The notes below the pieces were generated by a model. It ran no database searches. It had not been told where the DNA came from and saw nothing but the letters and a program-made list of their open reading frames with translations. From an uncultured Pelagibacteraceae bacterium (GTDB lineage Bacteria; Pseudomonadota; Alphaproteobacteria; Pelagibacterales; Pelagibacteraceae), in assembly GCA_902516345.1 (NCBI GenBank), contig CABXYJ010000002.1, forward strand, positions 1 to 64,000: a DNA stretch of 64,000 nucleotides, in the 5' to 3' direction. How positions within the stretch are numbered: position 1 is the stretch's first letter; every line of letters starts with the position of its first letter. Position numbers and translations under genes: made by a program. Positions 1 to 64,000 of this stretch are shown here, one piece after another.

Positions 1-60
1 ATTTTCGTTTGTGAATTCAAAACTTTCTGGTTGGGTTTTAGATATTTTTCTTAAAGTCAT
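1..60 (-). CDS. nuoE: NADH-quinone oxidoreductase subunit E, N-terminal fragment
   Basis: Only the first 20 codons are in the window (MTLRKISK...). The ATG overlaps the TGA of nuoD as ATGA, so the two are translationally coupled. Position directly after nuoD and the start FEFTNEN fit the 24 kDa [2Fe-2S] subunit NuoE of complex I. The iron-sulfur cysteines lie outside the window, so the assignment rests on gene order and the short N-terminus. Confidence 0.75.
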
Positions 61-1232
61 CTGTCAACCTCCCCAAATACTATATCAAGAGATCCAAGAA
101 CTGCCGGCACATCAGCAAGCATATGTCCTTTAATTAAATAATCCATAGCTTGCAAATGAGAAAACCCTGGTGCTCTGATCTTACATTTATAAGGTTTACT
201 TGAACCATCTGATATTAGATAAACTCCAAACTCACCTTTGGGTGCCTCTACAGCTGTGTAAATTTCGTCTCTCGGTACTCTATAACCTTCTGTGAATAAT
301 TTAAAATGATGTATTAATGCTTCCATAGATTGTTTTAACTCTTTTTTTGACGGTGGTGTTATTTTTCCATCTAAAGTTTTTACAGGACCTTTCTCCATTT
401 TAGTTAGGCATTGTTTGATAATCGAAACACTTTCTTTCATCTCCTCAACACGACATAAATATCTGTCATAACAATCTCCATTCTTGCCAACTGGTATTTT
501 AAATTGTAATTCATTATAACAATCATAAGGTTGTGATTTTCTTAAATCCCAAGGAATTCCTGAACCTCTTATCATCACTCCTGAAAAAGAATAATCAAGT
601 GCGTCCTCTTTGGAAACTATGCCTATATCTACATTTCTTTGTTTAAATATTCTATTGTCAGTCAATAAATTTTCTAAATCATTAATTATTTTTGGAAAAT
701 TGTCACAAAATTTAGCTATATCAGACTCTAATCCCGCTGGTAAATCTTGGTGTACACCACCAGCTCTAAAATAATTTGCGTGTAATCTTGAACCTGAAGC
801 TCTTTCATAAAAAGTCATTAAAGTTTCTCTTTCCTCAAAACCCCATAGCGAGGGGGTTAGTGCACCTACGTCTAAAGCCTGAGTCGTTACATTAAGAATA
901 TGACTTAAAATTCTACCGATTTCACAAAACATTACTCTTATAAATTGAGCTCTTATAGGCACATCAATCTTAAGAATCTTTTCAATAGCTAAAGCGAATG
1001 CATGTTCTTGATTCATAGGAGCAACATAATCAAGTCTGTCAAAATATGGAACTGCTTGCATATAAGTTTTATTTTCTATTAATTTTTCAGTCCCTCGATG
1101 TAACAAACCAATATGAGGGTCTGCTTTTTCAACAATCTCACCATCTAACTCTAAAATAAGCCTTAGAACTCCGTGAGCAGCTGGATGTTGAGGACCAAAA
1201 TTTAAATTTAAATTTTTAATTTTTTTTGTCAT
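57..1232 (-). CDS. nuoD: NADH-quinone oxidoreductase subunit D (49 kDa)
   Basis: Peripheral-arm subunit of respiratory complex I that helps form the quinone-binding pocket at the membrane interface. The family motifs [14 protein letters not shown] near the N-terminus and [12 protein letters not shown] are present, and the protein runs at full family length (about 390 residues). The ORF track extends 20 codons further upstream, into nuoC. I place the start at the ATG at 1232 ([17 protein letters not shown]), which leaves a 17-nt overlap with nuoC. An ATG at 1253 is also possible. The stop overlaps the nuoE start (ATGA). Part of the minus-strand operon nuoA-B-C-D-E. Confidence 0.97.
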
Positions 1233-1824
1233 TAATATTTTTTGATTGTTCATTGATATATTTTGTACCTTCCCAAGGGCTTTCATAATCAAAATTTCTA
1301 TAATTTTGTTCTAATTTTACTGGTTCTTTGATAACTTTCTTTTCTTCCTCACTGTATCTTACTTCTGAATGGCCAGTTAAAGGGAAATCTTTTCTCAGAG
1401 GATGACCATCAAATCCATAATCTGTTAATATTCTTCTTAAATCCGGATGATCTTTAAAGCTTACACCATACATATCGAAAACTTCTCTTTCCATCCAATT
1501 TGCTGAGGGAAAAATTGTAGTTATAGATGGGATTATTTCATTCTCATTTATATCGTAGCTCAAAATCATCCTTTGATTAAATTCATGGCTCAAAAATAAA
1601 TACACAATCTTAAATCTTTGAGTTCTTTCAGGATAATCAACGACAGTGATGTCTATTAATTGTCTAAACTTAGTATTTTTATTTGATTTAATAAATAAAA
1701 CGACACTTATTAAATCTTCTTTGTCTATTTCTAAATAAATCTGATTATGTTTTATTTCTGATTTATTAATTTTTGTTGTTAACTCTGAATTAATTTTTTT
1801 TTCCAAATCTATTAAATTACTCAT
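1216..1824 (-). CDS. nuoC: NADH-quinone oxidoreductase subunit C (30 kDa)
   Basis: Complex I peripheral-arm subunit that packs against NuoD. The 30 kDa signature region [33 protein letters not shown] is recognisable near residue 135-165. Length of 202 residues is normal for alphaproteobacteria, where nuoC and nuoD are separate rather than fused. It starts 2 nt after nuoB ends and overlaps nuoD, consistent with one polycistronic message. Confidence 0.96.
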
Positions 1825-1826
1825 CG

Positions 1827-2342
1827 TTATCTAGCAATTGAACCTTTATTTCTAATTTTTTTTTGAAGTTGCATTATTCCATACAACAAAGCTTCTGCAG
1901 ACGGTGGACAACCGGGCACATATACATCAACTGGCACTATACGGTCACAACCTCTAACAACTGAATATGAATAATGATAATATCCTCCTCCATTTGCGCA
2001 ACTACCCATTGATATAACATACCTCGGTTCAGGCATTTGGTCATAAACTTTTCTTAGGGCTGGGGCCATCTTATTTGTTAATGTACCTGCAACTATCATT
2101 ACATCTGATTGTCTTGGAGATCCTCTAGGAGCAGCTCCAAATCTTTCTAAATCATATCTTGGCATAGCAGTTTGCATCATTTCTACTGCACAACATGCTA
2201 ATCCAAAAGTCATCCAGTGCAACGAACCTGCTCTAGACCAATTGATTAGATTATCTAAAGAGGTTGTAATAAAACCATTTTTACTAAAATCTTCAGCTAA
2301 TTTTTTAAATTCTTCAGGTACTTGATCAAGCTTATTATTCAT
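1827..2342 (-). CDS. nuoB: NADH-quinone oxidoreductase subunit B
   Basis: Carries the N2 [4Fe-4S] cluster that passes electrons to quinone. The cysteine ligands are visible as the adjacent pair in [11 protein letters not shown], then [10 protein letters not shown] and [14 protein letters not shown]. At 171 residues it is full length. It lies 12 nt downstream of nuoA. Confidence 0.98.
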
Positions 2343-2354
2343 TTGAATTTTATA

Positions 2355-2723
2355 TTATTCCCAGTCTAAAGCGCCTTTTTTCCATTCATAAATAAAACCT
2401 ACGGTTAATATGAATAAAAAAATCATCATTGATGTAAAACCTAGAATACCAATATTCCCCAAAGAAATGGCCCAGGGAAACAAAAAAGCAATTTCAAGAT
2501 CAAAAATAATAAATAATATTGCTACTAAATAAAATCTTACATCAAATTCCATTCTCGAGTCTTGAAATGGTTCAAAACCACACTCATAAGCTGAAAGCTT
2601 TTCAGGATCTGGATGTTTTGGAGATAATATAAAATTTATTAATACAAAAACACAACTTAAACCTAATGCAATTATTAGGAATAAAATTATTGGTAAATAA
2701 TCTTGTAAAAATTCCGCTATCAT
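2355..2723 (-). CDS. nuoA: NADH-quinone oxidoreductase subunit A
   Basis: Small membrane subunit of complex I with three hydrophobic segments (about residues 10-32, 65-85, 92-112). The conserved loop YECGFEP lies between the first two segments. It is the first gene of the nuo operon; the 126 nt upstream, before the tRNA-Asp gene, are the likely promoter region. Confidence 0.95.
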
Positions 2724-2849
2724 TGAGGAATATATATCATTTTTTATGAGTAGATGAAGTGATGATAGGTCACATTATTCAAAATATCCACTAATATTGA
2801 TAACTATTATCAGCATAAAAAGTAAAAAATAAGATTTATTTTTTTTAAG

Positions 2850-2926
2850 TGGCGGGAGTGAAGGGACTCGAACCCTCGACCTATCGCGTGACAGGCGATC
2901 GCTCTAACCAACTGAGCTACACCCCC
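2850..2926 (-). tRNA. tRNA-Asp (GTC)
   Basis: A complete cloverleaf can be folded on the minus strand. Acceptor GGGGGTG pairs with CACTCCC, the anticodon GTC sits in CCTGTCACG, the T-loop is TTCGAGT, and an encoded CCA occupies 2850-2852. Length is 77 nt. Confidence 0.96.
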
Positions 2927-2941
2927 ACTTTTGATTCTTTT

Positions 2942-3017
2942 TGGTGGGCAGTAAAGGACTCGAACCTTTGACCCCCTCGGTGTAAACGAGATGCTCTACC
3001 AACTGAGCTAACCGCCC
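2942..3017 (-). tRNA. tRNA-Val (TAC)
   Basis: Minus-strand cloverleaf of 76 nt. Acceptor GGGCGGT pairs with ACTGCCC, the anticodon TAC lies in CGTTTACACCG, the T-loop is TTCGAGT, and CCA is encoded at 2942-2944. It is 15 nt upstream of tRNA-Asp and likely cotranscribed with it. Confidence 0.96.
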
Positions 3018-3094
3018 TTAACCAAAATAAAGATTTATATATCTTAGTCTATTAACGTCAAGATTTATTAGTTGTTATAAAATGTAGAAAATTT

Positions 3095-3217
3095 TTAAAA
3101 ACCACCTCTCCAATTATTTTTGGAGTTAAAATTTTCTTCTTCTTTTTTAGATATTGGTCTGAATAAATAAAATATTACAAATATTAATGAAACTAAAATT
3201 AAAAAAAATTCTATCAT
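3095..3217 (-). CDS. 40-residue single-pass membrane microprotein downstream of lon
   Basis: This ORF is too short for the ORF track. It reads MIEFFLILVSLIFVIFYLFR followed by a charged tail (PISKKEEENF...) and ends in NNWRGGF. The first 20 residues form one membrane helix with a positive residue at the cytoplasmic boundary. It begins 9 nt after the lon stop on the same strand, so it probably shares the lon transcript. I do not recognise a family. Spacing and composition support it being real. Confidence 0.6.
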   Translation of the reverse strand: MIEFFLILVSLIFVIFYLFRPISKKEEENFNSKNNWRGGF

Positions 3218-3226
3218 TTTTTACAA

Positions 3227-5605
3227 TTATTGGATACTCGCTTGAGATTTTTCATCTTTTTTAGAAATATCAACCTCTACCCATTCTGTTTTCTTTAACT
3301 CTTTGGTTAAAGAAATTTTTAATACCTCGTCTGCAGTTTCAACAGAGGTGATCTTAATTTCATCTAAAATTTTTTTTGGAATATCAATTAAATCTTTCTC
3401 ATTTTCTTTTGGTATTAACACCTGTTTTATTCCCGCTCTATGTGCTGCTAAAAGTTTTTCCTTTAGTCCCCCTATTGGAAGAACTTGTCCGGTTAAAGTT
3501 ACTTCTCCTGTCATTGCTACGTCTTTTTTAACAGGAATATTTGTTATAGATGAAACTATAGAAGTGACCATTCCTATACCCGCAGAAGGACCATCCTTAG
3601 GTGTTGCTCCCTCAGGAACATGTATGTGAAAATCTTTTTTTTCAAATAGTGGTGGTATAATTCCGTATTCAAGGCATTTAGATCTGACAAATGATTTTGC
3701 AGCTTTGACTGACTCCTGCATAACATCTCCTAGTTTACCTGTTATTTGCATTCGACCTTTACCTGGCATAGTAACTGTCTCTATTTTTAAAATTTCTCCT
3801 CCATATTCAGTCCATGCTAAGCCGGTTACTATACCAACTTTATTTTCACTCTCCAATTCTCCAAATTTAAATTTTGGTATGCCAAGAAAATCATTTAAAT
3901 TTTTTTTATCTATAATTACTTCGGTCTCTTCACCTGAAACAACTTTTTTAACAACTTTCCTAGCAACTTTTGAGATTTCTCTTTCTAAATTTCTTACCCC
4001 TGACTCTTTAGTATAGCTTCGTATTATTTCCTTAATAATTTCATCATTTAATTTCATTTCTTTTTCTTTAACTCCGTTATCTTTTATTTGTTTTGGAAGT
4101 AGGAATTTAGTTGCTATATTAATCTTCTCATCCTCAGTGTAACCTGCCAACCTAATTACTTCCATTCTATCTAACAGTGGAGGCAAAATGTTTAAAGTGT
4201 TTGCTGTTGTTACAAACATTACATCAGATAAATCATAATCAACTTCTAGATAATGATCATTAAAAGTAGTGTTTTGCTCAGGATCTAATGCCTCTAATAA
4301 AGCTGAGGAGGGATCTCCTCTGTAGTCATTACCGATTTTATCTATCTCATCCAATAAAATAAGTGGATTTTTTGTTCCAGCTTTTTTCATCATCTGAATT
4401 ATCTTTCCTGGCAAGGATCCAATATATGTTCTTCTATGACCTCTAATTTCAGCCTCGTCTCTCATTCCACCAACTGACATTCTCACAAATTCTCTGTTTG
4501 TAGCTTTAGCAATTGATTTACCTAAGGATGTTTTTCCAACTCCTGGTGGACCAACTAAACATAAAATAGGTCCTTTTATTTTTTCCATTCTTTTCTGGAC
4601 TGCCAAAAATTCTATTATTCTCTCTTTTACTTTTTCTAATCCAAAATGATCTTTGTCTAAAATATTAAGTGCTTTATTTAAATCAATATCTACTTCACTC
4701 TTTTTATACCAAGGGAGGTCTGTCATCCAATCTAAGTAGTTTCTCACCACAGTCGCCTCTGCTGACATAGGACTCATATTTTTTAATTTTTTTAGTTCTT
4801 GTAAACATTTCTTTTCGACTTCTTTAGGCATTTTTGCTTTAATAATCGCTTTGTTTAAACTTGTACTTTCATCTTTACCGTCTTCTATTTCTCCTAATTC
4901 TTTTTGGATAGCTTTTAGCTGTTCATTTAAATAATATTCTCGCTGAGTTTTTTCCATTTGGTTTTTAACTCTACCTCTTATTCTCTTTTCAACCCCAATA
5001 ATACTAGTTTCATTTTCCATTATTTTAACTATCAGGTTCAGTCTTTTCTTTACATCAGAGGTTTCAAAAATTTGCTGTTTTTCTGAAATTGTCGCCGTTA
5101 TGTGAGAAGCTATATTATCGGCAATTTGAGACGGATCTTTTAATTGTTTAATTGTATTTATTGTTTCACTTGAGATTTTTTTATTTATTGATGTCAATTT
5201 TTCTAATCTTCTGATTGCAGTTGCAGCAAGTGGAAATAAATCCTCATCTTTGTTGATTATGTCGCTTAAAGTTGTGTATTCACAATTTATAAATTTATCA
5301 TTATCTTTAAAATCTAATATTTTTACCCTTTTAATTCCTTCAACTAAAACTTTAACTGTGCCATCGGGTAGTTTAAGTAGTTGTAAGATGCTACCTTCAC
5401 AACCATACATAAAAATATCTGTTTTTTTCGGATCGTCAATTTCTGAATTTTTTTGTGTAACCAAGATTATCTTCTTATCTTTTTTCATTACCTCATTTAA
5501 TGCAGATATTGATTTGTCTCTGCCAACAAAAAGAGGGATAACCATACTTGGAAATACTACAATGTCTCTTAACGGTAACATTGGTAATGTGATTTTAACA
5601 TCCAT
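3227..5605 (-). CDS. lon: ATP-dependent protease Lon
   Basis: Cytoplasmic AAA+ serine protease that degrades misfolded and regulatory proteins. The 792-residue protein has the LON substrate-binding domain (about 1-200), a coiled-coil linker, the AAA+ module with Walker A GPPGVGKTS, and a C-terminal protease domain. The catalytic serine lies in PKDGPSAG and the lysine in GGLKEKLLAA. Length is normal. It is the last large gene of the tig-clpP-clpX-lon block, with a 62-nt gap after clpX that could hold its own promoter. I see no truncation. Confidence 0.98.
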   Translation of the reverse strand: MDVKITLPMLPLRDIVVFPSMVIPLFVGRDKSISALNEVMKKDKKIILVTQKNSEIDDPKKTDIFMYGCEGSILQLLKLPDGTVKVLVEGIKRVKILDFKDNDKFINCEYTTLSDIINKDEDLFPLAATAIRRLEKLTSINKKISSETINTIKQLKDPSQIADNIASHITATISEKQQIFETSDVKKRLNLIVKIMENETSIIGVEKRIRGRVKNQMEKTQREYYLNEQLKAIQKELGEIEDGKDESTSLNKAIIKAKMPKEVEKKCLQELKKLKNMSPMSAEATVVRNYLDWMTDLPWYKKSEVDIDLNKALNILDKDHFGLEKVKERIIEFLAVQKRMEKIKGPILCLVGPPGVGKTSLGKSIAKATNREFVRMSVGGMRDEAEIRGHRRTYIGSLPGKIIQMMKKAGTKNPLILLDEIDKIGNDYRGDPSSALLEALDPEQNTTFNDHYLEVDYDLSDVMFVTTANTLNILPPLLDRMEVIRLAGYTEDEKINIATKFLLPKQIKDNGVKEKEMKLNDEIIKEIIRSYTKESGVRNLEREISKVARKVVKKVVSGEETEVIIDKKNLNDFLGIPKFKFGELESENKVGIVTGLAWTEYGGEILKIETVTMPGKGRMQITGKLGDVMQESVKAAKSFVRSKCLEYGIIPPLFEKKDFHIHVPEGATPKDGPSAGIGMVTSIVSSITNIPVKKDVAMTGEVTLTGQVLPIGGLKEKLLAAHRAGIKQVLIPKENEKDLIDIPKKILDEIKITSVETADEVLKISLTKELKKTEWVEVDISKKDEKSQASIQ

Positions 5606-5667
5606 AAAACTATAATATGGATATTATATATTAGATTGCAATACCTTTTTATTAATTATCAAGGTTA

Positions 5668-6936
5668 TTAAGCCGCTGATGTCTTATTTGGCTTAGATTT
5701 ATTATCAATTTTTGAATGTACTAAAATTGGCTGAGTTTGACCTTTCGCAGAAGATGAATCAATTATAACTTCTTCAATATTATTCTGACTAGGCAAATCG
5801 TACATGGTTTTTAAAAGTATATTTTCTAGTATCGACCTAAGTCCTCTTGCTCCAGTTTTCTTTTTTATCGCTTTGATAGCTATTTCTTTTAGGGCACTTT
5901 CTTTAAAGGTCAATTTAGCTCCATCTAGTTTGAATAATTCCTGATATTGTTTTGTTAAAGAATTTTTTGGTTCAAGAAGTATTTTAATTAATGATTTCTC
6001 ATCTAAATCTTCTAACGTCGCTATCATAGGTAATCTACCAATAAACTCTGGAATCAAACCATATTTTAATAAATCCTCTGGTTCTAATCCTTTCATCCAC
6101 TCACCTGTCTTTTTATCTTGTGAATTTTTAACATCTGCACCAAATCCAATAGACGTTCCTTTATCTCTTTGGGAAATAATCTTATCTAAACCAGCAAATG
6201 CTCCTCCACAAATAAATAGAATATTTGTAGTATCAACCTGTAAAAACTCTTGTTGAGGATGTTTCCTTCCTCCTTGAGGTGGGACACTGGCTACAGTGCC
6301 TTCCATTATTTTTAAGAGTGCTTGCTGAACCCCCTCACCTGATACATCCCTAGTAATAGACGGGTTTTCTGATTTTCTAGAAATCTTATCTACTTCATCA
6401 ATGTAAACGATTCCTCGTTGAGCTTTTTCAACATTATAGTCGGCTGCTTGTAATAATTTCAAAATTATATTTTCTACATCTTCTCCTACATACCCTGCCT
6501 CAGTGAGTGTAGTAGCGTCTGCCATTGTAAATGGAACATCTAATATTCTAGCTAAGGTTTGTGCTAGCAAGGTCTTTCCACAACCTGTAGGTCCCACTAA
6601 CAAAATATTTGACTTAGCTAGTTCAACATTTTTACTAGTTTTATTTTCGTAATTTAATCTTTTGTAATGGTTATGAACTGCAACTGATAAAACTTTTTTC
6701 GCATGGTTTTGCCCTATTACATAATCATCTAAAACTGCACAAATTTCTTTCGGGGAAGGGAGACCGTCTTGATGTTTCACAAATGTATCCTTGCTCTCTT
6801 CTTTTATAATATCCATACACAATTCTACACATTCATCGCAGATAAATACTGTTGGACCAGCAATAAGTTTTCTTACCTCATGTTGACTTTTTCCACAAAA
6901 AGAACAGTAGAGAATATTTTTATTATTTGTGCTCAT
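5668..6936 (-). CDS. clpX: ATP-dependent Clp protease ATP-binding subunit ClpX
   Basis: Hexameric AAA+ unfoldase that feeds substrates to ClpP. The N-terminal zinc-binding domain has its four cysteines in CSFCGKSQ and [10 protein letters not shown]. Walker A is GPTGCGKT, Walker B is YIDEVDKI, and the GLIPEFIGR motif near the sensor region is present. At 422 residues it is full length. It follows clpP by 89 nt, the usual pairing. Confidence 0.98.
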
Positions 6937-7025
6937 AAAATTTAAAACGAATCAATGATAAGATTGTAGTATAAGTAATACATTGTTATCAAGTTCTGAA
7001 TGTCTGTTTTTCAATATGTTGTGTT

Positions 7026-7637
7026 TTAAGATCTTTTTTCCACAACTTCATCTATTAATCCAAATGATTTCGCTATTTCTGCGGTCATAAAATTATCTCT
7101 TTCCAAAGCAGATTTAATTTCTTCAACTGATTTACCTGTATGTTTTGAGTAAATTTCATTCAATCTTTTCTTAAGAGAAAGAACTTCATTAGCATGAATT
7201 TCAATATCAGTTGCTTGACCTTGAAAACCTGCAGAGGGTTGATGAACCATTATTCTAGAATTTGGTAAAGAAAAACGTTTACCTTTAGTGCCAGCGGCTA
7301 ATAAAAAAGATCCCATTGATGCAGCTTGACCAATGCATAGTGTGGATATATCTGGCTTGACATATTGCATGGTATCATAAATGCCCAATCCAGATGTAAC
7401 TAAACCTCCTGGACTATTTATGTATAAATTTATTTCTTTTTTTGGATCCTCGGCTTCGAGAAATAAAAGTTGAGCAGTAACAAGAGAGGCTACATTGTCA
7501 TTAATCTGCCCAGTTAAAAAAATAATTCTTTCCTTTAATAATCTTGAATAAATATCATAAGCACGTTCACCTCTATTTGATTGCTCAACAACCATAGGAA
7601 TAAGGTTGTTCATATGTTCAGATAATTTATTTGTCAT
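7026..7637 (-). CDS. clpP: ATP-dependent Clp protease proteolytic subunit ClpP
   Basis: Serine peptidase forming the tetradecameric barrel. All three catalytic positions are visible: Ser in [11 protein letters not shown], His in RIMVHQPS and Asp in LERDNFMTA. At 203 residues it is standard. It starts 32 nt after tig ends and precedes clpX. Confidence 0.98.
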
Positions 7638-7669
7638 AAGTTGATTCGTTAAACTTATACAACTTGTGA

Positions 7670-9094
7670 TTACTTTTTGCTAACTTTTTTTGTTTTTTTT
7701 AATGAAGTCTCTATTTTTGCTTTTTTAATTGGTGGATTTTTTGCTCCTACTTTTTTTGTAGCTTTAATATCTTCTTTATTTTCAGTATTTGGTAAATTGT
7801 TTTGATTTTGGGATGCCTTTAATATTTTTTCTGCTTCAGATTTTGAAACTTGTTTTTTATTTGGTTTGGCTTTCTCTTTAATTAATTTGATAATCTTTTC
7901 TTCATAAACAGTTCCTCTTAGACTGGCTAAAGCAGAGGGATTCTTTTGATAAAAATCCATTACCATTTTTTCTTGACCGGGCATCATGCCTATTTGTTTT
8001 TGTATCTCACTTTGTAACTCTTGTTCAGTAACTTTAATTTGATTTTGAGATCCAAACTCATTTAATATCAGTCCCACTTTTATTCTTTTTTTTGCTACTT
8101 CTTCAAAATTTTTTCTGCTTTTCTTAATATCTTCCTCAGACATTCCTTGAGACAAGACTTTTATTTCCTCTTCAACTAGGTTTTGTGGTATTTCACTAAC
8201 TTTAAATTTTTCTATTTCTTTTATAATTTCATTTTTCGATAAACGATCTAATGAATTTTTATACTCATCATTAATTTGTCTGGAAATTAAAGATTTAAGA
8301 TCTTTCAAATCTTTAGCACCTAAATTTCTTGCAAAATTATCATCAATTTTTACATCTTCAGGATTTTTTACATTTATAACTTTGCAATCGAATTTTGCTT
8401 TCTTATTAACGAATTCTTTTTCTGGAAAATTTTCAGGCAAAACTGCTTCGACTATTTTTTGATCACCTTTTTTTATACCTACCAATTGTTTATCGAAACC
8501 TTTTAAAAATAAATCCTTTCCTAATGTTAATTGAGTATTTTTACCCTCACCTCCTTTAAATGATTTACCATCAACAGTTGCTGTATAATCGAATATTACT
8601 AAATCTTTTTCTTTAGCTTTAGTCCCGTCTGGAGAGTCTTTAAAATTTGGTTGATTTTTTGCAATTTCTTTAATTCTTTTCTCAGTTTCATCTTCATCAA
8701 TTTTAACCTCATATTGATCAAATTTAATATTATCTAAAGCTTTGACCTCAACCTTTGGTAGTTCTGTTACTGATATAACATATTCTAAATCTTTATCTTC
8801 CCCGTAAGTTTTTAAATCTAATTTTGGTTGACCCGCAGGCTTTATCTTATTTTCTTCCAGTGCTTTTGTTGAGGTATCTTTAATTACTTTATCTAATACC
8901 TCATTAAATACTGCTTTACCAAATTGTCTTTTAAGTATTTCTCTTGGTACTTTACCTGGTCTAAAGCCTTTAAGATTTACATTTCCTTTAATTTCTTCAT
9001 ATTTTTCATCTAGATAAGAATTCATTGTTTTTTTATCAACGAAAACCTTTAAATCTTTATTTAATCCTTTTTTATTTTCAATTGTTACTTTCAT
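7670..9094 (-). CDS. tig: Trigger factor (ribosome-associated prolyl isomerase/chaperone)
   Basis: Ribosome-bound folding chaperone. The N-terminal ribosome-binding domain contains [18 protein letters not shown] central FKBP-type isomerase domain (about 160-245, with [22 protein letters not shown]) and a helical C-terminal domain follow. The ORF track starts 13 codons earlier, inside tRNA-Leu. The proper start is the ATG at 9094 ([15 protein letters not shown]). The last 45 or so residues are a lysine-rich tail ([18 protein letters not shown]) beyond the normal fold. The start lies only 9 nt after the tRNA 3' end. Confidence 0.96.
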
Positions 9095-9103
9095 AATATA
9101 ATT

Positions 9104-9188
9104 TGGTAGGGCGAAAAGGACTCGAACCTTCACAGATTGCTCTATCGGTTCCTAAGACCGACGCGTCTACCAATTCCGCCATCGCCCC
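9104..9188 (-). tRNA. tRNA-Leu (TAG)
   Basis: An 85-nt class II tRNA on the minus strand with a long variable arm. The anticodon stem-loop is TCGGT-CTTAGGA-ACCGA (anticodon TAG). Acceptor GGGGCGA pairs with TCGCCCT with one G-U pair, and CCA is encoded at 9104-9106. Its 3' end is 9 nt before the tig start codon. Confidence 0.95.
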
Positions 9189-9276
9189 ACAAATTAAATG
9201 GTTTTATATATGATTGAAACTAATTGTCCAACGACTATTATTGTAAAAAATTTCAATTTTACTCTATAATATTGTT

Positions 9277-9528
9277 ATGATTATTTCGCCTTGCATAAGT
9301 ATTTGTAAAACTAACCCATCTACAGGGTATTGTTATGGATGTGGAAGGACAAATGACGAAAAAAAAATCTGGAAACTTGAAAATACAACTGATCAATGGA
9401 AAAGAAAAAATATAGAAATGACCAAAAAAAGATTAACTGGCTGGCAACTAAAAAGTTTCGAAGAGTCGTATACATATAAAATTAATAATGGTATTTCTTT
9501 ATTTAAAAAAAGTTTGAAAAATGAGTAA
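9277..9528 (+). CDS. DUF1289 domain small cysteine-rich protein
   Basis: The 83-residue protein begins MIISPCISICKTNPSTGYCYGCGRTNDEKKIWK. This is the DUF1289 signature: four cysteines that probably bind a metal, followed by a GRTxxE motif. No activity is established for the family as far as I know. It is transcribed divergently from tRNA-Leu/tig. Its stop overlaps the start of the next small ORF by 8 nt, which suggests translational coupling. Confidence 0.9.
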   Translation: MIISPCISICKTNPSTGYCYGCGRTNDEKKIWKLENTTDQWKRKNIEMTKKRLTGWQLKSFEESYTYKINNGISLFKKSLKNE

Positions 9529-9694
9529 AACCTCAATTGTTATTATAATTTATATTTTAGGTCTTATTATAGGAGCTCTTTTTTTTGACTTATGGAGCGC
9601 GGATACAAGTGTATTTAAAGGACTTCTTGGATTAGGTTGGACTGCATTGTTATTAATAGGTTTATTTTTTGCAGAAAAACATGAGAAAAATTAA
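9521..9694 (+). CDS. 57-residue two-helix membrane microprotein
   Basis: Not in the ORF track. It reads MSKTSIVIIIYILGLIIGALFFDLWSADTS...GLGWTALLLIGLFFAEKHEKN. Two hydrophobic helices are separated by a short loop with an acidic/Trp patch. It overlaps the DUF1289 gene by 8 nt and the following secreted-protein gene by 14 nt. Such nested spacing is typical of real genes here. The family is not recognised. Confidence 0.7.
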   Translation: MSKTSIVIIIYILGLIIGALFFDLWSADTSVFKGLLGLGWTALLLIGLFFAEKHEKN

Positions 9695-10103
9695 TTTTTT
9701 TGTATCTCTACTTTTAATAATTTTACCCTTACAGAATCTTCACTCTGAGATAATAGTTATGAGTTCTTGTGATGATAGGCAAGATGAATTCTTAAAAAAT
9801 GAGTATATTCTTAATCTTAACGAATTAGTTATGACGAGAAATTATGTTTATAAAGAAAAAACATATCAAAAATATAAAATAACTGATTTGAGTGTCAAAA
9901 AATCAAATTCATATGTTCAAAATATTTATGAGGAGGATGGAAAAATTTTAACTTACAAACATGGGTATCCACAATTCTATACACAAATCCTTTTTGAAAA
10001 AGGAAAACAAGAAATTTTCATTAAAACTGTTTTGAATAATGAAGTGGGTATTTCAAAAATTTCAACATGTAAAAAAGTTGAAAAATTTGAAGAAGAAAGC
10101 TAA
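9681..10103 (+). CDS. Exported hypothetical protein
   Basis: The ORF track start at 9669 would lie further inside the preceding gene. The ATG at 9681 (MRKINFFVSLLLIILPLQNLHSE) gives a clean signal peptide, so I use it. The mature part, about 120 residues, is polar with two cysteines (SSCDD and STCKK) that could pair in the periplasm. No family is recognised. It is the third gene of a small plus-strand cluster with DUF1289. Its stop overlaps the stop of a convergent microprotein. Confidence 0.7.
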   Translation: MRKINFFVSLLLIILPLQNLHSEIIVMSSCDDRQDEFLKNEYILNLNELVMTRNYVYKEKTYQKYKITDLSVKKSNSYVQNIYEEDGKILTYKHGYPQFYTQILFEKGKQEIFIKTVLNNEVGISKISTCKKVEKFEEES

Positions 10104-10225
10104 TTCTTTTTATTCTGTTTATTATTATTTTTTTTTCTAGAATTAACTCGGTTTTTAAAAACGTTACTTCTGTGTTTAGCGTAAGCCTGTTTTTGTGCTT
10201 GTTTCATAGCTCTCTTAGACGACAT
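10100..10225 (-). CDS. 41-residue highly basic microprotein
   Basis: Too short for the ORF track. It reads MSSKRAMKQAQKQAYAKHRSNVFKNRV then a Lys/Asn-rich tail ending NKQNKKN. It starts 1 nt after the stop of the histidine phosphatase gene on the same strand, which argues for coupled translation. The composition suggests nucleic-acid or ribosome binding, but that is inference. The last bases overlap the convergent neighbour. Confidence 0.6.
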   Translation of the reverse strand: MSSKRAMKQAQKQAYAKHRSNVFKNRVNSRKKNNNKQNKKN

Positions 10226-10226
10226 A

Positions 10227-10784
10227 TTAGTAATTAATTTTTATAGTTCCTATTATTTTAAAATTTTTATCTGAAATAACTATTTCTCCAGAAGATGGAG
10301 CATAATCTAAAGCTTCAGATATTACTACATAATGAGTAACTAAAACTATATTTTTTTGAGTTTTAGATAACTCCAAATATTTTTTTAAGTCTTTCATTTG
10401 TTTATTTCTATTTTTTGCAAATTTTGAACTATAAAATGAATTTAGAAATGAATTAGTAGAAAATTTTCCAAATGCGATTTTTGCTGTATCTTTACATCTG
10501 CACCATTCGGATGACAACACTTCATAAACTGTAATCTTATTGTCTTTAAAAAATTTTCCAATTTTTTGTGCTTGAATTCTTCCCTCTTTACTTAAATTTC
10601 TTTGAGTTGAACAATCTCCCAAATTGAAATTTTCAGGATCTCCACCTCCTGGAGCATAAGCATGTCGTATGAATATTAATTTTTGACCATCTTTTAAACT
10701 ATTTACTAAGTAATTATTTAAATCTGCTTTAATAGACGTTGTTAAAGATATAAATATGATTATTAAAAATTTAAAAAAATTCAT
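10227..10784 (-). CDS. Exported histidine phosphatase family protein
   Basis: A signal peptide (MNFFKFLIIIFISLTTSIKA) is followed by the RHG-like phosphohistidine motif LIFIRHAYAPGGGDPENF. Later catalytic-core pieces are SSEWCRCKDTA and LVTHYVVISEAL. This is the phosphoglycerate-mutase-like histidine phosphatase fold, probably periplasmic. The substrate cannot be told. The gene is divergent from the udg gene with only 2 nt between start codons. Confidence 0.88.
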   Translation of the reverse strand: MNFFKFLIIIFISLTTSIKADLNNYLVNSLKDGQKLIFIRHAYAPGGGDPENFNLGDCSTQRNLSKEGRIQAQKIGKFFKDNKITVYEVLSSEWCRCKDTAKIAFGKFSTNSFLNSFYSSKFAKNRNKQMKDLKKYLELSKTQKNIVLVTHYVVISEALDYAPSSGEIVISDKNFKIIGTIKINY

Positions 10785-10786
10785 TA

Positions 10787-11467
10787 ATGAATATTAGAAT
10801 AGAAAATCTGAATAAAACAGTAATTAACTGCAAAAAATGTCCCCGACTTGTAAAATTCATACATAAAATCAGAACTGAAAAAAGAAAACAAAATATCAAT
10901 GAAACTTATTGGGGAAAACCAGTTCCAGGCTTTGGAAATATTAATTCAAAATTAGCAATTATTGGTTTAGCTCCTGCTGCACATGGCGGAATTAGAACTG
11001 GGAGAGCTTTTACCGGTGATAAATCCGGAGATTTTTTATTTAAATCACTATATGAGGCAGGAATATCAAATAATCCATATTCAAAAAATCTTAATGATAA
11101 TCTGAAACTAAATTCTACTTACATAACTAATGTATTAAAGTGTGTGCCACCTGGAGATAAACCACTAAGACGAGAACTAATTAATTGTTCTAATTTTTTT
11201 GATACAGAGATCTTATACCTAAAAAAATTAAAAGTTATTGTAACACTTGGAAAAGTGGCTTTTGATAACTGTACTAGTTTATATAAAAAAAAATTTCTGA
11301 TTAAACAAAAACTTACATTTACTCATGGAAAAGTACAAAATTTACCAAATGGTTTAATAATACTACCAAGTTATCATCCTAGTCCTAGAAACGTTAATAC
11401 AAAACTTATCACTCTAACAATGATGATCAATTTGTTTAAAAAAGCTAAAAACTTAGCTAAATTTTAA
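10787..11467 (+). CDS. Uracil-DNA glycosylase, family 5 (UdgB-like)
   Basis: Base-excision repair enzyme with a 4Fe-4S cluster that removes uracil and other deaminated bases. Visible features are the N-terminal cysteines CKKCPRLV, YWGKPVPGFGN, the active-site motif GLAPAAHGGIRTGRAFTGDKSG, further cysteines (KCVPPGDKP and NCSNFF) and the second motif SYHPSPRNVNT. The PAAHG form points to family 5 rather than family 4. At 226 residues it is complete. The 3' end overlaps the convergent ybgC end by 11 nt. Confidence 0.92.
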   Translation: MNIRIENLNKTVINCKKCPRLVKFIHKIRTEKRKQNINETYWGKPVPGFGNINSKLAIIGLAPAAHGGIRTGRAFTGDKSGDFLFKSLYEAGISNNPYSKNLNDNLKLNSTYITNVLKCVPPGDKPLRRELINCSNFFDTEILYLKKLKVIVTLGKVAFDNCTSLYKKKFLIKQKLTFTHGKVQNLPNGLIILPSYHPSPRNVNTKLITLTMMINLFKKAKNLAKF

Positions 11468-11879
11468 TAGTATCGCAAAAGTAAGGCTTAAATTTTTGAT
11501 ATATTTCATCAGGAATTTTAATTGGTTTGCCTTGATTATTTACAAATACTAAATGAATTTTAGACTCAACAATAACATCATTTTTTCTTGAAATAAACTG
11601 GTTCATAAAAAAGGATGTTTTTGTAATTGATTTAACAAATGATCGTATTTTTAAATCATCTTCTAAATAGGCAGATTTTTTATATTCTATATTACAAGAC
11701 TTAACTATTATAATTGCATTAAATTGATCTAAAATTTTCTTATTACTATACCCTATTGAAAATAAAGCCTCAGTTCTCGCTCTCTCTAAATATTTAAGAT
11801 AATTAGCATAATAAACTACTCCACCTGCATCAGTATCTTCATAATAAACTTTTATATTATGGTAAAAATTTTCATGCAT
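11457..11879 (-). CDS. ybgC: YbgC-type acyl-CoA thioesterase
   Basis: A 140-residue hotdog-fold thioesterase. The diagnostic YYEDTDAGGVVYYANYLKYLERAR contains the catalytic aspartate. In most proteobacteria ybgC precedes tolQ. Here it stands alone, convergent with the glycosylase gene. Confidence 0.92.
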   Translation of the reverse strand: MHENFYHNIKVYYEDTDAGGVVYYANYLKYLERARTEALFSIGYSNKKILDQFNAIIIVKSCNIEYKKSAYLEDDLKIRSFVKSITKTSFFMNQFISRKNDVIVESKIHLVFVNNQGKPIKIPDEIYQKFKPYFCDTIKI

Positions 11880-11934
11880 AATTAATTATATCAAAAAATT
11901 AATAATTTTACAGAAACTAAGGTATAACTATTTT

Positions 11935-12075
11935 ATGAATATTTTTGTAATTTGGTTAGTAATGGTAATTGCTTGGAATTTTGGTTATCCTCAGGCAACC
12001 CCATTAGAGGACGTTGTTGTCGCTGTGATATTATCTTTATTTAATATAGCTCTAAAAAAATACTTAAAATTTTGA
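11935..12075 (+). CDS. 46-residue membrane microprotein
   Basis: Not in the ORF track. It reads MNIFVIWLVMVIAWNFGYPQATPLEDVVVAVILSLFNIALKKYLKF. Two hydrophobic helices surround a central loop GYPQATPLED. The stop codon directly abuts the stop of the convergent DUF3047 gene with no bases between. The balanced amphipathic design supports a real gene. No family is recognised. Confidence 0.6.
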   Translation: MNIFVIWLVMVIAWNFGYPQATPLEDVVVAVILSLFNIALKKYLKF

Positions 12076-12726
12076 CTAATTTTTCGAGAAATAAATATTT
12101 TGATAATAAGCTATCGCTGTCATCTTAGAATTATCTGTATCTGACATTATAGCTAATCCATCTAGTTCATTAACATCTAAGTTATGAAATCTCTTAAAAT
12201 CTTCCTTTACATTGGCCTTCACAGTAACCCATTTATTTAAAGAATTTTTTGTACTTGCAAGCACGTTATCAATAGATTTCTTAGTATAAGGACTAGGCGA
12301 ATTAAATCCCACGTCATTATTGCTTGAGAAAACATAATTTATTGCTCTATTTGAAAGTGGTGTTGCCCCTGTTTTTTTTACCGCGAAAACCCTCGCTGAA
12401 AAATCATGTCCTTTTTTAGTATCTTCTTTAATACCAGCTAAATCTTTCTCGACCTTCCAGGTAATATTAATAAAAGGAGTTTTGTTTAGGTCTATCTTAA
12501 CCTCTTTACCTAACCCTGACGCGGCATTTTCAGCTACTGCTTTTAAAAAATTACCACTTTCATTAGCTCCAGTGGTATAAATTGTCATATTATCTGCACC
12601 TCTTACTTTTCTCACATCAAGTTTATCAAGCTCTTCGATAGTAAAATCAAATACTTTAATTTCATCTGCAATAGCAAAATTGATCCCGTTTAAAAAAATG
12701 ATTAAAAACTTTAATATAAATTTCAT
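12076..12726 (-). CDS. DUF3047 family exported protein
   Basis: A 216-residue protein with a signal peptide (MKFILKFLIIFLNGINFAIA). The body resembles the DUF3047 family: INITWKVEKDLAG, DFSARVFAVKK, AINYVFSS and GLAIMSDTDNSKMTAIAYYQNIYF. The function of the family is unknown. The sequence suggests a periplasmic beta-sandwich. It stands alone. Confidence 0.85.
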   Translation of the reverse strand: MKFILKFLIIFLNGINFAIADEIKVFDFTIEELDKLDVRKVRGADNMTIYTTGANESGNFLKAVAENAASGLGKEVKIDLNKTPFINITWKVEKDLAGIKEDTKKGHDFSARVFAVKKTGATPLSNRAINYVFSSNNDVGFNSPSPYTKKSIDNVLASTKNSLNKWVTVKANVKEDFKRFHNLDVNELDGLAIMSDTDNSKMTAIAYYQNIYFSKN

Positions 12727-12812
12727 AATTTTAATTTTAAAAAATTCTTTAATACATTATTTGGACAAAATTTAAACATTCAAAAATCAACTTTTAATAT
12801 TAAATAATAAAT

Positions 12813-12944
12813 ATGAAATCATTTTCAATTTTTATTTTATTGATTTATTGGTCTATTATACTTTTTGCACCTATTATATCAAAAGACCTTAAAATCAGTA
12901 GAGCTAAGACTGCTCAAATCAAAATAATTGAGCAAAAATTTTAA
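12813..12944 (+). CDS. 43-residue membrane microprotein
   Basis: Not in the ORF track. It reads MKSFSIFILLIYWSIILFAPIISKDLKISRAKTAQIKIIEQKF. One membrane helix or signal anchor is followed by a basic tail. It fills the gap between DUF3047 and the convergent SDR gene, ending 1 nt before the latter's stop. Support is only the intact frame and the tight fit. Confidence 0.45.
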   Translation: MKSFSIFILLIYWSIILFAPIISKDLKISRAKTAQIKIIEQKF

Positions 12945-12945
12945 T

Positions 12946-13698
12946 TTAGTAGGTAGATCGCCCACCGCTTATATCAAAGACTGCTGCTGTTGAAAATGTG
13001 TTTTCCTCAGATGAAAGCCAACATACTAATGAGGTAAACTCTTCAACCTCTAAAAATCTACCTCTTGGAACTTTAGATAACATTCTTTGAACATGCTCTT
13101 TAGTCATTTGATCTAAAATTCTTGTTTTAGCTCCAGCAGGGGTTACTGCATTTACTGCAATATTTTTGTCAGCAAGCTCTTTACCTAAGGATTTAGTCAA
13201 TCCTATTGCTCCAGCTTTACCAACGCTATATGCGCTAGCATTAGCATTTCCATCTTTACCCGCAACTGAGGCAACATTTACAATTCTTCCATAATTATTT
13301 TTAATCATATTTGGTACAATTGCTCTACAACAATTGAATGTACCTATTATATTAATATCCACTACTTTTCTCCAAGACTCAATTTCATACTCCCATAATG
13401 AAGCTGTTGGACCCGTGATACCTGCATTGTTAATCAAGATGTCTATATTAGAATTCTTAATTATATCTAAAGTACAACTTTCAACTTGTTTATAATTAGT
13501 TATATCAATAACATTTGAGCTTAATGATGAATTATTTAAATCACTAACTGTTTTTTTTGTCATATCTGCGTCATTGTCCCAAATAATTACTTTAGCCCCT
13601 GACTTTAATAGTCTTTTAGTTATATCCAGACCAAACCCTTGAGCACCCCCTGTAACGATTGCAGTTCTATTTTTAAAATCAAAAGATATTTTTTCCAT
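12946..13698 (-). CDS. SDR family NAD(P)-dependent oxidoreductase
   Basis: Rossmann-fold short-chain dehydrogenase of 250 residues. The cofactor site is TGGAQGFG, the structural motif is NNAG, and the catalytic Ser and Tyr-Lys are in NVASVAG and YSVGKAG. An acidic residue after the second strand (IIWDND) hints at NAD rather than NADP. It starts 4 nt after the NCS1 permease ends, so it is the last gene of the TRAP-NCS1-SDR unit. It probably oxidises a compound brought in by one of those transporters. The substrate is not identifiable. Confidence 0.93.
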   Translation of the reverse strand: MEKISFDFKNRTAIVTGGAQGFGLDITKRLLKSGAKVIIWDNDADMTKKTVSDLNNSSLSSNVIDITNYKQVESCTLDIIKNSNIDILINNAGITGPTASLWEYEIESWRKVVDINIIGTFNCCRAIVPNMIKNNYGRIVNVASVAGKDGNANASAYSVGKAGAIGLTKSLGKELADKNIAVNAVTPAGAKTRILDQMTKEHVQRMLSKVPRGRFLEVEEFTSLVCWLSSEENTFSTAAVFDISGGRSTY

Positions 13699-13702
13699 AT
13701 AT

Positions 13703-15160
13703 TTATTTTTTAGCTAATAGATAATATGAAATTGATGTTACAAATCCACCAATTATCCAAGCATACGATTGAAGAAAAGAAAAATTAGGATTCCAAATAG
13801 TGGAGGCTGAGAAAATGAATCCTAAAAATAAAGAATATACACCCTTAATATGCCAGCCATTTGAAAAATAATAATCACCACCACTATCTAACGAATAAAT
13901 ATTCTTATTAATTAAAATAGTTTTTTTAATTAAATAAAAATCAGTTATCATCAAACCAAATATTGGTCCAAAAAAAGCAGCTATCGTATCAATTAAAGAT
14001 AAAATGCCAATTTGACTAATAATTGATATCCAAAAAATTCCAATTATAAAACCAAAAAAAGCGATTATATAACTTGAACTTTTAAAAGTTAGTGATGATG
14101 GAGCTAAGTTGATTAATGAGTATTGCGATGGAATAAAGTTAGCAATTAGATTTGTTGAGCCTGATGCAATAATTATAAAAATCAACACTAGATTCGTGAC
14201 AAGTAAATTATCTAACTTACCAATGATGTCAGTCGGATTAGTTAGTATCTTTTCTAAATTACTAGAATTTGTATTTAAAAACGCATCTGTTCCAATAACT
14301 ATAAATAGTGCGAAAAAAGAAAATATTATAAGATTTAGAAATAAACTTAAGTTTCCTTTTTTTAGTTCATTCTCATTTTTAACGTACCTAGAAAAATCTC
14401 CAAAACTTAAAATAATAATAGAGAAATATGCAAAGATCGTACCGGTCACAGTAATTAATGGAACAACATTATTTTTATCAAAAAAATTTTCAATATTAAA
14501 CGCATTAATAAATACGCTTGAAGTCAACTTTACGTCATTTAATAAAACCGCAAAAAAGAAAATAGCCATTCCAATGTAAATACTTATTGCAGAAAATTTA
14601 ATTAACTTTCTGTTAAAATTCATACCAACACTAAACAATATAATTTGAATTATCATTGCAAAAGATATTGAAAACCAATCGATGATATTTAAACCCATCA
14701 AAAAAGTTAGAAAAATTTCCTTGTTTAAAAAATCATTATCAAAAGAATATAATATTATCCTAATTAAGTAACCTAAAGCCTTTGACAAGAAATATGTTTG
14801 AATGCCAAACATAAATATTCCGACCAAACTTCTCAAAAAACCAAAATATTGTGCACCTCTTATTCCTAGCGAAGATCTCAATAATACTACAAAAGGAAGT
14901 CCAAATTTTTGTGAGGGTTTACCTATCAAATTAGAAAAAAAATAGACCAATAGTGATCCAAAAATAGTTCCAAACAAAACTACAAAAGTATTCAGATTAT
15001 AAACAACATAAAGTGATGTGATTAAAGAAAATCCAATTACACTTTGAATATTTACTCCCCAGAAACAAAATAAATCTTTCCAATTCCAATTTTTATTGCT
15101 TGGATTTACAGTAACCAGATCCCAATTTATTAATGTTTTTTTTGGATTTTGAGGACTCAC
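13703..15160 (-). CDS. NCS1-family nucleobase/vitamin:cation symporter
   Basis: A 485-residue, roughly 12-helix permease. The family N-terminus NKNWNWKDLFCFWGVNIQSV and LLRSSLGIRGAQYFGF place it with nucleobase:cation symporter-1 proteins (cytosine, uracil, allantoin, hydantoin, thiamine). The specificity is not readable. It is 25 nt downstream of dctM and 4 nt upstream of the SDR gene. An NCS1 permease in the same unit as a TRAP system is an unusual mix. Confidence 0.9.
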   Translation of the reverse strand: MSPQNPKKTLINWDLVTVNPSNKNWNWKDLFCFWGVNIQSVIGFSLITSLYVVYNLNTFVVLFGTIFGSLLVYFFSNLIGKPSQKFGLPFVVLLRSSLGIRGAQYFGFLRSLVGIFMFGIQTYFLSKALGYLIRIILYSFDNDFLNKEIFLTFLMGLNIIDWFSISFAMIIQIILFSVGMNFNRKLIKFSAISIYIGMAIFFFAVLLNDVKLTSSVFINAFNIENFFDKNNVVPLITVTGTIFAYFSIIILSFGDFSRYVKNENELKKGNLSLFLNLIIFSFFALFIVIGTDAFLNTNSSNLEKILTNPTDIIGKLDNLLVTNLVLIFIIIASGSTNLIANFIPSQYSLINLAPSSLTFKSSSYIIAFFGFIIGIFWISIISQIGILSLIDTIAAFFGPIFGLMITDFYLIKKTILINKNIYSLDSGGDYYFSNGWHIKGVYSLFLGFIFSASTIWNPNFSFLQSYAWIIGGFVTSISYYLLAKK

Positions 15161-15185
15161 TTAAACAATATAAGACTTATATTAT

Positions 15186-16520
15186 CTACTGTCCATACAA
15201 GAGAGATGGTAACCAAAGTGCAATTTTAGGAAAAATTATAATCAATACTAAACCAATTACCTGTAAGACCATAAATTGCATCATGCCAATATATATGTCT
15301 TTTAAATCCCATTCGGGCACTACACCTTTTAAGAAGTAAGCTGATAAGGCGACGGGGGGTGATAACCATGCGGTTTGAAGATTAACGGCAACTAGTATTG
15401 CAAACCAAGTTAAATTAAATCCTAAAGCCTCGACTAAAGGTAAAATGATTGGAATTATAATCATTACAATTGGTACCCATTCTAAAGGCCACCCAAGTAA
15501 AAAAATCATAACCATAATCATTGCTAAAATTAAGTATTTATTCATCTCCAAACTAAGTAAAAATTCTGTTAATAATGTTGGTGTTCCTAATCTTGCAAAG
15601 ACAGCTCCGAAAAAGTTTGAGGCAGCAACCAAAACCATTATCAAGGCTGTAATTTCTAAAGTTTTAACTAAAGCTTCTTGCAATTTTAAAAGAGTTAGTT
15701 TTTTATAAGCTAATGATAGTAATAAAGCGCCCATAGCTCCACACCCCGCCGCCTCAGTAGGAGTTGCAAAACCAAAAAGGATGCTTCCTAAAGCAGCGAA
15801 AACTAATGCTGCTGGTGGAACTAATCCTAAAAAAAATTCAATCCAAACATCTTTCATACTTGTTGCTCTCATTTCTTCAGGTAATGGTGGTCCAAGTTTA
15901 GGATTAAGCATACATCTTATTGTTGTGTACGCTGCATAAAGTGAAGCAAGTAAAATACCTGGAATTATTGCTGCTGCAAATAAATCTATTACAGGTATTT
16001 CCATTATTGGACCCATAACTACTAACATAATGCTTGGAGGTATTAGAATCCCTAAAGTACCGCCTGCAGTGATTGTTCCAGCTGCTAACCTAACGTCATA
16101 GCCAGACCTATTCATCGATTTTGCAGCCATAATACCAAGAATTGTCACTGAAGCTCCTACTATTCCAGTCGCTGCAGCAAAAATTACTGATACAAACAAA
16201 ACTGCGTAATAAAGAGAACCTCTAACTCTTGAAAGCATTAATTGAAATGCTGAAAATAGTCTCTCCATTAATCCTGCTTGTTCCATCATAATTCCCATGA
16301 AAACAAAGAGTGGTACGGCGGCCAGTGTTTGTTCGGTCATTACCATGGAAAATTGAAGTGTCATCAAATAAAATACAAGTTTTCCAAATCCCAAGTATCC
16401 AAAGACAAATCCTAAAAAAATAAGAGTAAATGAAATTGGAAAACCTACAAAAATTGCAAAAAGCATTACTCCTACTAAGATAAAACCTAGAACTGCTGGA
16501 TCTATAAACTCGGCAATCAT
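15186..16520 (-). CDS. dctM: TRAP transporter large permease DctM
   Basis: The 12-helix permease subunit of a tripartite ATP-independent periplasmic transporter. Typical segments are GIVGASVTILGIMAAKSM and AAGTITAGGTLGILIPPSIMLVV. The ORF track extends 6 codons upstream. I take the ATG at 16520 (MIAEFIDPAVLGF), which overlaps the dctQ TGA as ATGA. At 444 residues it is complete. Confidence 0.96.
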   Translation of the reverse strand: MIAEFIDPAVLGFILVGVMLFAIFVGFPISFTLIFLGFVFGYLGFGKLVFYLMTLQFSMVMTEQTLAAVPLFVFMGIMMEQAGLMERLFSAFQLMLSRVRGSLYYAVLFVSVIFAAATGIVGASVTILGIMAAKSMNRSGYDVRLAAGTITAGGTLGILIPPSIMLVVMGPIMEIPVIDLFAAAIIPGILLASLYAAYTTIRCMLNPKLGPPLPEEMRATSMKDVWIEFFLGLVPPAALVFAALGSILFGFATPTEAAGCGAMGALLLSLAYKKLTLLKLQEALVKTLEITALIMVLVAASNFFGAVFARLGTPTLLTEFLLSLEMNKYLILAMIMVMIFLLGWPLEWVPIVMIIIPIILPLVEALGFNLTWFAILVAVNLQTAWLSPPVALSAYFLKGVVPEWDLKDIYIGMMQFMVLQVIGLVLIIIFPKIALWLPSLLYGQ

Positions 16521-17131
16521 TTCTTTTCTCCAGGCCACACACCTTTTTTTGCTGCCCAGTAGCTTTTAAATAATTCTGAAATACCTTGAATTAGTAAAAA
16601 TATAATCCCAATCAATAAACAAGTTTTAATAGGCCACATATAAGGCATCCACGTAGTATCCATACCTCTTTCACCTCTCTGAATAGACTCACCTACATAC
16701 CCAATGGTCATGTAAAGAAAAACTATCAAACCTGGAAAGTAAAATATTAGATATAACCAAAAATCTATTGTGCCTTGTGTTTTGGTCTTAAAATTTCTAT
16801 ATAAAAAATCAGCTCTTATATGAACCCCTCTTGATAACGCATATCCAGCTCCTAACATAAATAAAGCGCCATACAAAAATCTACTTATGTCGTATGCCCA
16901 AATAGTAGGAGCTAAAAATAATTTTCTTGCGAGAACTTCATAAGTCATTGCAAAAATTAATGGCATGAGTATCCAACAAACTATACTTCCAACAATTCTG
17001 CTAAATTTATCTATTTTAATTATAGTTTTAGCCATCCAAGATGGCATTTCATCAGGCATTTTTTCAGAACCACCACGCCTTTCAGCTATCATTTCATCTG
17101 ATATATCTAATTTTGATGGTTCGTTAGTCAT
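16517..17131 (-). CDS. dctQ: TRAP transporter small permease DctQ
   Basis: A 204-residue four-helix small permease, with a roughly 45-residue hydrophilic N-terminal extension before the first helix. GYALSRGVHIRADFLY is the family's conserved loop. It is coupled to dctM by ATGA and separated from dctP by a terminator-like hairpin. Confidence 0.94.
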   Translation of the reverse strand: MTNEPSKLDISDEMIAERRGGSEKMPDEMPSWMAKTIIKIDKFSRIVGSIVCWILMPLIFAMTYEVLARKLFLAPTIWAYDISRFLYGALFMLGAGYALSRGVHIRADFLYRNFKTKTQGTIDFWLYLIFYFPGLIVFLYMTIGYVGESIQRGERGMDTTWMPYMWPIKTCLLIGIIFLLIQGISELFKSYWAAKKGVWPGEKK

Positions 17132-17147
17132 AAAATTTCAGAAAAAA

Positions 17148-17176
17148 TTAGAGCGAACCATAAAAGTTCGCTCTAA
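17148..17176 (-). terminator. Hairpin with U-tract between dctP and dctQ
   Basis: A perfect 11-bp inverted repeat, TTAGAGCGAAC and GTTCGCTCTAA, flanks a 7-nt loop. On the minus strand it is followed by TTTTTT. It lies just after the dctP stop. It likely ends most dctP transcripts and lets a fraction continue into dctQM, so the binding protein is made in excess. Confidence 0.85.
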
Positions 17177-17196
17177 TAAAATAGATTTATTACTGA

Positions 17197-18291
17197 TTAC
17201 TTTAATGTCGCCGCGTGAGCCATTCCTAGCTTCGCATTAGACATTTGAGCACCACTCCAGAAAGGAACAGCAACATCAGCAAAATTTTTCATTGATGTAT
17301 AAACTTCGTTGAAAAATTTATTTTCTGCAGCGTTCTTATTTAAAGAAGCTTTTGCAGCAGCCATATATTCTGTAAAATAATCAGAAGGTGTATCTTCTAA
17401 GATTACTCCATGTTTAGTAGTTAACTCTCTTAAAGCTTTACCGTTCTCATAGATTCTGTAACTTAAAGATTTAGCTAATGAAGCATTAGCAGCAACTTCA
17501 AGTGACTTTTTTTCATGAGCACTCATAGCATTATAAGTTTTTCCAGTAATGTAAAAGTCGGCATTTACAACAACTTGGTGTAAACCTTGTAAATAGTAAT
17601 GCTTTAATACTTTTTGAAAACCAAAAGTTAAATCTGGTTTTGGACAACACCACTCAGCAGCATCAATTGTACCTGCCTCTAAAGCTGGAAGAATATCTCC
17701 ACCACCCATAGCAACAGATGCTATACCAATGTCTTTATAAGTTTGTCCCGGAATTCCTGGAGGAGTTCTGAACTTATATTTTCTAAAGTCAGCCATATCT
17801 TTAATTGGTTTTGGAAACCATCCTAAAGCCTCAGGTCCAACTGGTTGAATCATAAATCCTTTAATATCTCTTCCCATTTCTTTCCAAAGTTGATCGTATA
17901 ACTCTTTACCACCACCATATTGAAACCATGATAAGAAAGCAATATTATCAATACCTACACCACCACCAGCTACTGGCGAACCAAATAACATAGCTGCAGG
18001 GTGATCTCCTGACCAATAGTGAGTCCATGCGAAGCCACAATCAATCAGACCTTTGTCAACAGCGTCTAAAGTTTCTTTAACACCAACAACTGCTCCAGCT
18101 GGTAGAATTTCAAACTTAAGAGACCCACTTGTTAAAGTTGTTACAGTGTCAGTAAAATCTTTTAACATTTTAACTTCATCAGCTTTAGTGTTAAGAACTG
18201 TTTGACATTTAAGTGTTTTTGCAGCGTTAGCGTTAGAAATAAAACCTAGCACTAAAACAGTTGCAAATAACGTTGAAATGATTTTTTTCAT
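17197..18291 (-). CDS. dctP: TRAP transporter substrate-binding protein DctP
   Basis: A 364-residue periplasmic binding protein with signal peptide (MKKIISTLFATVLVLGFISNANA). The fold and motifs (ILPAGAVVGVKETLDAVDKG, FAWTHYWSG, KFRTPPGIPGQ, GGGDILPALEAGTIDAAEW) match the branch containing 2-oxoacid and lactate binders. A hydroxy- or oxo-carboxylate ligand is the best guess but is not proven. The conserved arginine of FRTPPG would bind the carboxylate. Confidence 0.92.
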   Translation of the reverse strand: MKKIISTLFATVLVLGFISNANAAKTLKCQTVLNTKADEVKMLKDFTDTVTTLTSGSLKFEILPAGAVVGVKETLDAVDKGLIDCGFAWTHYWSGDHPAAMLFGSPVAGGGVGIDNIAFLSWFQYGGGKELYDQLWKEMGRDIKGFMIQPVGPEALGWFPKPIKDMADFRKYKFRTPPGIPGQTYKDIGIASVAMGGGDILPALEAGTIDAAEWCCPKPDLTFGFQKVLKHYYLQGLHQVVVNADFYITGKTYNAMSAHEKKSLEVAANASLAKSLSYRIYENGKALRELTTKHGVILEDTPSDYFTEYMAAAKASLNKNAAENKFFNEVYTSMKNFADVAVPFWSGAQMSNAKLGMAHAATLK

Positions 18292-18350
18292 TATTATTCC
18301 TCTTGTTAGTTAATTATAACAACTTAATTCAATCAGAAAAATAAAGTGGA

Positions 18351-18367
18351 CACAAGTGACAATTGTG
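18351..18367. promoter_or_regulatory. Possible operator palindrome in the dctP/GMC divergent region
   Basis: The short inverted repeat CACAA-GTGACAA-TTGTG lies in the 122-nt gap between divergently transcribed dctP and the GMC oxidoreductase gene. It could bind a regulator coordinating both. Five-base arms can arise by chance in AT-rich DNA, so this is weak. Confidence 0.25.
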
Positions 18368-18413
18368 CAATTTAAGTATAAATAATAATATTAAATTATC
18401 TATTCAACTATAA

Positions 18414-20009
18414 ATGGAAAACTTTGACTATATTATAATCGGTGCTGGTTCTGCTGGATGTGTTCTAGCCAATAGACTTTCTGAAAATCCTAAAAATAAA
18501 ATTCTATTAATTGAAGCTGGAGGCAAAGATACTAATCCATGGATACATATTCCCGTTGGATATTATAAAACAATGCACAACCCAAAAGTAGACTGGTGTT
18601 ATAATACAGAACCAGATGTGACTATGGCAAATAGATCAATACCCTACCCTAGGGGTAAAACATTAGGTGGTAGCTCTTCAATCAATGGGCTTTTATACAT
18701 AAGAGGTCAGGAACAAGATTATGATATTTGGAGGCAATTAGGTAATAAAGGATGGGGTTGGAAAGATATATTACCTTATTTCATTAAATCTGAAAACCAA
18801 GAGAGAGGTAAAGATGAGTTTCATGGTGTTGGTGGACCATTATCTGTATCAGACACAAGAATAAAATTAGAATTATTAGAAAAATTTATGGATGCTTCTG
18901 AGGAGAAAGGAATTCCAAGAGTAGAGGATTTTAATAAGGGAAATAATTTCGGTTGTGGTTATTTTCAAGTGACTGAAAAAAATGGTTTAAGATGTAGCGC
19001 AGCAGTTGGATATCTAAACCCTGTAAAAAATAGAAAAAATTTAAAAATTGAAACTAATTGTCACGTAAAGAAAATAAATTTTGATGGAATAAAAGCTAAG
19101 AGTGTATCGTTTTGGAAAGATAATAATTTAATAGAAGTAAAAGCAAATAAAGAAATTTTATTAAGTGCTGGTTCAATTGGGTCTACTCAAATTTTACAAA
19201 CTTCTGGTATTGGTAATGGTGATAAATTGTCTAATCTTGGTATTAAAATAGTTAAAGAATTAAAAGGTGTAGGTCAAAATTTGCAAGATCATTTAATGTT
19301 TAGACCTGTGTATAAGATTAAGAATATAAAATCGTTAAATAAAAAAATTAATAGTTTATTTGGAAATTTATTAATTGGTTTAGAATTTGTTTTTAATAGA
19401 TCAGGACCAATGACAATGGGAGCAAGCCAACTTTGTTTATTTGCTAAAAGTGATGGTTCAAGAGAAACTCCTAATTTACAGTTTCATGTTCAACCAATAA
19501 GCACTGATAAGTTGGGGGGTGCTGCATTACATAATTTTCATGCCTTTACACCTACTGTTGCAAATATAAGACCAACTAGTCGTGGTGAAATTAATATAGT
19601 CAGTGCTGATAGTAGAGAAAAACCGAAAATAAAAATGAACTATTTATCAACTGATGAAGATAGAAAAGTTGCGGCTGATGGTCTTAGATTGGTCAGAAGT
19701 ATAGTTTTTGAAAGTGAAACATTTAAGAAATATCACCCAGAAGAACTAAGACCAGGTCCAAAATTTCAATCTGATGAAGAACTTGTTCAAGAAGGTAGTA
19801 AATTTACTCAAACTATTTTTCACCCAGTGGGTACTTGTAAAATGGGTAATGATGAAAATGCAGTTGTTAATGATGAATTAAAAGTTCATGGACTACAAAA
19901 TTTAAGAATTATTGACGCCTCAATAATGCCAAATATAACTTCAGGTAACACTAATGCACCGACAATAATGATTGCCGAAAAAGGTGCAGATATGGTACTT
20001 AGGAGTTAA
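18414..20009 (+). CDS. GMC family FAD-dependent oxidoreductase (choline dehydrogenase-like)
   Basis: A 531-residue flavoprotein. It has the FAD dinucleotide fold YIIIGAGSAGCVLANRLSE, GMC signature 1 in RGKTLGGSSSINGLLYIRG, the active-site His in FHPVGTCKMG, and the Asn of GNTNAPTIMIAEKGADM. It is an alcohol dehydrogenase of the BetA class. The family oxidises many alcohols, so choline is only one option, and no betB lies nearby. It heads a plus-strand run and is divergent from the TRAP operon. Its stop overlaps the next start (TAATG). Confidence 0.94.
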   Translation: MENFDYIIIGAGSAGCVLANRLSENPKNKILLIEAGGKDTNPWIHIPVGYYKTMHNPKVDWCYNTEPDVTMANRSIPYPRGKTLGGSSSINGLLYIRGQEQDYDIWRQLGNKGWGWKDILPYFIKSENQERGKDEFHGVGGPLSVSDTRIKLELLEKFMDASEEKGIPRVEDFNKGNNFGCGYFQVTEKNGLRCSAAVGYLNPVKNRKNLKIETNCHVKKINFDGIKAKSVSFWKDNNLIEVKANKEILLSAGSIGSTQILQTSGIGNGDKLSNLGIKIVKELKGVGQNLQDHLMFRPVYKIKNIKSLNKKINSLFGNLLIGLEFVFNRSGPMTMGASQLCLFAKSDGSRETPNLQFHVQPISTDKLGGAALHNFHAFTPTVANIRPTSRGEINIVSADSREKPKIKMNYLSTDEDRKVAADGLRLVRSIVFESETFKKYHPEELRPGPKFQSDEELVQEGSKFTQTIFHPVGTCKMGNDENAVVNDELKVHGLQNLRIIDASIMPNITSGNTNAPTIMIAEKGADMVLRS

Positions 20010-20602
20010 TGTTTGTTGATATATTTTCCCCAGAACAAATAGCAATATTAACACAAATTATTTTTATCGATCTAGTATTGGCTGGTGATAATGCAATAAT
20101 CATTGGGATGGTAGCCTCAAAGTTTCCATTAGAGCAAAGAAAAAAAATTATTTTCTGGGGAATTGGTGGCGCTGTAATTTTAAGAATAATTTTAACTTTA
20201 TTTACTGCTTATCTTTTACAAATTACGGGCTTAAGATTAATTGGAGGTATTCTACTTCTCTATATTGTGTACAAATTATACAAAGATGTTATTTCTGACC
20301 TAAATAATGAAAAGGATATTAAAGTTGATAATTCAAGTTTTTTGAGAGCAATTTGGACAATTTTGCTTGCAGATTTTACAATGAGTTTAGATAACGTATT
20401 AGGTGTCGCTGGAGCTGCAGGTGATCATTATACCTTATTAGTTTTTGGTCTAGTTTTATCAATTATTTTAATGGCTACTGCAGCTACTTTAATATCTGGT
20501 TGGATAAAGAAATATAAATGGATAGCTTGGGCTGGTTTAATAGCAATTTTAATTGTTGCTATTGAGTTAATTTACACTGATATTAAAATACTAATTTTAT
20601 AA
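20009..20602 (+). CDS. TerC family integral membrane protein (YjbE-like)
   Basis: A 197-residue membrane protein with about six or seven helices. The two TerC half-repeats carry acidic residues in helices: DLVLAGDNAIIIGMVA and DFTMSLDNVLGVAGAA. Family members are implicated in metal-ion export, including manganese, during co-translational secretion. Start and stop both overlap neighbours by one base (TAATG), so translation is coupled. Confidence 0.93.
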   Translation: MFVDIFSPEQIAILTQIIFIDLVLAGDNAIIIGMVASKFPLEQRKKIIFWGIGGAVILRIILTLFTAYLLQITGLRLIGGILLLYIVYKLYKDVISDLNNEKDIKVDNSSFLRAIWTILLADFTMSLDNVLGVAGAAGDHYTLLVFGLVLSIILMATAATLISGWIKKYKWIAWAGLIAILIVAIELIYTDIKILIL

Positions 20603-21369
20603 TGTTTTTAAAAAAATATAATCTTAAAAATAAGACTGCAATTGTTACAGGTGCAGGCAAAGGAATTGGTCGAGCCTGCGCGATAGCCTTAGCTGAGGCA
20701 GGATCAAATCTAGTTATAATAAGCAGAACTAAAAAGGATCTGGATGAAGTTTCTAGAGTTATTAAAAAACTAAAAGTAAAATGTAAATCCTATGTTTGTG
20801 ACATTACAAATTATAATCAAATAAAAGATATTATCAATAAACAAAGCAAGATTGATATATTAGTGAACAACGCTGGCAACAATATTCCTGAACACTTTAC
20901 AAAAGTAAAAACTAAAAATATGGAGTATTTGGTAAAAATTAATACTATTGCAACTTTTAATCTTGCACAATTATGTGCACTAAAAATGCTTAAATATAAA
21001 AATAGAAAAAAAATTGGTGGTGCAATAGTTAATATGTCATCTCAAATGGGGCATGTAGGAGGTCCAATTAGAAGTGTTTACAACATGACCAAATTTGGTC
21101 TAGAGGGCTTAACTAAAGGTATGTCAATAGACCTTGCGAAATATAATATTAGAGTTAACACAATATGTCCAACTTTTGTTGTAACTCCAATGACAAAAAA
21201 ATTTTTTAAAGATAAAAAATTTATAAAAGAGGTTTTGGGTAATATTCCTTTAGGAAGATTTGCTGAACTTTCTGATGTGGCAACGGCTGTTGTATACCTC
21301 GCCTCAGACGCTGCATCTATGATTACTGGAACTTCGTTATTGGTTGATGGTGGATGGACAGCAAGATAG
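20602..21369 (+). CDS. SDR family oxidoreductase
   Basis: A 255-residue short-chain dehydrogenase. The cofactor motif is TGAGKGIG, with NNAG, catalytic Ser in NMSSQMG and YNMTK. The C-terminal GTSLLVDGGWTAR is classic. An arginine after the second strand (IISRTKKD) favours NADP(H). It may act with the upstream GMC enzyme, but the substrate is unknown. It overlaps the next gene by 16 nt. Confidence 0.93.
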   Translation: MFLKKYNLKNKTAIVTGAGKGIGRACAIALAEAGSNLVIISRTKKDLDEVSRVIKKLKVKCKSYVCDITNYNQIKDIINKQSKIDILVNNAGNNIPEHFTKVKTKNMEYLVKINTIATFNLAQLCALKMLKYKNRKKIGGAIVNMSSQMGHVGGPIRSVYNMTKFGLEGLTKGMSIDLAKYNIRVNTICPTFVVTPMTKKFFKDKKFIKEVLGNIPLGRFAELSDVATAVVYLASDAASMITGTSLLVDGGWTAR

Positions 21370-22157
21370 TATTTAAGTTATTTTTTTTAATTTTTTTTTT
21401 CCAAACATTAAATTTAGAGGCAGTTGAATTTAAGGGAAAATTTCTACAAGGTCATTACATAATTGGAATTACAGATCCATCAGCTAAAATAATTATAGAT
21501 AAAAAAAAAGTAAAAGTTTCAAAAGATGGTTTTTTTGTTTTTGGATTGGATAGAGATAGAAAATTTGATGTTACTATTACAAAAAATCTAAATGGAAAAA
21601 AAGAAATAATAATCAAAAAGATTTTAAAAAGAAAATATAATATTCAAAGAATAGATGGATTACCTGAAAGTAAGGTAACACCTCCTGAATCAGTTTATAA
21701 AAGAATAAGAGAAGAAAATAACATGATTGGAGAGGCACGTGCAATCAACTCAAATTTACCTTTTTTTAAAAATCAATTTATTATGCCAGTTGAGGGAATT
21801 ATTAGTGGAGTTTATGGGAGTCAAAGAATTTTGAATGGAAAACCTAAGTGGCCCCATTATGGAATTGATATTGCTGCTAAAAAAGGAACGATGATTAAAT
21901 CTTCTGGATCCGGTACAGTCACAATGGCAGAGGATGATCTATATTATACTGGAGGTACAATTATAATGGATCATGGTCATGGTATATCCACTATTTATTC
22001 TCATCTTGAAAATGTACTTGTTTCAGTTGGAGATAAAATAAATCAAGGAGATATAATTGGTACAGTTGGGTCAACTGGAAGGTCTACTGGACCTCATTTA
22101 GATTTTAGAATTAATTGGTTTCAGACTAGACTCGATCCGATGTCAGTATTAAACTAG
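21354..22157 (+). CDS. M23 family metallopeptidase (murein endopeptidase-like)
   Basis: A signal peptide (MDSKIVFKLFFLIFFFQTLNLEA) leads to an N-terminal beta domain and a C-terminal lysostaphin-like zinc peptidase domain. Zinc and catalytic residues are visible in HYGIDIAA, IYSHLENV and GPHLDFRI; the last is the HLDF variant of HLHF. It should act on periplasmic peptidoglycan. The start lies inside the SDR gene in another frame. The signal peptide supports that start. Confidence 0.92.
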   Translation: MDSKIVFKLFFLIFFFQTLNLEAVEFKGKFLQGHYIIGITDPSAKIIIDKKKVKVSKDGFFVFGLDRDRKFDVTITKNLNGKKEIIIKKILKRKYNIQRIDGLPESKVTPPESVYKRIREENNMIGEARAINSNLPFFKNQFIMPVEGIISGVYGSQRILNGKPKWPHYGIDIAAKKGTMIKSSGSGTVTMAEDDLYYTGGTIIMDHGHGISTIYSHLENVLVSVGDKINQGDIIGTVGSTGRSTGPHLDFRINWFQTRLDPMSVLN

Positions 22158-22161
22158 ATTT

Positions 22162-22935
22162 ATGAAATCTTTAATAGATAGAACTTCTGATAAACTAGTT
22201 AAAGCTTTTTTAAAAAATAAAATCATTGCTCCAATACCATCAAAATTTTGCAAAAAAATAGAAGAGGCCCAAAAATTAAGAAAATTATGTGAAAGTAAAA
22301 TTAAACTACCTATAATAGGTTTTAAAGCTGCTGGCACTGGCATTTCACTTATAAAAAAATTAAAAGAGAAAGAACCTTTCTATGCAACAGTTTATAAAAA
22401 GAATGTATTAAAGAATGGTAAAAAAGTAAAAGTTAACAAGTCCACTTTAGGCATTGAACTAGAAGTGTGTTACTTAATTAAAAAGACTTTTTTTTCATCA
22501 AAGGGACCGATAACAAGACAAAATATATCAAAATTTATATCTCACATGGCTCCATGTATTGAAGTTGTTGGTTATAGGCAAAGAAAAAAAGGTATCAGTT
22601 CTTTTGGAGATTTATGTAGTGATTTTGGTGCAAATGTAAAATTTTTAATTGGAAAGAAGAAAAAATTTAAAAAAATTAACATAGGAAACCTTAAAACAAA
22701 TATTTCTAATAAAAAAATTGATCAAAGCGTTAATGGTAATACAGGCACCGTTTATATTAACCCCCTAAATTCTCTAAAATTTGTTCTTAAAAAAGTTAAA
22801 AAAGACAAAATAACTTTAAATAATGATTTTTATGTTTTTACAGGTTCAACTGTTGGTGTTGTACCTATTAAAAGTAAAGGTGTTTATTTAGGTAAAATTG
22901 ACAAATTGGGATCTGTTAAATCTCAAATTGTTTAA
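22162..22935 (+). CDS. MhpD-like 2-keto-4-pentenoate hydratase family protein
   Basis: A 257-residue member of the fumarylacetoacetate-hydrolase-like superfamily, hydratase/decarboxylase branch. The metal-binding GIELEVCYLI, then PCIEVVGYRQ, LCSDFGANVKFLIG and FTGSTVGVVPIK follow the family pattern. A role in handling 2-oxo acids would fit the oxoacid-like TRAP system nearby, but that link is inference. It overlaps the next gene by one base. Confidence 0.85.
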   Translation: MKSLIDRTSDKLVKAFLKNKIIAPIPSKFCKKIEEAQKLRKLCESKIKLPIIGFKAAGTGISLIKKLKEKEPFYATVYKKNVLKNGKKVKVNKSTLGIELEVCYLIKKTFFSSKGPITRQNISKFISHMAPCIEVVGYRQRKKGISSFGDLCSDFGANVKFLIGKKKKFKKINIGNLKTNISNKKIDQSVNGNTGTVYINPLNSLKFVLKKVKKDKITLNNDFYVFTGSTVGVVPIKSKGVYLGKIDKLGSVKSQIV

Positions 22936-23498
22936 TGAACTTTCTTGAAAAGTATAATCATGAAAAAAATATAAGATTTGAGTCTTTTAAATTTGCTCTA
23001 ACTGAAGCAAATACTAGAGGTTTAAAGACTATTGTCGAAACTGGTTGTGCAAGAGGAAAAAAGAAATTCTTTTTTTTTTCAAAGAAAAATTGGAAAGACG
23101 GAATGAGTACAATGATCTTTTCTGATTATGCAAAATTTGTAAATGGATCTTTAATAACATGTGATATTGATAATCATAATATTAAGAATGCAAAAAAATT
23201 TGTTGGTTTAAATAAAAGATATGTGGAATTTGTTGTTGATGATAGCTTAAATTTTTTGAATAAAATTGATAAAACTATAGATTTTTTATATTTAGACTCC
23301 TTAGATGGACAATTTAAAGAGGCTTCAAATCATCAACTAAGTGAAATTAAGATTGCAATTAACAAATTACAAAATAATTCTTTAGTTCTACTTGATGATA
23401 AAGGTTCAAAGACTAATTTATCAATTGATTACATGTTAAAAAATAACTTTAAAATATTGAATGAAACAAATGAACAAGTTCTTTTATCTCTAATTTAA
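22935..23498 (+). CDS. Class I SAM-dependent methyltransferase
   Basis: A 187-residue protein with a glycine-rich SAM-binding loop (IVETGCARGKKK), an acidic residue at the second strand (LITCDIDNHN) and FLYLDSLDG at strand 4. It resembles the Methyltransf_24 group. The target is unknown. The start overlaps the hydratase stop as TAATG. It is convergent with nadK. Confidence 0.8.
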   Translation: MNFLEKYNHEKNIRFESFKFALTEANTRGLKTIVETGCARGKKKFFFFSKKNWKDGMSTMIFSDYAKFVNGSLITCDIDNHNIKNAKKFVGLNKRYVEFVVDDSLNFLNKIDKTIDFLYLDSLDGQFKEASNHQLSEIKIAINKLQNNSLVLLDDKGSKTNLSIDYMLKNNFKILNETNEQVLLSLI

Positions 23499-23502
23499 TA
23501 TT

Positions 23503-24273
23503 TTAATTAACTTCTTTTCTTATCTGCTCTAAATTGATCTTTTTTTGTAGACTTCTATTCTGATCATATAAAAGATTAAATTTAATCTTTTTATTCGTTT
23601 TAACACTGATAATTTTTGCATTTCTTACTTCAGAGTTATCTGCAACAGCACTTATAGGTCTTTTAATAGAGTTCAAATTTTTTATTAAAATTCTATTTGT
23701 GTCTTTTGTGATTTTACCTTTCCATCTTCTAGGTCGAAAAGGACTTATGGGTGCTATAGACAATTTTTTAGAATTTAAGCTCAATATAGGACCGTGAACA
23801 GATAAATTATAAGCCGTACTCCCAGCCGGTGTAGATACGAGAACTCCATCTGAAACAAGTTCTTTTATAATGATTTTACTTCCACATTTTATAGATAGCG
23901 ATGCTGCTTGCCTACTCTGTCTTAAAATTGAAACTTCATTAATAGCTAAATATTTTCTATTTTTACCTTTATTACTTTTAACAGTCATTTCTAATGGAGA
24001 AATAGATATCGATTTAGCTTTAGATAAATTTCTTAAAAAATTTTTTGATGAAAATTTGTTCATTAAAAAACCGTAATTTCCCGAATTTATTCCGTAAAAG
24101 CTCTTATTAGATTTTTTGTTATTTTTTAAAGTTTTTAGCATAAAACCGTCTCCACCTATCACAATAGTTCTTTGAAAATTTAGAAATTTAATTTTGTTTA
24201 GTTCTTTTAAAACTTTTTTTTTTATCTCTTGAGATTTTTTATTCTTATCAGAAATAATTTGGATTTTTTTCAT
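23503..24273 (-). CDS. nadK: NAD kinase
   Basis: Phosphorylates NAD to NADP. The family motifs VIGGDGFMLKTLKN (GGDG) and VSTPAGSTAYNLSVHGPIL are intact. The ORF track begins 12 codons inside tRNA-Leu. The correct start is the ATG at 24273 (MKKIQIISDKNKK), giving 256 residues. Only 6 nt separate the tRNA CCA end from this ATG. The mRNA is therefore almost leaderless once the tRNA is cut out, unless an internal promoter exists. Confidence 0.95.
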   Translation of the reverse strand: MKKIQIISDKNKKSQEIKKKVLKELNKIKFLNFQRTIVIGGDGFMLKTLKNNKKSNKSFYGINSGNYGFLMNKFSSKNFLRNLSKAKSISISPLEMTVKSNKGKNRKYLAINEVSILRQSRQAASLSIKCGSKIIIKELVSDGVLVSTPAGSTAYNLSVHGPILSLNSKKLSIAPISPFRPRRWKGKITKDTNRILIKNLNSIKRPISAVADNSEVRNAKIISVKTNKKIKFNLLYDQNRSLQKKINLEQIRKEVN

Positions 24274-24279
24274 TAGTTT

Positions 24280-24365
24280 TGGTGCCCTCGGCCAGACTCG
24301 AACTGGCACTCCGCAAGCGGCAAGGATTTTAAGTCCTTTGTGTCTACCAATTTCACCACGAGGGC
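24280..24365 (-). tRNA. tRNA-Leu (TAA), attachment site of tandem mobile elements
   Basis: An 86-nt class II tRNA on the minus strand. Acceptor GCCCTCG pairs perfectly with CGAGGGC. The anticodon loop is CTTAAAA (anticodon TAA). A long variable arm and an encoded CCA (24280-24282) are present. The 5' half, from the anticodon loop to just past the mature 5' end, is duplicated at 28861-28903 and partly at 31519-31539. Confidence 0.96.
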
Positions 24366-24368
24366 ATT
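24326..24368. repeat. Attachment-site repeat, copy 1 (within tRNA-Leu)
   Basis: The 43-bp sequence beginning ATTTTAAGTCCTTTGTGTCT covers the anticodon loop, D arm and 5' acceptor strand plus 3 bp upstream of the tRNA. An identical copy lies at 28861-28903. This is taken as the tRNA-proximal junction of the first mobile element. Confidence 0.9.
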
Positions 24369-24436
24369 AATGAATTTCATGAGTGTTTATGCCATTATTT
24401 ATAATTGAACAAGATGAATAAGTAAATTTTTTTTAT

Positions 24437-24468
24437 TTTATCTCTCTAGATCCGAGAATGATCCGAGA
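24437..24468. repeat. 32-bp terminal direct repeat of element 1, left copy
   Basis: The sequence TTTATCTCTCTAGATCCGAG continues to ...AATGATCCGAGA. It contains GATCCGAGA twice at 11-bp spacing. It is identical to 28705-28736 and starts 68 nt inside the tRNA-proximal att repeat. Paired words one helical turn apart look like binding sites for a recombinase or excision factor. Confidence 0.85.
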
Positions 24469-24509
24469 GTTGTCCTATAAAATCCTATAAGAATATATAA
24501 ATTTAAATA

Positions 24510-24881
24510 CTATCTCCTTGCGTCATCCAACCTTAATGTATCACTGAAATCTTCAGGACCTGGACTGAAACTTGAATACAATACAATAATCAAAAAGATA
24601 ATTGCTACTCCCCAATAAATTGGCCTTAATGGTTTGTGAAATTCTTCTGAGTCTTTCTCACGAGCTTCCCGAGCCTTATAAAATTCTTGTCTTTTTTGAT
24701 TATAAATTCTCTCTAATTCCTCAGTTTGTTCTTTAGTTAAAATCGCTTTTTTATCAAATGGAAAAAGGCCATCTCTTAAATTATATGGATGAAATTGTGT
24801 GAATTCTTTAACATCATCTTCACCATATATCTTGGAATTTTTAGCCTTACTTAATATTTTTTTAAATTTTTCTTTATTCAT
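24510..24881 (-). CDS. Hypothetical protein with C-terminal membrane helix (element 1)
   Basis: A 123-residue protein. The N-terminal 85 residues are charged and probably helical (EQTEELERIYNQKRQEFYKAREAREKD). One membrane segment follows (YWGVAIIFLIIVLYSSF) and a short acidic tail. It ends the element's minus-strand gene run and abuts the next gene. It lies 145 nt inside the tRNA-proximal end. Not recognised. Confidence 0.65.
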   Translation of the reverse strand: MNKEKFKKILSKAKNSKIYGEDDVKEFTQFHPYNLRDGLFPFDKKAILTKEQTEELERIYNQKRQEFYKAREAREKDSEEFHKPLRPIYWGVAIIFLIIVLYSSFSPGPEDFSDTLRLDDARR

Positions 24882-25550
24882 TTAAAAATTTTCTACAATT
24901 ATATTTGATAATTCTGTTTTAGAAACTTGAAATTTTTTTTCAAAATGATTTGATAAATTTAATCTTTCTTCCCAATTACTAGCCCTTATTTTTTTTATAA
25001 GTTTGATTGTTTTGTCATCATATTCAAATAAGTAATATGTCTCATTCCAAGGCATTCCAAAAGCATAGCCGACATCGATAAATAACTCATCTTTTCCATT
25101 TTTATTAAGATCTTTATCTATATAAAAATTAATATTTAAATATATTCTTCTATCTTTAAGATGTTTTCTGCCTTTAAAAAAATCAGTTCTAGAGTCGTAT
25201 TTTTCCTCATTTTTATAAAACACTTTAAAATAAGTATCATTCATACCTCGGCATCCATTATTTTCGTAAAAAACCAATTTAACACTGTTGTTTATAGACT
25301 GAGTTAGAATAATTTTTTTAAACCCATCAGAATCATATTTAGTATAGTTTATAGAAGTAAATTTTTTTTTATTAAAATAAAAACAATCCCCAGACCAACT
25401 TATACGCTTATTACTAGAAGGATTTTCATCCATAAATTTAGCAGCTTCTTTGTAATTTTTATAACCATCATCAGCAAAGTCATATTCTTTAGCGAGACTT
25501 ATATTTATTGAAAGTAAGGATAATAGTAAAATAATAAAAAATTTTTTCAT
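24882..25550 (-). CDS. Exported hypothetical protein (element 1)
   Basis: A 222-residue protein with a signal peptide (MKKFFIILLLSLLSINISLA). The mature part contains a calcium-loop-like DKDLNKNGKDELFIDVG, as in VCBS/FG-GAP-type proteins, and two cysteines (GDCFYF and NGCRGM). Its stop directly abuts the start of the following gene. No family assignment is safe. Confidence 0.68.
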   Translation of the reverse strand: MKKFFIILLLSLLSINISLAKEYDFADDGYKNYKEAAKFMDENPSSNKRISWSGDCFYFNKKKFTSINYTKYDSDGFKKIILTQSINNSVKLVFYENNGCRGMNDTYFKVFYKNEEKYDSRTDFFKGRKHLKDRRIYLNINFYIDKDLNKNGKDELFIDVGYAFGMPWNETYYLFEYDDKTIKLIKKIRASNWEERLNLSNHFEKKFQVSKTELSNIIVENF

Positions 25551-25569
25551 AGTTTAAACATCATTTCAT

Positions 25570-26010
25570 CTAATAAAATTTACACAATTCATCAACATAT
25601 TCGTAACTAGGTGCAATACCAACTTTATTACCTTTTAAATCAAAAATTGTTAATCTAGTTGGCTCAGCCCAACCTCCTGCAAAAAAATATTCTTTAACAC
25701 TAGCAAAAAAAATTGGTTGTTCTTTAATCATTGTGCACTCCTTTGCAAATTTGCCAAAACTAAAAACTCTTTTAATTGAAGTCCTTGAATTTGTTTTGGG
25801 ATCAACTAGCCATAGTTCCTGATAAGTAACTTCTTGAGTGATTACATATTTTTCATTTTCTATCTCATATTTTTCAATTATATCTCCATATTTCTCAGCG
25901 TTAAAAGATTTATAACTTGCGGCCCAAGCTTTATCTTCACCTATCAGTAAGCTTATTGTTAATATAAAAATGAATAAAATAGAAAATGGATACAAAAACC
26001 ATTGTTTCAT
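25570..26010 (-). CDS. Exported hypothetical protein (element 1)
   Basis: A 146-residue protein with an N-terminal hydrophobic signal segment ending near AWA. The mature body is beta-rich and has two cysteines (KECTMI and ELCKFY). It lies 19 nt upstream of the next gene on the same strand, likely one transcript with the two exported or membrane neighbours. Not recognised. Confidence 0.62.
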   Translation of the reverse strand: MKQWFLYPFSILFIFILTISLLIGEDKAWAASYKSFNAEKYGDIIEKYEIENEKYVITQEVTYQELWLVDPKTNSRTSIKRVFSFGKFAKECTMIKEQPIFFASVKEYFFAGGWAEPTRLTIFDLKGNKVGIAPSYEYVDELCKFY

Positions 26011-26129
26011 TAATAAACTCTAAACTTAAATATTGTCTTTATTGTGTTAATTTTTTGTAACCAGTACTTCATCTAATTGCTTTCCCAGTGTTTACTCATT
26101 TTTTTGAAAGGACAACAAATTCATTTTTT

Positions 26130-27158
26130 TCATATAATTTTTAAATCATTGTCAAAAATTGATTTAATATTTGCAACAATCTCCTCAGGGAAATTGAATA
26201 CTTCTTTATATCCATCTAATTGTTCAGGATTAATTTCTCTATCTCTATATTTTGAAAATTTATTTAATAATTTTTTTTCAATCAAATAACATTGATATAA
26301 ATTTGTTTTAAAATGTTTAACTAATTTAAAGCTTGAAAATTCTTTAGATAATCTATCTCTAATTGTTTTAGTGGTTATTCCAATTTTATACCTATTATTA
26401 TTATTAATTAAAACAGAGGCGAAATATAATTTACCTGAAGTATTAGCTAATTCTGGATTTTTTTTAAAAATTTTCATGTTATACCTGCCCTCATTGCCAA
26501 TATTATTGTTACCTAAATCTAAAGCTTCTCTAATGGTTAATCCTCTATTTAATCTATTGCGCAAAAGAGAGACTGAAAAATTAAAAACACTACAAAGATG
26601 ATTTCTATCTCTATAAAATTTTCCTTCAAATTCAAATGAGTGTTCAGTTGGTTTCAGCTCTAATTTAAATGCCTGATTAATGTTTGCTCCCTTTTCCAAT
26701 GCTGCTACAACTGTTTCGGGTGTTAATCTATAATGTCTGGCTGCTTCAGATATTGATTTATATGTTTTATTTTCAATAGTAATTTGTCTTGATCTAAATC
26801 CTCCTTGACCACCATTAGTTAATCCTGAAGGAATTGATAAAGCTCTTTCTAAAGACCAACCATATTCTTCATATCTTTTTCTAAATGTACAATAATTTAC
26901 ATTATTTTTTCTACACGCATCTTGTTTTGATTTGTATCCTACTCCATTGACAATTAGGCTAAATTTAATTTTTTTTTCAGGAGGTTGGTAATTTTTACGT
27001 TTTTTTTCTGGAACCAAATCATCGCCTTTAGCTCCACGCGAGTATCTTTTGTATACACAATTTTTTGTTATACCGTATGCTTCAGCTATCGAGGGAAGGT
27101 TTGGATATTCCACTCCCTCGACAACATGACTTCCTAATCTAGAAATTATTTTTCTCAT
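26130..27158 (-). CDS. Four HTH-like repeats fused to a GIY-YIG-like nuclease domain
   Basis: A 342-residue protein. About residues 15-220 hold four related units: SIAEAYGITKNCVYKRYSRG, SKQDACRKNNVNYCTFRKRY followed by WSLERAL, SISEAARHYRLTPETVVAAL, and NHLCSVFNFSVSLLRNRL followed by LTIREAL. This pattern resembles nuclease-associated modular DNA-binding repeats of phage homing-type proteins. Residues 240-320 (LYFASVLI, YKIGITTKTIRDRL, LIEKKLLNKF) match the T5orf172/GIY-YIG plan, with the catalytic Arg and Glu in place. It is likely a site-specific DNA nuclease of the element. Confidence 0.68.
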   Translation of the reverse strand: MRKIISRLGSHVVEGVEYPNLPSIAEAYGITKNCVYKRYSRGAKGDDLVPEKKRKNYQPPEKKIKFSLIVNGVGYKSKQDACRKNNVNYCTFRKRYEEYGWSLERALSIPSGLTNGGQGGFRSRQITIENKTYKSISEAARHYRLTPETVVAALEKGANINQAFKLELKPTEHSFEFEGKFYRDRNHLCSVFNFSVSLLRNRLNRGLTIREALDLGNNNIGNEGRYNMKIFKKNPELANTSGKLYFASVLINNNNRYKIGITTKTIRDRLSKEFSSFKLVKHFKTNLYQCYLIEKKLLNKFSKYRDREINPEQLDGYKEVFNFPEEIVANIKSIFDNDLKII

Positions 27159-27163
27159 ATTTC

Positions 27164-27511
27164 TTAAGTAGGTTTTTTATTTCCCCTTTCTTTTATGATT
27201 TCCATAAAGTCGATTACTTCACCTTCATCTTTTGCATCGTGAGTACTCTCTGCAATACACTCAACATCTTTAGGTATTTTTTTACTTTTACGATCTTCTG
27301 CAAAACCTTTAATACCTTCAGAATAAACTTTATGAGGTTGTTCAGTTGCAATTTTGACCATACCCCTTGCAATTCCTGAGCATAATTCATAATTTTCTGA
27401 GGACATTTCAGAGGACGACGACATCATAACTCCACATGTAAATCCACGTTCCCACGGAGCAACTAGCACCTGCACTGAGTTTTTGATATTTAGTTTGTTT
27501 TCCTTTTTCAT
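27164..27511 (-). CDS. Hypothetical protein (element 1)
   Basis: A 115-residue soluble protein with a Ser/Met-rich stretch (GVMMSSSSEMSSENYEL) and an acidic C-terminus. Its ATG overlaps the stop of the upstream 74-residue gene as ATGA, so the two are translated together. Such short coupled pairs are common in phage early regions. No family is recognised. Confidence 0.62.
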   Translation of the reverse strand: MKKENKLNIKNSVQVLVAPWERGFTCGVMMSSSSEMSSENYELCSGIARGMVKIATEQPHKVYSEGIKGFAEDRKSKKIPKDVECIAESTHDAKDEGEVIDFMEIIKERGNKKPT

Positions 27512-27732
27512 ATTTCAACACATTCGCCCTCAATGATTGCTTCGTCTTCCAAAACATCTTCATTAAGTACTAAATTTTCCTCATTTAAGAGTATTTTGGC
27601 ATATTTCGAAGCAATCTTGGCTTCAATGAGAGCCGATAAGCATCCAAATGAAATATTAGTTTTTTCTCCTTTCGTTATTGTGATTTCAATTTGGGGATAT
27701 AGGGTATTATTAATTTTAGTTATATCGCTCAT
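27508..27732 (-). CDS. Small acidic hypothetical protein (element 1)
   Basis: A 74-residue protein with a strongly acidic C-terminal third (LNEENLVLNEDVLEDEAIIEGECVEI). It is coupled by ATGA to the 115-residue gene. Not recognised. Size and charge would fit a small regulator or DNA mimic, but that is only a guess. Confidence 0.58.
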   Translation of the reverse strand: MSDITKINNTLYPQIEITITKGEKTNISFGCLSALIEAKIASKYAKILLNEENLVLNEDVLEDEAIIEGECVEI

Positions 27733-27805
27733 CGTTGAGTTAGATATAATTTGTATGATAAAAAAATAAAGCTAAGCTTAACTGCTGGAAGTTTCCGAAA
27801 GTAAA

Positions 27806-28600
27806 TTATCTTACCTTTAAAAAAAGACCCCAGTTATCTTCCCAATGATGTTTGAAATCTGGTTCATATGCTTGAAAATAATTTAAATCATATTGGGGTT
27901 CTTTAATTTTCATTATGCAATCATTAAATTCTTCAATTTCTTTTCTAAAAATCGATTTATTATTTTTTTCTTCAAAACTTTTGTTTAATAAGGACTCTCT
28001 TTGTTTCCAATAATTATCGGTATCAAGTATCTTTTTAACTGTATCTTTTTTATTTGGAAATTTAATATTTGTTATAAATTTATTTTTTCCTAAATTAGAT
28101 AATTCTTTTCTCTCCTCATTTTTCATTTTATATAAAGCTTTATAAGAAGCATTTCTTTGTTCTTTGGGCATATCTTCGACTTCACTATAAAGGTGCTCTA
28201 AAAAATCTATATCTCCCAGATTAGCACTATATGAGGCTTTTCTACCCTTTTGGATACCCAATCCGCTTGAGAAAGCATATGAAGTATGTAACATTAAATA
28301 TAATTTCTCATTTACAAGTTTATTAATTTTTTTGTTAGGTTTTTTTGTATACTTTTTATAAAGTTGATGAAATTCATCTATATGTTTTTTAATATATTTC
28401 CTAAGTATGACGTTACATTCTACCAATCTATACTTTCCATAAAGATAAATTCTATAATTTTTCCAAATTGATTGTGTTCTAGGTTTTCTTTTTTTCAAAT
28501 TAAATTTGGTTTTCCATTCTGAAGGAAAAATAATATTACTTTTATGTAGAAAATTTTCCAATTCTTCGAAAGTTTCAATTTTTCTTTTATTTGAACTCAT
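27806..28600 (-). CDS. Hypothetical soluble protein (element 1)
   Basis: A 264-residue basic, helix-rich protein (KYIKKHIDEFHQLYKKYTKKPNKKINKL and similar). The C-terminus is rich in aromatics (YFQAYEPDFKHHWEDNWGLF). No signal peptide, membrane segment or known motif is visible, and no tyrosine-recombinase RHRY pattern was found. It is the first gene of the minus-strand run, next to the tRNA-distal end. Confidence 0.62.
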   Translation of the reverse strand: MSSNKRKIETFEELENFLHKSNIIFPSEWKTKFNLKKRKPRTQSIWKNYRIYLYGKYRLVECNVILRKYIKKHIDEFHQLYKKYTKKPNKKINKLVNEKLYLMLHTSYAFSSGLGIQKGRKASYSANLGDIDFLEHLYSEVEDMPKEQRNASYKALYKMKNEERKELSNLGKNKFITNIKFPNKKDTVKKILDTDNYWKQRESLLNKSFEEKNNKSIFRKEIEEFNDCIMKIKEPQYDLNYFQAYEPDFKHHWEDNWGLFLKVR

Positions 28601-28704
28601 AAATTTAAAATAGCATAAATAATCGTACTCCGCTATGTACTACTCATTTGTGATTATTAATTATAAAGAGCAAAGTTTGGTGGGAGTAAGTAGATTCTTA
28701 TAAA
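28601..28704. other. Non-coding end of element 1 (promoter region)
   Basis: About 100 nt upstream of the 264-residue gene before the right 32-bp repeat. It must hold the promoter for the element's minus-strand genes. I see no clear hairpin. It opens a gene-free stretch that runs to 29175. Confidence 0.4.
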
Positions 28705-28736
28705 TTTATCTCTCTAGATCCGAGAATGATCCGAGA
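28705..28736. repeat. 32-bp terminal direct repeat of element 1, right copy
   Basis: Identical to 24437-24468 and in the same orientation, with the same pair of GATCCGAGA words 11 bp apart. It ends 124 nt before the second att repeat. In element 2 the right repeat ends 126 nt before its att, a strikingly similar distance. Confidence 0.85.
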
Positions 28737-28817
28737 ATCTGAAAACTAATTGTTAAGATTTTCCAATAAAAATAACCCAATGATTTTAAAAGTTATGGGA
28801 TTATAAGGGATTTAGAT

Positions 28818-28837
28818 CATTAGAGACCATTAGAGAC
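28818..28837. repeat. Tandem 10-bp repeat near the second att copy
   Basis: CATTAGAGAC occurs twice back to back, ending 23 nt before the att core. It could be another protein-binding pair at the recombination site. Confidence 0.6.
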
Positions 28838-28860
28838 TCTAAAATTCCTCAACTCAAACT

Positions 28861-28903
28861 ATTTTAAGTCCTTTGTGTCTACCAATTTCACCACGAGGGC
28901 ATT
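28861..28903. repeat. Attachment-site repeat, copy 2 (displaced tRNA-Leu 5' half)
   Basis: A perfect 43-bp copy of 24326-24368: the 5' half of tRNA-Leu(TAA) without its 3' half. It marks the boundary between the two tandem elements. The identity ends sharply on both sides. Confidence 0.92.
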
Positions 28904-28919
28904 CCAATTTGTCATTCTT

Positions 28920-28991
28920 ATAACTCACTTTATTTATAACTCAACCTAGTAAACAAAAGCAAATTAATATGGTGTATGACTGGTGTATGAC
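28920..28991. repeat. 72-bp terminal direct repeat of element 2, left copy
   Basis: It starts ATAACTCACTTTATTTATAA and ends with GGTGTATGAC-T-GGTGTATGAC, two 10-bp words at 11-bp spacing. It is roughly 85% identical by eye to 31321-31392, with the word pair perfectly conserved. It begins 16 nt inside att copy 2. Confidence 0.85.
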
Positions 28992-29175
28992 CCAAGTCAT
29001 CCGAGGGGTCCCAAATGGAAGTCAAAAAAGCTTAGGTTTTTAAAGGTCAATACCCTTAAATATATAAAGGGGTCCCACTACTTTCCCCTGTGTTGAAATA
29101 TTTATATTTTAAAGTTATTCTTATTAATATAATTTATAAAAATTAACTATAAAACAAATCTCTTTAACTAATCAA
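28992..29175. other. Non-coding leader of element 2
   Basis: A gene-free stretch ahead of the DUF4910 gene. It holds two copies of GGGGTCCCA (29005-29013 and 29069-29077). The rest is AT-rich and should contain the cargo promoter. No RNA gene is evident. Confidence 0.4.
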
Positions 29176-30465
29176 ATGTATATAAAAAAATATTATCTAC
29201 TAGCAAAACATACGCTTTTTCCAATATGCAGAAGTTTAACTGGCGATGGTTTTAGAAAATCCTTAAAAATTATAAAAAAAGAATTTCCTAAATTAAATAT
29301 ATACAAAGTGGCATCTGGAACTCGAGTCTTTGATTGGCATGTACCTCCTGAATGGAATATTAAAGATGCGTATATTTTAGATAAAAACAATAAAAGAATT
29401 ATTGATTTTAAAAATAATAATCTCCATTTAGTAGGATACTCCATTCCTGTTAATAAATATTTTTCAAAAAAAGAACTTTTTAATCATATTCATTCCTTAC
29501 CCGAGCAACCAAAAGCAATTCCATATATTACTTCATATTATAAAAAAATTTGGGGATTTTGTGCAAACCACAATGAAAAAATAAAATTAGAAAAAAACTA
29601 TAAAAATTCAGACAAATTTAAAGTTGTTATAAAATCTAATTTAGATTCAAAGGGCCATTTAAATTATGGAGAATTAATTTTAAAAGGAAAATCAAAACAA
29701 GAAATCTTAATTTCTACTTATTTATGTCATCCTTCAATGGCAAATAACGAATTGTCTGGTCCAATAGTTTCTATGTCTTTAATTAAACATTTTAGTAGGA
29801 TAAAAAATCTAGAAAAAACTATAAGATTTATTTTTATACCTGAAACCATCGGTGCAATTACTTACCTTAGTAAAAATTTAAATTATCTAAAACAAAATAC
29901 CATAGGAGGATACCTCCTAAGTTGTATTGGAGATGACAGGCAATATGGTTGTATGCTCTCAAAATATGGAAATACTCCGTCTGATAAAGCTATTATTATG
30001 GCATTTAAAAGTTTAAAAATTAAATTTAAAAAATATTCTTTTTTAAGAAGAACTGCCGATGAAAGACAATATAACTCTCCAGGGATAGATTTACCAATAG
30101 CATGTATATATAGATCAAGAGATGGTGCATACCCTGAATACCATACATCATTAGATAATTTTAGTTTAGTAACTGAAAGTGGTGTTAAAGGTGGTTTTAA
30201 AGTTGCTAAAACAGCAATTAATATACTCCTTAAAAAAATCATACCCCAAAATAAAATTTTGTGTGAACCAAAAATGGATAAAAGAAATCTTTACCATTCA
30301 TTATCAACAAAAAAAATAAAGAAAATTTATCAACATTATTTGAATTTTTTACAATATGCTGATGGAAAAAATGATTTAGAGAGTATTTCTATTTTATTAA
30401 ATATTAAGATAAGTTTAGCATATAAAATATATAATGTTTTAAAAAAGAAAAAATTGGTCCTTTAA
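29176..30465 (+). CDS. DUF4910 aminopeptidase-like protein (element 2 cargo)
   Basis: A 429-residue protein. The N-terminus FPICRSLTGDGFRKSLKIIKKEFP and the core IYKVASGTRVFDWHVPPEWN, STYLCHPSMANNELSGP and GIDLPIACIYRSRDGAYPEYHTSLDNF match DUF4910, a family with an M28-like zinc peptidase fold. The putative metal-binding His, Asp and Glu positions (CHPSMANNE, YPEYHTS) are kept. Family members often sit in polysaccharide biosynthesis clusters. It pairs with the methyltransferase 1 nt downstream. Codons are extremely AT-rich. Confidence 0.82.
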   Translation: MYIKKYYLLAKHTLFPICRSLTGDGFRKSLKIIKKEFPKLNIYKVASGTRVFDWHVPPEWNIKDAYILDKNNKRIIDFKNNNLHLVGYSIPVNKYFSKKELFNHIHSLPEQPKAIPYITSYYKKIWGFCANHNEKIKLEKNYKNSDKFKVVIKSNLDSKGHLNYGELILKGKSKQEILISTYLCHPSMANNELSGPIVSMSLIKHFSRIKNLEKTIRFIFIPETIGAITYLSKNLNYLKQNTIGGYLLSCIGDDRQYGCMLSKYGNTPSDKAIIMAFKSLKIKFKKYSFLRRTADERQYNSPGIDLPIACIYRSRDGAYPEYHTSLDNFSLVTESGVKGGFKVAKTAINILLKKIIPQNKILCEPKMDKRNLYHSLSTKKIKKIYQHYLNFLQYADGKNDLESISILLNIKISLAYKIYNVLKKKKLVL

Positions 30466-30466
30466 A

Positions 30467-31324
30467 ATGAAAATTCTATCTCATAAATTTTTTAATTCTA
30501 AAAAAGAAACTAGTTATTATTCTCAATTATATAAAAAAATTAATTTTAAAGAATCTTATCCAGCAGATGTAAAAAGACTGGAAATCTTTAAGTCACTTAT
30601 AAAGAAACATAAACCAAAAACTATAGTTGATGCCGGATGTGGAGCAGGTATGCCATTAATTCAAATAAAAAAAATGGGATTTAATATTACTGGTTATGAT
30701 AAAGCAAAAAATATGGTTAATGAAGCAAAGGCAAATTTAATTAAATATAAACTCCCAGAAAAATTAATTGATATTGGGAATTTTGAAAATCCAAAGCATA
30801 TAAAAGATAATTCAATAGATTGTATTTTGGGTATGGGAACTTTCTATTACTCAAAAAATTTTATCCAAACATTAAAAAACCAAAGAAAAAAACTAAAAAA
30901 AAATGGAAGATTAATTTTTTCATTGAGAAATCAATTATTTGATATTGCTACTTTAAATGATTATTCAATTAAATTTTTTTCAAATTTATATGAAATAAGC
31001 AAAACTAAAAATACATTAAAAAAAAAATATTTAAGATTATTTCAAGGATATTCTGATAGAAAAAAATTTAAATTAAAAAACATTGATGACAGCCAAGTTT
31101 ACTCTAAAACATATAATCCTCTCACAATTGAAAATCTAATTTTGAGTAAAGTAGGACTAAAATGTAATGGAATATATTTTTATCACTTTCACGCCTTGCC
31201 TCCAATATTTGAAAATATTGATAAAATTAATTTTAGAAAGCAATCTTTCAAGATTGAAAAACCAAATGACTGGAGGGGTTTTTTTATTGCCTCTGGTTTT
31301 GTCATTGACTGTCAAAAAAAATAA
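30467..31324 (+). CDS. Class I SAM-dependent methyltransferase (element 2 cargo)
   Basis: A 285-residue protein with the SAM-binding motif IVDAGCGAGMPLIQIK, the second-strand acidic residue (ITGYDKAKNMV) and SIDCILGMGTFYY. The C-terminal part (FYHFHALPPIF) resembles small-molecule or sugar methyltransferases of surface-glycan clusters. It follows the DUF4910 gene almost without a gap. Its stop lies at the start of the right terminal repeat. Confidence 0.85.
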   Translation: MKILSHKFFNSKKETSYYSQLYKKINFKESYPADVKRLEIFKSLIKKHKPKTIVDAGCGAGMPLIQIKKMGFNITGYDKAKNMVNEAKANLIKYKLPEKLIDIGNFENPKHIKDNSIDCILGMGTFYYSKNFIQTLKNQRKKLKKNGRLIFSLRNQLFDIATLNDYSIKFFSNLYEISKTKNTLKKKYLRLFQGYSDRKKFKLKNIDDSQVYSKTYNPLTIENLILSKVGLKCNGIYFYHFHALPPIFENIDKINFRKQSFKIEKPNDWRGFFIASGFVIDCQKK

Positions 31325-31392
31325 CTCGCTTTATTTATAACTTAACTTGTTAAATTAATACAAATTAATTCGGTGTATGACTGGTGTATGAC
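31321..31392. repeat. 72-bp terminal direct repeat of element 2, right copy
   Basis: Same orientation as 28920-28991, with the perfect GGTGTATGAC pair at 11-bp spacing (31372-31381 and 31383-31392). It ends 126 nt before the partial att copy. Confidence 0.85.
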
Positions 31393-31518
31393 TTTTGTCT
31401 TATTATCTTTTGCTTCCATAACTATGAATATAATTATGACAAACTAGATAACTAGGAATTACAATGGTTCTGGGTCGCCAGGGGTCAGTGAGGTTTTCTT
31501 AAATTCTCTTGATAGAAT

Positions 31519-31539
31519 ATTTTAAGTCCTTTGTGTCTA
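31519..31539. repeat. Attachment-site repeat, partial copy 3
   Basis: ATTTTAAGTCCTTTGTGTCT plus A matches 21 bp of the tRNA-Leu att core exactly, from the anticodon loop to the D arm. It then diverges. It may define the minimal crossover region and the outer end of element 2. Confidence 0.78.
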
Positions 31540-31593
31540 GGTAGGACAAAATTAATGATGAATAAATATCTGTAATAATTATTATTTATCCTG

Positions 31594-31797
31594 ATGAAAA
31601 AAAATATTCTTAAATCTCACTTAAAAAAAAAATCACAATCTAAGCTCGCTTTATCAATTAGCCTATTTATTGTACTTTTAACATCAACCGGATACATCTT
31701 TAATTCTAAAGGAATAATTTTTCTATTCTATATTTTTTGTTTTGTATTTCTCTACAATTTAATAATCAACTTCTTACTAGAAAAGTTTGATATTTAA
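31594..31797 (+). CDS. Small membrane protein, unknown
   Basis: A 67-residue protein with a basic N-terminus (MKKNILKSHLKKKSQSK), then two hydrophobic segments. It lies just outside the outermost att copy. It is followed 2 nt later by a 48-residue ORF on the same strand. Not recognised. Confidence 0.5.
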   Translation: MKKNILKSHLKKKSQSKLALSISLFIVLLTSTGYIFNSKGIIFLFYIFCFVFLYNLIINFLLEKFDI

Positions 31798-31799
31798 TC

Positions 31800-31946
31800 A
31801 TGATTAAAACACTTATTAAATTAAAGATATTAAAATTTATACTAATTGGTGGTGTATCAGCAGCTTATGCTTTTAAGAGATATTGTGATCAAAAAAATGA
31901 GGTAAAAAGTAAAAAAAACAAAAAAACTTTGCTTCTTACTAAATAA
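31800..31946 (+). CDS. 48-residue hypothetical microprotein
   Basis: Not in the ORF track. It reads MIKTLIKLKILKFILIGGVSAAYAFKRYCDQ with a Lys-rich tail (KSKKNKKTLLLTK). One membrane helix is likely. It begins 2 nt after the previous small gene and stops 8 nt before the convergent DUF6492 gene. Confidence 0.45.
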   Translation: MIKTLIKLKILKFILIGGVSAAYAFKRYCDQKNEVKSKKNKKTLLLTK

Positions 31947-31954
31947 AAATATTA

Positions 31955-32947
31955 TTATTTCTTCTTATCTCTATCATAAGCTTTTTTTTCTCTCCAAATA
32001 GATCTTTTTTCCTCGAGGTGTATATTCTCATCTTTTTTTTTTGTATGCCTTATATTATTTTCAAATGATAAAGAGGAAGGAGGAGTGTCATAATTTTTAC
32101 CTATGAAATTTAATATTGATGAATAAGATGGATAAAAATCCTCTTGTTCATTGAAATTGTTATCTTTTTTGTAATTTCTTGAAAATAAACCATTGCCGTC
32201 ATCATAAAATCTCTCAGTGGTTAAACCGTATTTTTCATAAGGATAATAATTTAAATCGTCTTTGTTTACATGATTTACCCAACTAGCATATGTCCAATAT
32301 TCACCAAAAGAGCCATGAATATTTGCAGCTTTTATTACTAATTCAATCCAATTTTTATCAGATTTGAAATGATCGTTAAATTTTGATTTGAGACTTTTCA
32401 AATACTTTTTTTTAAAAACCATATGATGTGATGTAAATGTGCCTCTAATATCTTCAACAGGATTAATATCTAATACATTTGTAATCAAATTTTTCCACGA
32501 ATTTAAAACATCTTGGTTTCCAAATGATTTATCCTGTAGTAAAGCAAACTTTTCCTTATTTTCATCAACTATTGGCCAAGATTTTACTGGCAATAGATCA
32601 GAGTCCCATACTATAAAAACTTCCTCTAATTCATCTATAACATCGTTAGCTCCTAATTTTATAATCTGTTGATACAACCATCCAGGAGTATAATTGGGTT
32701 TATTTTGGCTAATTTGTGAAATGATATCATTTTTCGTTAAACCATATTTATCTAAAAAAAAGTTATCCTCATCCAACAAAGTTAAATTTTCGATACTCCA
32801 AGATTTGGATTTATCTTTAAAAATTTTAATCTCATAATTAGATGTTACAACGTAAATTTTTTTTGGTTTATATTTTTGAGAAATTCCCTCAAGTACTGAT
32901 CTTGTACTCCAATTCACATGGTGAATTGGTATTACAAATTGGTACAT
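31955..32947 (-). CDS. DUF6492 glycosyltransferase-like protein
   Basis: A 330-residue protein with a GT-A-like layout: an N-terminal nucleotide-sugar half (FVIPIHHVNW, KKIYVVTSNYEI), the family segment GWLYQQIIKLGA, and a DxD-like motif in VFIVWDSDLLPV. It is 4 nt downstream of the cyclase-like gene and probably cotranscribed. That pairing suggests glycosylation of a cyclitol or related product, which is inference. Confidence 0.72.
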   Translation of the reverse strand: MYQFVIPIHHVNWSTRSVLEGISQKYKPKKIYVVTSNYEIKIFKDKSKSWSIENLTLLDEDNFFLDKYGLTKNDIISQISQNKPNYTPGWLYQQIIKLGANDVIDELEEVFIVWDSDLLPVKSWPIVDENKEKFALLQDKSFGNQDVLNSWKNLITNVLDINPVEDIRGTFTSHHMVFKKKYLKSLKSKFNDHFKSDKNWIELVIKAANIHGSFGEYWTYASWVNHVNKDDLNYYPYEKYGLTTERFYDDGNGLFSRNYKKDNNFNEQEDFYPSYSSILNFIGKNYDTPPSSLSFENNIRHTKKKDENIHLEEKRSIWREKKAYDRDKKK

Positions 32948-32951
32948 TTAA

Positions 32952-34691
32952 TTAATTTAATTTTGCTTCTTTTTCAATATTTTCATCTGCTTTAAAAACA
33001 GTGACTGGATCTTCAAGACCTGCATCTGAACAAAGAGGTTCTACACCCAATCCTTTTCTAGGGTATTTTGAAACTACTAGTTTAAATTCTTGAATAATTT
33101 CTTTTAACTCAGATTTAGTTAAATCATTAATGTATTTACATTTGCCAATAGCGATTGGAACTGGAATAGCTAAGTTGCCTCCTCTTTTTTGAAGAATTTT
33201 ATCAAACCCCTCATTCATACATTTCTCATCTAATAATATGTCATTCCATAAACTTAATTCGTATTCACTAAAAAGCTTTAAAATTCTGTGCAAATCTTTT
33301 TCACTTAACCAACCTCTTTTGTAGGACATAAAAGAACTTAAAGTCATTTCAACACTTATGGCATGACCATGCAATAATCCTGCTTTAAGTTCAAAGTTAG
33401 CACTTAATCCATGGCCAAATGCATGATCTCTGATGCTGTGGACCTCATGTAAATTATCATATTCACTTTCAACATAACTTTTTAAAGATAATCCAATAAT
33501 TTTTTTTGATTTGGATACGATCTCATCTTGAGAATTACAACTAATTGTACCAAAGTGAGTCTTCATCAAGTTTAGCCCTGTGTCTTCAAGTAAACTAAAT
33601 AATTCTTTATCTCTAATTACTGCCATTTTATGAATTTCGGCAATTCCATGCCTAACCCAAGAAGTTTTTAAACTTTTGAAGAATGACCGATCAGATATAT
33701 TCAAAACAGGAGCGTGAAAAGAGCCCAAGAGATTTTTAAATCCACCAGCATCACAACACGATCTGGGACTTGGCCCACTATCTATTGCGCTCACAACTGA
33801 TGTTGATAACATTATATACGGAGTGCTTCGATGATAGATAGATGCTGCAAAAGCTCCTATATCTCCTATAACCCCTCCTCCAATTATCAAAATAGGTTCA
33901 TTTCTATTTACACCTAATTTTCTAAAATCCTCAACTATCTTTTCAACATTTTTTATATGTTTATCAACCTCCATAGCTCTATAAATTAGTTTCTCTAAAA
34001 TAATTGAATGATGATTAAAATAATTTTCAATTTCTAAACCATAATTGTCTTCAATATTTTGGTCCACTAAACAAACACATCTTCCAAATGATTTATAGTT
34101 ATCTCTTAAAAGAGGATTGTTGATATTTAAAGTGTCCTCCTCTACTTTAATTGATGTAAAGGTATTTAAGTTCATCATTGCTTCTATTTGTTGGTAATCA
34201 TTTGAGCTAACAACATGCCCATTCGAATTTCTATAACTGGAAGTTGGGTATAAAGCTAAAGGATTTTTCTTCTCATAATCTAAAATAAGTTGTTTATAAA
34301 AATCATGTTTGGAGCTGTTAAGTAAATTCGAGATTAATTTAGAATTTCCAAATTCTGTTTCACTTACACTTGAAGATAAAAATTTTAGATTTTTAGATAA
34401 ATCTTTATTAAAAGGCAAAACTAAATGTGAGAGTTCAAGTAAGAATCTTTCAGTTGTTAAATTAAGAGAAGTTTTTAAAATTCTTAAATGAGGCAATGAG
34501 GAAATAGCATTTAATTTTGAAAATTCGTTTGATATTTCTACATCGTAAGGATTTATTTCTGTAAGATTTATTAATAAATTTTCAAAATGACTACTATTTA
34601 CAAAATTTTCTATTAAATTTTTATCAACAATAAAGTTTTTTTTATTTAAGATAAAATTTTGTGAAAATTTATCTATAAAATCTAAAATCAT
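32952..34691 (-). CDS. Sedoheptulose-7-phosphate cyclase / dehydroquinate-synthase-like enzyme with N-terminal extension
   Basis: A 579-residue protein. From about residue 190 it follows the sugar-phosphate cyclase fold: NAD-binding GGGVIGDIGAFAASIYHR, then IDSGPSPRSCCDAGGFKNLLGSFHAP, and zinc-ligand regions in GIAEIHKMAV, RDHAFGHGLS and LLHGHAISVEM. The PSPRSCCD loop replaces the dehydroquinate synthase sequence here, so a C7-cyclitol-forming enzyme is more likely than AroB. Residues 1-150 form a helical region with no recognised family. It lies 126 nt beyond the ABC permease genes on the same strand. The exact product is unresolved. Confidence 0.78.
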   Translation of the reverse strand: MILDFIDKFSQNFILNKKNFIVDKNLIENFVNSSHFENLLINLTEINPYDVEISNEFSKLNAISSLPHLRILKTSLNLTTERFLLELSHLVLPFNKDLSKNLKFLSSSVSETEFGNSKLISNLLNSSKHDFYKQLILDYEKKNPLALYPTSSYRNSNGHVVSSNDYQQIEAMMNLNTFTSIKVEEDTLNINNPLLRDNYKSFGRCVCLVDQNIEDNYGLEIENYFNHHSIILEKLIYRAMEVDKHIKNVEKIVEDFRKLGVNRNEPILIIGGGVIGDIGAFAASIYHRSTPYIMLSTSVVSAIDSGPSPRSCCDAGGFKNLLGSFHAPVLNISDRSFFKSLKTSWVRHGIAEIHKMAVIRDKELFSLLEDTGLNLMKTHFGTISCNSQDEIVSKSKKIIGLSLKSYVESEYDNLHEVHSIRDHAFGHGLSANFELKAGLLHGHAISVEMTLSSFMSYKRGWLSEKDLHRILKLFSEYELSLWNDILLDEKCMNEGFDKILQKRGGNLAIPVPIAIGKCKYINDLTKSELKEIIQEFKLVVSKYPRKGLGVEPLCSDAGLEDPVTVFKADENIEKEAKLN

Positions 34692-34817
34692 TAACTTTAT
34701 CTAAAATAAATTAAATATTAATCAAACTGCACTATGTCTCATATTTATGTGTCTCAACTCTCAAATTCATCTTCTACTAGAAATTATTTACAGGTAATTA
34801 TATTTTGTTGAGCAAGA

Positions 34818-36011
34818 TTACTCTTTTACACTTCCAGCAGTCAAACCACTGACCAAGTACTTTTCAAAATAAATAAATACAAATAGAACTGGTAAAGTGA
34901 CTATTACTGATCCAGCCATCAAATATTGCCGTGGAGTTTCTGCATCTCCACTTAGATATTGGATAGCTCTTGATAAAGTAAATGACTTAGGACTATCTAA
35001 AAACATTAAAGAAAAAAGGAATTCATTCCATGCTATCATAAAGACATAAAGTGCAACAGATGCGATAGCTGGTAAACTTAAAGGAATTATAATCTTTAAA
35101 ATTATACCAAACCAATTCTGACCATCCATGATTCCTGCATCTTCAATTTCTTTTGGAATACTTTTGAAATATCCTTGCAGCATATAAATAGCGACTGGCA
35201 AGGTTGTGGCTGTATAAACTATCAATAGACCAAAGATTGAATTTCTTAATCCAAGTTGACTGAAAACAGTGTATAATGGGATCACTAAAACTATAGCTGG
35301 AAACATATAGATAATCAAAATTGAAGTTGATAAAAAGTTTTTACCAAAGAAGTTTAACCTAGCAACAGCGTAAGCTGCTGGGATTGCAAATAATAGTGTT
35401 ACAATAACGGTTCCAATAGAAACAACTGAACTAATTAAAATGTATCTTCCAAAATTATAAGTTTCAAAAATTACAAAATAAGATTTAAATAACTCATTTA
35501 AACTTTTTGTGAAATCTAGACTAAAGTCTAAAGGGTTAACTAATAAAGCGATCTGAGTTTTAAAACTTGTAACCAGCATAATGTAAAATGGAAATAAAAT
35601 TACAAATGCAAAGAAAACAATGCCAAATAAAGTGATAAAATCAAAAATAATCTTTTCAGATATAAAATCCTCTTTCAAAGACTGCATACTATATTTTTTG
35701 AGATTGATCGTAAAAAATAAAGTAATTAAGAAAACTCCAAAAATATACCAATATGGTGATGCTTCATTTAAGTAAAAATATAAAATTGAAAATATAAATG
35801 ATAATAAGAAAATCTTAATTAAGTGATTAATCTTATTACCAATTAAAACAAACGTTAAAGATAACAGGATACCAATTAAAAAAACAGTTGCGACATTTAA
35901 ATTAGTAAAATTTAGACCCTGTAAGGTCGACATGATTTTCCAAATTGACAAAATACATGTCAGAAAAAAAGATGATATGATTAAAAATATTGAAAGAGAC
36001 TTAAACTTCAT
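34818..36011 (-). CDS. Carbohydrate ABC transporter permease, MalG type, with extra N-terminal helices
   Basis: The C-terminal 275 residues are a standard MalG-type permease with the EAA loop DAGIMDGQNWFGIILKIIIPLSLP. The first 120 residues add about four membrane helices not found in ordinary MalG proteins (around 280 residues). I use the ATG at 36011 (MKFKSLSIFL), leaving an 11-nt overlap with the MalF-type gene. It works with that partner, the binding protein and the ATPase across the divergent promoter. Confidence 0.9.
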   Translation of the reverse strand: MKFKSLSIFLIISSFFLTCILSIWKIMSTLQGLNFTNLNVATVFLIGILLSLTFVLIGNKINHLIKIFLLSFIFSILYFYLNEASPYWYIFGVFLITLFFTINLKKYSMQSLKEDFISEKIIFDFITLFGIVFFAFVILFPFYIMLVTSFKTQIALLVNPLDFSLDFTKSLNELFKSYFVIFETYNFGRYILISSVVSIGTVIVTLLFAIPAAYAVARLNFFGKNFLSTSILIIYMFPAIVLVIPLYTVFSQLGLRNSIFGLLIVYTATTLPVAIYMLQGYFKSIPKEIEDAGIMDGQNWFGIILKIIIPLSLPAIASVALYVFMIAWNEFLFSLMFLDSPKSFTLSRAIQYLSGDAETPRQYLMAGSVIVTLPVLFVFIYFEKYLVSGLTAGSVKE

Positions 36012-37260
36012 TGGCCCTCTTTCCAATTAACCTAAAATAAATAACCATGAAACTTAGAAGTAACATGACAATGACTATTGAAACAGCAGAGCCCATCCCA
36101 ATATCTGATATTGCAAACCCTTGTTGATAAACATTAATAGGTAAAGTTCTTGTTCCTGATGCGCCACCCGTTAATAAAAAGATATCTTCAAATTTATTAA
36201 AGTTCCAAATAAACCTAATCATAAATAAAATTGAAATAATTGCTGTAATTTGAGGCAGAGTAATGTGTATAAATTTTTGGATTGGGCTTGCTCCATCTAC
36301 TTCAGCTGCTTCATACAATGTTTGTGGAATTGCCTGTAATCTTGCTAAAATAAAAAGAAAAGCGAGTGGAAAATAACGCCAAATCTCAAAAAATATTACC
36401 GTAGTTAAAGCCAGTCTTAATTTAAATTCAAAACCTAAAATACTCATTGTTATATATTTTTGGCCTAATAAATTTATTGGTGTCTCTATAATACTAAAAT
36501 TAACTAACAATGCATTGAGCGTTCCACTATTCGGATCTAATAATAGTGTCCATGTATAAGCCAATGCAACTACTGGTCCTACGTATGGAAAAAGCAAAAT
36601 ACCCCTCATGTATGTTCGTCCGCGGAAATTTTGATTTACTAATTGTGCGGCTAAAATACCAAATATTATTGCACCTACGGTACCAAAAAAAGTAAAATAA
36701 AATGTGGTTAAAAGCAACTCAATAAAATTATTTTCATAAAAAACTTTTTTGAAATTTTTAAATGTAAAATTTGTCGTTAAAAGAGGATTTTCTGCTTTTC
36801 CATCTAAAATTGGTTTTTGCGATTTAATTATTGTTTTTTCTATTTTTTCACCATTAATATTTCTAATTTTGATTTCAAAATTTTCTTTGTATTTTGGGTC
36901 CCAATCTCCAAAATCACAAATAATTTTTTTTGATTTAAAAATACATCTAGAGTCAAGATTAGTTGGAAGAACATTTTTTGGAAATTTATCCTTGAATTCA
37001 ACATCTTTTATTCCATTAATTAACGAGCTGTTTCTTAATTTATAAATTATTTCTAATTGTGACTCATCTCCTGAAATTGATCTAACAATTTTTTTTGCTC
37101 TTGGTTCCGGAATTCTAATATCTTTAAGTTGAATCTCTTTAAAACTAATCCAAATATTTGCAAAAATTGGAAATAATACAATTGCAAAGACTAATAAAAC
37201 AGCTGGTAAAACTAAAGTATAAGCAGTTCTTTTTTCAATTTTTGAAAGTGTATCACTCAT
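36001..37260 (-). CDS. Carbohydrate ABC transporter permease, MalF type, with periplasmic insertion
   Basis: A 419-residue permease. After the first helix (about 12-35) comes a hydrophilic stretch of about 130 residues (50-165). It contains VEFKDKFPKNVL and SRCIFKSKKIICDFGDWDPKYKENFEIKIR, which look like a DUF11/Ig-like beta-sandwich with a possible disulfide. The remaining helices and the EAA loop EAAEVDGASPIQKFIHITLPQI are canonical. It lies between the binding protein, with a terminator hairpin, and the MalG-type gene. Confidence 0.9.
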   Translation of the reverse strand: MSDTLSKIEKRTAYTLVLPAVLLVFAIVLFPIFANIWISFKEIQLKDIRIPEPRAKKIVRSISGDESQLEIIYKLRNSSLINGIKDVEFKDKFPKNVLPTNLDSRCIFKSKKIICDFGDWDPKYKENFEIKIRNINGEKIEKTIIKSQKPILDGKAENPLLTTNFTFKNFKKVFYENNFIELLLTTFYFTFFGTVGAIIFGILAAQLVNQNFRGRTYMRGILLFPYVGPVVALAYTWTLLLDPNSGTLNALLVNFSIIETPINLLGQKYITMSILGFEFKLRLALTTVIFFEIWRYFPLAFLFILARLQAIPQTLYEAAEVDGASPIQKFIHITLPQITAIISILFMIRFIWNFNKFEDIFLLTGGASGTRTLPINVYQQGFAISDIGMGSAVSIVIVMLLLSFMVIYFRLIGKRANEV

Positions 37261-37263
37261 AAA

Positions 37264-37294
37264 AAAAGCGGATAATAAAACATTATCCGCTTTT
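37264..37294 (-). terminator. Hairpin with U-tract between the binding protein and permease genes
   Basis: A 13-bp perfect stem, AAAAGCGGATAAT and ATTATCCGCTTTT, has a 5-nt loop and is followed on the minus strand by a run of seven T. It lies just after the binding-protein stop. It likely limits readthrough into the permease genes, as in the TRAP operon. Confidence 0.87.
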
Positions 37295-37309
37295 ATTTAA
37301 TTTAGATAT

Positions 37310-38638
37310 TTAAAATTTAGCTAATTCAGCGTTAATTTTCTTAACTGCTTCATCAACTGAAATTTGATCATCGATATATTCCCTTGTGATTCTATTTAAG
37401 AATTGAGAATTGATGATTTTAGATGCTCGAGAAAGTTCACCCTCTTTAACACCCCATCTATTTGCAGTATCTAGACCCGCAACAATGTTATCGATAACAT
37501 CTGCAGAATAAAGTGCTGTCAAAGGTTTCTTTCTATCAACACCAACTGGAAGTTTACTCCATGCTTTAGTGTAAGCACTAGGATCACTTTTATTCCCTCT
37601 TCTTACCGGAAATTTTCCTTCAGGAGCAATTCCCAATGTTGCTGTATAACCTTCACTCATCGAATACTCTATGAATTTTTTAGCCTCATCAGTATCTGCA
37701 TCTGCAGTTATCCCAAAGTATCTTACGTCAGCCCAAGCAGCACCTTTTTTATTGTTAGGACCACTAAAATTAGTAATGAAACCAGTTTTTGAGGCTAACT
37801 CTGGTGATGTTGGATCACTATTTATTGTTGGAGGAGCAGAATCTCTTAGGCCTGCTAATTCATCCATAATAAATGGAGACCAAATAATCATAGGTGTTTT
37901 TCCAGCAAAGTATAAAGCTCGAGATTGTTTCCAGAATAATTCTCCTGGAGGGCTTGCTTTAGCTATAACTTTGTAAAACTCTAAAGAATTTTTTAAAGCT
38001 TTACCTTGTTTCTTTGTACCACCTCTTTTAACAAAATTAACTCCATTAGCCAAAAGCACATGTTCAAGTACTTGGCTCATAAAGTTTTCATCTGTTTTTG
38101 TGGCAGCGACAAAGCCAAACATATCATTGCTTGATAGTGTATTTACCGCTTTAACTATGTTAGCATATGAAGTTGGGGGTTCTAGACCAGCTTTTGCAAA
38201 TAAGTCTTTTCTATAAACGACCATTTGTGTCCATCCATCAACTGGTACCGCTGCAATTTTTCCACCTTTCTTTGCCATGTTGAGTGCCCCTGGTGCAAAA
38301 GTTTTTTTTCCTAATGATTTGATTACGTCATTATTGGCATCAACATCTAAAATACCTGCTTCAGCCCATGGTAAAACATATTGTAAAGTGTGATATATCA
38401 CGTCAGGAAGATCTCCTGCTGCAGCAGCTGCGGTAGCTCTAGTTCCAAGATCTTTCTCTTCAATCGGTATGACTTCAACTTTAATTCCTGTCTTAGCTTC
38501 AAAAGCTTTGGCCATATCCTCTTGTTTCGCCATTCTTGCTGGCTGGACCTCTGTAGTCCAAAATTTAATATCGGCAAAACTAGTATTTGAAATTAAAAAT
38601 ACTATTACAGATATATTTATTATGATTTTCTTAATCAT
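37310..38638 (-). CDS. Carbohydrate ABC transporter substrate-binding protein
   Basis: A 442-residue extracellular solute-binding protein family 1 member with signal peptide (MIKKIIINISVIVFLISNTSFA). Motifs include FEAKTGIKVEVIPI, AAAAGDLPDVIYHT, PVDGWTQMVVYRKDLFAKAGLEPP and EYSMSEGY. The ligand is likely an oligosaccharide or glucoside; the neighbouring glucosylglycerate genes make that compound a candidate. It is divergent from the ATPase gene. Confidence 0.92.
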   Translation of the reverse strand: MIKKIIINISVIVFLISNTSFADIKFWTTEVQPARMAKQEDMAKAFEAKTGIKVEVIPIEEKDLGTRATAAAAAGDLPDVIYHTLQYVLPWAEAGILDVDANNDVIKSLGKKTFAPGALNMAKKGGKIAAVPVDGWTQMVVYRKDLFAKAGLEPPTSYANIVKAVNTLSSNDMFGFVAATKTDENFMSQVLEHVLLANGVNFVKRGGTKKQGKALKNSLEFYKVIAKASPPGELFWKQSRALYFAGKTPMIIWSPFIMDELAGLRDSAPPTINSDPTSPELASKTGFITNFSGPNNKKGAAWADVRYFGITADADTDEAKKFIEYSMSEGYTATLGIAPEGKFPVRRGNKSDPSAYTKAWSKLPVGVDRKKPLTALYSADVIDNIVAGLDTANRWGVKEGELSRASKIINSQFLNRITREYIDDQISVDEAVKKINAELAKF

Positions 38639-38730
38639 ATTGTTCCCCCCTATTAGTTTTTATTTCTCTCTGTAATCACGATTTTTTCATTGCATAAATC
38701 TAGCAGTGTAATAAATTTTTAACAACATTT

Positions 38731-38750
38731 AATGATTACTTAGAATCATT
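38731..38750. promoter_or_regulatory. Possible operator palindrome upstream of the ABC ATPase gene
   Basis: The inverted repeat AATGATT-ACTTAG-AATCATT lies 13 nt before the ATPase start, in the 125-nt divergent region shared with the binding-protein gene. It could be a regulator site. The AT-rich context makes chance a real alternative. Confidence 0.3.
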
Positions 38751-38763
38751 TTAAACTTTGCCA

Positions 38764-39816
38764 ATGTCAAAAATAGTTATTAAAAATCTGGAAAAATCCT
38801 ATGGAAATAACAAAGTAATAACAGATTTTAACATCGATATAAATAATGGAGAATTTATTGTTTTAGTTGGTCCTTCAGGGTGTGGAAAATCAACTTTATT
38901 AAGAATGATTTCAGGATTAGAAAAAATCGATCAGGGTGAAATTTTTTTAGATGAAAAATTAATAAACAACTTAATACCTTCAAAGCGCGAAATTGCGATG
39001 GTGTTTCAGTCTTATGCTTTGTATCCACATATGACTGTTTACGAAAATATGTCATTTGGATTAAAAATGGAGAAAATTCAGAAAGATGAAATCCAAGAAA
39101 AAGTAACAGAGGCTGCTAATACACTTCAAATTCAAGATTTACTCCAGAGAAAACCAAAACAACTTTCTGGAGGTCAGAAACAAAGAGTTGCAATAGGTAG
39201 AGCAATTACAAGAAACCCAAAGCTTTTTTTATTTGATGAACCACTATCTAATCTTGACGCTGCGCTAAGATCAGAAATGAGAGTAGAGATATCAAAGCTT
39301 CATAAAAAAATTAATTCAAATATTATTTATGTGACTCATGATCAAATCGAGGCAATGACCTTAGCTGATAGAATCGTAATTCTAAATAAGGGAAATATTG
39401 AACAATTTGGAACACCAAATGAAATTTATTCAGACCCAAATAATATTTTTGTTGCAGAATTTATAGGATCACCAAAAATGAATATCATTAAAATAAATAG
39501 AGAAAATATTCTTAATAAAAATACGTTAAAACTATTTGAAAATGAAATCAAATTTGAGAACATAGAATTTAGTGATGAAATTTACTTAGGTATAAGACCT
39601 GAAGATATAAGTTTACAAAATAATTGCGATATTAAATTAACAGTAAAAGTTGATCTTATTGAAAATCTAGGATTTGAAAAAATTATTTACACTTCATACT
39701 TAAATAACAAAATTAATATAAAATCATCAGATGATACAAAAGAACAATCACTTAATATATCATTCCCAAAAGAAAAGGTGTTCTTTTTTGACAAAGATAA
39801 AAATAGGATAAGATAA
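38764..39816 (+). CDS. Sugar ABC transporter ATP-binding protein (MalK/UgpC type)
   Basis: A 350-residue ATPase with Walker A GPSGCGKST, Q-loop FQSYALYPHMT, signature LSGGQKQRVAIGRA, Walker B LFLFDEPLSNLDAALR and H-loop YVTHDQIEA. A C-terminal OB/TOBE domain follows. The ORF track uses a TTG two codons upstream; the ATG at 38764 is preferred. It serves the divergent permeases and heads the gpgP-gpgS-phosphorylase run. Confidence 0.94.
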   Translation: MSKIVIKNLEKSYGNNKVITDFNIDINNGEFIVLVGPSGCGKSTLLRMISGLEKIDQGEIFLDEKLINNLIPSKREIAMVFQSYALYPHMTVYENMSFGLKMEKIQKDEIQEKVTEAANTLQIQDLLQRKPKQLSGGQKQRVAIGRAITRNPKLFLFDEPLSNLDAALRSEMRVEISKLHKKINSNIIYVTHDQIEAMTLADRIVILNKGNIEQFGTPNEIYSDPNNIFVAEFIGSPKMNIIKINRENILNKNTLKLFENEIKFENIEFSDEIYLGIRPEDISLQNNCDIKLTVKVDLIENLGFEKIIYTSYLNNKINIKSSDDTKEQSLNISFPKEKVFFFDKDKNRIR

Positions 39817-39845
39817 ACTAAAGAAATAGATATATTTAGATTTTA

Positions 39846-40651
39846 ATGAAAAAAAAATTTGTTATTTTAATTTTTACTGATCTTGATGGATCGCTTTTAA
39901 ACAGAGATACTTTTAAATTTGATGAAATTAAAAATTTTTTAAAAGATCTTATATCAAAAAGAATTTTTATTATTCCAAATTCAAGTAAAACTGAAAATGA
40001 AATAATTGATTTTAATCAAGAATTGGATGAAAATTTAACTTATATTTCGGAAAATGGCTCAGTGATTAACGGTTTAGATTTATTAAATGCAAATTTTCCA
40101 GATAAAATTGTTCTTAGTAGGGAAAAAAATGAAATACAAGAAATTTTTGATTCTAAGATATCTAAAAACTTAAAAGATAAATGTAAATTTATAACAAAAA
40201 TGAAAAAAAAAAACAAATAGAAATATTAGGTCTTTCAAACGATAAATTAAAAAATGCACTAAATAGAAAATATTCAATCCCTTTTTTATTTGATGGAAAC
40301 AAAAATGAAAGAGATAGATTGAATAAAAGTATTGCGAAGAATGGTCTTTCTTTACAAGAAGGAGGAAGAGTTATCAATCTTTGCGATAAAGTAAATAAAG
40401 TAAAATCTATGAAAAGAGTTGTTAAGATATTTAAAAAAATTGAGAAAAATATTAAAGTTATAGCTGTTGGAGATAATTATAATGATCTTGAAATGTTAAA
40501 GAATAGCGATGTTCCTTGTTTAGTGTTTAACGATAGATTTAAATTAGATGAAATTTTCATAGATAATCTAATTATCTCAAATCAGCCATCACCTTTAGGT
40601 TGGGCAGATGTGATAAAAAAAGCGCTGGTTAAATTAGATTATAATAGCTAA
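39846..40651 (+). CDS. gpgP: Glucosyl/mannosyl-3-phosphoglycerate phosphatase, interrupted by a frameshift
   Basis: HAD phosphatase that dephosphorylates the GpgS product. Motif I (FTDLDGSLL) is in the first frame (39846-40220). Motif IV (GDNYNDLEML) is in the second, listed from 40319. Reading back in that second frame from the C after the A-run gives QIEILGLSNDKLKNALNRKYSIPFLFDG. The single break is therefore the A11 run at 40203-40213, and one extra A (or two fewer) restores a roughly 268-residue protein of normal size. It could be a recent pseudogene, a homopolymer sequencing error, or a gene rescued by slippage. Confidence 0.8.
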
Positions 40652-40659
40652 AATTTAAA

Positions 40660-41880
40660 ATGGGTGATTTTTCTCAAAATGGAATAATTTCAACTTTGCA
40701 TGACTTTGGTACAAAGTCTACTTCAACGATTGAAAAAGAATTACTTAAACATTCAGCAGAGAGAAAAATGGAATTAATTTTACCTTCACTTTATTCAGAA
40801 TTAGAAGGTTCAGCTCTACCAAAGATTGTTGAAGAAATAAGTAAAACTAAATATTTAGATCACGTAATCATTGGGCTTGATAAAGCTAATGAAACACAGG
40901 CAAAAAAAGCGTGGAAATTTTTTAAAAAATTAAAAACTCCATTTACAATTCTTTGGAATGATGGACCTAATTTAAAAAAACTTCATCAAGAATTAAAAAA
41001 AAAAGATCTTGCGCCAAGTGAATTGGGTAAAGGTAGAAATGTTTGGTATTGTATTGGGATGTCTATAGCAAGAGACAGTGCTCGGTCAGTGGCACTTCAT
41101 GACTGTGATATAAAAACTTATGATAGAAGAATGTTAGCTAAATTGTTTTATCCAGTTGTAAATCCACTTTTTAACTTTGAATTTTGTAAAGGATATTACC
41201 CAAGAATTGCTAATGAAAAAATGAATGGGAGAGTTGCGAGACTTTTAGTTTTTCCCTTATTAACTGCTTTAGAAAAAACTATTGGAAAAAGTGATTATAT
41301 TAAGTTTATGAAATCTTTTAAATACCCATTAGCAGGTGAATTTTCATTTAGAAGAAACGTTTTACCAGAGTTAAGAATATCATCTGATTGGGGTATAGAA
41401 GTTGGAATTTTATCAGAAATGCAAAGAAGTTTCTCGCCACAAAATATTTGCCAAGTCGATTTGGCTGACAGTTACGATCATAAACATCAAAGCCTATCGT
41501 TAGATGACGAGACTAAAGGTTTATCAAGAATGTCAATTGATATCATAAAAACTTTTATTAAAAAATTAGCTACTCAAGGTAATTCTTTTAGCAGAGAAAA
41601 ATTTAGGTCTTTAAAAGCCACTTATTATAGATCAGCTTTAGATTTAATTGATATTTATAGGAGTGATGCAGATATGAATGGTCTTAAGTTTGACTCTCAT
41701 ACTGAAGAAAAAGCAGTTGAATTATTTGCTATGAACATAATGAAAGCTGGAGAGGCGTTTATTTTAAACCCTATGGATACTCCTTTCATACCAACATGGA
41801 GCAGAGTAAAGAGTGCAATTCCAGATTTTCTTAAAAGATTAAAGGAAAAAGTGAATGAAGAAAACAAAAAGTATAGTTAA
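40660..41880 (+). CDS. gpgS: Glucosyl-3-phosphoglycerate synthase (GT81)
   Basis: Transfers glucose from a nucleotide sugar to 3-phosphoglycerate, the first step of glucosylglycerate synthesis. The 406-residue protein has the family N-terminus QNGIISTLHDFG, LPSLYSELEGSALPKIVEEI, and the DxD-type metal motif in ALHDCDIKTYD. Length and start match the roughly 400-residue GpgS group. The related mannosyl enzyme (MpgS) is the main alternative. It lies 8 nt after the phosphatase, and its stop shares a base with the next start. Confidence 0.86.
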   Translation: MGDFSQNGIISTLHDFGTKSTSTIEKELLKHSAERKMELILPSLYSELEGSALPKIVEEISKTKYLDHVIIGLDKANETQAKKAWKFFKKLKTPFTILWNDGPNLKKLHQELKKKDLAPSELGKGRNVWYCIGMSIARDSARSVALHDCDIKTYDRRMLAKLFYPVVNPLFNFEFCKGYYPRIANEKMNGRVARLLVFPLLTALEKTIGKSDYIKFMKSFKYPLAGEFSFRRNVLPELRISSDWGIEVGILSEMQRSFSPQNICQVDLADSYDHKHQSLSLDDETKGLSRMSIDIIKTFIKKLATQGNSFSREKFRSLKATYYRSALDLIDIYRSDADMNGLKFDSHTEEKAVELFAMNIMKAGEAFILNPMDTPFIPTWSRVKSAIPDFLKRLKEKVNEENKKYS

Positions 41881-43619
41881 TGTTATCTCACTCAGAAAAA
41901 AAAAAAATTGAGTTAAGACTTAAGAATATTTATAAAAAATCAAGTTTTAAAAAAAAAATTAAAACTTATCAAAAAGAAATAACTGATATAATTGAAAAAT
42001 TTAATAAAAAAAAAATTAAGCAAAAAATATTGATTTCAGAGAAAACTTCATTGGTGATTTGTTACGGTGATAGTATACTTTCAAATAATCAAAAATATTC
42101 AATAAGAAATTTTAAGTCCTTTTATAACAAAAAATTAATTAAATATTTTGACTGTATTCATTTTTTGCCTTTTTATCCATCAAGTAGTGATAGTGGATTC
42201 GCTGTAAAGGATCATTATAAAATTGATAAAAAATTAGGTAATTGGTCAGATATATTAAAATTTTCAAAACAGAATAATATTATGGCTGATATTGTAATTA
42301 ATCATTCTTCGGCACGAGGTTTGTGGTTTAAAAATTTTTTAAGAGAGCGAAGACCTGGTAAAGATTATTTCCTTAAAATAGATAATAAATTTGATACTTC
42401 GAAAGTTGTAAGACCAAGAGACCATAAATTACTTAAGAAAATTGATATTTTTAAAAATACGACTTTTATTTGGAGAACTTTTAGTAATGATCAGATTGAT
42501 CTAAACTTTCAAAATCCTGCAGTTTTATTAAGATTTATCAAAATAATGATAAATCTTTTAAATCACGGTGTGAAGATTTTTAGATTAGATGCTATTGCAT
42601 ACCTATGGAAAGAAAGTGGGTCAAAATGTATAAATTTAAAACAAACTCATGAAATTATAAAACTATTTAGACTCATATCCTATCTCCTGAAAGTACAATC
42701 AATAATAGTTACAGAGACCAATTTACCAGAAAAAGAAAACATTAGTTATTTCGGTAAAAAAAGCGACGAGGCTAATTGGATATATAATTTTACTTTACCA
42801 CCTTTATTGATACATGCTTTATTATTTGAAAAAAGTACTTTCCTTAGCAAATGGAGTAAAAAACTTCCCAATAATAAGCCTGGAAATAGCTATTTAAACT
42901 TTATTGCTTCTCATGATGGTATTGGTATGAGACCAATAGAAGGCATACTTAATGAAAGTGATCTGAAAAGTTTTTTAAAGAGATTAAAAAAAAATGGATC
43001 AAAATTTTCTTACAGAAAAATTCAAAATAAGTTTAAGAAGGTTTACGAAGCAAATATTACTATTTTTAATGCACTAAAAAAATCTGATTTTGACCAAAAT
43101 GGTAATTTTTTTTTGGAAAGGTATATAACTGCCCATTCAATTATGATTTCTTTTGAAGGAGTGCCTGCTCTATATTTTAATTCTTTATTCGGCACATCAA
43201 ACGATGAAGCAAAATTTGTCATTACCGGGAATAAAAGAGATGTCAATAGATATAAATGGAACAAGCACAATCTTTTATCTAAATTAAAAAACAAAAAATC
43301 CAAACAAAGTATCTTTTTTATGGAAATTACAAAATTACTTGGAATAAAAAATAAACAAAAAGCATTTCATCCAAATGCAAAAAGAGAACAACTTGATCTT
43401 GGGTCAAAAATATTCGGTTTTAAGAGAATTAGTATTGATAATAAACAAACAATAATCTGTATCTCTAATTTGACCTCTGTCAAACAAAATCTTAAAATTG
43501 GAAAAAAATTCTCTAATTGGAAAGATTTAATAGAATCAAATAGATTATCACTAAGTGGAGTTGAATTAGAACTTAGACCTTTTCAGACAGTATGGTTAAC
43601 TAATAAACCTAATAAATAA
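41880..43619 (+). CDS. GH13_18 phosphorylase, probably glucosylglycerate phosphorylase
   Basis: A 579-residue TIM-barrel enzyme of the sucrose-phosphorylase subfamily. The three catalytic acids are in FRLDAIAYLWK (nucleophile), IIVTETNLPE (acid/base) and ASHDGIGMR. It is longer than sucrose phosphorylases (about 490) and near the size of glucosylglycerate phosphorylases. With gpgS and the phosphatase directly upstream, glucosylglycerate is the likely substrate, giving glucose-1-phosphate and glycerate. Start overlaps gpgS (TAATG). Sucrose or glucosylglycerol phosphorolysis cannot be excluded. Confidence 0.8.
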   Translation: MLSHSEKKKIELRLKNIYKKSSFKKKIKTYQKEITDIIEKFNKKKIKQKILISEKTSLVICYGDSILSNNQKYSIRNFKSFYNKKLIKYFDCIHFLPFYPSSSDSGFAVKDHYKIDKKLGNWSDILKFSKQNNIMADIVINHSSARGLWFKNFLRERRPGKDYFLKIDNKFDTSKVVRPRDHKLLKKIDIFKNTTFIWRTFSNDQIDLNFQNPAVLLRFIKIMINLLNHGVKIFRLDAIAYLWKESGSKCINLKQTHEIIKLFRLISYLLKVQSIIVTETNLPEKENISYFGKKSDEANWIYNFTLPPLLIHALLFEKSTFLSKWSKKLPNNKPGNSYLNFIASHDGIGMRPIEGILNESDLKSFLKRLKKNGSKFSYRKIQNKFKKVYEANITIFNALKKSDFDQNGNFFLERYITAHSIMISFEGVPALYFNSLFGTSNDEAKFVITGNKRDVNRYKWNKHNLLSKLKNKKSKQSIFFMEITKLLGIKNKQKAFHPNAKREQLDLGSKIFGFKRISIDNKQTIICISNLTSVKQNLKIGKKFSNWKDLIESNRLSLSGVELELRPFQTVWLTNKPNK

Positions 43620-43627
43620 ATTAATGA

Positions 43628-45238
43628 TTAATAAATAACTTTAAAAAAATAGACTTCTTTATAATTTTTATTAGCTAAATTCTGATTTCCAATAGGAGCC
43701 TTGCCATACCAGCCAATATAATATTCTAAATCACCTAAAAATTTTTTTTGTGGTTTAGTAATCTTATGACTGATAGCCTCATAAGAATTATTTCTAAAAT
43801 CATTAGCATAAATTCTATTAAAATTTTTTGTGATATTGAACATTATTGCAAGAATCAATATATATTTAGCTAAAAATTTAAATCTTATAAATTTTTTTTT
43901 TGATTTGTAAAATAGTAAAAATAGTATCATTAAAGATATAAATATATGGTGGTTCATTCTTAGAACTGGATTCTTAATAAAATAAATTAGTAAAGAAAAC
44001 ACAACAATTAATACGAATGAAATTTTTAAAATATCAAATTTCACGTTTATTTTTTCACCTCCTTTAAATATAAAGTAGGAGATAAAAGTAATAAATGTTA
44101 ATGTAAAAAAATACTCTAAGATTTCAATTTTTCCTCTTTCTAACCATGTCATAAACCAATTAAAATTTTTAATATATTCAACTTCACTAAGATCTCCTTT
44201 GTATGATGTCCAAGATTTGTTAAATACCTCGTTATAAAAAGTAAATTCAACTGAACCTGCATAGTTTGACCATGGTAAAAATTCTAAACATGTGAATTCG
44301 AATGGAAATATCAAACATCCAGAGCTAGATAAATTTTTAATTAAAAAAATTGATATTGGTATAAATATAAAAATGTAATTTTGTCTGAGATTAATTTTTT
44401 CTTGTTGTTTAAAAAAGATTAAAATCGGTAAAATTAAAATTGGAACATAAATAATTTTAATAGAAATTATCGTTATCGATATTAAAAACAAAATTATAAA
44501 ATTATTTGATATTTCATTACTTTTTTTATTGATAAAAAAAAATTTCAAATAACAATAAATTAAGAAACAGAATAATAAGATGGCTGGTTTATCTATTCCG
44601 AATTCTTTTATTCTGGAATATTTAATTACTATAAACAATATTATTGAAAATAAAAATTTCTTAAAAAAATTGTTTATTTTGTTATCAAAAAATAATTCAT
44701 TTATAAAAGTTGATAATATTAAAAGTAACAACAAACCATTTAAAATATGAATATCTGTTAATCGTGAATGATCAAAATTGAAAAAAGAATGTCCAGTTAA
44801 CCAGATTGGTGAAGTACCATATAGTGGGTGGAGGAAACTATTACCCAATATGGTATTAAGTTCGTCAGAATTAGTTATAAATCCGTAATGATAATGATCT
44901 ATATCGTCTGAAAAACCACTTCCATATATATTTAACAAAACTAAAGAAAATAAAGGTATGAACAATTTATAATTAAATTTAATATTTTCAAAAAAAATAT
45001 CTTTATTATAAATAAAAAAAAGGATTAGAAATGATAAATTTAACAAAATAAACAAATTATTTAATGGAATAAATAAATTTATAAATGGAGATATGATTAG
45101 AGTTACAATTAAACCAATCAGACAAATTTCAAAGAAATTATAATTGGTCTTAGTTTTAAGTAGTTTCTTTAAAAAAATTAATCCATGAGAGTAAAAAATT
45201 AATAAAAATAAAAAACTATGTAAAAAGATGTTAGTCAT
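43628..45238 (-). CDS. Polytopic membrane protein, possible GT-C glycosyltransferase
   Basis: A 536-residue protein with about 12 hydrophobic helices. An acidic loop (SGFSDDIDHYHYGF) after the early helices and WLTGHSFFNFDHSR are reminiscent of catalytic loops in lipid-linked sugar transferases. I cannot assign a family. The neighbouring polyprenyl-phosphate-type GT2 makes a partner role in glycan assembly plausible. It is convergent with the phosphorylase gene, 8 nt apart. Confidence 0.6.
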   Translation of the reverse strand: MTNIFLHSFLFLLIFYSHGLIFLKKLLKTKTNYNFFEICLIGLIVTLIISPFINLFIPLNNLFILLNLSFLILFFIYNKDIFFENIKFNYKLFIPLFSLVLLNIYGSGFSDDIDHYHYGFITNSDELNTILGNSFLHPLYGTSPIWLTGHSFFNFDHSRLTDIHILNGLLLLLILSTFINELFFDNKINNFFKKFLFSIILFIVIKYSRIKEFGIDKPAILLFCFLIYCYLKFFFINKKSNEISNNFIILFLISITIISIKIIYVPILILPILIFFKQQEKINLRQNYIFIFIPISIFLIKNLSSSGCLIFPFEFTCLEFLPWSNYAGSVEFTFYNEVFNKSWTSYKGDLSEVEYIKNFNWFMTWLERGKIEILEYFFTLTFITFISYFIFKGGEKINVKFDILKISFVLIVVFSLLIYFIKNPVLRMNHHIFISLMILFLLFYKSKKKFIRFKFLAKYILILAIMFNITKNFNRIYANDFRNNSYEAISHKITKPQKKFLGDLEYYIGWYGKAPIGNQNLANKNYKEVYFFKVIY

Positions 45239-45271
45239 TAATTAATCTTTTATTAATAAAAAAAATTAAGA

Positions 45272-45952
45272 TCAAATTACCTTGCCAAACAAAAGTAAAT
45301 TTGATTTAAAAAATAAAAAATCTATTTTTTTTACTTCAAAATTAGAGTGATTTAATTTTTCCATAATTCTTTGTAAATCATTATTGGATAATAAATTAAG
45401 ATTTTCTTCTTTTGATAAAAAATGCATTCCTAAAATTGACAAAATTTTTCTATGAATTTTTTTTGGTAACCAATGAAAGAAAGGTAATTTTGTATGAAAA
45501 TCTAAAGGGTGATATCTGTTAGGAGTTATTATTATGAAATATTTTTTACTTAATTTTAAAATATTTTTACACATTTTAGTCTGATTTTCTAAATTGCCTA
45601 CATGCTCAATAGTGGCATTTGAAATAACTAAATCAGATTTGTAATCTTCTATTTCAGAAACAGTATAATCTTCAGTAATTGATTTTTTTACTTTAACAGA
45701 GAAAAAATCAGAATTAATAGATTGATCTGAAATAGATTTATATTTTTTATAATTTCCCAAATTTTTAACAATATAATTACTTGATTTATTTTTTTCATCT
45801 TCAGTTGAGCCTACATCTAATACATCATCTATATCTTTGTTTTTTAAGAATTCTTTAATTAAAATTAACATTTTTTCTCTTTTTTTTTGGATTACTTGAT
45901 CAATAAAAGAATAATGAGCCTGAGAATATGTTTTTTCTAAATTATCTTTCAC
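45272..45952 (-). CDS. Class I SAM-dependent methyltransferase (glycan cluster)
   Basis: A 226-residue protein. DVLDVGSTEDEKN forms the SAM loop, an atypical version lacking the usual GxGxG run. DLVISNATIEHVGN and FIIITPNRYHPLDFHTKLPFFHWLP follow the pattern of methyltransferases in surface-glycan loci. It starts 6 nt after the GT2 gene and is part of a three-gene minus-strand unit. Confidence 0.72.
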   Translation of the reverse strand: MKDNLEKTYSQAHYSFIDQVIQKKREKMLILIKEFLKNKDIDDVLDVGSTEDEKNKSSNYIVKNLGNYKKYKSISDQSINSDFFSVKVKKSITEDYTVSEIEDYKSDLVISNATIEHVGNLENQTKMCKNILKLSKKYFIIITPNRYHPLDFHTKLPFFHWLPKKIHRKILSILGMHFLSKEENLNLLSNNDLQRIMEKLNHSNFEVKKIDFLFFKSNLLLFGKVI

Positions 45953-45958
45953 TATTTT

Positions 45959-46648
45959 TTAACCGAAAAGATTATATTTAATTATACATCTTATTGCACT
46001 AAATCCATCTTTCCAGGTAATTTTTTTTCCATCAACATATTTTCTACCAAAATATGAAATTCCTACCTCATAAATTAGAAGATTTTTTTTAGAAATCTTT
46101 GCTGTTACTTCTGGTTCAAAACCAAATCTATTTTCTTTAAGATCTATATTTTTTAATATTTCACTTTTAAAAGCTTTATAACCAACTTCCATATCTGTAA
46201 GATTTAAGTTTGTGAAAATATTTGAAAAAAGTGTTAAAAATTTATTACCTAAAGTGTGCCAAAAATATAGCACTCTTTTTTTATCAGATCCAATAAATCT
46301 TGAGCCATATACCACATCTGCTACCCTCGATTTTAATGGTTCCAAAATTTTATAGTAATCATTTGGGTCATACTCTAAATCAGCATCTTGAATCAAAATA
46401 AATTCACCAGTTGCAGTTTCAATCCCTTTCCTTATCGAGTATCCCTTGCCACTATTTATTTCATTGTTTATAACTTTATGAACTTTATTTTTTAACTTGG
46501 TTTCAATTATATTTTTTGATGAATCATTTGAATTATCATCAATAATAATTATCTCTAAATCTAAATCTTTTAATTCTAAAATCTTATTTACAATTTTTTC
46601 AATTGTTTTTTCTTCATTATAACAAGGAATAATTACGCTTATTTTCAT
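45959..46648 (-). CDS. Glycosyltransferase family 2 (dolichyl-phosphate-mannose-synthase-like)
   Basis: A 229-residue GT-A enzyme: ISVIIPCYNEEKTIEKIVNKI, IIIDDNSNDSS, NSGKGYSIRKGIETATGEFILIQDADLEYDPNDY (DxD), and ADVVYGSRFIG. It probably loads a sugar onto a polyprenyl phosphate. It is first in the unit with the methyltransferase and the GT-C-like protein. The 185 nt upstream hold no gene. Confidence 0.88.
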   Translation of the reverse strand: MKISVIIPCYNEEKTIEKIVNKILELKDLDLEIIIIDDNSNDSSKNIIETKLKNKVHKVINNEINSGKGYSIRKGIETATGEFILIQDADLEYDPNDYYKILEPLKSRVADVVYGSRFIGSDKKRVLYFWHTLGNKFLTLFSNIFTNLNLTDMEVGYKAFKSEILKNIDLKENRFGFEPEVTAKISKKNLLIYEVGISYFGRKYVDGKKITWKDGFSAIRCIIKYNLFG

Positions 46649-46833
46649 TAAGTTAATATTATGTATTTAAAAAAACTTATTTCTTTTAAATTAAATTAAC
46701 GAATTTTAATAGTAAAATTATAAATGAAAACAATATTAATATCTTGTGGTGGTTATTTATCCATTTTACTTTCTTAATTTCTGCTTGAAAACATAAAGAA
46801 ATAAAATCATTAAAATGTTATAAAAGATTTAAA

Positions 46834-47241
46834 TTATATTCTTTGACTTAAAGCAAAAATAAGATGTTTGTATTCAAGTTCACAATCTTTGTAACCTCTT
46901 TTTACGATATTTAGATAACGATCTGAGGGATATCTAAATGTTGTTTTATTAGTCATAGTATAAGTCATGACTTTTTTTTTACCGTAAAAAAAATAATATT
47001 TCTTATATAAAGTAGGGAAATCTTCGTAAATATCTAATTTTTTTTCATCATTTTTTGATATTTCAAATAAGGCGCCCGGGACAATTGAATCTTTTTTTTT
47101 TTCTATATCGGCAGCTCTAAATCTACTACGAAATGTAAGTCGAAAATTTTTTAAATTTATTTTCTTGATAAAGATACTGTCTTTACATCTTCTTTTCATT
47201 TGAATATGATTTAGATTACTGCCGTAAGCAAAATAAAGCAT
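46834..47241 (-). CDS. Gamma-glutamylcyclotransferase-like (AIG2/GGCT fold) protein
   Basis: A 135-residue protein with the signature LYFAYGSNLNHIQM and the catalytic Glu in LDIYEDFPTLYKKYY. Family members release 5-oxoproline from gamma-glutamyl amines. The exact substrate is open. It abuts the cinA-like gene upstream. Confidence 0.87.
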   Translation of the reverse strand: MLYFAYGSNLNHIQMKRRCKDSIFIKKINLKNFRLTFRSRFRAADIEKKKDSIVPGALFEISKNDEKKLDIYEDFPTLYKKYYFFYGKKKVMTYTMTNKTTFRYPSDRYLNIVKRGYKDCELEYKHLIFALSQRI

Positions 47242-47991
47242 TTATCTATCAACTATTTCAATTTTTTTATTTTTAACAATTTCTAAAATTTGTGAGTTGC
47301 ATATATCAATCTTAGACTGACTTTCAGAACGAAGAACAATTGAAACACCTAATTTACCAGCGTGAAAAAAAGGATAGCTACCAATTTCGACATCATCATT
47401 TTGATTTTGAACTTTGCTTATAGAGTTCGCAATTTCACTCTCTACTGTTCTTAAACTAATTGTATGACTTATAATGGGTTCACCTCCAATAATTTTATTT
47501 TTTAAACCGCCCAACATCGACTTTAAAATTGATGGTACGCCAGGTAAACAAAATACATTTTCAACACTAAACCCAGGTGCTCCGCTAGTAGGGTTAAGAA
47601 TTAAATTTGCATTCTTGGGCATCCAAATCATTTTTTGTCTACCCTCATTGAATTCACCAGGTTTATAATAAGACTCTAAAATTTTAAACCCTTCTTTATG
47701 AATTTCATATTTTAAATTAAATGCCTCAGCAACTGATTGGGCTGTAATATCATCATGTGTAGGTCCTATTCCACCTGTTGTAAAAATATAATCATATTTT
47801 TTTCTAAGTACGTTTACAGTATCTATAATTTTCTCCTGCTCATCTGGAATTACCCTTACTTCACTTACCTTGACCCCCAATGAATTTAGCCATGTCGCTA
47901 AAGCACTAGTATTTGTATCTTGCGTTCTGCCTGAGAGAATTTCATTTCCAATTATTATAATTGCAGCATTTACTTTTGTGTTTTTTTTCAT
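47242..47991 (-). CDS. CinA-like molybdopterin-binding domain protein
   Basis: A 249-residue protein with the MoCF fold: IIIGNEILSGRTQDTNTSALA, YIFTTGGIGPTHDDITAQSVAEAF and NPTSGAPGFSVENVFCLPGVP. It corresponds to the N-terminal domain of CinA (competence/damage-inducible protein, nucleotide pyrophosphatase activity). The C-terminal NMN-deamidase domain is absent. It is divergent from sfsA. Confidence 0.9.
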   Translation of the reverse strand: MKKNTKVNAAIIIIGNEILSGRTQDTNTSALATWLNSLGVKVSEVRVIPDEQEKIIDTVNVLRKKYDYIFTTGGIGPTHDDITAQSVAEAFNLKYEIHKEGFKILESYYKPGEFNEGRQKMIWMPKNANLILNPTSGAPGFSVENVFCLPGVPSILKSMLGGLKNKIIGGEPIISHTISLRTVESEIANSISKVQNQNDDVEIGSYPFFHAGKLGVSIVLRSESQSKIDICNSQILEIVKNKKIEIVDR

Positions 47992-48011
47992 TTTAAATGT
48001 ATAATTTAGTT

Positions 48012-48710
48012 ATGGAATTTACCAAGTCTTTAATAAAAGGCAAATTAATCAAGAGATATAAACGTTTTTTTGTTGATGTGAATATAAAAAAAAAAATTAT
48101 TACAGCGCACTGTCCTAATACTGGTTCTATGAAAGGCCTTCTTGATAAAGATAACGAGGTCTATTTACTTAAAAATGATAATCCAAAAAGAAAATTGAAA
48201 TATGGCCTCGAAATAATAAAAGCACGAAAAAATTTAGTAGGTGTAAATACGCATCTTGCTAATAAAATTATTAATCACGGATTACAAAATAATCTAATAA
48301 AAGAACTCAAGAATAATGATACAATAAAATCCGAGGTTTTTTTTAATAAAGAAACAAGATTTGATTTTTTGATTGAAAAAAACAACAAAAAAAGTTTTGT
48401 AGAAGTAAAAAATGTTACCCTTTTTAGAGAAGAAAATACTGCAGAATTTCCTGATGCTGTAACTACCAGGGGCTCAAAACATCTGCTTGCACTTATTGAT
48501 GCCACAAAAAAAGGTTATAAATCGTACTTAATTTTTTTGGTACAAATTCAAAATATGGAAGAATTCAAAATAGCTAAAGATATAGATAATAAATATTATC
48601 AAAATTACCAATTAGCAAAAAAAGCGGGTGTTATTTTTTTAGCTTATAGATGTAAAATAAATACAAAAGAAATTATAATCGATAAAAAACTTAAAATAAT
48701 TAATGAGTGA
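48012..48710 (+). CDS. sfsA: SfsA family protein (sugar fermentation stimulation homolog)
   Basis: A 232-residue protein: LIKGKLIKRYKRFFVDV, ITAHCPNTGSMKGLL, RFDFLIEKNNKKSFVEVKNVTL and FPDAVTTRGSKHLLALIDA. The family has an OB-like domain and a nuclease-like core of uncertain function. The ORF track starts 5 codons earlier; the ATG at 48012 (MEFTKSLIKGKL) fits the family better. It overlaps map by 8 nt. Confidence 0.9.
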   Translation: MEFTKSLIKGKLIKRYKRFFVDVNIKKKIITAHCPNTGSMKGLLDKDNEVYLLKNDNPKRKLKYGLEIIKARKNLVGVNTHLANKIINHGLQNNLIKELKNNDTIKSEVFFNKETRFDFLIEKNNKKSFVEVKNVTLFREENTAEFPDAVTTRGSKHLLALIDATKKGYKSYLIFLVQIQNMEEFKIAKDIDNKYYQNYQLAKKAGVIFLAYRCKINTKEIIIDKKLKIINE

Positions 48711-49476
48711 TTATTTAGAAAAATTTGAAAAAATGAAGCTAGCCGGAAATCTTGCGGCTAAAACTCTAGATATGCTAACAGACAATATTAAAGAAGGAAT
48801 ATCAACAGCTTATATAGATAAACTTGGTTATGAATTTATAAGAGATAATGGAGGATATTCAGCACCATTATACTATAGGGGTTTTAATAAATCTTTATGT
48901 ACATCTCTTAATCATGTTGTTTGTCATGGTATACCGTCAGAAAGTAAAATTTTAGAAGATGGAGATGCGTTAAATGTTGATGTTACTGCAATAGTAGATA
49001 ATCATTATGGCGACACTAGTAGAATGTTTTGTATAGGGGAAACATCTGTAAAATTTAACAATTTGATAAATGTAACTTACGACTCAATGATGAAGGCAAT
49101 AAAAATCTTAAAACCAGGAATTAAAATAGGAGACATTGGATTCGAAATACAATCTCATGTAGAAAAAAAAGGTTTCTCTGTTGTTAGAGATTTCTGTGGA
49201 CACGGAATAGGTACATCTTTCCACGAGCCACCTAATATTTTGCACTATGGCAAGAAAGGTACTGGTATTGAAATCAAACCTGGTATGACATTCACTATCG
49301 AACCAATGATTAATGCTGGTAAATTTGATACAAAAACACTTAATGATGGATGGACAGCTGTGACTAAGGATAAATCTTTATCAGCACAATTTGAACATAC
49401 GGTAGGTATAACTGAAAATGGTTATGAAATATTTACAGAATCTGCTAAAAGTTTTACAAAGCCTCCATACTTATAA
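48703..49476 (+). CDS. map: Methionine aminopeptidase type I
   Basis: Removes N-terminal methionine from nascent proteins. All metal ligands are in place: NVDVTAIVDNHYGDTSRMF, GHGIGTSFHEPPNI, FTIEPMIN and QFEHTVGITENG. LNHVVCHGIP is the usual substrate-binding region. At 257 residues it is standard. It overlaps sfsA and precedes purB by 3 nt. Confidence 0.97.
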   Translation: MSDYLEKFEKMKLAGNLAAKTLDMLTDNIKEGISTAYIDKLGYEFIRDNGGYSAPLYYRGFNKSLCTSLNHVVCHGIPSESKILEDGDALNVDVTAIVDNHYGDTSRMFCIGETSVKFNNLINVTYDSMMKAIKILKPGIKIGDIGFEIQSHVEKKGFSVVRDFCGHGIGTSFHEPPNILHYGKKGTGIEIKPGMTFTIEPMINAGKFDTKTLNDGWTAVTKDKSLSAQFEHTVGITENGYEIFTESAKSFTKPPYL

Positions 49477-49479
49477 TTA

Positions 49480-50772
49480 ATGATAAAAAGATACTCTAGA
49501 AAAGAACTCACTGATATATGGTCAGAGGAGAATAAGTACAAAATTTGGCTTGATGTCGAAATAGCTGCTGCTCAAGCAATGGAAAAGCTTGGACAAATAC
49601 CGAAGGGTGTTTCTTCAATTGTAAAAAAAAAGGGTAAAATAAATGTTAAGAGAATTCACCAAATTGAAAGCCAAGTGAAGCACGATGTAATTGCTTTTCT
49701 AACATCTATAACAGAAAAAGTTGGGCTAAAAGCAAGATATCTTCATCAAGGTATGACTTCATCTGATGTTTTAGATACAACTTTCAATATTCAATTAGTT
49801 CAGTCTGGAAAAATTCTAATCAAAGACTTAGATCAAATACTTAAAGTTCTTAAAAGACAAGCAAAAAAATATAAATTTGCTCCTTGCATGGGTAGAAGCC
49901 ACGGTATTCATGCTGAACCAATTACTTTTGGTTTAAAATTAGCTTCTTTTTATGAGGAATTTAAAAGAAATAGAAAAAGATTAGTAAATGCGATTGATGA
50001 AGTAGCTACATGTGCAATCTCAGGTGCCGTTGGAACTTTTGCAAATATTAATCCAAATGTAGAAAAACATGTTGCAAAGAAACTAGGTTTAAAAGTTGAA
50101 CCCATATCGACACAAGTTATTCCTAGAGATCGACATGCTTTTTATTTTTCTGTTTTGGGAATTATTGCTGGATCAATAGAAAGGGTTTCTATAGAAATTA
50201 GACATTTACAGAGAACAGAAGTTTATGAATTACAAGAATACTTTTCGAAAAATCAAAAAGGTTCATCAGCAATGCCCCACAAAAAAAATCCTATTTTAAG
50301 TGAAAATCTTACTGGTCTTTCAAGAATGGTGAGAAGCACTGTCACTCCTGCCTTAGAAAATATAGCTTTATGGCATGAAAGAGACATTTCACATTCAAGT
50401 GTAGAGAGAAATATTGGACCAGATGCAAATATTACTACAGATTTTGCACTAGTAAGATTAACCAATATTTTAGACAATATGATTGTATATCCTAAAAAAA
50501 TGTTAGAAAATTTGAATTTAACTAAAGGATTAATTTTTTCACAAGAACTAATGCTGGAACTAACTAAAACTGGTTTGAGTAGAGAAAAATCCTATAAGAT
50601 GGTTCAATCTTATTCGAAAAAATGTTTTTCAGAAAACTTAGACCTATTTGATGTCATCCAGTCCGACAAATATATAATGACTAATATTTCATTAAAAAAA
50701 TTAAAGACAATCTTTAGTTATTCTAAGCATTTAAAAAATGTAAATTTAATTTTTAGAAGAGTGTTTAGATAA
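49480..50772 (+). CDS. purB: Adenylosuccinate lyase
   Basis: Catalyses two fumarate-releasing steps of purine synthesis. The fumarase/aspartase signature [29 protein letters not shown] and [15 protein letters not shown] are intact over 430 residues. It heads the purine run and shares one base with the purC start (TAATG). Confidence 0.97.
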
Positions 50773-51557
50773 TGAAAAAAGGAAAAAAACTTTATGAAGG
50801 AAAAGCTAAGATCATTTATGCTACTCAAGATAAAGGTTTGGTTATTCAATACTTTAAGGATGACGCAACAGCATTTAATAATCAAAAAAAAACAACTATA
50901 GAAGGTAAGGGAGTTTTGAATAATAGAATTTCAGAGCATATTCTCTCGAACTTGTCTCAGATTGGAATTAAAAATCATTTGGTTAAAAGACTAAATATGA
51001 GAGAACAAGTAATCAAATTAGTTGAAATTATTCCTATTGAATTCATTGTAAGAAATGTAGCAACAGGCTCAATTACCAAAAGGTTAGGTATCGAAGATGG
51101 CACGGTTCTAAAAGAACCATTAATTGAATACTGTTTAAAAGACGACAAGCTTGGAGATCCATTAGTTTCAGAGGAACATATTTATACTTTTGAATGGGCG
51201 AACAAGAAAGAAATTGAAAAAGTCAAAAAGATGATTTTAAGAATTAACGATTTTATGATTGGGATGTTTAGAGGAATCGGAATAAAACTAATTGATTTCA
51301 AACTAGAATTTGGCAGACTTAAAATTAGTGGTAAGAATGAAGTTATCCTTGCCGACGAAATAAGCCCTGATACCTGTAGATTATGGGACTCAATTACTGA
51401 TAAAAAATTAGATAAAGACAGATTTAGAAAAGATCTTGGAGATTTAATTCCTGCCTATACCGAAGTTGCAAAAAGATTGGGTATTTTACATGAGCAATCA
51501 AATGTTTCTGCTGTTAATGTAACAAAATTATCATCAGTTAAAAAAAAAGGTAAATGA
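50772..51557 (+). CDS. purC: SAICAR synthase
   Basis: Phosphoribosylaminoimidazole-succinocarboxamide synthase. The N-terminus [38 protein letters not shown] and the signature [14 protein letters not shown] are visible over 261 residues. It overlaps purS as ATGA, indicating coupled translation in the pur operon. Confidence 0.97.
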
Positions 51558-51796
51558 AAGTCTCTGCGATTATAACTCTGAAAAAAGATGTTTTAGATCC
51601 TCAGGGAAAAGTTATAAACCAAACATTAGATGGCATGGGATTTAAAGATATTAATGAAGTTAGACAAGGTAAATACTTTGAAATTGATGTTAAAGAAAAT
51701 GATCCAACAAAAGCTAAAAGAATAGTTGAAGATATGTGTAAAAAACTTTTAGCTAATCTTGTCATTGAAAATTATAAAATTATTGAAATACAATAA
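51554..51796 (+). CDS. purS: Phosphoribosylformylglycinamidine synthase subunit PurS
   Basis: An 80-residue bridging subunit of the three-part FGAM synthase (PurS-PurQ-PurL). The pattern [22 protein letters not shown] is diagnostic. It overlaps purC and precedes purQ by 3 nt. Confidence 0.96.
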
Positions 51797-51799
51797 TTA

Positions 51800-52483
51800 A
51801 TGAAATCGTCAGTAATAACCTTTCCTGGTTCAAATTGTGATAGAGATATGGACGTTGCTCTAAAGAAATTTGGATTTAATAATAAAATGGTTTGGCATAA
51901 TGATAATGAATTACCAAAAAGCGACTTAGTAGTTTTGCCTGGAGGTTTTTCTTATGGTGATTATTTACGTTGTGGAAGCATGGCCTCAAAATCTAAAATT
52001 ATGCAATCAGTAATAAATTTTGCAAAATCAGGTGGATTAGTATTAGGTATATGTAATGGTTTTCAAATATTAGTTGAAACAGGATTAGTTCCTGGAGTTC
52101 TATTAAGAAATAAATATTTAGAATTTATTTGTAAAAATGTATTTGTTAAATTAGATAATAAAGATAACCCTTATTTTAAGAATATAGATAAAGATATTTT
52201 CGAATTACACATAGCTCATAATGAAGGTAATTATTTTTGTACAGACGATCAACTTAAAGAAATTAAAGATAATAACCAAGTTGCAATTTATTATAGTAAC
52301 AACAAAGGTCAAATAGATGAAATTTCAAACCCAAATGGATCAATTAAAAATATTGCTGGTATTTTTAATAAAGAGAAAAATGTTCTCGGTATGATGCCTC
52401 ACCCCGAAAGAATGATTGATCAATCCTTATCAGGTGAGGATGGATCGATATTTTTTAAAAATTTAATTAAAAATATAAAATAA
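51800..52483 (+). CDS. purQ: Phosphoribosylformylglycinamidine synthase subunit PurQ (glutaminase)
   Basis: A 227-residue class I glutamine amidotransferase that supplies ammonia to PurL. The nucleophile Cys is in [10 protein letters not shown], the oxyanion region is [16 protein letters not shown], and the His-Glu pair is in PHPERMID. It shares one base with the purL start. Confidence 0.97.
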
Positions 52484-54675
52484 TGTTGGTAAATGAAAAA
52501 ATAGCTATTGAACATGGTCTTAAGACTGATGAATACAAAAAAATTTGTGAACTATTAAAAAGAACACCAAATTTTACAGAGCTTGGAATATTTTCAGCTA
52601 TGTGGAATGAACATTGTTCCTATAAATCATCAAGACTTCATTTAAAAAAATTACCTACTAAAGGTAAAAAAGTCATTCAAGGACCAGGAGAAAATGCAGG
52701 GATTATTGATATAGAGGATGGCGATGCAATAGTATTTAAAATAGAAAGTCATAATCATCCATCTTTTATTGAGCCTTATCAAGGGGCTGCAACAGGTGTT
52801 GGTGGAATAATGCGAGACGTATTCACGATGGGTGCAAGACCTATTGCAAACTTAAATTCAATACATTTTGGATCGACACAACATAAAAAAACAAAAAATT
52901 TATTGAGAGGTGTCGTTCAAGGTATTGGGGGTTATGGTAATTGTATGGGAGTTCCAACGATAGCAGGACAAACATCTTTTGATAGATCGTATAATGGAAA
53001 TATTTTAGTTAATGCTATGACATTGGGTTTAGTTAAAAAAGACAAGATCTTTTACTCTAAAGCTGCAGGTTTAAATAAGCCAGTCATATATGTTGGATCA
53101 AAAACTGGAAGAGACGGAATACATGGAGCAAGTATGGCATCTGCGAGTTTTGATGAAAAAATAGAGGAGAAAAAACCAACAGTGCAAGTAGGTGATCCTT
53201 TTACGGAAAAGCTTCTTTTAGAGGCCTGCTTAGAATTAATGGCAGGTGACTCGATTATTGCAATTCAAGATATGGGTGCAGCTGGTCTTACTTCCTCTAG
53301 TATTGAAATGGCATCAAAAGGAAATTTAGGTATTGAAATTAATTTAGATAAAGTTCCTTGCCGTGAAACAAAAATGACTCCTTATGAAATTATGTTATCT
53401 GAAAGTCAAGAAAGAATGTTAATTATTTTGGAAAACGGTAAAGAAGATTTGGCCAAAAAAATATTTGATAAGTGGAATCTTGATTTTGCTGTAATTGGTA
53501 AGACAACAAATACAAAAAATATTGAATTATACTTTGAAAATAAAGTAGTAGCAAATATTCCAGTCAATACTTTAGTTGAAAATTCTCCTATGTATGATCG
53601 AAAGTGGAAAAAGTCCAAATTACCAAAAAAAAATAAGATTAAAAAAGAAATTTATAATGAAATAAAAATAAAAGATGTTTTAAAAAAGATTTTATCTAAC
53701 CCAAATGTTTGTAGCAAGGAGTGGATTTGGCAGCAATATGATCATACTGTCATGGGCGATACTATTCAAAAACCTGGTGGCGATGCTGGAGTAGTAAGAG
53801 TACATGGTACAAATAAAGCAGTCGCTGCATCTGTAGACTCTTCTGCAGTTTATTGTTGGGCTCATCCGTTGACAGGAGGTAAACAAGTAGTAGTTGAGAG
53901 TTGGAGAAATTTAATTTCAGTTGGGGCAACTCCTATTGCAATAACTAACTGTCTGAACTTTGGGAGTCCAGAGAATGAGGATAACATGGGAGAATTTGTG
54001 GAATGTGTTCAAGGGATTGGTGAAGCAAGTAAATATTTAAATTTTCCAGTAGTGTCTGGTAATGTATCTTTTTATAATCAAACAAAAGAAATCGGAATTA
54101 AACCTACTCCATCTATTGGTGGAGTTGGTCTAATTAAAGATTATAAAAAAATGATCACAATGAATCTTAAAGAAGTAAATAATCTTATTTTGATTATTGG
54201 AAAAACCGAAGGTCACATTGACCAAAGTCTATTTGCTAGAACAATATTAGATGAGAGTAAAGGCCCCCCACCAGAGGTTAATTTATTTAACGAAAAAAAT
54301 AACGGTGAGTCTTTACTAAATCTAATAGATAAAGATCTCGTTAAAAGTGCTCACGATGTATCTTTGGGTGGAATTATAACTGCGATTAGTAAAATGTGTA
54401 TCAAGGGAAACAAAGGTATCAAACTAATGACACCTAAGAATTTGATAAACAAGACCGAGTATTTGTTTGCAGAGGATCAAGGAAGATACATCATAGAAAT
54501 AAACCCTGAAGATTTAAAAGAAGTTTCAAAAATTTTGAGCAAAGACTCAGTACATTACGAGGAATTAGGTGTTATTATAGATAATGAAATGATTATTAAT
54601 GAAAAGACAAAGGTTACAATTGACGAATTAAAATCATATAATAGTAATTGGTTATATAACTATATGGATTCATAA
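52483..54675 (+). CDS. purL: Phosphoribosylformylglycinamidine synthase subunit PurL
   Basis: A 730-residue small-type PurL that uses ATP and PurQ-delivered ammonia to make [52 protein letters not shown] and the duplicated AIRS-like halves are present. Overlap with purQ and bolA by single bases keeps the three genes on one message. Confidence 0.97.
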
Positions 54676-54905
54676 TGGCAATGGACTTAAAAGAAATAGA
54701 AAAATTTATAAAAGAGGCAATGCCAGATGCCGCTATTGATATTCAAGATTTAGCCGGTGATGGAAACCATTATTCAGCAACAATAACTTCCTCGTTATTT
54801 GTTGGTAAGAGCAAAATCGAACAACATAAAATGGTGTATAATTCTCTTAAGGGCAGAATGGGCAATGAACTTCATGCTTTAGCAATTAAAACAAAGGAGC
54901 AGTAA
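54675..54905 (+). CDS. BolA family protein
   Basis: A 76-residue BolA-fold protein ending in HKMVYNSLKGRMGNELHALAIKTKEQ. BolA proteins pair with monothiol glutaredoxins in iron-sulfur cluster handling, and the CGFS glutaredoxin gene overlaps directly downstream. The purL-bolA-grxD order is common in alphaproteobacteria. Confidence 0.94.
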   Translation: MAMDLKEIEKFIKEAMPDAAIDIQDLAGDGNHYSATITSSLFVGKSKIEQHKMVYNSLKGRMGNELHALAIKTKEQ

Positions 54906-55237
54906 TGGAAGATAAAACAAGAGATATAATAAAAGATCATATTGATAATAATGAGGTGTGTTTATTCATGAAAGGAACACCTGATGCTCCTCAGTGTGGA
55001 TTCTCAATGGCTGTTACAAATTTGTTAAAAATCTTAGAGGTAAACTTTAAAGCTATTAATGTATTAGAAGATCAATCAATTAGGGAAGGTATCAAAACTT
55101 ATAGTGATTGGCCAACCATACCTCAATTATACATTAAAAAAGAATTTGTGGGTGGATGTGATATAATTAAAGAAATGTATGAGAACGGTGAGCTAAAAAA
55201 AATTTTAGAGACAAAAAATATAAATTTCAAAAAGTAA
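54905..55237 (+). CDS. grxD: Monothiol glutaredoxin (Grx4 type)
   Basis: A 110-residue glutaredoxin with the active-site CGFS in LFMKGTPDAPQCGFSMA, and YSDWPTIPQLYIKKEFVGGCDI. It carries or transfers [2Fe-2S] clusters with BolA. Start overlaps the bolA stop by one base. Confidence 0.96.
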   Translation: MEDKTRDIIKDHIDNNEVCLFMKGTPDAPQCGFSMAVTNLLKILEVNFKAINVLEDQSIREGIKTYSDWPTIPQLYIKKEFVGGCDIIKEMYENGELKKILETKNINFKK

Positions 55238-55240
55238 TTT

Positions 55241-55507
55241 GTGAAGCAATATATATATAAAGTTATAATTGCATTAATAGCTGTAATTTTAATTTATGAA
55301 TTTACCATCGGCAAAGTAATAAAAAAATACACTGATAAACTTAATTTTATTTCAACAAAAGAAGGTAGAAAAGAGCTTGTTATTACATTAAGAGAAGAAA
55401 TTAAAAGAGGTGTCAAAAAAGAGAGATATCTTTCAAAAGAAGATGCGATACTTTTAAATCAATTTATTGAAAAAATTCGCTCTGAGCTAAGAGAAAGCAA
55501 TAATTAA
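55241..55507 (+). CDS. Hypothetical membrane-anchored protein
   Basis: An 88-residue protein starting with GTG. One N-terminal helix (YIYKVIIALIAVILIYEFTIG) leads to a charged helical C-terminus (RKELVITLREEIKRGVKKERYLSKEDAILLNQFIEKIRSEL). It is 3 nt after grxD and overlaps the convergent GT-C-like gene end by 4 nt. Not recognised. Confidence 0.7.
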   Translation: MKQYIYKVIIALIAVILIYEFTIGKVIKKYTDKLNFISTKEGRKELVITLREEIKRGVKKERYLSKEDAILLNQFIEKIRSELRESNN

Positions 55508-57096
55508 TTGCACAACCAAATACTACTTACACTTATATTTTTTTTATAAAAAGTATAATTTAATGTTTCTCTCCAAATTAATTCACAATCTTTTGGGTCA
55601 GATCTTCTTACATTTCTATGTGTCTTATGTGCTATGAATGGTTTTTGCTTCGCACCATCAACTTGAGAATAATTCCCCATGTAACCATTAAAGTCATAAG
55701 GTATTAAAAACTCTTTAATATAGATATCAGAGTAAATATCTATTGATTTTTCTATTTTATTTTCCTCTACATAATTTATAATTTTTTTTGAAATATTCTT
55801 ATTATTCACACCCCAATAATCAATTTCAAAGTTTTTTTCAATATTTTTAAATTTAGCAAAAGAATTCAACCATGAATATTGATAAGGGTTAAGTTTGATA
55901 TTCTCACTTATAAAAAAAATAATCACTAATGACAGCAGAGGAAATATAATTTTTTTTTTAAAAAAATAAAAAATATTCGTAAAAGATGTTATAAAAATAA
56001 GAGGGAAAATAAATAATAAGTGTCTTAATTCATCATAAACTGCAACATCCTTAAGAATAAATAATACAATTATAGTCGGAACACTTATTGTAATAGTGCC
56101 ATAATAGATAGTCACAATATCATCTTTAAAAATTTTACTTTCTACTAAAGGAAACAAGCAGTAACCAATTAATATCAAAATAGGCAGTTTAAAAAACAAC
56201 CATATGAAATAATAATTTGATGGTAAGTTTAATGAGTATAAAAGAGATCCATTCGTCAAGGTACCTATATTTTGTGGATACTTCCCCATCCATTTAATTG
56301 AATTTAAAATTTCTATTGGATTATGCCAAAATATTGGATTTAGTATTATTAAAAATATAAAGAAAGTAAATCCAAAAACACATATATTTTTGTAGTTTTT
56401 TTTTAAAAATGAATAAAAAGAAATTTTTTTTTTTTCTAGAAAAATTAATAAAGATATAAAAAATTGAATAAAAATTAAGGTACCCACAACCCTAATACTT
56501 ATTAAAAAAGCTGTAATTAACGAGAATAAAATTAAATTTCTTATTCCAACATTATTTTCATTGTACAAATTTTCAAAAATCTTAAGTGATAAATATGTTG
56601 TTATTAGCCAAAATGATAAAAATGGAATATCTTTAGGATTAAAATGAGCATGACCAAAAAGGTATGGATATAAAAGATAAATCGAAGTCGATAATAATGA
56701 GATATTTTCATCTTTAGTAATCTTTAACAATATGAGATAAAAAAATACTCCAGATACTGCAAAAGTTAAAAATACTACAAAATGTTTTGAAATTAATAAT
56801 CCACCATAATCGGTAACATTATTTATATTAGCTACGAAATCTTTGATTAAAAATTGAATTGGTTGACTGATTAATTGAAAAGCAACTCCGTGATACCGAT
56901 CCCAATAATCCAAAAAACTTTCATATTTACCTGTGTAAATAAATTCTTTAATTGCAGATAAATTTACCAGCCAATTTTTTTGTTCATGGTATTCGTCGCT
57001 GGTGATGCCTGTTGTAATACTTAGGAATGAACCAACTAAAATATAAACTAAAAATAAAGATGAAATAATAAATTTTTTATTTAAACTTTTATTCAA
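55504..57096 (-). CDS. Polytopic membrane protein, GT39/ArnT-like
   Basis: A 530-residue protein with about 10-12 helices. The first loop holds TSDEYHEQKNW and YWDRYHGVAFQLISQP, similar to the acidic catalytic loop of GT-C (PMT/ArnT) enzymes. LLYPYLFGHAHFNPKDIPFLSFW resembles the next conserved block. It probably transfers a lipid-linked sugar in the periplasm. It directly abuts rpsD on the same strand. Confidence 0.65.
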   Translation of the reverse strand: MNKSLNKKFIISSLFLVYILVGSFLSITTGITSDEYHEQKNWLVNLSAIKEFIYTGKYESFLDYWDRYHGVAFQLISQPIQFLIKDFVANINNVTDYGGLLISKHFVVFLTFAVSGVFFYLILLKITKDENISLLSTSIYLLYPYLFGHAHFNPKDIPFLSFWLITTYLSLKIFENLYNENNVGIRNLILFSLITAFLISIRVVGTLIFIQFFISLLIFLEKKKISFYSFLKKNYKNICVFGFTFFIFLIILNPIFWHNPIEILNSIKWMGKYPQNIGTLTNGSLLYSLNLPSNYYFIWLFFKLPILILIGYCLFPLVESKIFKDDIVTIYYGTITISVPTIIVLFILKDVAVYDELRHLLFIFPLIFITSFTNIFYFFKKKIIFPLLSLVIIFFISENIKLNPYQYSWLNSFAKFKNIEKNFEIDYWGVNNKNISKKIINYVEENKIEKSIDIYSDIYIKEFLIPYDFNGYMGNYSQVDGAKQKPFIAHKTHRNVRRSDPKDCELIWRETLNYTFYKKNISVSSIWLCN

Positions 57097-57714
57097 TTAT
57101 CTTGAGTAATATTCAATTACTAGGTTGGGCTCCATGACAATCGGATAAGGAACCTCATCAAATTTTGGAATTCTTATGAATTTAAACTTTTTATTTTTTT
57201 GATCTATTTGAATATATTCAGGAATTTCTCTCTCCTTATTAGCTAACGCAATATCTATAATAGCTAATTGTTTAGATTTATCTCTAATCTCTATTGAGTC
57301 TTCTTCTTTAACTAAGTAACTTGAAATATTTACTTTTTTACCATTCACTTTCACATGGCCATGGTTAATTAATTGTCTTGCTGAAAAAATTGTTGTTGAA
57401 AATTTCGCTCTATAGATTACTGAATCTAATCTTCTTTCTAAAAGACCAATTAAGTTTTCTCCAGTATCGCCCTTTAACATTGCAGCCTTTTTATAGATAT
57501 TTCTAAATTGTCGTTCATTCATATTTCCATAATATCCTTTTAATTTTTGTTTTGCTTGCAATTGAATTCCGTAGTCTGATGGTTTTGAGGATTTTGTTTG
57601 GCCATGTTGACCTGGACCATAAGCTCGAGTATTAAAAGGACTTTTTGGACGTCCCCACAAATTTACTTTAAGCCTTCTATCAACTTTGTGTTTAGAGTTT
57701 AATCTTTTAGTCAT
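57097..57714 (-). CDS. rpsD: 30S ribosomal protein S4
   Basis: A 205-residue primary 16S rRNA-binding protein. The N-terminus [25 protein letters not shown] and the S4 RNA-binding domain [49 protein letters not shown] are intact. It stands alone, as in other alphaproteobacteria. The stop abuts the GT-C-like gene start. Confidence 0.98.
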
Positions 57715-57753
57715 TAATATTGGGTCTTATAAACTTACTCTTAATTTTGTCAA

Positions 57754-58467
57754 TCAACGTTTTTTACCTAAACTTGCAAATACACTAGATAAAATACGAG
57801 TTTCTTTATCTGACAAGTCCATCTTATAAAAAATATTTCTTAAATTTTGTAACATTATTGGTTTTTTTTCTTTAGGTTTAAAAAAATTTATATCTTCTAA
57901 ATTTTTTATACAAAGATTCATCATTAATTTAATTTCTTTTTTTGAAGCAGTTCTAATTTTTTTTGATCTCGAAAATCTTTTCGTTTTGAGCTTAAGAATA
58001 CTAGAAACAATCTGAGCAATAATTATTAAGCTGTGAGATAGATTTAAAGATTTAAATTTGGGGTTGGTAGGAATTTGTAGAGTATAATTTGTATAACTTA
58101 TCTCATTATTAGATAATCCAGAAGCCTCTGACCCAAACAAAAAACCAATTTTTTTTTTAAAATCAATCTTTTTGATCTCATCTAAATCAATATGTTTAAC
58201 ATTTTGATTTCTAAATCTCACGGATGTAGAAATAAGTATATCAAAATTTTCTACTGCTTTTTCAATATTCTTATAAACCTTGCTTTGCTTTATTATATTT
58301 TTTGCGCCTACTGATGTTGCTAAAATTTTATCATTTGGAAAAATAGGTTTTGGATCTATTAAAACAAGTTTTTTAAAATCAAAATTTTTAATTGCTCTTG
58401 CACATGCACCTATATTCTCAGATAATTGAGGTTTATGTAGAATAAATGAAATATTGTTTTTTGACAT
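57754..58467 (-). CDS. TrmH/SpoU-family RNA 2'-O-methyltransferase (TrmJ-like)
   Basis: A 237-residue SPOUT enzyme: FILHKPQLSENIGACARAIKNF, GFLFGSEASGLSNNEI and IPTNPKFKSLNLSHSLIIIAQIV form the three knot motifs. The layout with N-terminal SPOUT domain and helical tail fits TrmJ, which methylates position 32 in the tRNA anticodon loop. The exact target is not provable from sequence. Confidence 0.88.
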   Translation of the reverse strand: MSKNNISFILHKPQLSENIGACARAIKNFDFKKLVLIDPKPIFPNDKILATSVGAKNIIKQSKVYKNIEKAVENFDILISTSVRFRNQNVKHIDLDEIKKIDFKKKIGFLFGSEASGLSNNEISYTNYTLQIPTNPKFKSLNLSHSLIIIAQIVSSILKLKTKRFSRSKKIRTASKKEIKLMMNLCIKNLEDINFFKPKEKKPIMLQNLRNIFYKMDLSDKETRILSSVFASLGKKR

Positions 58468-58517
58468 TTTTATTAATCAAGGCATAGTCCTAATAAGATG
58501 AAATTTATAATTTTCAT

Positions 58518-60119
58518 CTACTTGCTCGCAGGAGCCTTATCTTTAAACAATTTGAAATCAAGACTATCTATTAATGCTTTAAAAGAAGCATCTATTATAT
58601 TTGGAGAAACGCCTATTGTGAACCAATTCTTTCCTTTAGAATCTGTACTCTCAATTGACACTCTAGTGGTTGCTTCGGTTCCAGTATTTAAAATCCTCAC
58701 TTTATAGTCAACAAGTTTTAGATCTTTTAAGTACTCTGAATATTTTACTAATTTAGTAACATTTTTTCTAATTGCATTATCTAAAGCGTGAACTGGGCCA
58801 TTCCCTTCCCCTTCACAAATAATATGTTCTCCATCGACTTCTAATTTAGCTTTTGCTTTAGATATTATTTGATCTCTATCATTTTTTGATACAGAAACAT
58901 CATATTCCTTTATTGAGATATATCTTGGAATTTCTCCCATCACTCTTCTAGCTAATAATTCAAAAGAAGCGTCAGCTCCATCATAGCTATAGCCAATAAA
59001 CTCCCTATCCTTTACTTCCTCAAGTAATCTCTTTACATTGGGATCATTTTCCTCGAAATCAATTCCTATTGTTTTAAGTCTAGATAAAATATTTGATTTT
59101 CCTGATTGATCTGAAACTACTATATTTCTATTATTGCCCACTTGTTCAGGATTAATGTGCTCGTAAGTTTTGGGATCCTTTTGGACTGCAGATACATGCA
59201 AACCTCCTTTGTGAGAAAATGCAGCAGCACCCACATAAGGTAAATGTTTATTAGGTTTTCTATTTAATATTTCATCTAATAATCTCGAACATTGAGTGAT
59301 TTGTTTAATATTTGTTTTCTTTATATTCATCTCATATTTATCTGATAACTCTTTTTTAAGATAAAATGTTGGAATTATTGACATTAAATTAGCATTGCCA
59401 CATCGTTCACCTAAACCATTTATTGTTCCTTGAATTTGTCTAACGCCTGACAAAACAGCTGCAATAGAATTAGCTACTGCATTACCTGTATCATTGTGAG
59501 CGTGTATACCTAAATTTTTGCCTGGAATATGATTTGTTACCTCTTTTACAATTTTAGTAACTTCATGAGGTAGAGTTCCACCATTCGTATCACACAATAC
59601 TATCCATTTAGCTCCATTATCATAAGCAGCTTTTACGCATTTTAATGCATATTTTGGATTTGATTTATATCCGTCAAAAAAATGCTCAGCATCAAACATA
59701 AATTCTTTGTCATTTTCAACAAAATGTCTTGTTGTCTCTCTGATGTTTTTTAAATTTTCCTCATTTGAAATTCCTAATGCAACATCAACATGAAAATCCC
59801 AAGACTTTCCTACCAAACAAACAGACTTTGTATTAGAATTCATAATCGCTGATAAACCAGGGTCATTCTCGGCACTACGTCCAGATTTTTTTGTCATTCC
59901 AAAAGCTGTAAATTTTGAATTTTTTAACTCTAAACCCTTTTGAAAAAATTCTGTATCTGAAGGGTTCGCGCCGGGCCAACCACCCTCAATGTAATCAACA
60001 CCCAAACTATCTAGTGAATGTGCAATTTTAGTTTTTTCATCTATTGAAAAATGCACACCTTGCGTTTGAGCACCATCTCTCAAAGTTGTATCAAATATGT
60101 ATAATCGCTCTTTACTCAT
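58518..60119 (-). CDS. cimA: Citramalate synthase
   Basis: A 533-residue DRE-TIM metallolyase-type enzyme: FDTTLRDGAQTQGVHFS, GADYIEGGWPGANP-like YIEGGWPGANPSD, LCDTNGGTLPHEV, GIHAHNDTGNAVANS and INGLGERCGNANL. A C-terminal LeuA-type regulatory dimer domain follows. GGWPGANP and DGAQ point to CimA-type (pyruvate plus acetyl-CoA to citramalate, toward isoleucine) rather than LeuA. Its ATG overlaps the cysS stop (ATGA). Confidence 0.92.
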   Translation of the reverse strand: MSKERLYIFDTTLRDGAQTQGVHFSIDEKTKIAHSLDSLGVDYIEGGWPGANPSDTEFFQKGLELKNSKFTAFGMTKKSGRSAENDPGLSAIMNSNTKSVCLVGKSWDFHVDVALGISNEENLKNIRETTRHFVENDKEFMFDAEHFFDGYKSNPKYALKCVKAAYDNGAKWIVLCDTNGGTLPHEVTKIVKEVTNHIPGKNLGIHAHNDTGNAVANSIAAVLSGVRQIQGTINGLGERCGNANLMSIIPTFYLKKELSDKYEMNIKKTNIKQITQCSRLLDEILNRKPNKHLPYVGAAAFSHKGGLHVSAVQKDPKTYEHINPEQVGNNRNIVVSDQSGKSNILSRLKTIGIDFEENDPNVKRLLEEVKDREFIGYSYDGADASFELLARRVMGEIPRYISIKEYDVSVSKNDRDQIISKAKAKLEVDGEHIICEGEGNGPVHALDNAIRKNVTKLVKYSEYLKDLKLVDYKVRILNTGTEATTRVSIESTDSKGKNWFTIGVSPNIIDASFKALIDSLDFKLFKDKAPASK

Positions 60120-61462
60120 TTAAGTTTCCACAATGTTGTACCATCTTTATCTTCTATTAAAACACCTTTATCTAAAAGTTCATCTCTAATTCTATCGGCT
60201 TCATCATAATCTTTATTTTTTCTTGCTTTATTTCTCAATTCTATTTTAATTTTTATCTCATGTTCGGTAATTGACGCGTTATCATTTTTAAATTTACGCC
60301 AAACTTCAGTGCTTTCATTTAATAAACCAACAAATTTGCATGCAGAAATAAATAATTCCATATCTTGCCCTTTTTTAGCTTTTTCATAAAGATTATGTAA
60401 ATTCGCAATATAGCCAGGGGTATTTAGATCTTGATATAAAGGTTTTAAAATTTCATCAGAAATTTGAATTGTTGTTTTAAAATTTTCAGAATATAATTGA
60501 TACCATTTATCTAAAGTATTTTGACACTCATATAAAAGCTTATCACTCCAGTCTAGAGGTTGTTTATAATGTGCACTCATTAAAGCTAGTCTTAAAACTT
60601 GCCCGCTCATTTTTTTTCTAAAATCTTTTATCTTTAAAATATTTCCTTGAGACTTAGCCATTTTTTCGTTTGACATAGTTATGAAAGCATTATGTACCCA
60701 ATAATTAGCAAAATTTTTTGTTCCGTTTACACATCTTGATTGTGCAATCTCATTTTCGTGGTGAGGAAATATTAAGTCTATACCTCCCCCATGTATATCA
60801 AATTCATCTCCCAAAAATTTTTTTGACATAGCAGAGCATTCTAAATGCCAACCAGGTCTCCCTCTCCCCCATGGAGAGTTCCATGAAGGCTCATCTTCAT
60901 TTGATGGTTTCCACAAAACAAAATCTTCAGAATTTTTTTTATTTTCACTTACTTCAATTCTTGAACCAGCTATCAAATCTGCTAACTTTTTATTTGATAA
61001 TTTTCCATAATCTGAAAACTTCTTAACTTCAAAATAAACATGTTTATTATTTTCGTAGGCAAAACCCTTTTTTAATAGTTCAGTTATCATTTTGATCATA
61101 AGATCTATATGTTCAGTAGCTTTAGGTTGATGACTTGGACTCTCACAATTTAAATAAGAACAATCATCAAAAAAATTTTTAGTTATGTTCTCAGTCAAAT
61201 TCTTGATAGGAATATTTTGCTCCTTAGAAGATTTAATAATCTTGTCATCAATATCTGTAATGTTTCTTACGTAAGTGACTGAAGTAAATTCGTTTTTTAA
61301 AAGTCTAAATAGAATATCAAAAATAACTAAGGGTCTGGCATTTCCAATGTGCGGATCGTCATAGACAGTTGGTCCACAAACATACATTTTAATATTTTTT
61401 TTATCTTTGGGAACAAATTGTTCTTTTTTATTAGTTAAATTATTTGTTAAATAAATATCCAT
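60116..61462 (-). CDS. cysS: Cysteine--tRNA ligase
   Basis: A 448-residue class I aminoacyl-tRNA synthetase. The HIGH box is YDDPHIGNARPL and the KMSKS variant is EKMAKSQGN. The zinc site is seen in YVCGPTVY, LECSAMS and HHENEIAQS. The C-terminal anticodon domain is slightly short. It is translationally coupled to cimA. Confidence 0.97.
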   Translation of the reverse strand: MDIYLTNNLTNKKEQFVPKDKKNIKMYVCGPTVYDDPHIGNARPLVIFDILFRLLKNEFTSVTYVRNITDIDDKIIKSSKEQNIPIKNLTENITKNFFDDCSYLNCESPSHQPKATEHIDLMIKMITELLKKGFAYENNKHVYFEVKKFSDYGKLSNKKLADLIAGSRIEVSENKKNSEDFVLWKPSNEDEPSWNSPWGRGRPGWHLECSAMSKKFLGDEFDIHGGGIDLIFPHHENEIAQSRCVNGTKNFANYWVHNAFITMSNEKMAKSQGNILKIKDFRKKMSGQVLRLALMSAHYKQPLDWSDKLLYECQNTLDKWYQLYSENFKTTIQISDEILKPLYQDLNTPGYIANLHNLYEKAKKGQDMELFISACKFVGLLNESTEVWRKFKNDNASITEHEIKIKIELRNKARKNKDYDEADRIRDELLDKGVLIEDKDGTTLWKLK

Positions 61463-61513
61463 GGTAATAGATCAAGAAATATACCTTATTTTATGATTTG
61501 TTAATCTAATTGA

Positions 61514-62257
61514 TTAACTAGGAATTTTGCATACAGGAATAGGGTCCATTTTATGCAAGTTTTGTTTTCTAATTTTTTCGTATTTAGTTTTATGTGGTGA
61601 GTCGGGATTAATCATTGCATCCTCTAATTCAGTGTAATTAAAACCAAGCTGACCTTCGTCTGTTCTTCCATCATCCCACAGTCCATCTGTAGGAGGGGCA
61701 TCAATAATTTCATTTAATATACCTAATTCTTTTCCTAACTCCCAAACTTCGGTTTTATTACAATCTGCGATTGGAGAAATATCTACACCACCATCTCCAT
61801 ATTTTGTATAAAATCCAACACCAAAATCTTCTACTTTATTTCCTGTACCAACAACAATACCTTTGTTTGCTGCGGCCACTTGATAAAGTGTGGTCATTCT
61901 TAATCTAGCTCTAGAATTAGCAAAACCGTGTTCATTATCAAATTTATTTAATGTTGAAGAAAAAGTCTCAAATAATTTATCTAAACTGATTGTATGAGCC
62001 TCAACATTTTTAAAATTTTTAACTAGCCATTCTTGATGTTTTAAACTTAGGTCATGCTGGTTCTCTATTTGTTTAATTGGCATTGTTAAAACTATAGTTT
62101 TTAAGCCTGTCATTGCACTTAATGTGCTTGAAACAGAAGAATCTATACCACCAGAAATACCTATTACTAAAGATTGCGCTTTTGAGGGCATTTGATCAAC
62201 ATATTTTTTGATCCAATTTGATATATATTTTACTTTTTCTGAAGAATTCATAGTCAA
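61514..62257 (-). CDS. nadE: NH3-dependent NAD synthetase
   Basis: A 247-residue enzyme that amidates nicotinic acid adenine dinucleotide. The P-loop GISGGIDSSVS and GTGNKVEDFGVGFYTKYGDGGVDISPIADC are present. There is no glutaminase domain, so it uses ammonia directly. Confidence 0.95.
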   Translation of the reverse strand: MTMNSSEKVKYISNWIKKYVDQMPSKAQSLVIGISGGIDSSVSSTLSAMTGLKTIVLTMPIKQIENQHDLSLKHQEWLVKNFKNVEAHTISLDKLFETFSSTLNKFDNEHGFANSRARLRMTTLYQVAAANKGIVVGTGNKVEDFGVGFYTKYGDGGVDISPIADCNKTEVWELGKELGILNEIIDAPPTDGLWDDGRTDEGQLGFNYTELEDAMINPDSPHKTKYEKIRKQNLHKMDPIPVCKIPS

Positions 62258-62290
62258 ATATTTAATAATCTTATCACTAATGACAATAGA

Positions 62291-63670
62291 CTAAGATGCC
62301 GCTTGAATAGCATTTTTAGAATAGCTGCTATTCTTCTTAATCTCATCAGAAATTAAAAAGGCTAATTCTAAAGCCTGATCAGAATTTAACCTTGGATCAC
62401 AATGCGTATGATACCTACTCGATAAATCAGCATCAGATATTTTTCTCGCACCACCAGTACATTCAGTCACATCCTGTCCAGTCATTTCAACATGCAAACC
62501 ACCAGCATATGATCCCTCTGACTGATGCACTCCAAAAACATTTTTTACTTCACCAACTACATCGTTAAAAGGTCTAGTTTTAAAACCTGAGGTAGATTGC
62601 ATAGTATTTCCATGCATTGGATCACATGACCAAATAACATTCAAGCCCTCTTTTTTAATACCTCTTATCAATTTAGGTAAAAATTTTTCAACATTCTTAT
62701 GCCCAAATCTAGATATTAAAGTTATTTTTCCTTTTTCATTTTTAGGATTTAAAACTTGGCAAATTTTAGCAATTTCCTCTGGTTTTGAACTTGGACCACA
62801 TTTAATTCCAATTGGATTTTCTATTCCTTTACAAAATTCAACATGTCCGCCATCAAGTTGTCTAGTTCTATCACCAATCCAAACAAAATGTGCAGAGGTA
62901 TCGTGATACTCACCAGTAGTTGAGTCAACTCTGGTCATACTTTCTTCAAATGGTAAATGTAAAGCCTCATGAGATGTCCAAAAGTTAACAGTGTATAATC
63001 TGTTATTAAAATCTGAAGTTATTCCACAAGCTTCCATAAACGCTAATGCGTCTGCTATTTTATCTTCTAAATCCTTAAATTTTTTAGCTTGAGGGCTTTT
63101 TTTAATATAATCTAAATTCCATAAATGAACTTTATTTAAATCAGCAAAACCTCCTTTAGAAAAAGCTCTCAATAAATTTAGTGTTGATGCAGATTGTGAA
63201 TAAGCTTTAAATAATCTTTTAGGATCTGCTCGTCTAGCTTTTTCAGAAAATTCTATTGCATTTATATTATCACCTAAGTAACTTGGTAATTCTTTATCGC
63301 CTTGCTTCTCTGTAGGTGCGCTCCTAGGTTTAGAAAATTGACCAGCAATTCTACCGAGCTTAACCACTGGTAGAGATGCTGAATAAGTTAAAATTAAAGA
63401 CATTTGAAGAATGACTTTAAAGGTATCTCTAATATTGTCAGGATGAAATTCAGCAAAACTTTCTGCACAATCTCCACCTTGTAATAAAAAAGCTTTACCA
63501 TCTACAACTTTGGCTAATTGATCTTTAAGATGTCTTGTTTCACCTGCAAACACAAGTGGAGGAAATGTTTTAAGCTTATTTAAAACATTATTTAGTGCCT
63601 TTTCATCATCATACGTTGGTATGTGTTTGACAGGATACTTTCTCCAAGAGTTAACTTTCCATTTTTTCAT
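62291..63670 (-). CDS. aroG: 3-deoxy-7-phosphoheptulonate synthase, class II
   Basis: First enzyme of the shikimate pathway, plant/actinobacterial type II. WRKYPVKHIPTYDD, FAGETRHLKDQLAKV, FLLQGGDCAESF, VKLGRIAGQFSKPRS and WSCDPMHGNT are family hallmarks over 459 residues. The ATG at 63670 (MKKWKVNSWRKYP) is preferred over the one two codons upstream. Confidence 0.96.
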   Translation of the reverse strand: MKKWKVNSWRKYPVKHIPTYDDEKALNNVLNKLKTFPPLVFAGETRHLKDQLAKVVDGKAFLLQGGDCAESFAEFHPDNIRDTFKVILQMSLILTYSASLPVVKLGRIAGQFSKPRSAPTEKQGDKELPSYLGDNINAIEFSEKARRADPKRLFKAYSQSASTLNLLRAFSKGGFADLNKVHLWNLDYIKKSPQAKKFKDLEDKIADALAFMEACGITSDFNNRLYTVNFWTSHEALHLPFEESMTRVDSTTGEYHDTSAHFVWIGDRTRQLDGGHVEFCKGIENPIGIKCGPSSKPEEIAKICQVLNPKNEKGKITLISRFGHKNVEKFLPKLIRGIKKEGLNVIWSCDPMHGNTMQSTSGFKTRPFNDVVGEVKNVFGVHQSEGSYAGGLHVEMTGQDVTECTGGARKISDADLSSRYHTHCDPRLNSDQALELAFLISDEIKKNSSYSKNAIQAAS

Positions 63671-63719
63671 ATTCAACCTGAAATTGTTTTAACAGAGTTT
63701 TTCTTCATTTCAAGTTACT

Positions 63720-64000
63720 TTAAATTAAAAATTTATTTAAAACTTTTTTTTGAATATACCAAGCATCAAAAGATGTGATTTTCCTAAAAACTCTAATGTA
63801 GTTATTTTTAAGCAATAAATCATCAATTTTTTTTTGATTATCAGTGTAATTGTGCTCAATACTAAAAAAAATTGGTTTATATTCAGAAAAATTGAAATTT
63901 TTCAATATTTCATACTCTGAACCTTCTGTATCCACGGAAATGTAAGAGGGAGAAACTTCATTAAATTCTCTTTTGATTAAATCGTTCAAAGAAATTGTTT
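63720..64000 (-). CDS. FkbM family methyltransferase, C-terminal part (runs off window)
   Basis: The frame is open to the window edge. The ORF track start is a TTG that is really an internal leucine (TISLNDLI). The visible 93 codons hold the FkbM block ISVDTEGSEYEILKNFNF and FFSIEHNYTDNQKKIDDLLL. These enzymes O-methylate sugars in many glycan clusters. The SAM-binding N-terminal half lies outside. Confidence 0.85.
   Translation of the reverse strand, partial: TISLNDLIKREFNEVSPSYISVDTEGSEYEILKNFNFSEYKPIFFSIEHNYTDNQKKIDDLLLKNNYIRVFRKITSFDAWYIQKKVLNKFLI

Follow-up and report, generated by a model that had tools for sequence, protein, structure and literature searches.

Successive integration of two integrase-less cassettes into the anticodon loop of tRNA-Leu(TAA) as the probable source of its 5' half and promoter region in a Pelagibacteraceae bacterium

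Sequence analysis of the window, a stretch of 64,000 nucleotides from an uncultured Pelagibacteraceae bacterium, revealed two tandem elements, A (4,535 bp, 24334..28868) and B (2,658 bp, 28869..31526), next to the tRNA-Leu(TAA) gene, neither of which encodes an integrase. We consider it highly probable that these cassettes were integrated successively into the anticodon loop of the tRNA gene by a recombinase acting in trans, and that the 5' half of the tRNA and its promoter were exchanged each time. Bacteria of the SAR11 group are among the most abundant in the sea, and the ways in which their streamlined genomes gain genes are largely open. The locus would represent a defined and testable route of gene traffic in SAR11, with a single tRNA gene as the common landing site and one exchange mechanism for cassettes carrying an ABC transporter, proteases, methyltransferases or restriction enzymes. 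Mobile DNA would thereby have repeatedly replaced the regulatory region of a tRNA that appears indispensable, and probably that of nadK as well.

Core repeats and the two tandem elements

The tRNA-Leu(TAA) gene of the window is intact (24280..24365, reverse strand; ARAGORN, Rfam RF00005), with a 3' half of host DNA and a 5' half of element DNA. The nadK gene, coding for NAD kinase (23503..24273, reverse strand, likely ATG at 24273; Pfam NAD_kinase_C E=1.4e-9), starts 6 nt past the 3' end of the tRNA, a spacing that makes a common transcript of the two genes likely. The pair is present in most of the 201 genus genomes, and complete relatives carry a single tRNA-Leu(TAA) gene. In a minority of the genus genomes (e.g., G144:C1:129462-132155, G188:C20, G131:C3, G091:C2 and G161:C2) the tRNA and nadK lie about 0.5-2 kb apart, which suggests that insertions occur 3' of the tRNA too.

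At the tRNA, the core copy attL extends from the anticodon loop to a point 3 bp past the mature 5' end (24326..24368, reverse strand) and is repeated without mismatch (43/43) in a displaced 5' half at 28861..28903 (reverse strand), which is at once attR of A and attL of B. Such an exact 43-bp repeat inside 64 kb is beyond chance. The outer core copy, attR of B (31519..31539, reverse strand), matches the first 21 bp of the repeat only. ARAGORN detected no tRNA at the two copies outside the tRNA gene, and the host assembly holds no further core copy away from the locus. The preliminary description had reported a repeat of this extent with an element on the 5' side of the tRNA, which the exact match and the ARAGORN prediction confirm. 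Its single element is in fact a tandem of two, delimited by three core copies in register. The boundary it placed 3 bp beyond the 5' end holds in the window and fails as a general limit, as in relatives with the same promoter type at both copies the identity runs on for about 115 bp (89-97%).

The heptanucleotide TTTTAAG is nearly invariant among the core copies; at the right ends of the elements the base preceding it is A, C or T, and the bases before that differ from the tRNA. This near-invariance points to strand exchange in the anticodon loop, with TTTTAAG (7 nt; 24327..24333, reverse strand) as the putative overlap region. Since the promoters of A and B diverge right after the 43-bp repeat, the exchange that inserted A lies within the repeat.

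The cargo of A (24510..28600, reverse strand) consists of seven ORFs of 123, 222, 146, 342, 115, 74 and 264 aa, all on the tRNA strand, and the 342-aa ORF codes for an HTH and MUG113/T5orf172 protein. Element B carries a DUF4910/DUF2172 aminopeptidase-like protein with HTH_47 (29176..30465, forward strand) and a SAM methyltransferase (30467..31324, forward strand). Neither A nor B contains an integrase or other satellite core genes (replication genes), and neither contains phage structural or replication genes. Both ends of each element bear paired repeats of arm type. Those of A are found at 24449..24468 on the left (GATCCGAGAATGATCCGAGA, 11-bp period) and, with an identical motif, at 28717..28736 on the right; those of B (GGTGTATGACTGGTGTATGAC) lie at 28971..28991 and, again identical, at 31372..31392. 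Element A also has core-adjacent repeats at 28812..28839 (TTAGATCATTAGAGACCATTAGAGACTC), whose layout GACTACC..GACTA..GACTGAC recurs in relatives and satellites. Thus A and B share with elements of the tRNA-anticodon-loop tyrosine-recombinase type the att direct repeats within the tRNA gene, the restored tRNA and the arm-type repeats at both ends, and lack the integrase that this type encodes inside the element. The part of the tRNA that both carry is the 5' half.

Empty and filled sites and the exchange of the promoter region

The sequence to the right of B (31540 onward) has strong matches in about 17 further genomes, mostly on the contig that carries the tRNA. Its first part (31540..31960) is the ancestral flank, as it immediately adjoins the upstream side of the tRNA promoter in a relative with an empty site, G199 (L200), where tRNA, promoter and flank follow one another and 155 bp separate core and flank. 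Two filled relatives, L080 with two elements and L088 with one, show the order tRNA, element(s), displaced 5' half with the ancestral promoter, and then this flank, with a distance of 155 bp here too. Each insertion thus exchanges everything from the anticodon loop outward. At the outer copy of the window the distance between core and flank is 22 bp: about 133 bp have been deleted, with TGTCTA at both deletion ends, which removed the ancestral promoter and the rest of this copy's displaced 5' half, so that 5' halves are left only in the elements. The outer copy has often been lost: the 200 bp next to the flank contain no such copy in the window or at L071, L082, L086, L092, L201-L205, L208 and L211. 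Given a single-copy tRNA gene and a lost outer 5' half, tRNA-Leu(TAA) would disappear if A and B were lost together, and the hold over an essential tRNA that the preliminary description had raised is accordingly plausible.

A promoter-sized block at the end of A (24369-24440, about 72 bp), conserved across the genus, separates the tRNA half from the left arms and contains the candidate element-borne tRNA promoter TTGTTC-N17-TAAACA (24384..24412, reverse strand). The corresponding block of B (28904-28950) differs from it in sequence and contains TTGAGT-N16-TATAAG (28917..28944, reverse strand), the candidate promoter of B, which would be the previous promoter of the tRNA and is now aimed into the cargo of A. 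Four upstream classes that otherwise differ, that of B included, have a motif of the form TTGNGT-N16-TATAA(C/G) at a distance of 16 nt from the 5' end of the tRNA. A scan with the sigma-70 consensus gave no significant result, barely above shuffles at best in AT-rich DNA, and it is from conservation and fixed position that we infer a promoter function of the element-end block.

In the window, the 72 bp or so next to the tRNA on its upstream side are similar to the ancestral promoter of G199, and beyond them the sequences diverge (TATCTCTCT and arms in A, TTATTTATT-GAATATTTTATAA in the ancestral sequence). This resemblance would be expected if the insertion had occurred upstream of a resident promoter and homologous recombination had duplicated the 5' half together with the promoter, leaving the tRNA under a promoter that is still the host's. 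Such a course of events is very unlikely in our opinion: the block of A type runs into the element arms and not into host flank, the invariant block begins exactly at the anticodon loop, and in L089, L091 and L095 it is the tRNA-side copy that is unusual and the displaced copy that is ancestral. The matched arms of A lie outside 24369-24440 as seen from the tRNA, which identifies this block as element DNA, and it looks ancestral because the element carries a copy of the ancestral promoter. In the window, as in L089, L091 and L095, the promoters of the tRNA-side and displaced copies differ, and the difference between the sequences of A and B implies that the promoter of the tRNA has been swapped. 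The preliminary description had held that the upstream region of the tRNA now comes from the element; the empty site of G199 set against the filled sites of L080 and L088, with their 155 bp, and the position of the arms outside the promoter bear this out, despite the ancestral look of the first 72 bp of A.

The course of events that we favor is integration with exchange. Each cassette would be inserted by site-specific recombination of the tyrosine-recombinase type in the anticodon loop, its attP bringing in a tRNA 5' half and a working promoter region, so that the tRNA would stay intact while the old 5' half and promoter would be pushed to the far end of the element. Element B would have come first and displaced the host promoter, and A next, displacing the promoter of B. 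The tRNA would come under new control each time, and nadK would probably follow.

The orientation of the cargo agrees with that of the tRNA in 23 of 26 unmixed elements (p=4e-5), and two of the three exceptions are homologous. With this orientation a displaced promoter points into the cargo, and we hypothesize that it may express it. A broader reading, to which we incline slightly less than to its contrary, is layered hitchhiking, in which a hypervariable arm address matched at both ends and giving the cassettes access to satellite integrases, takeover of the promoter and tRNA 5' half, the displaced promoter firing into the cargo and lock-in after decay of the outer copy would act together. 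If it is true, a decayed outer copy locks the cassettes in, because excision of both would destroy the sole tRNA-Leu(TAA).

A class of cassettes with shared ends and its likely integrase

Elements A and B belong to a set of about 28 elements of 1-8 kb which carry unrelated cargo and have conserved ends in common. The 83 ORFs of the integrated elements are almost all singletons, and the cargo includes an EamA transporter, an outer membrane protein (OMP), an O-methyltransferase, a caspase fusion, ATP-grasp, ABC transporter, M16 peptidase, trypsin and FrhB proteins, along with some restriction enzymes and methyltransferases. A purely defensive cargo was rejected, as transporters, peptidases and metabolic genes are present too. 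At L096 (902-3079) and L102 (5152-7329) a common 2.2-kb insert (279 aa and 406 aa, both ORFs opposite to the tRNA strand) lies between core copies without arm repeats and possibly represents another element class.

Repeats of at least 7 bp at an 11-bp period and constant offset were detected in 28 of 48 loci (0.5 expected). Among the 29 delimited elements compared, comprising 28 integrated ones and the circular L104, left and right arms agree at a mean of 17.7/20 positions within elements and 14.3/20 across them (permutation p=5e-5). The recombination address formed by the arms is thus highly variable and the core is fixed. A profile mainly of XerC/D type found no integrase in 40 loci and missed the divergent 545-aa integrase of L089 (E=2.3). 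The absence of integrases from the cassettes therefore rests on a search with satellite integrases, which among the integrated elements retrieved that of the satellite L089 only. No excised or circular form of an integrase-less cassette was seen.

Satellites with the same end layout were identified as the most likely source of the recombinase. A 7.8-kb virome contig, L104, has the attP core at both ends (period 7,700) and is read as a circular satellite with cassette-type ends. It encodes a 545-aa PF00589-like integrase (E=4.9e-5) and an AEP primase/DUF5906 protein, and in its small size, its tyrosine integrase and primase and its circular form in the virome it agrees with VEIMEs and other satellites. 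Furthermore, arm units are common to satellites and cassettes: GTTTCTAGT to the satellite L089 (G168) and the cassette L097, TGTGCTGGT to the satellite L206 (G120) and the cassettes L085 and L102, and GATCCTAG to the satellite L119 and the cassettes L081 and L092. Element B falls into a second class, in which the satellite L120 has B-like arms (GGGCAACTGGTGGGCAACTGG) and codes for a 515-aa protein with a tyrosine-recombinase-like C-terminus and no Pfam match. The right-end arms of the satellites L104, L089, L119, L125 and L206 fall within the first integrase codons, so that arm sequence and integrase N-terminus change together. The recombinase would accordingly most likely be provided in trans by VEIME-like satellites, an integrase of about 545 aa (class 1) serving A and one of about 515 aa (class 2) serving B; it would read the paired motifs of 11-bp period at both ends as arm-type sites and pair the core of the cassette with the anticodon stem-loop. 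Against this proposal stands the finding that satellite integrases of L104 type occur in only 4 of the 201 genus genomes, which indicates that the helper is usually absent now.

The sole Phage_integrase match in the host assembly, a 77% complete draft in which a further integrase may have escaped assembly, is a 307-aa XerC/D-like protein, and one might suppose that the XerC/XerD system of the host moves the elements and satellite integrases are not needed. We see little probability in this, since the core is a tRNA anticodon stem-loop and not recognisably dif-like, XerCD has no need of arm repeats that differ between elements, and the satellites with the same ends bring an integrase of their own.

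Phages at related sites were also recorded. In L064 (G072:C27, 1187-2400) a podophage-like prophage (terminase, 349-aa integrase) occupies the same anticodon loop with apparently conventional polarity, a truncated 3' half of the tRNA being left beside nadK. It was set aside as a helper, because its integrase adjoins the truncated 3' half and its far end lies beyond the contig. The viral contigs L130, L134, L135, L139, L142-L149, L157, L160 and L161 have a tRNA-Leu 5'-half attP of another tRNA sequence (CCATTCCACCACGAGGCC) with GGACACC-like repeats nearby, and they probably belong to phages or satellites that share this polarity and infect other marine bacteria. The Charybdis elements known from ocean viromes were dismissed as a match for the satellites, as the passages found on them concern clade-P elements in marine group II archaea and make no mention of SAR11 (PMC12324425).

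Relation to known mobile elements

A typical element that targets a tRNA gene restores its 3' half and leaves the promoter alone (PMC10865867). Classical tRNA prophages and islands resemble A and B in tyrosine recombination in the anticodon loop and in the restored tRNA; they restore the 3' half, whereas A and B replace the 5' half and the promoter. The polarity, called uncommon in the preliminary description, departs from these typical elements as described there, and it has precedents in T7-like cyanophages and a pelagiphage. In cyanophages, attP motifs situated downstream of the integrase correspond to the first half of tRNA-Leu, and PCR demonstrated integration (PMC8776855); earlier, 46 bp of tRNA-Leu had been reported from a pelagiphage-like genome (PMC3861242). 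The polarity alone is therefore not new.

The T7-like cyanophages P-SSP7 and S-TIP37 and the pelagiphage HTVC105P use the same tRNA-Leu site as A and B, with the first half of the tRNA in attP, and HTVC105P contains the complete 43 bp, with some 80 bp between them and the integrase gene end. These are whole phages with their own integrase, in contrast to A and B, which are cassettes of 2.7-4.5 kb without one. The same 43-bp attP beside an integrase in HTVC105P, together with the use of tRNA-Leu by pelagiphages (PMC3861242), would suit an origin of A and B as decayed prophages of HTVC105P-like pelagiphages that have lost the phage genes and the integrase. We regard this as improbable: the ends outside the core differ from HTVC105P, near whose attP no arm repeats were seen, and match those of the satellites, the cargo contains no phage structural genes and is unrelated from one element to the next, and decay would not preserve both ends in detail with matched arms.

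VEIMEs, virion-encapsidated integrative mobilizable elements, are small marine satellites with a tyrosine recombinase (PMC10187409, PMC11389934). They are the probable helper class, to which the 7.7-kb circular L104 with integrase and primase is likened through later descriptions; A and B differ in having no satellite core gene at all. The tycheposons of Prochlorococcus are likewise cargo-carrying and tRNA-associated in streamlined marine bacteria, and they have been described with a tyrosine recombinase (e.g., PMC10872708), which A and B lack, so that these are not tycheposons in that sense. The texts searched on tycheposons describe no exchange of 5' half and promoter.

In their organization A and B are also similar to integron cassettes and CALIN, with integrase-less cargo, conserved ends, a recombinase presumably acting in trans, arrays, a mostly uniform cargo orientation and a promoter pointing in, comparable to the integron Pc promoter. 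The class differs from integrons in that recombination involves core and arm sites at a tRNA instead of attI/attC and each unit has an address motif of its own. In the papers searched, neither promoter replacement nor integrase-less elements were reported for the tRNA-Leu site; the original tycheposon and VEIME papers may already cover part of it. What looks new is the element class itself, integrase-less cassettes with conserved ends at this site.
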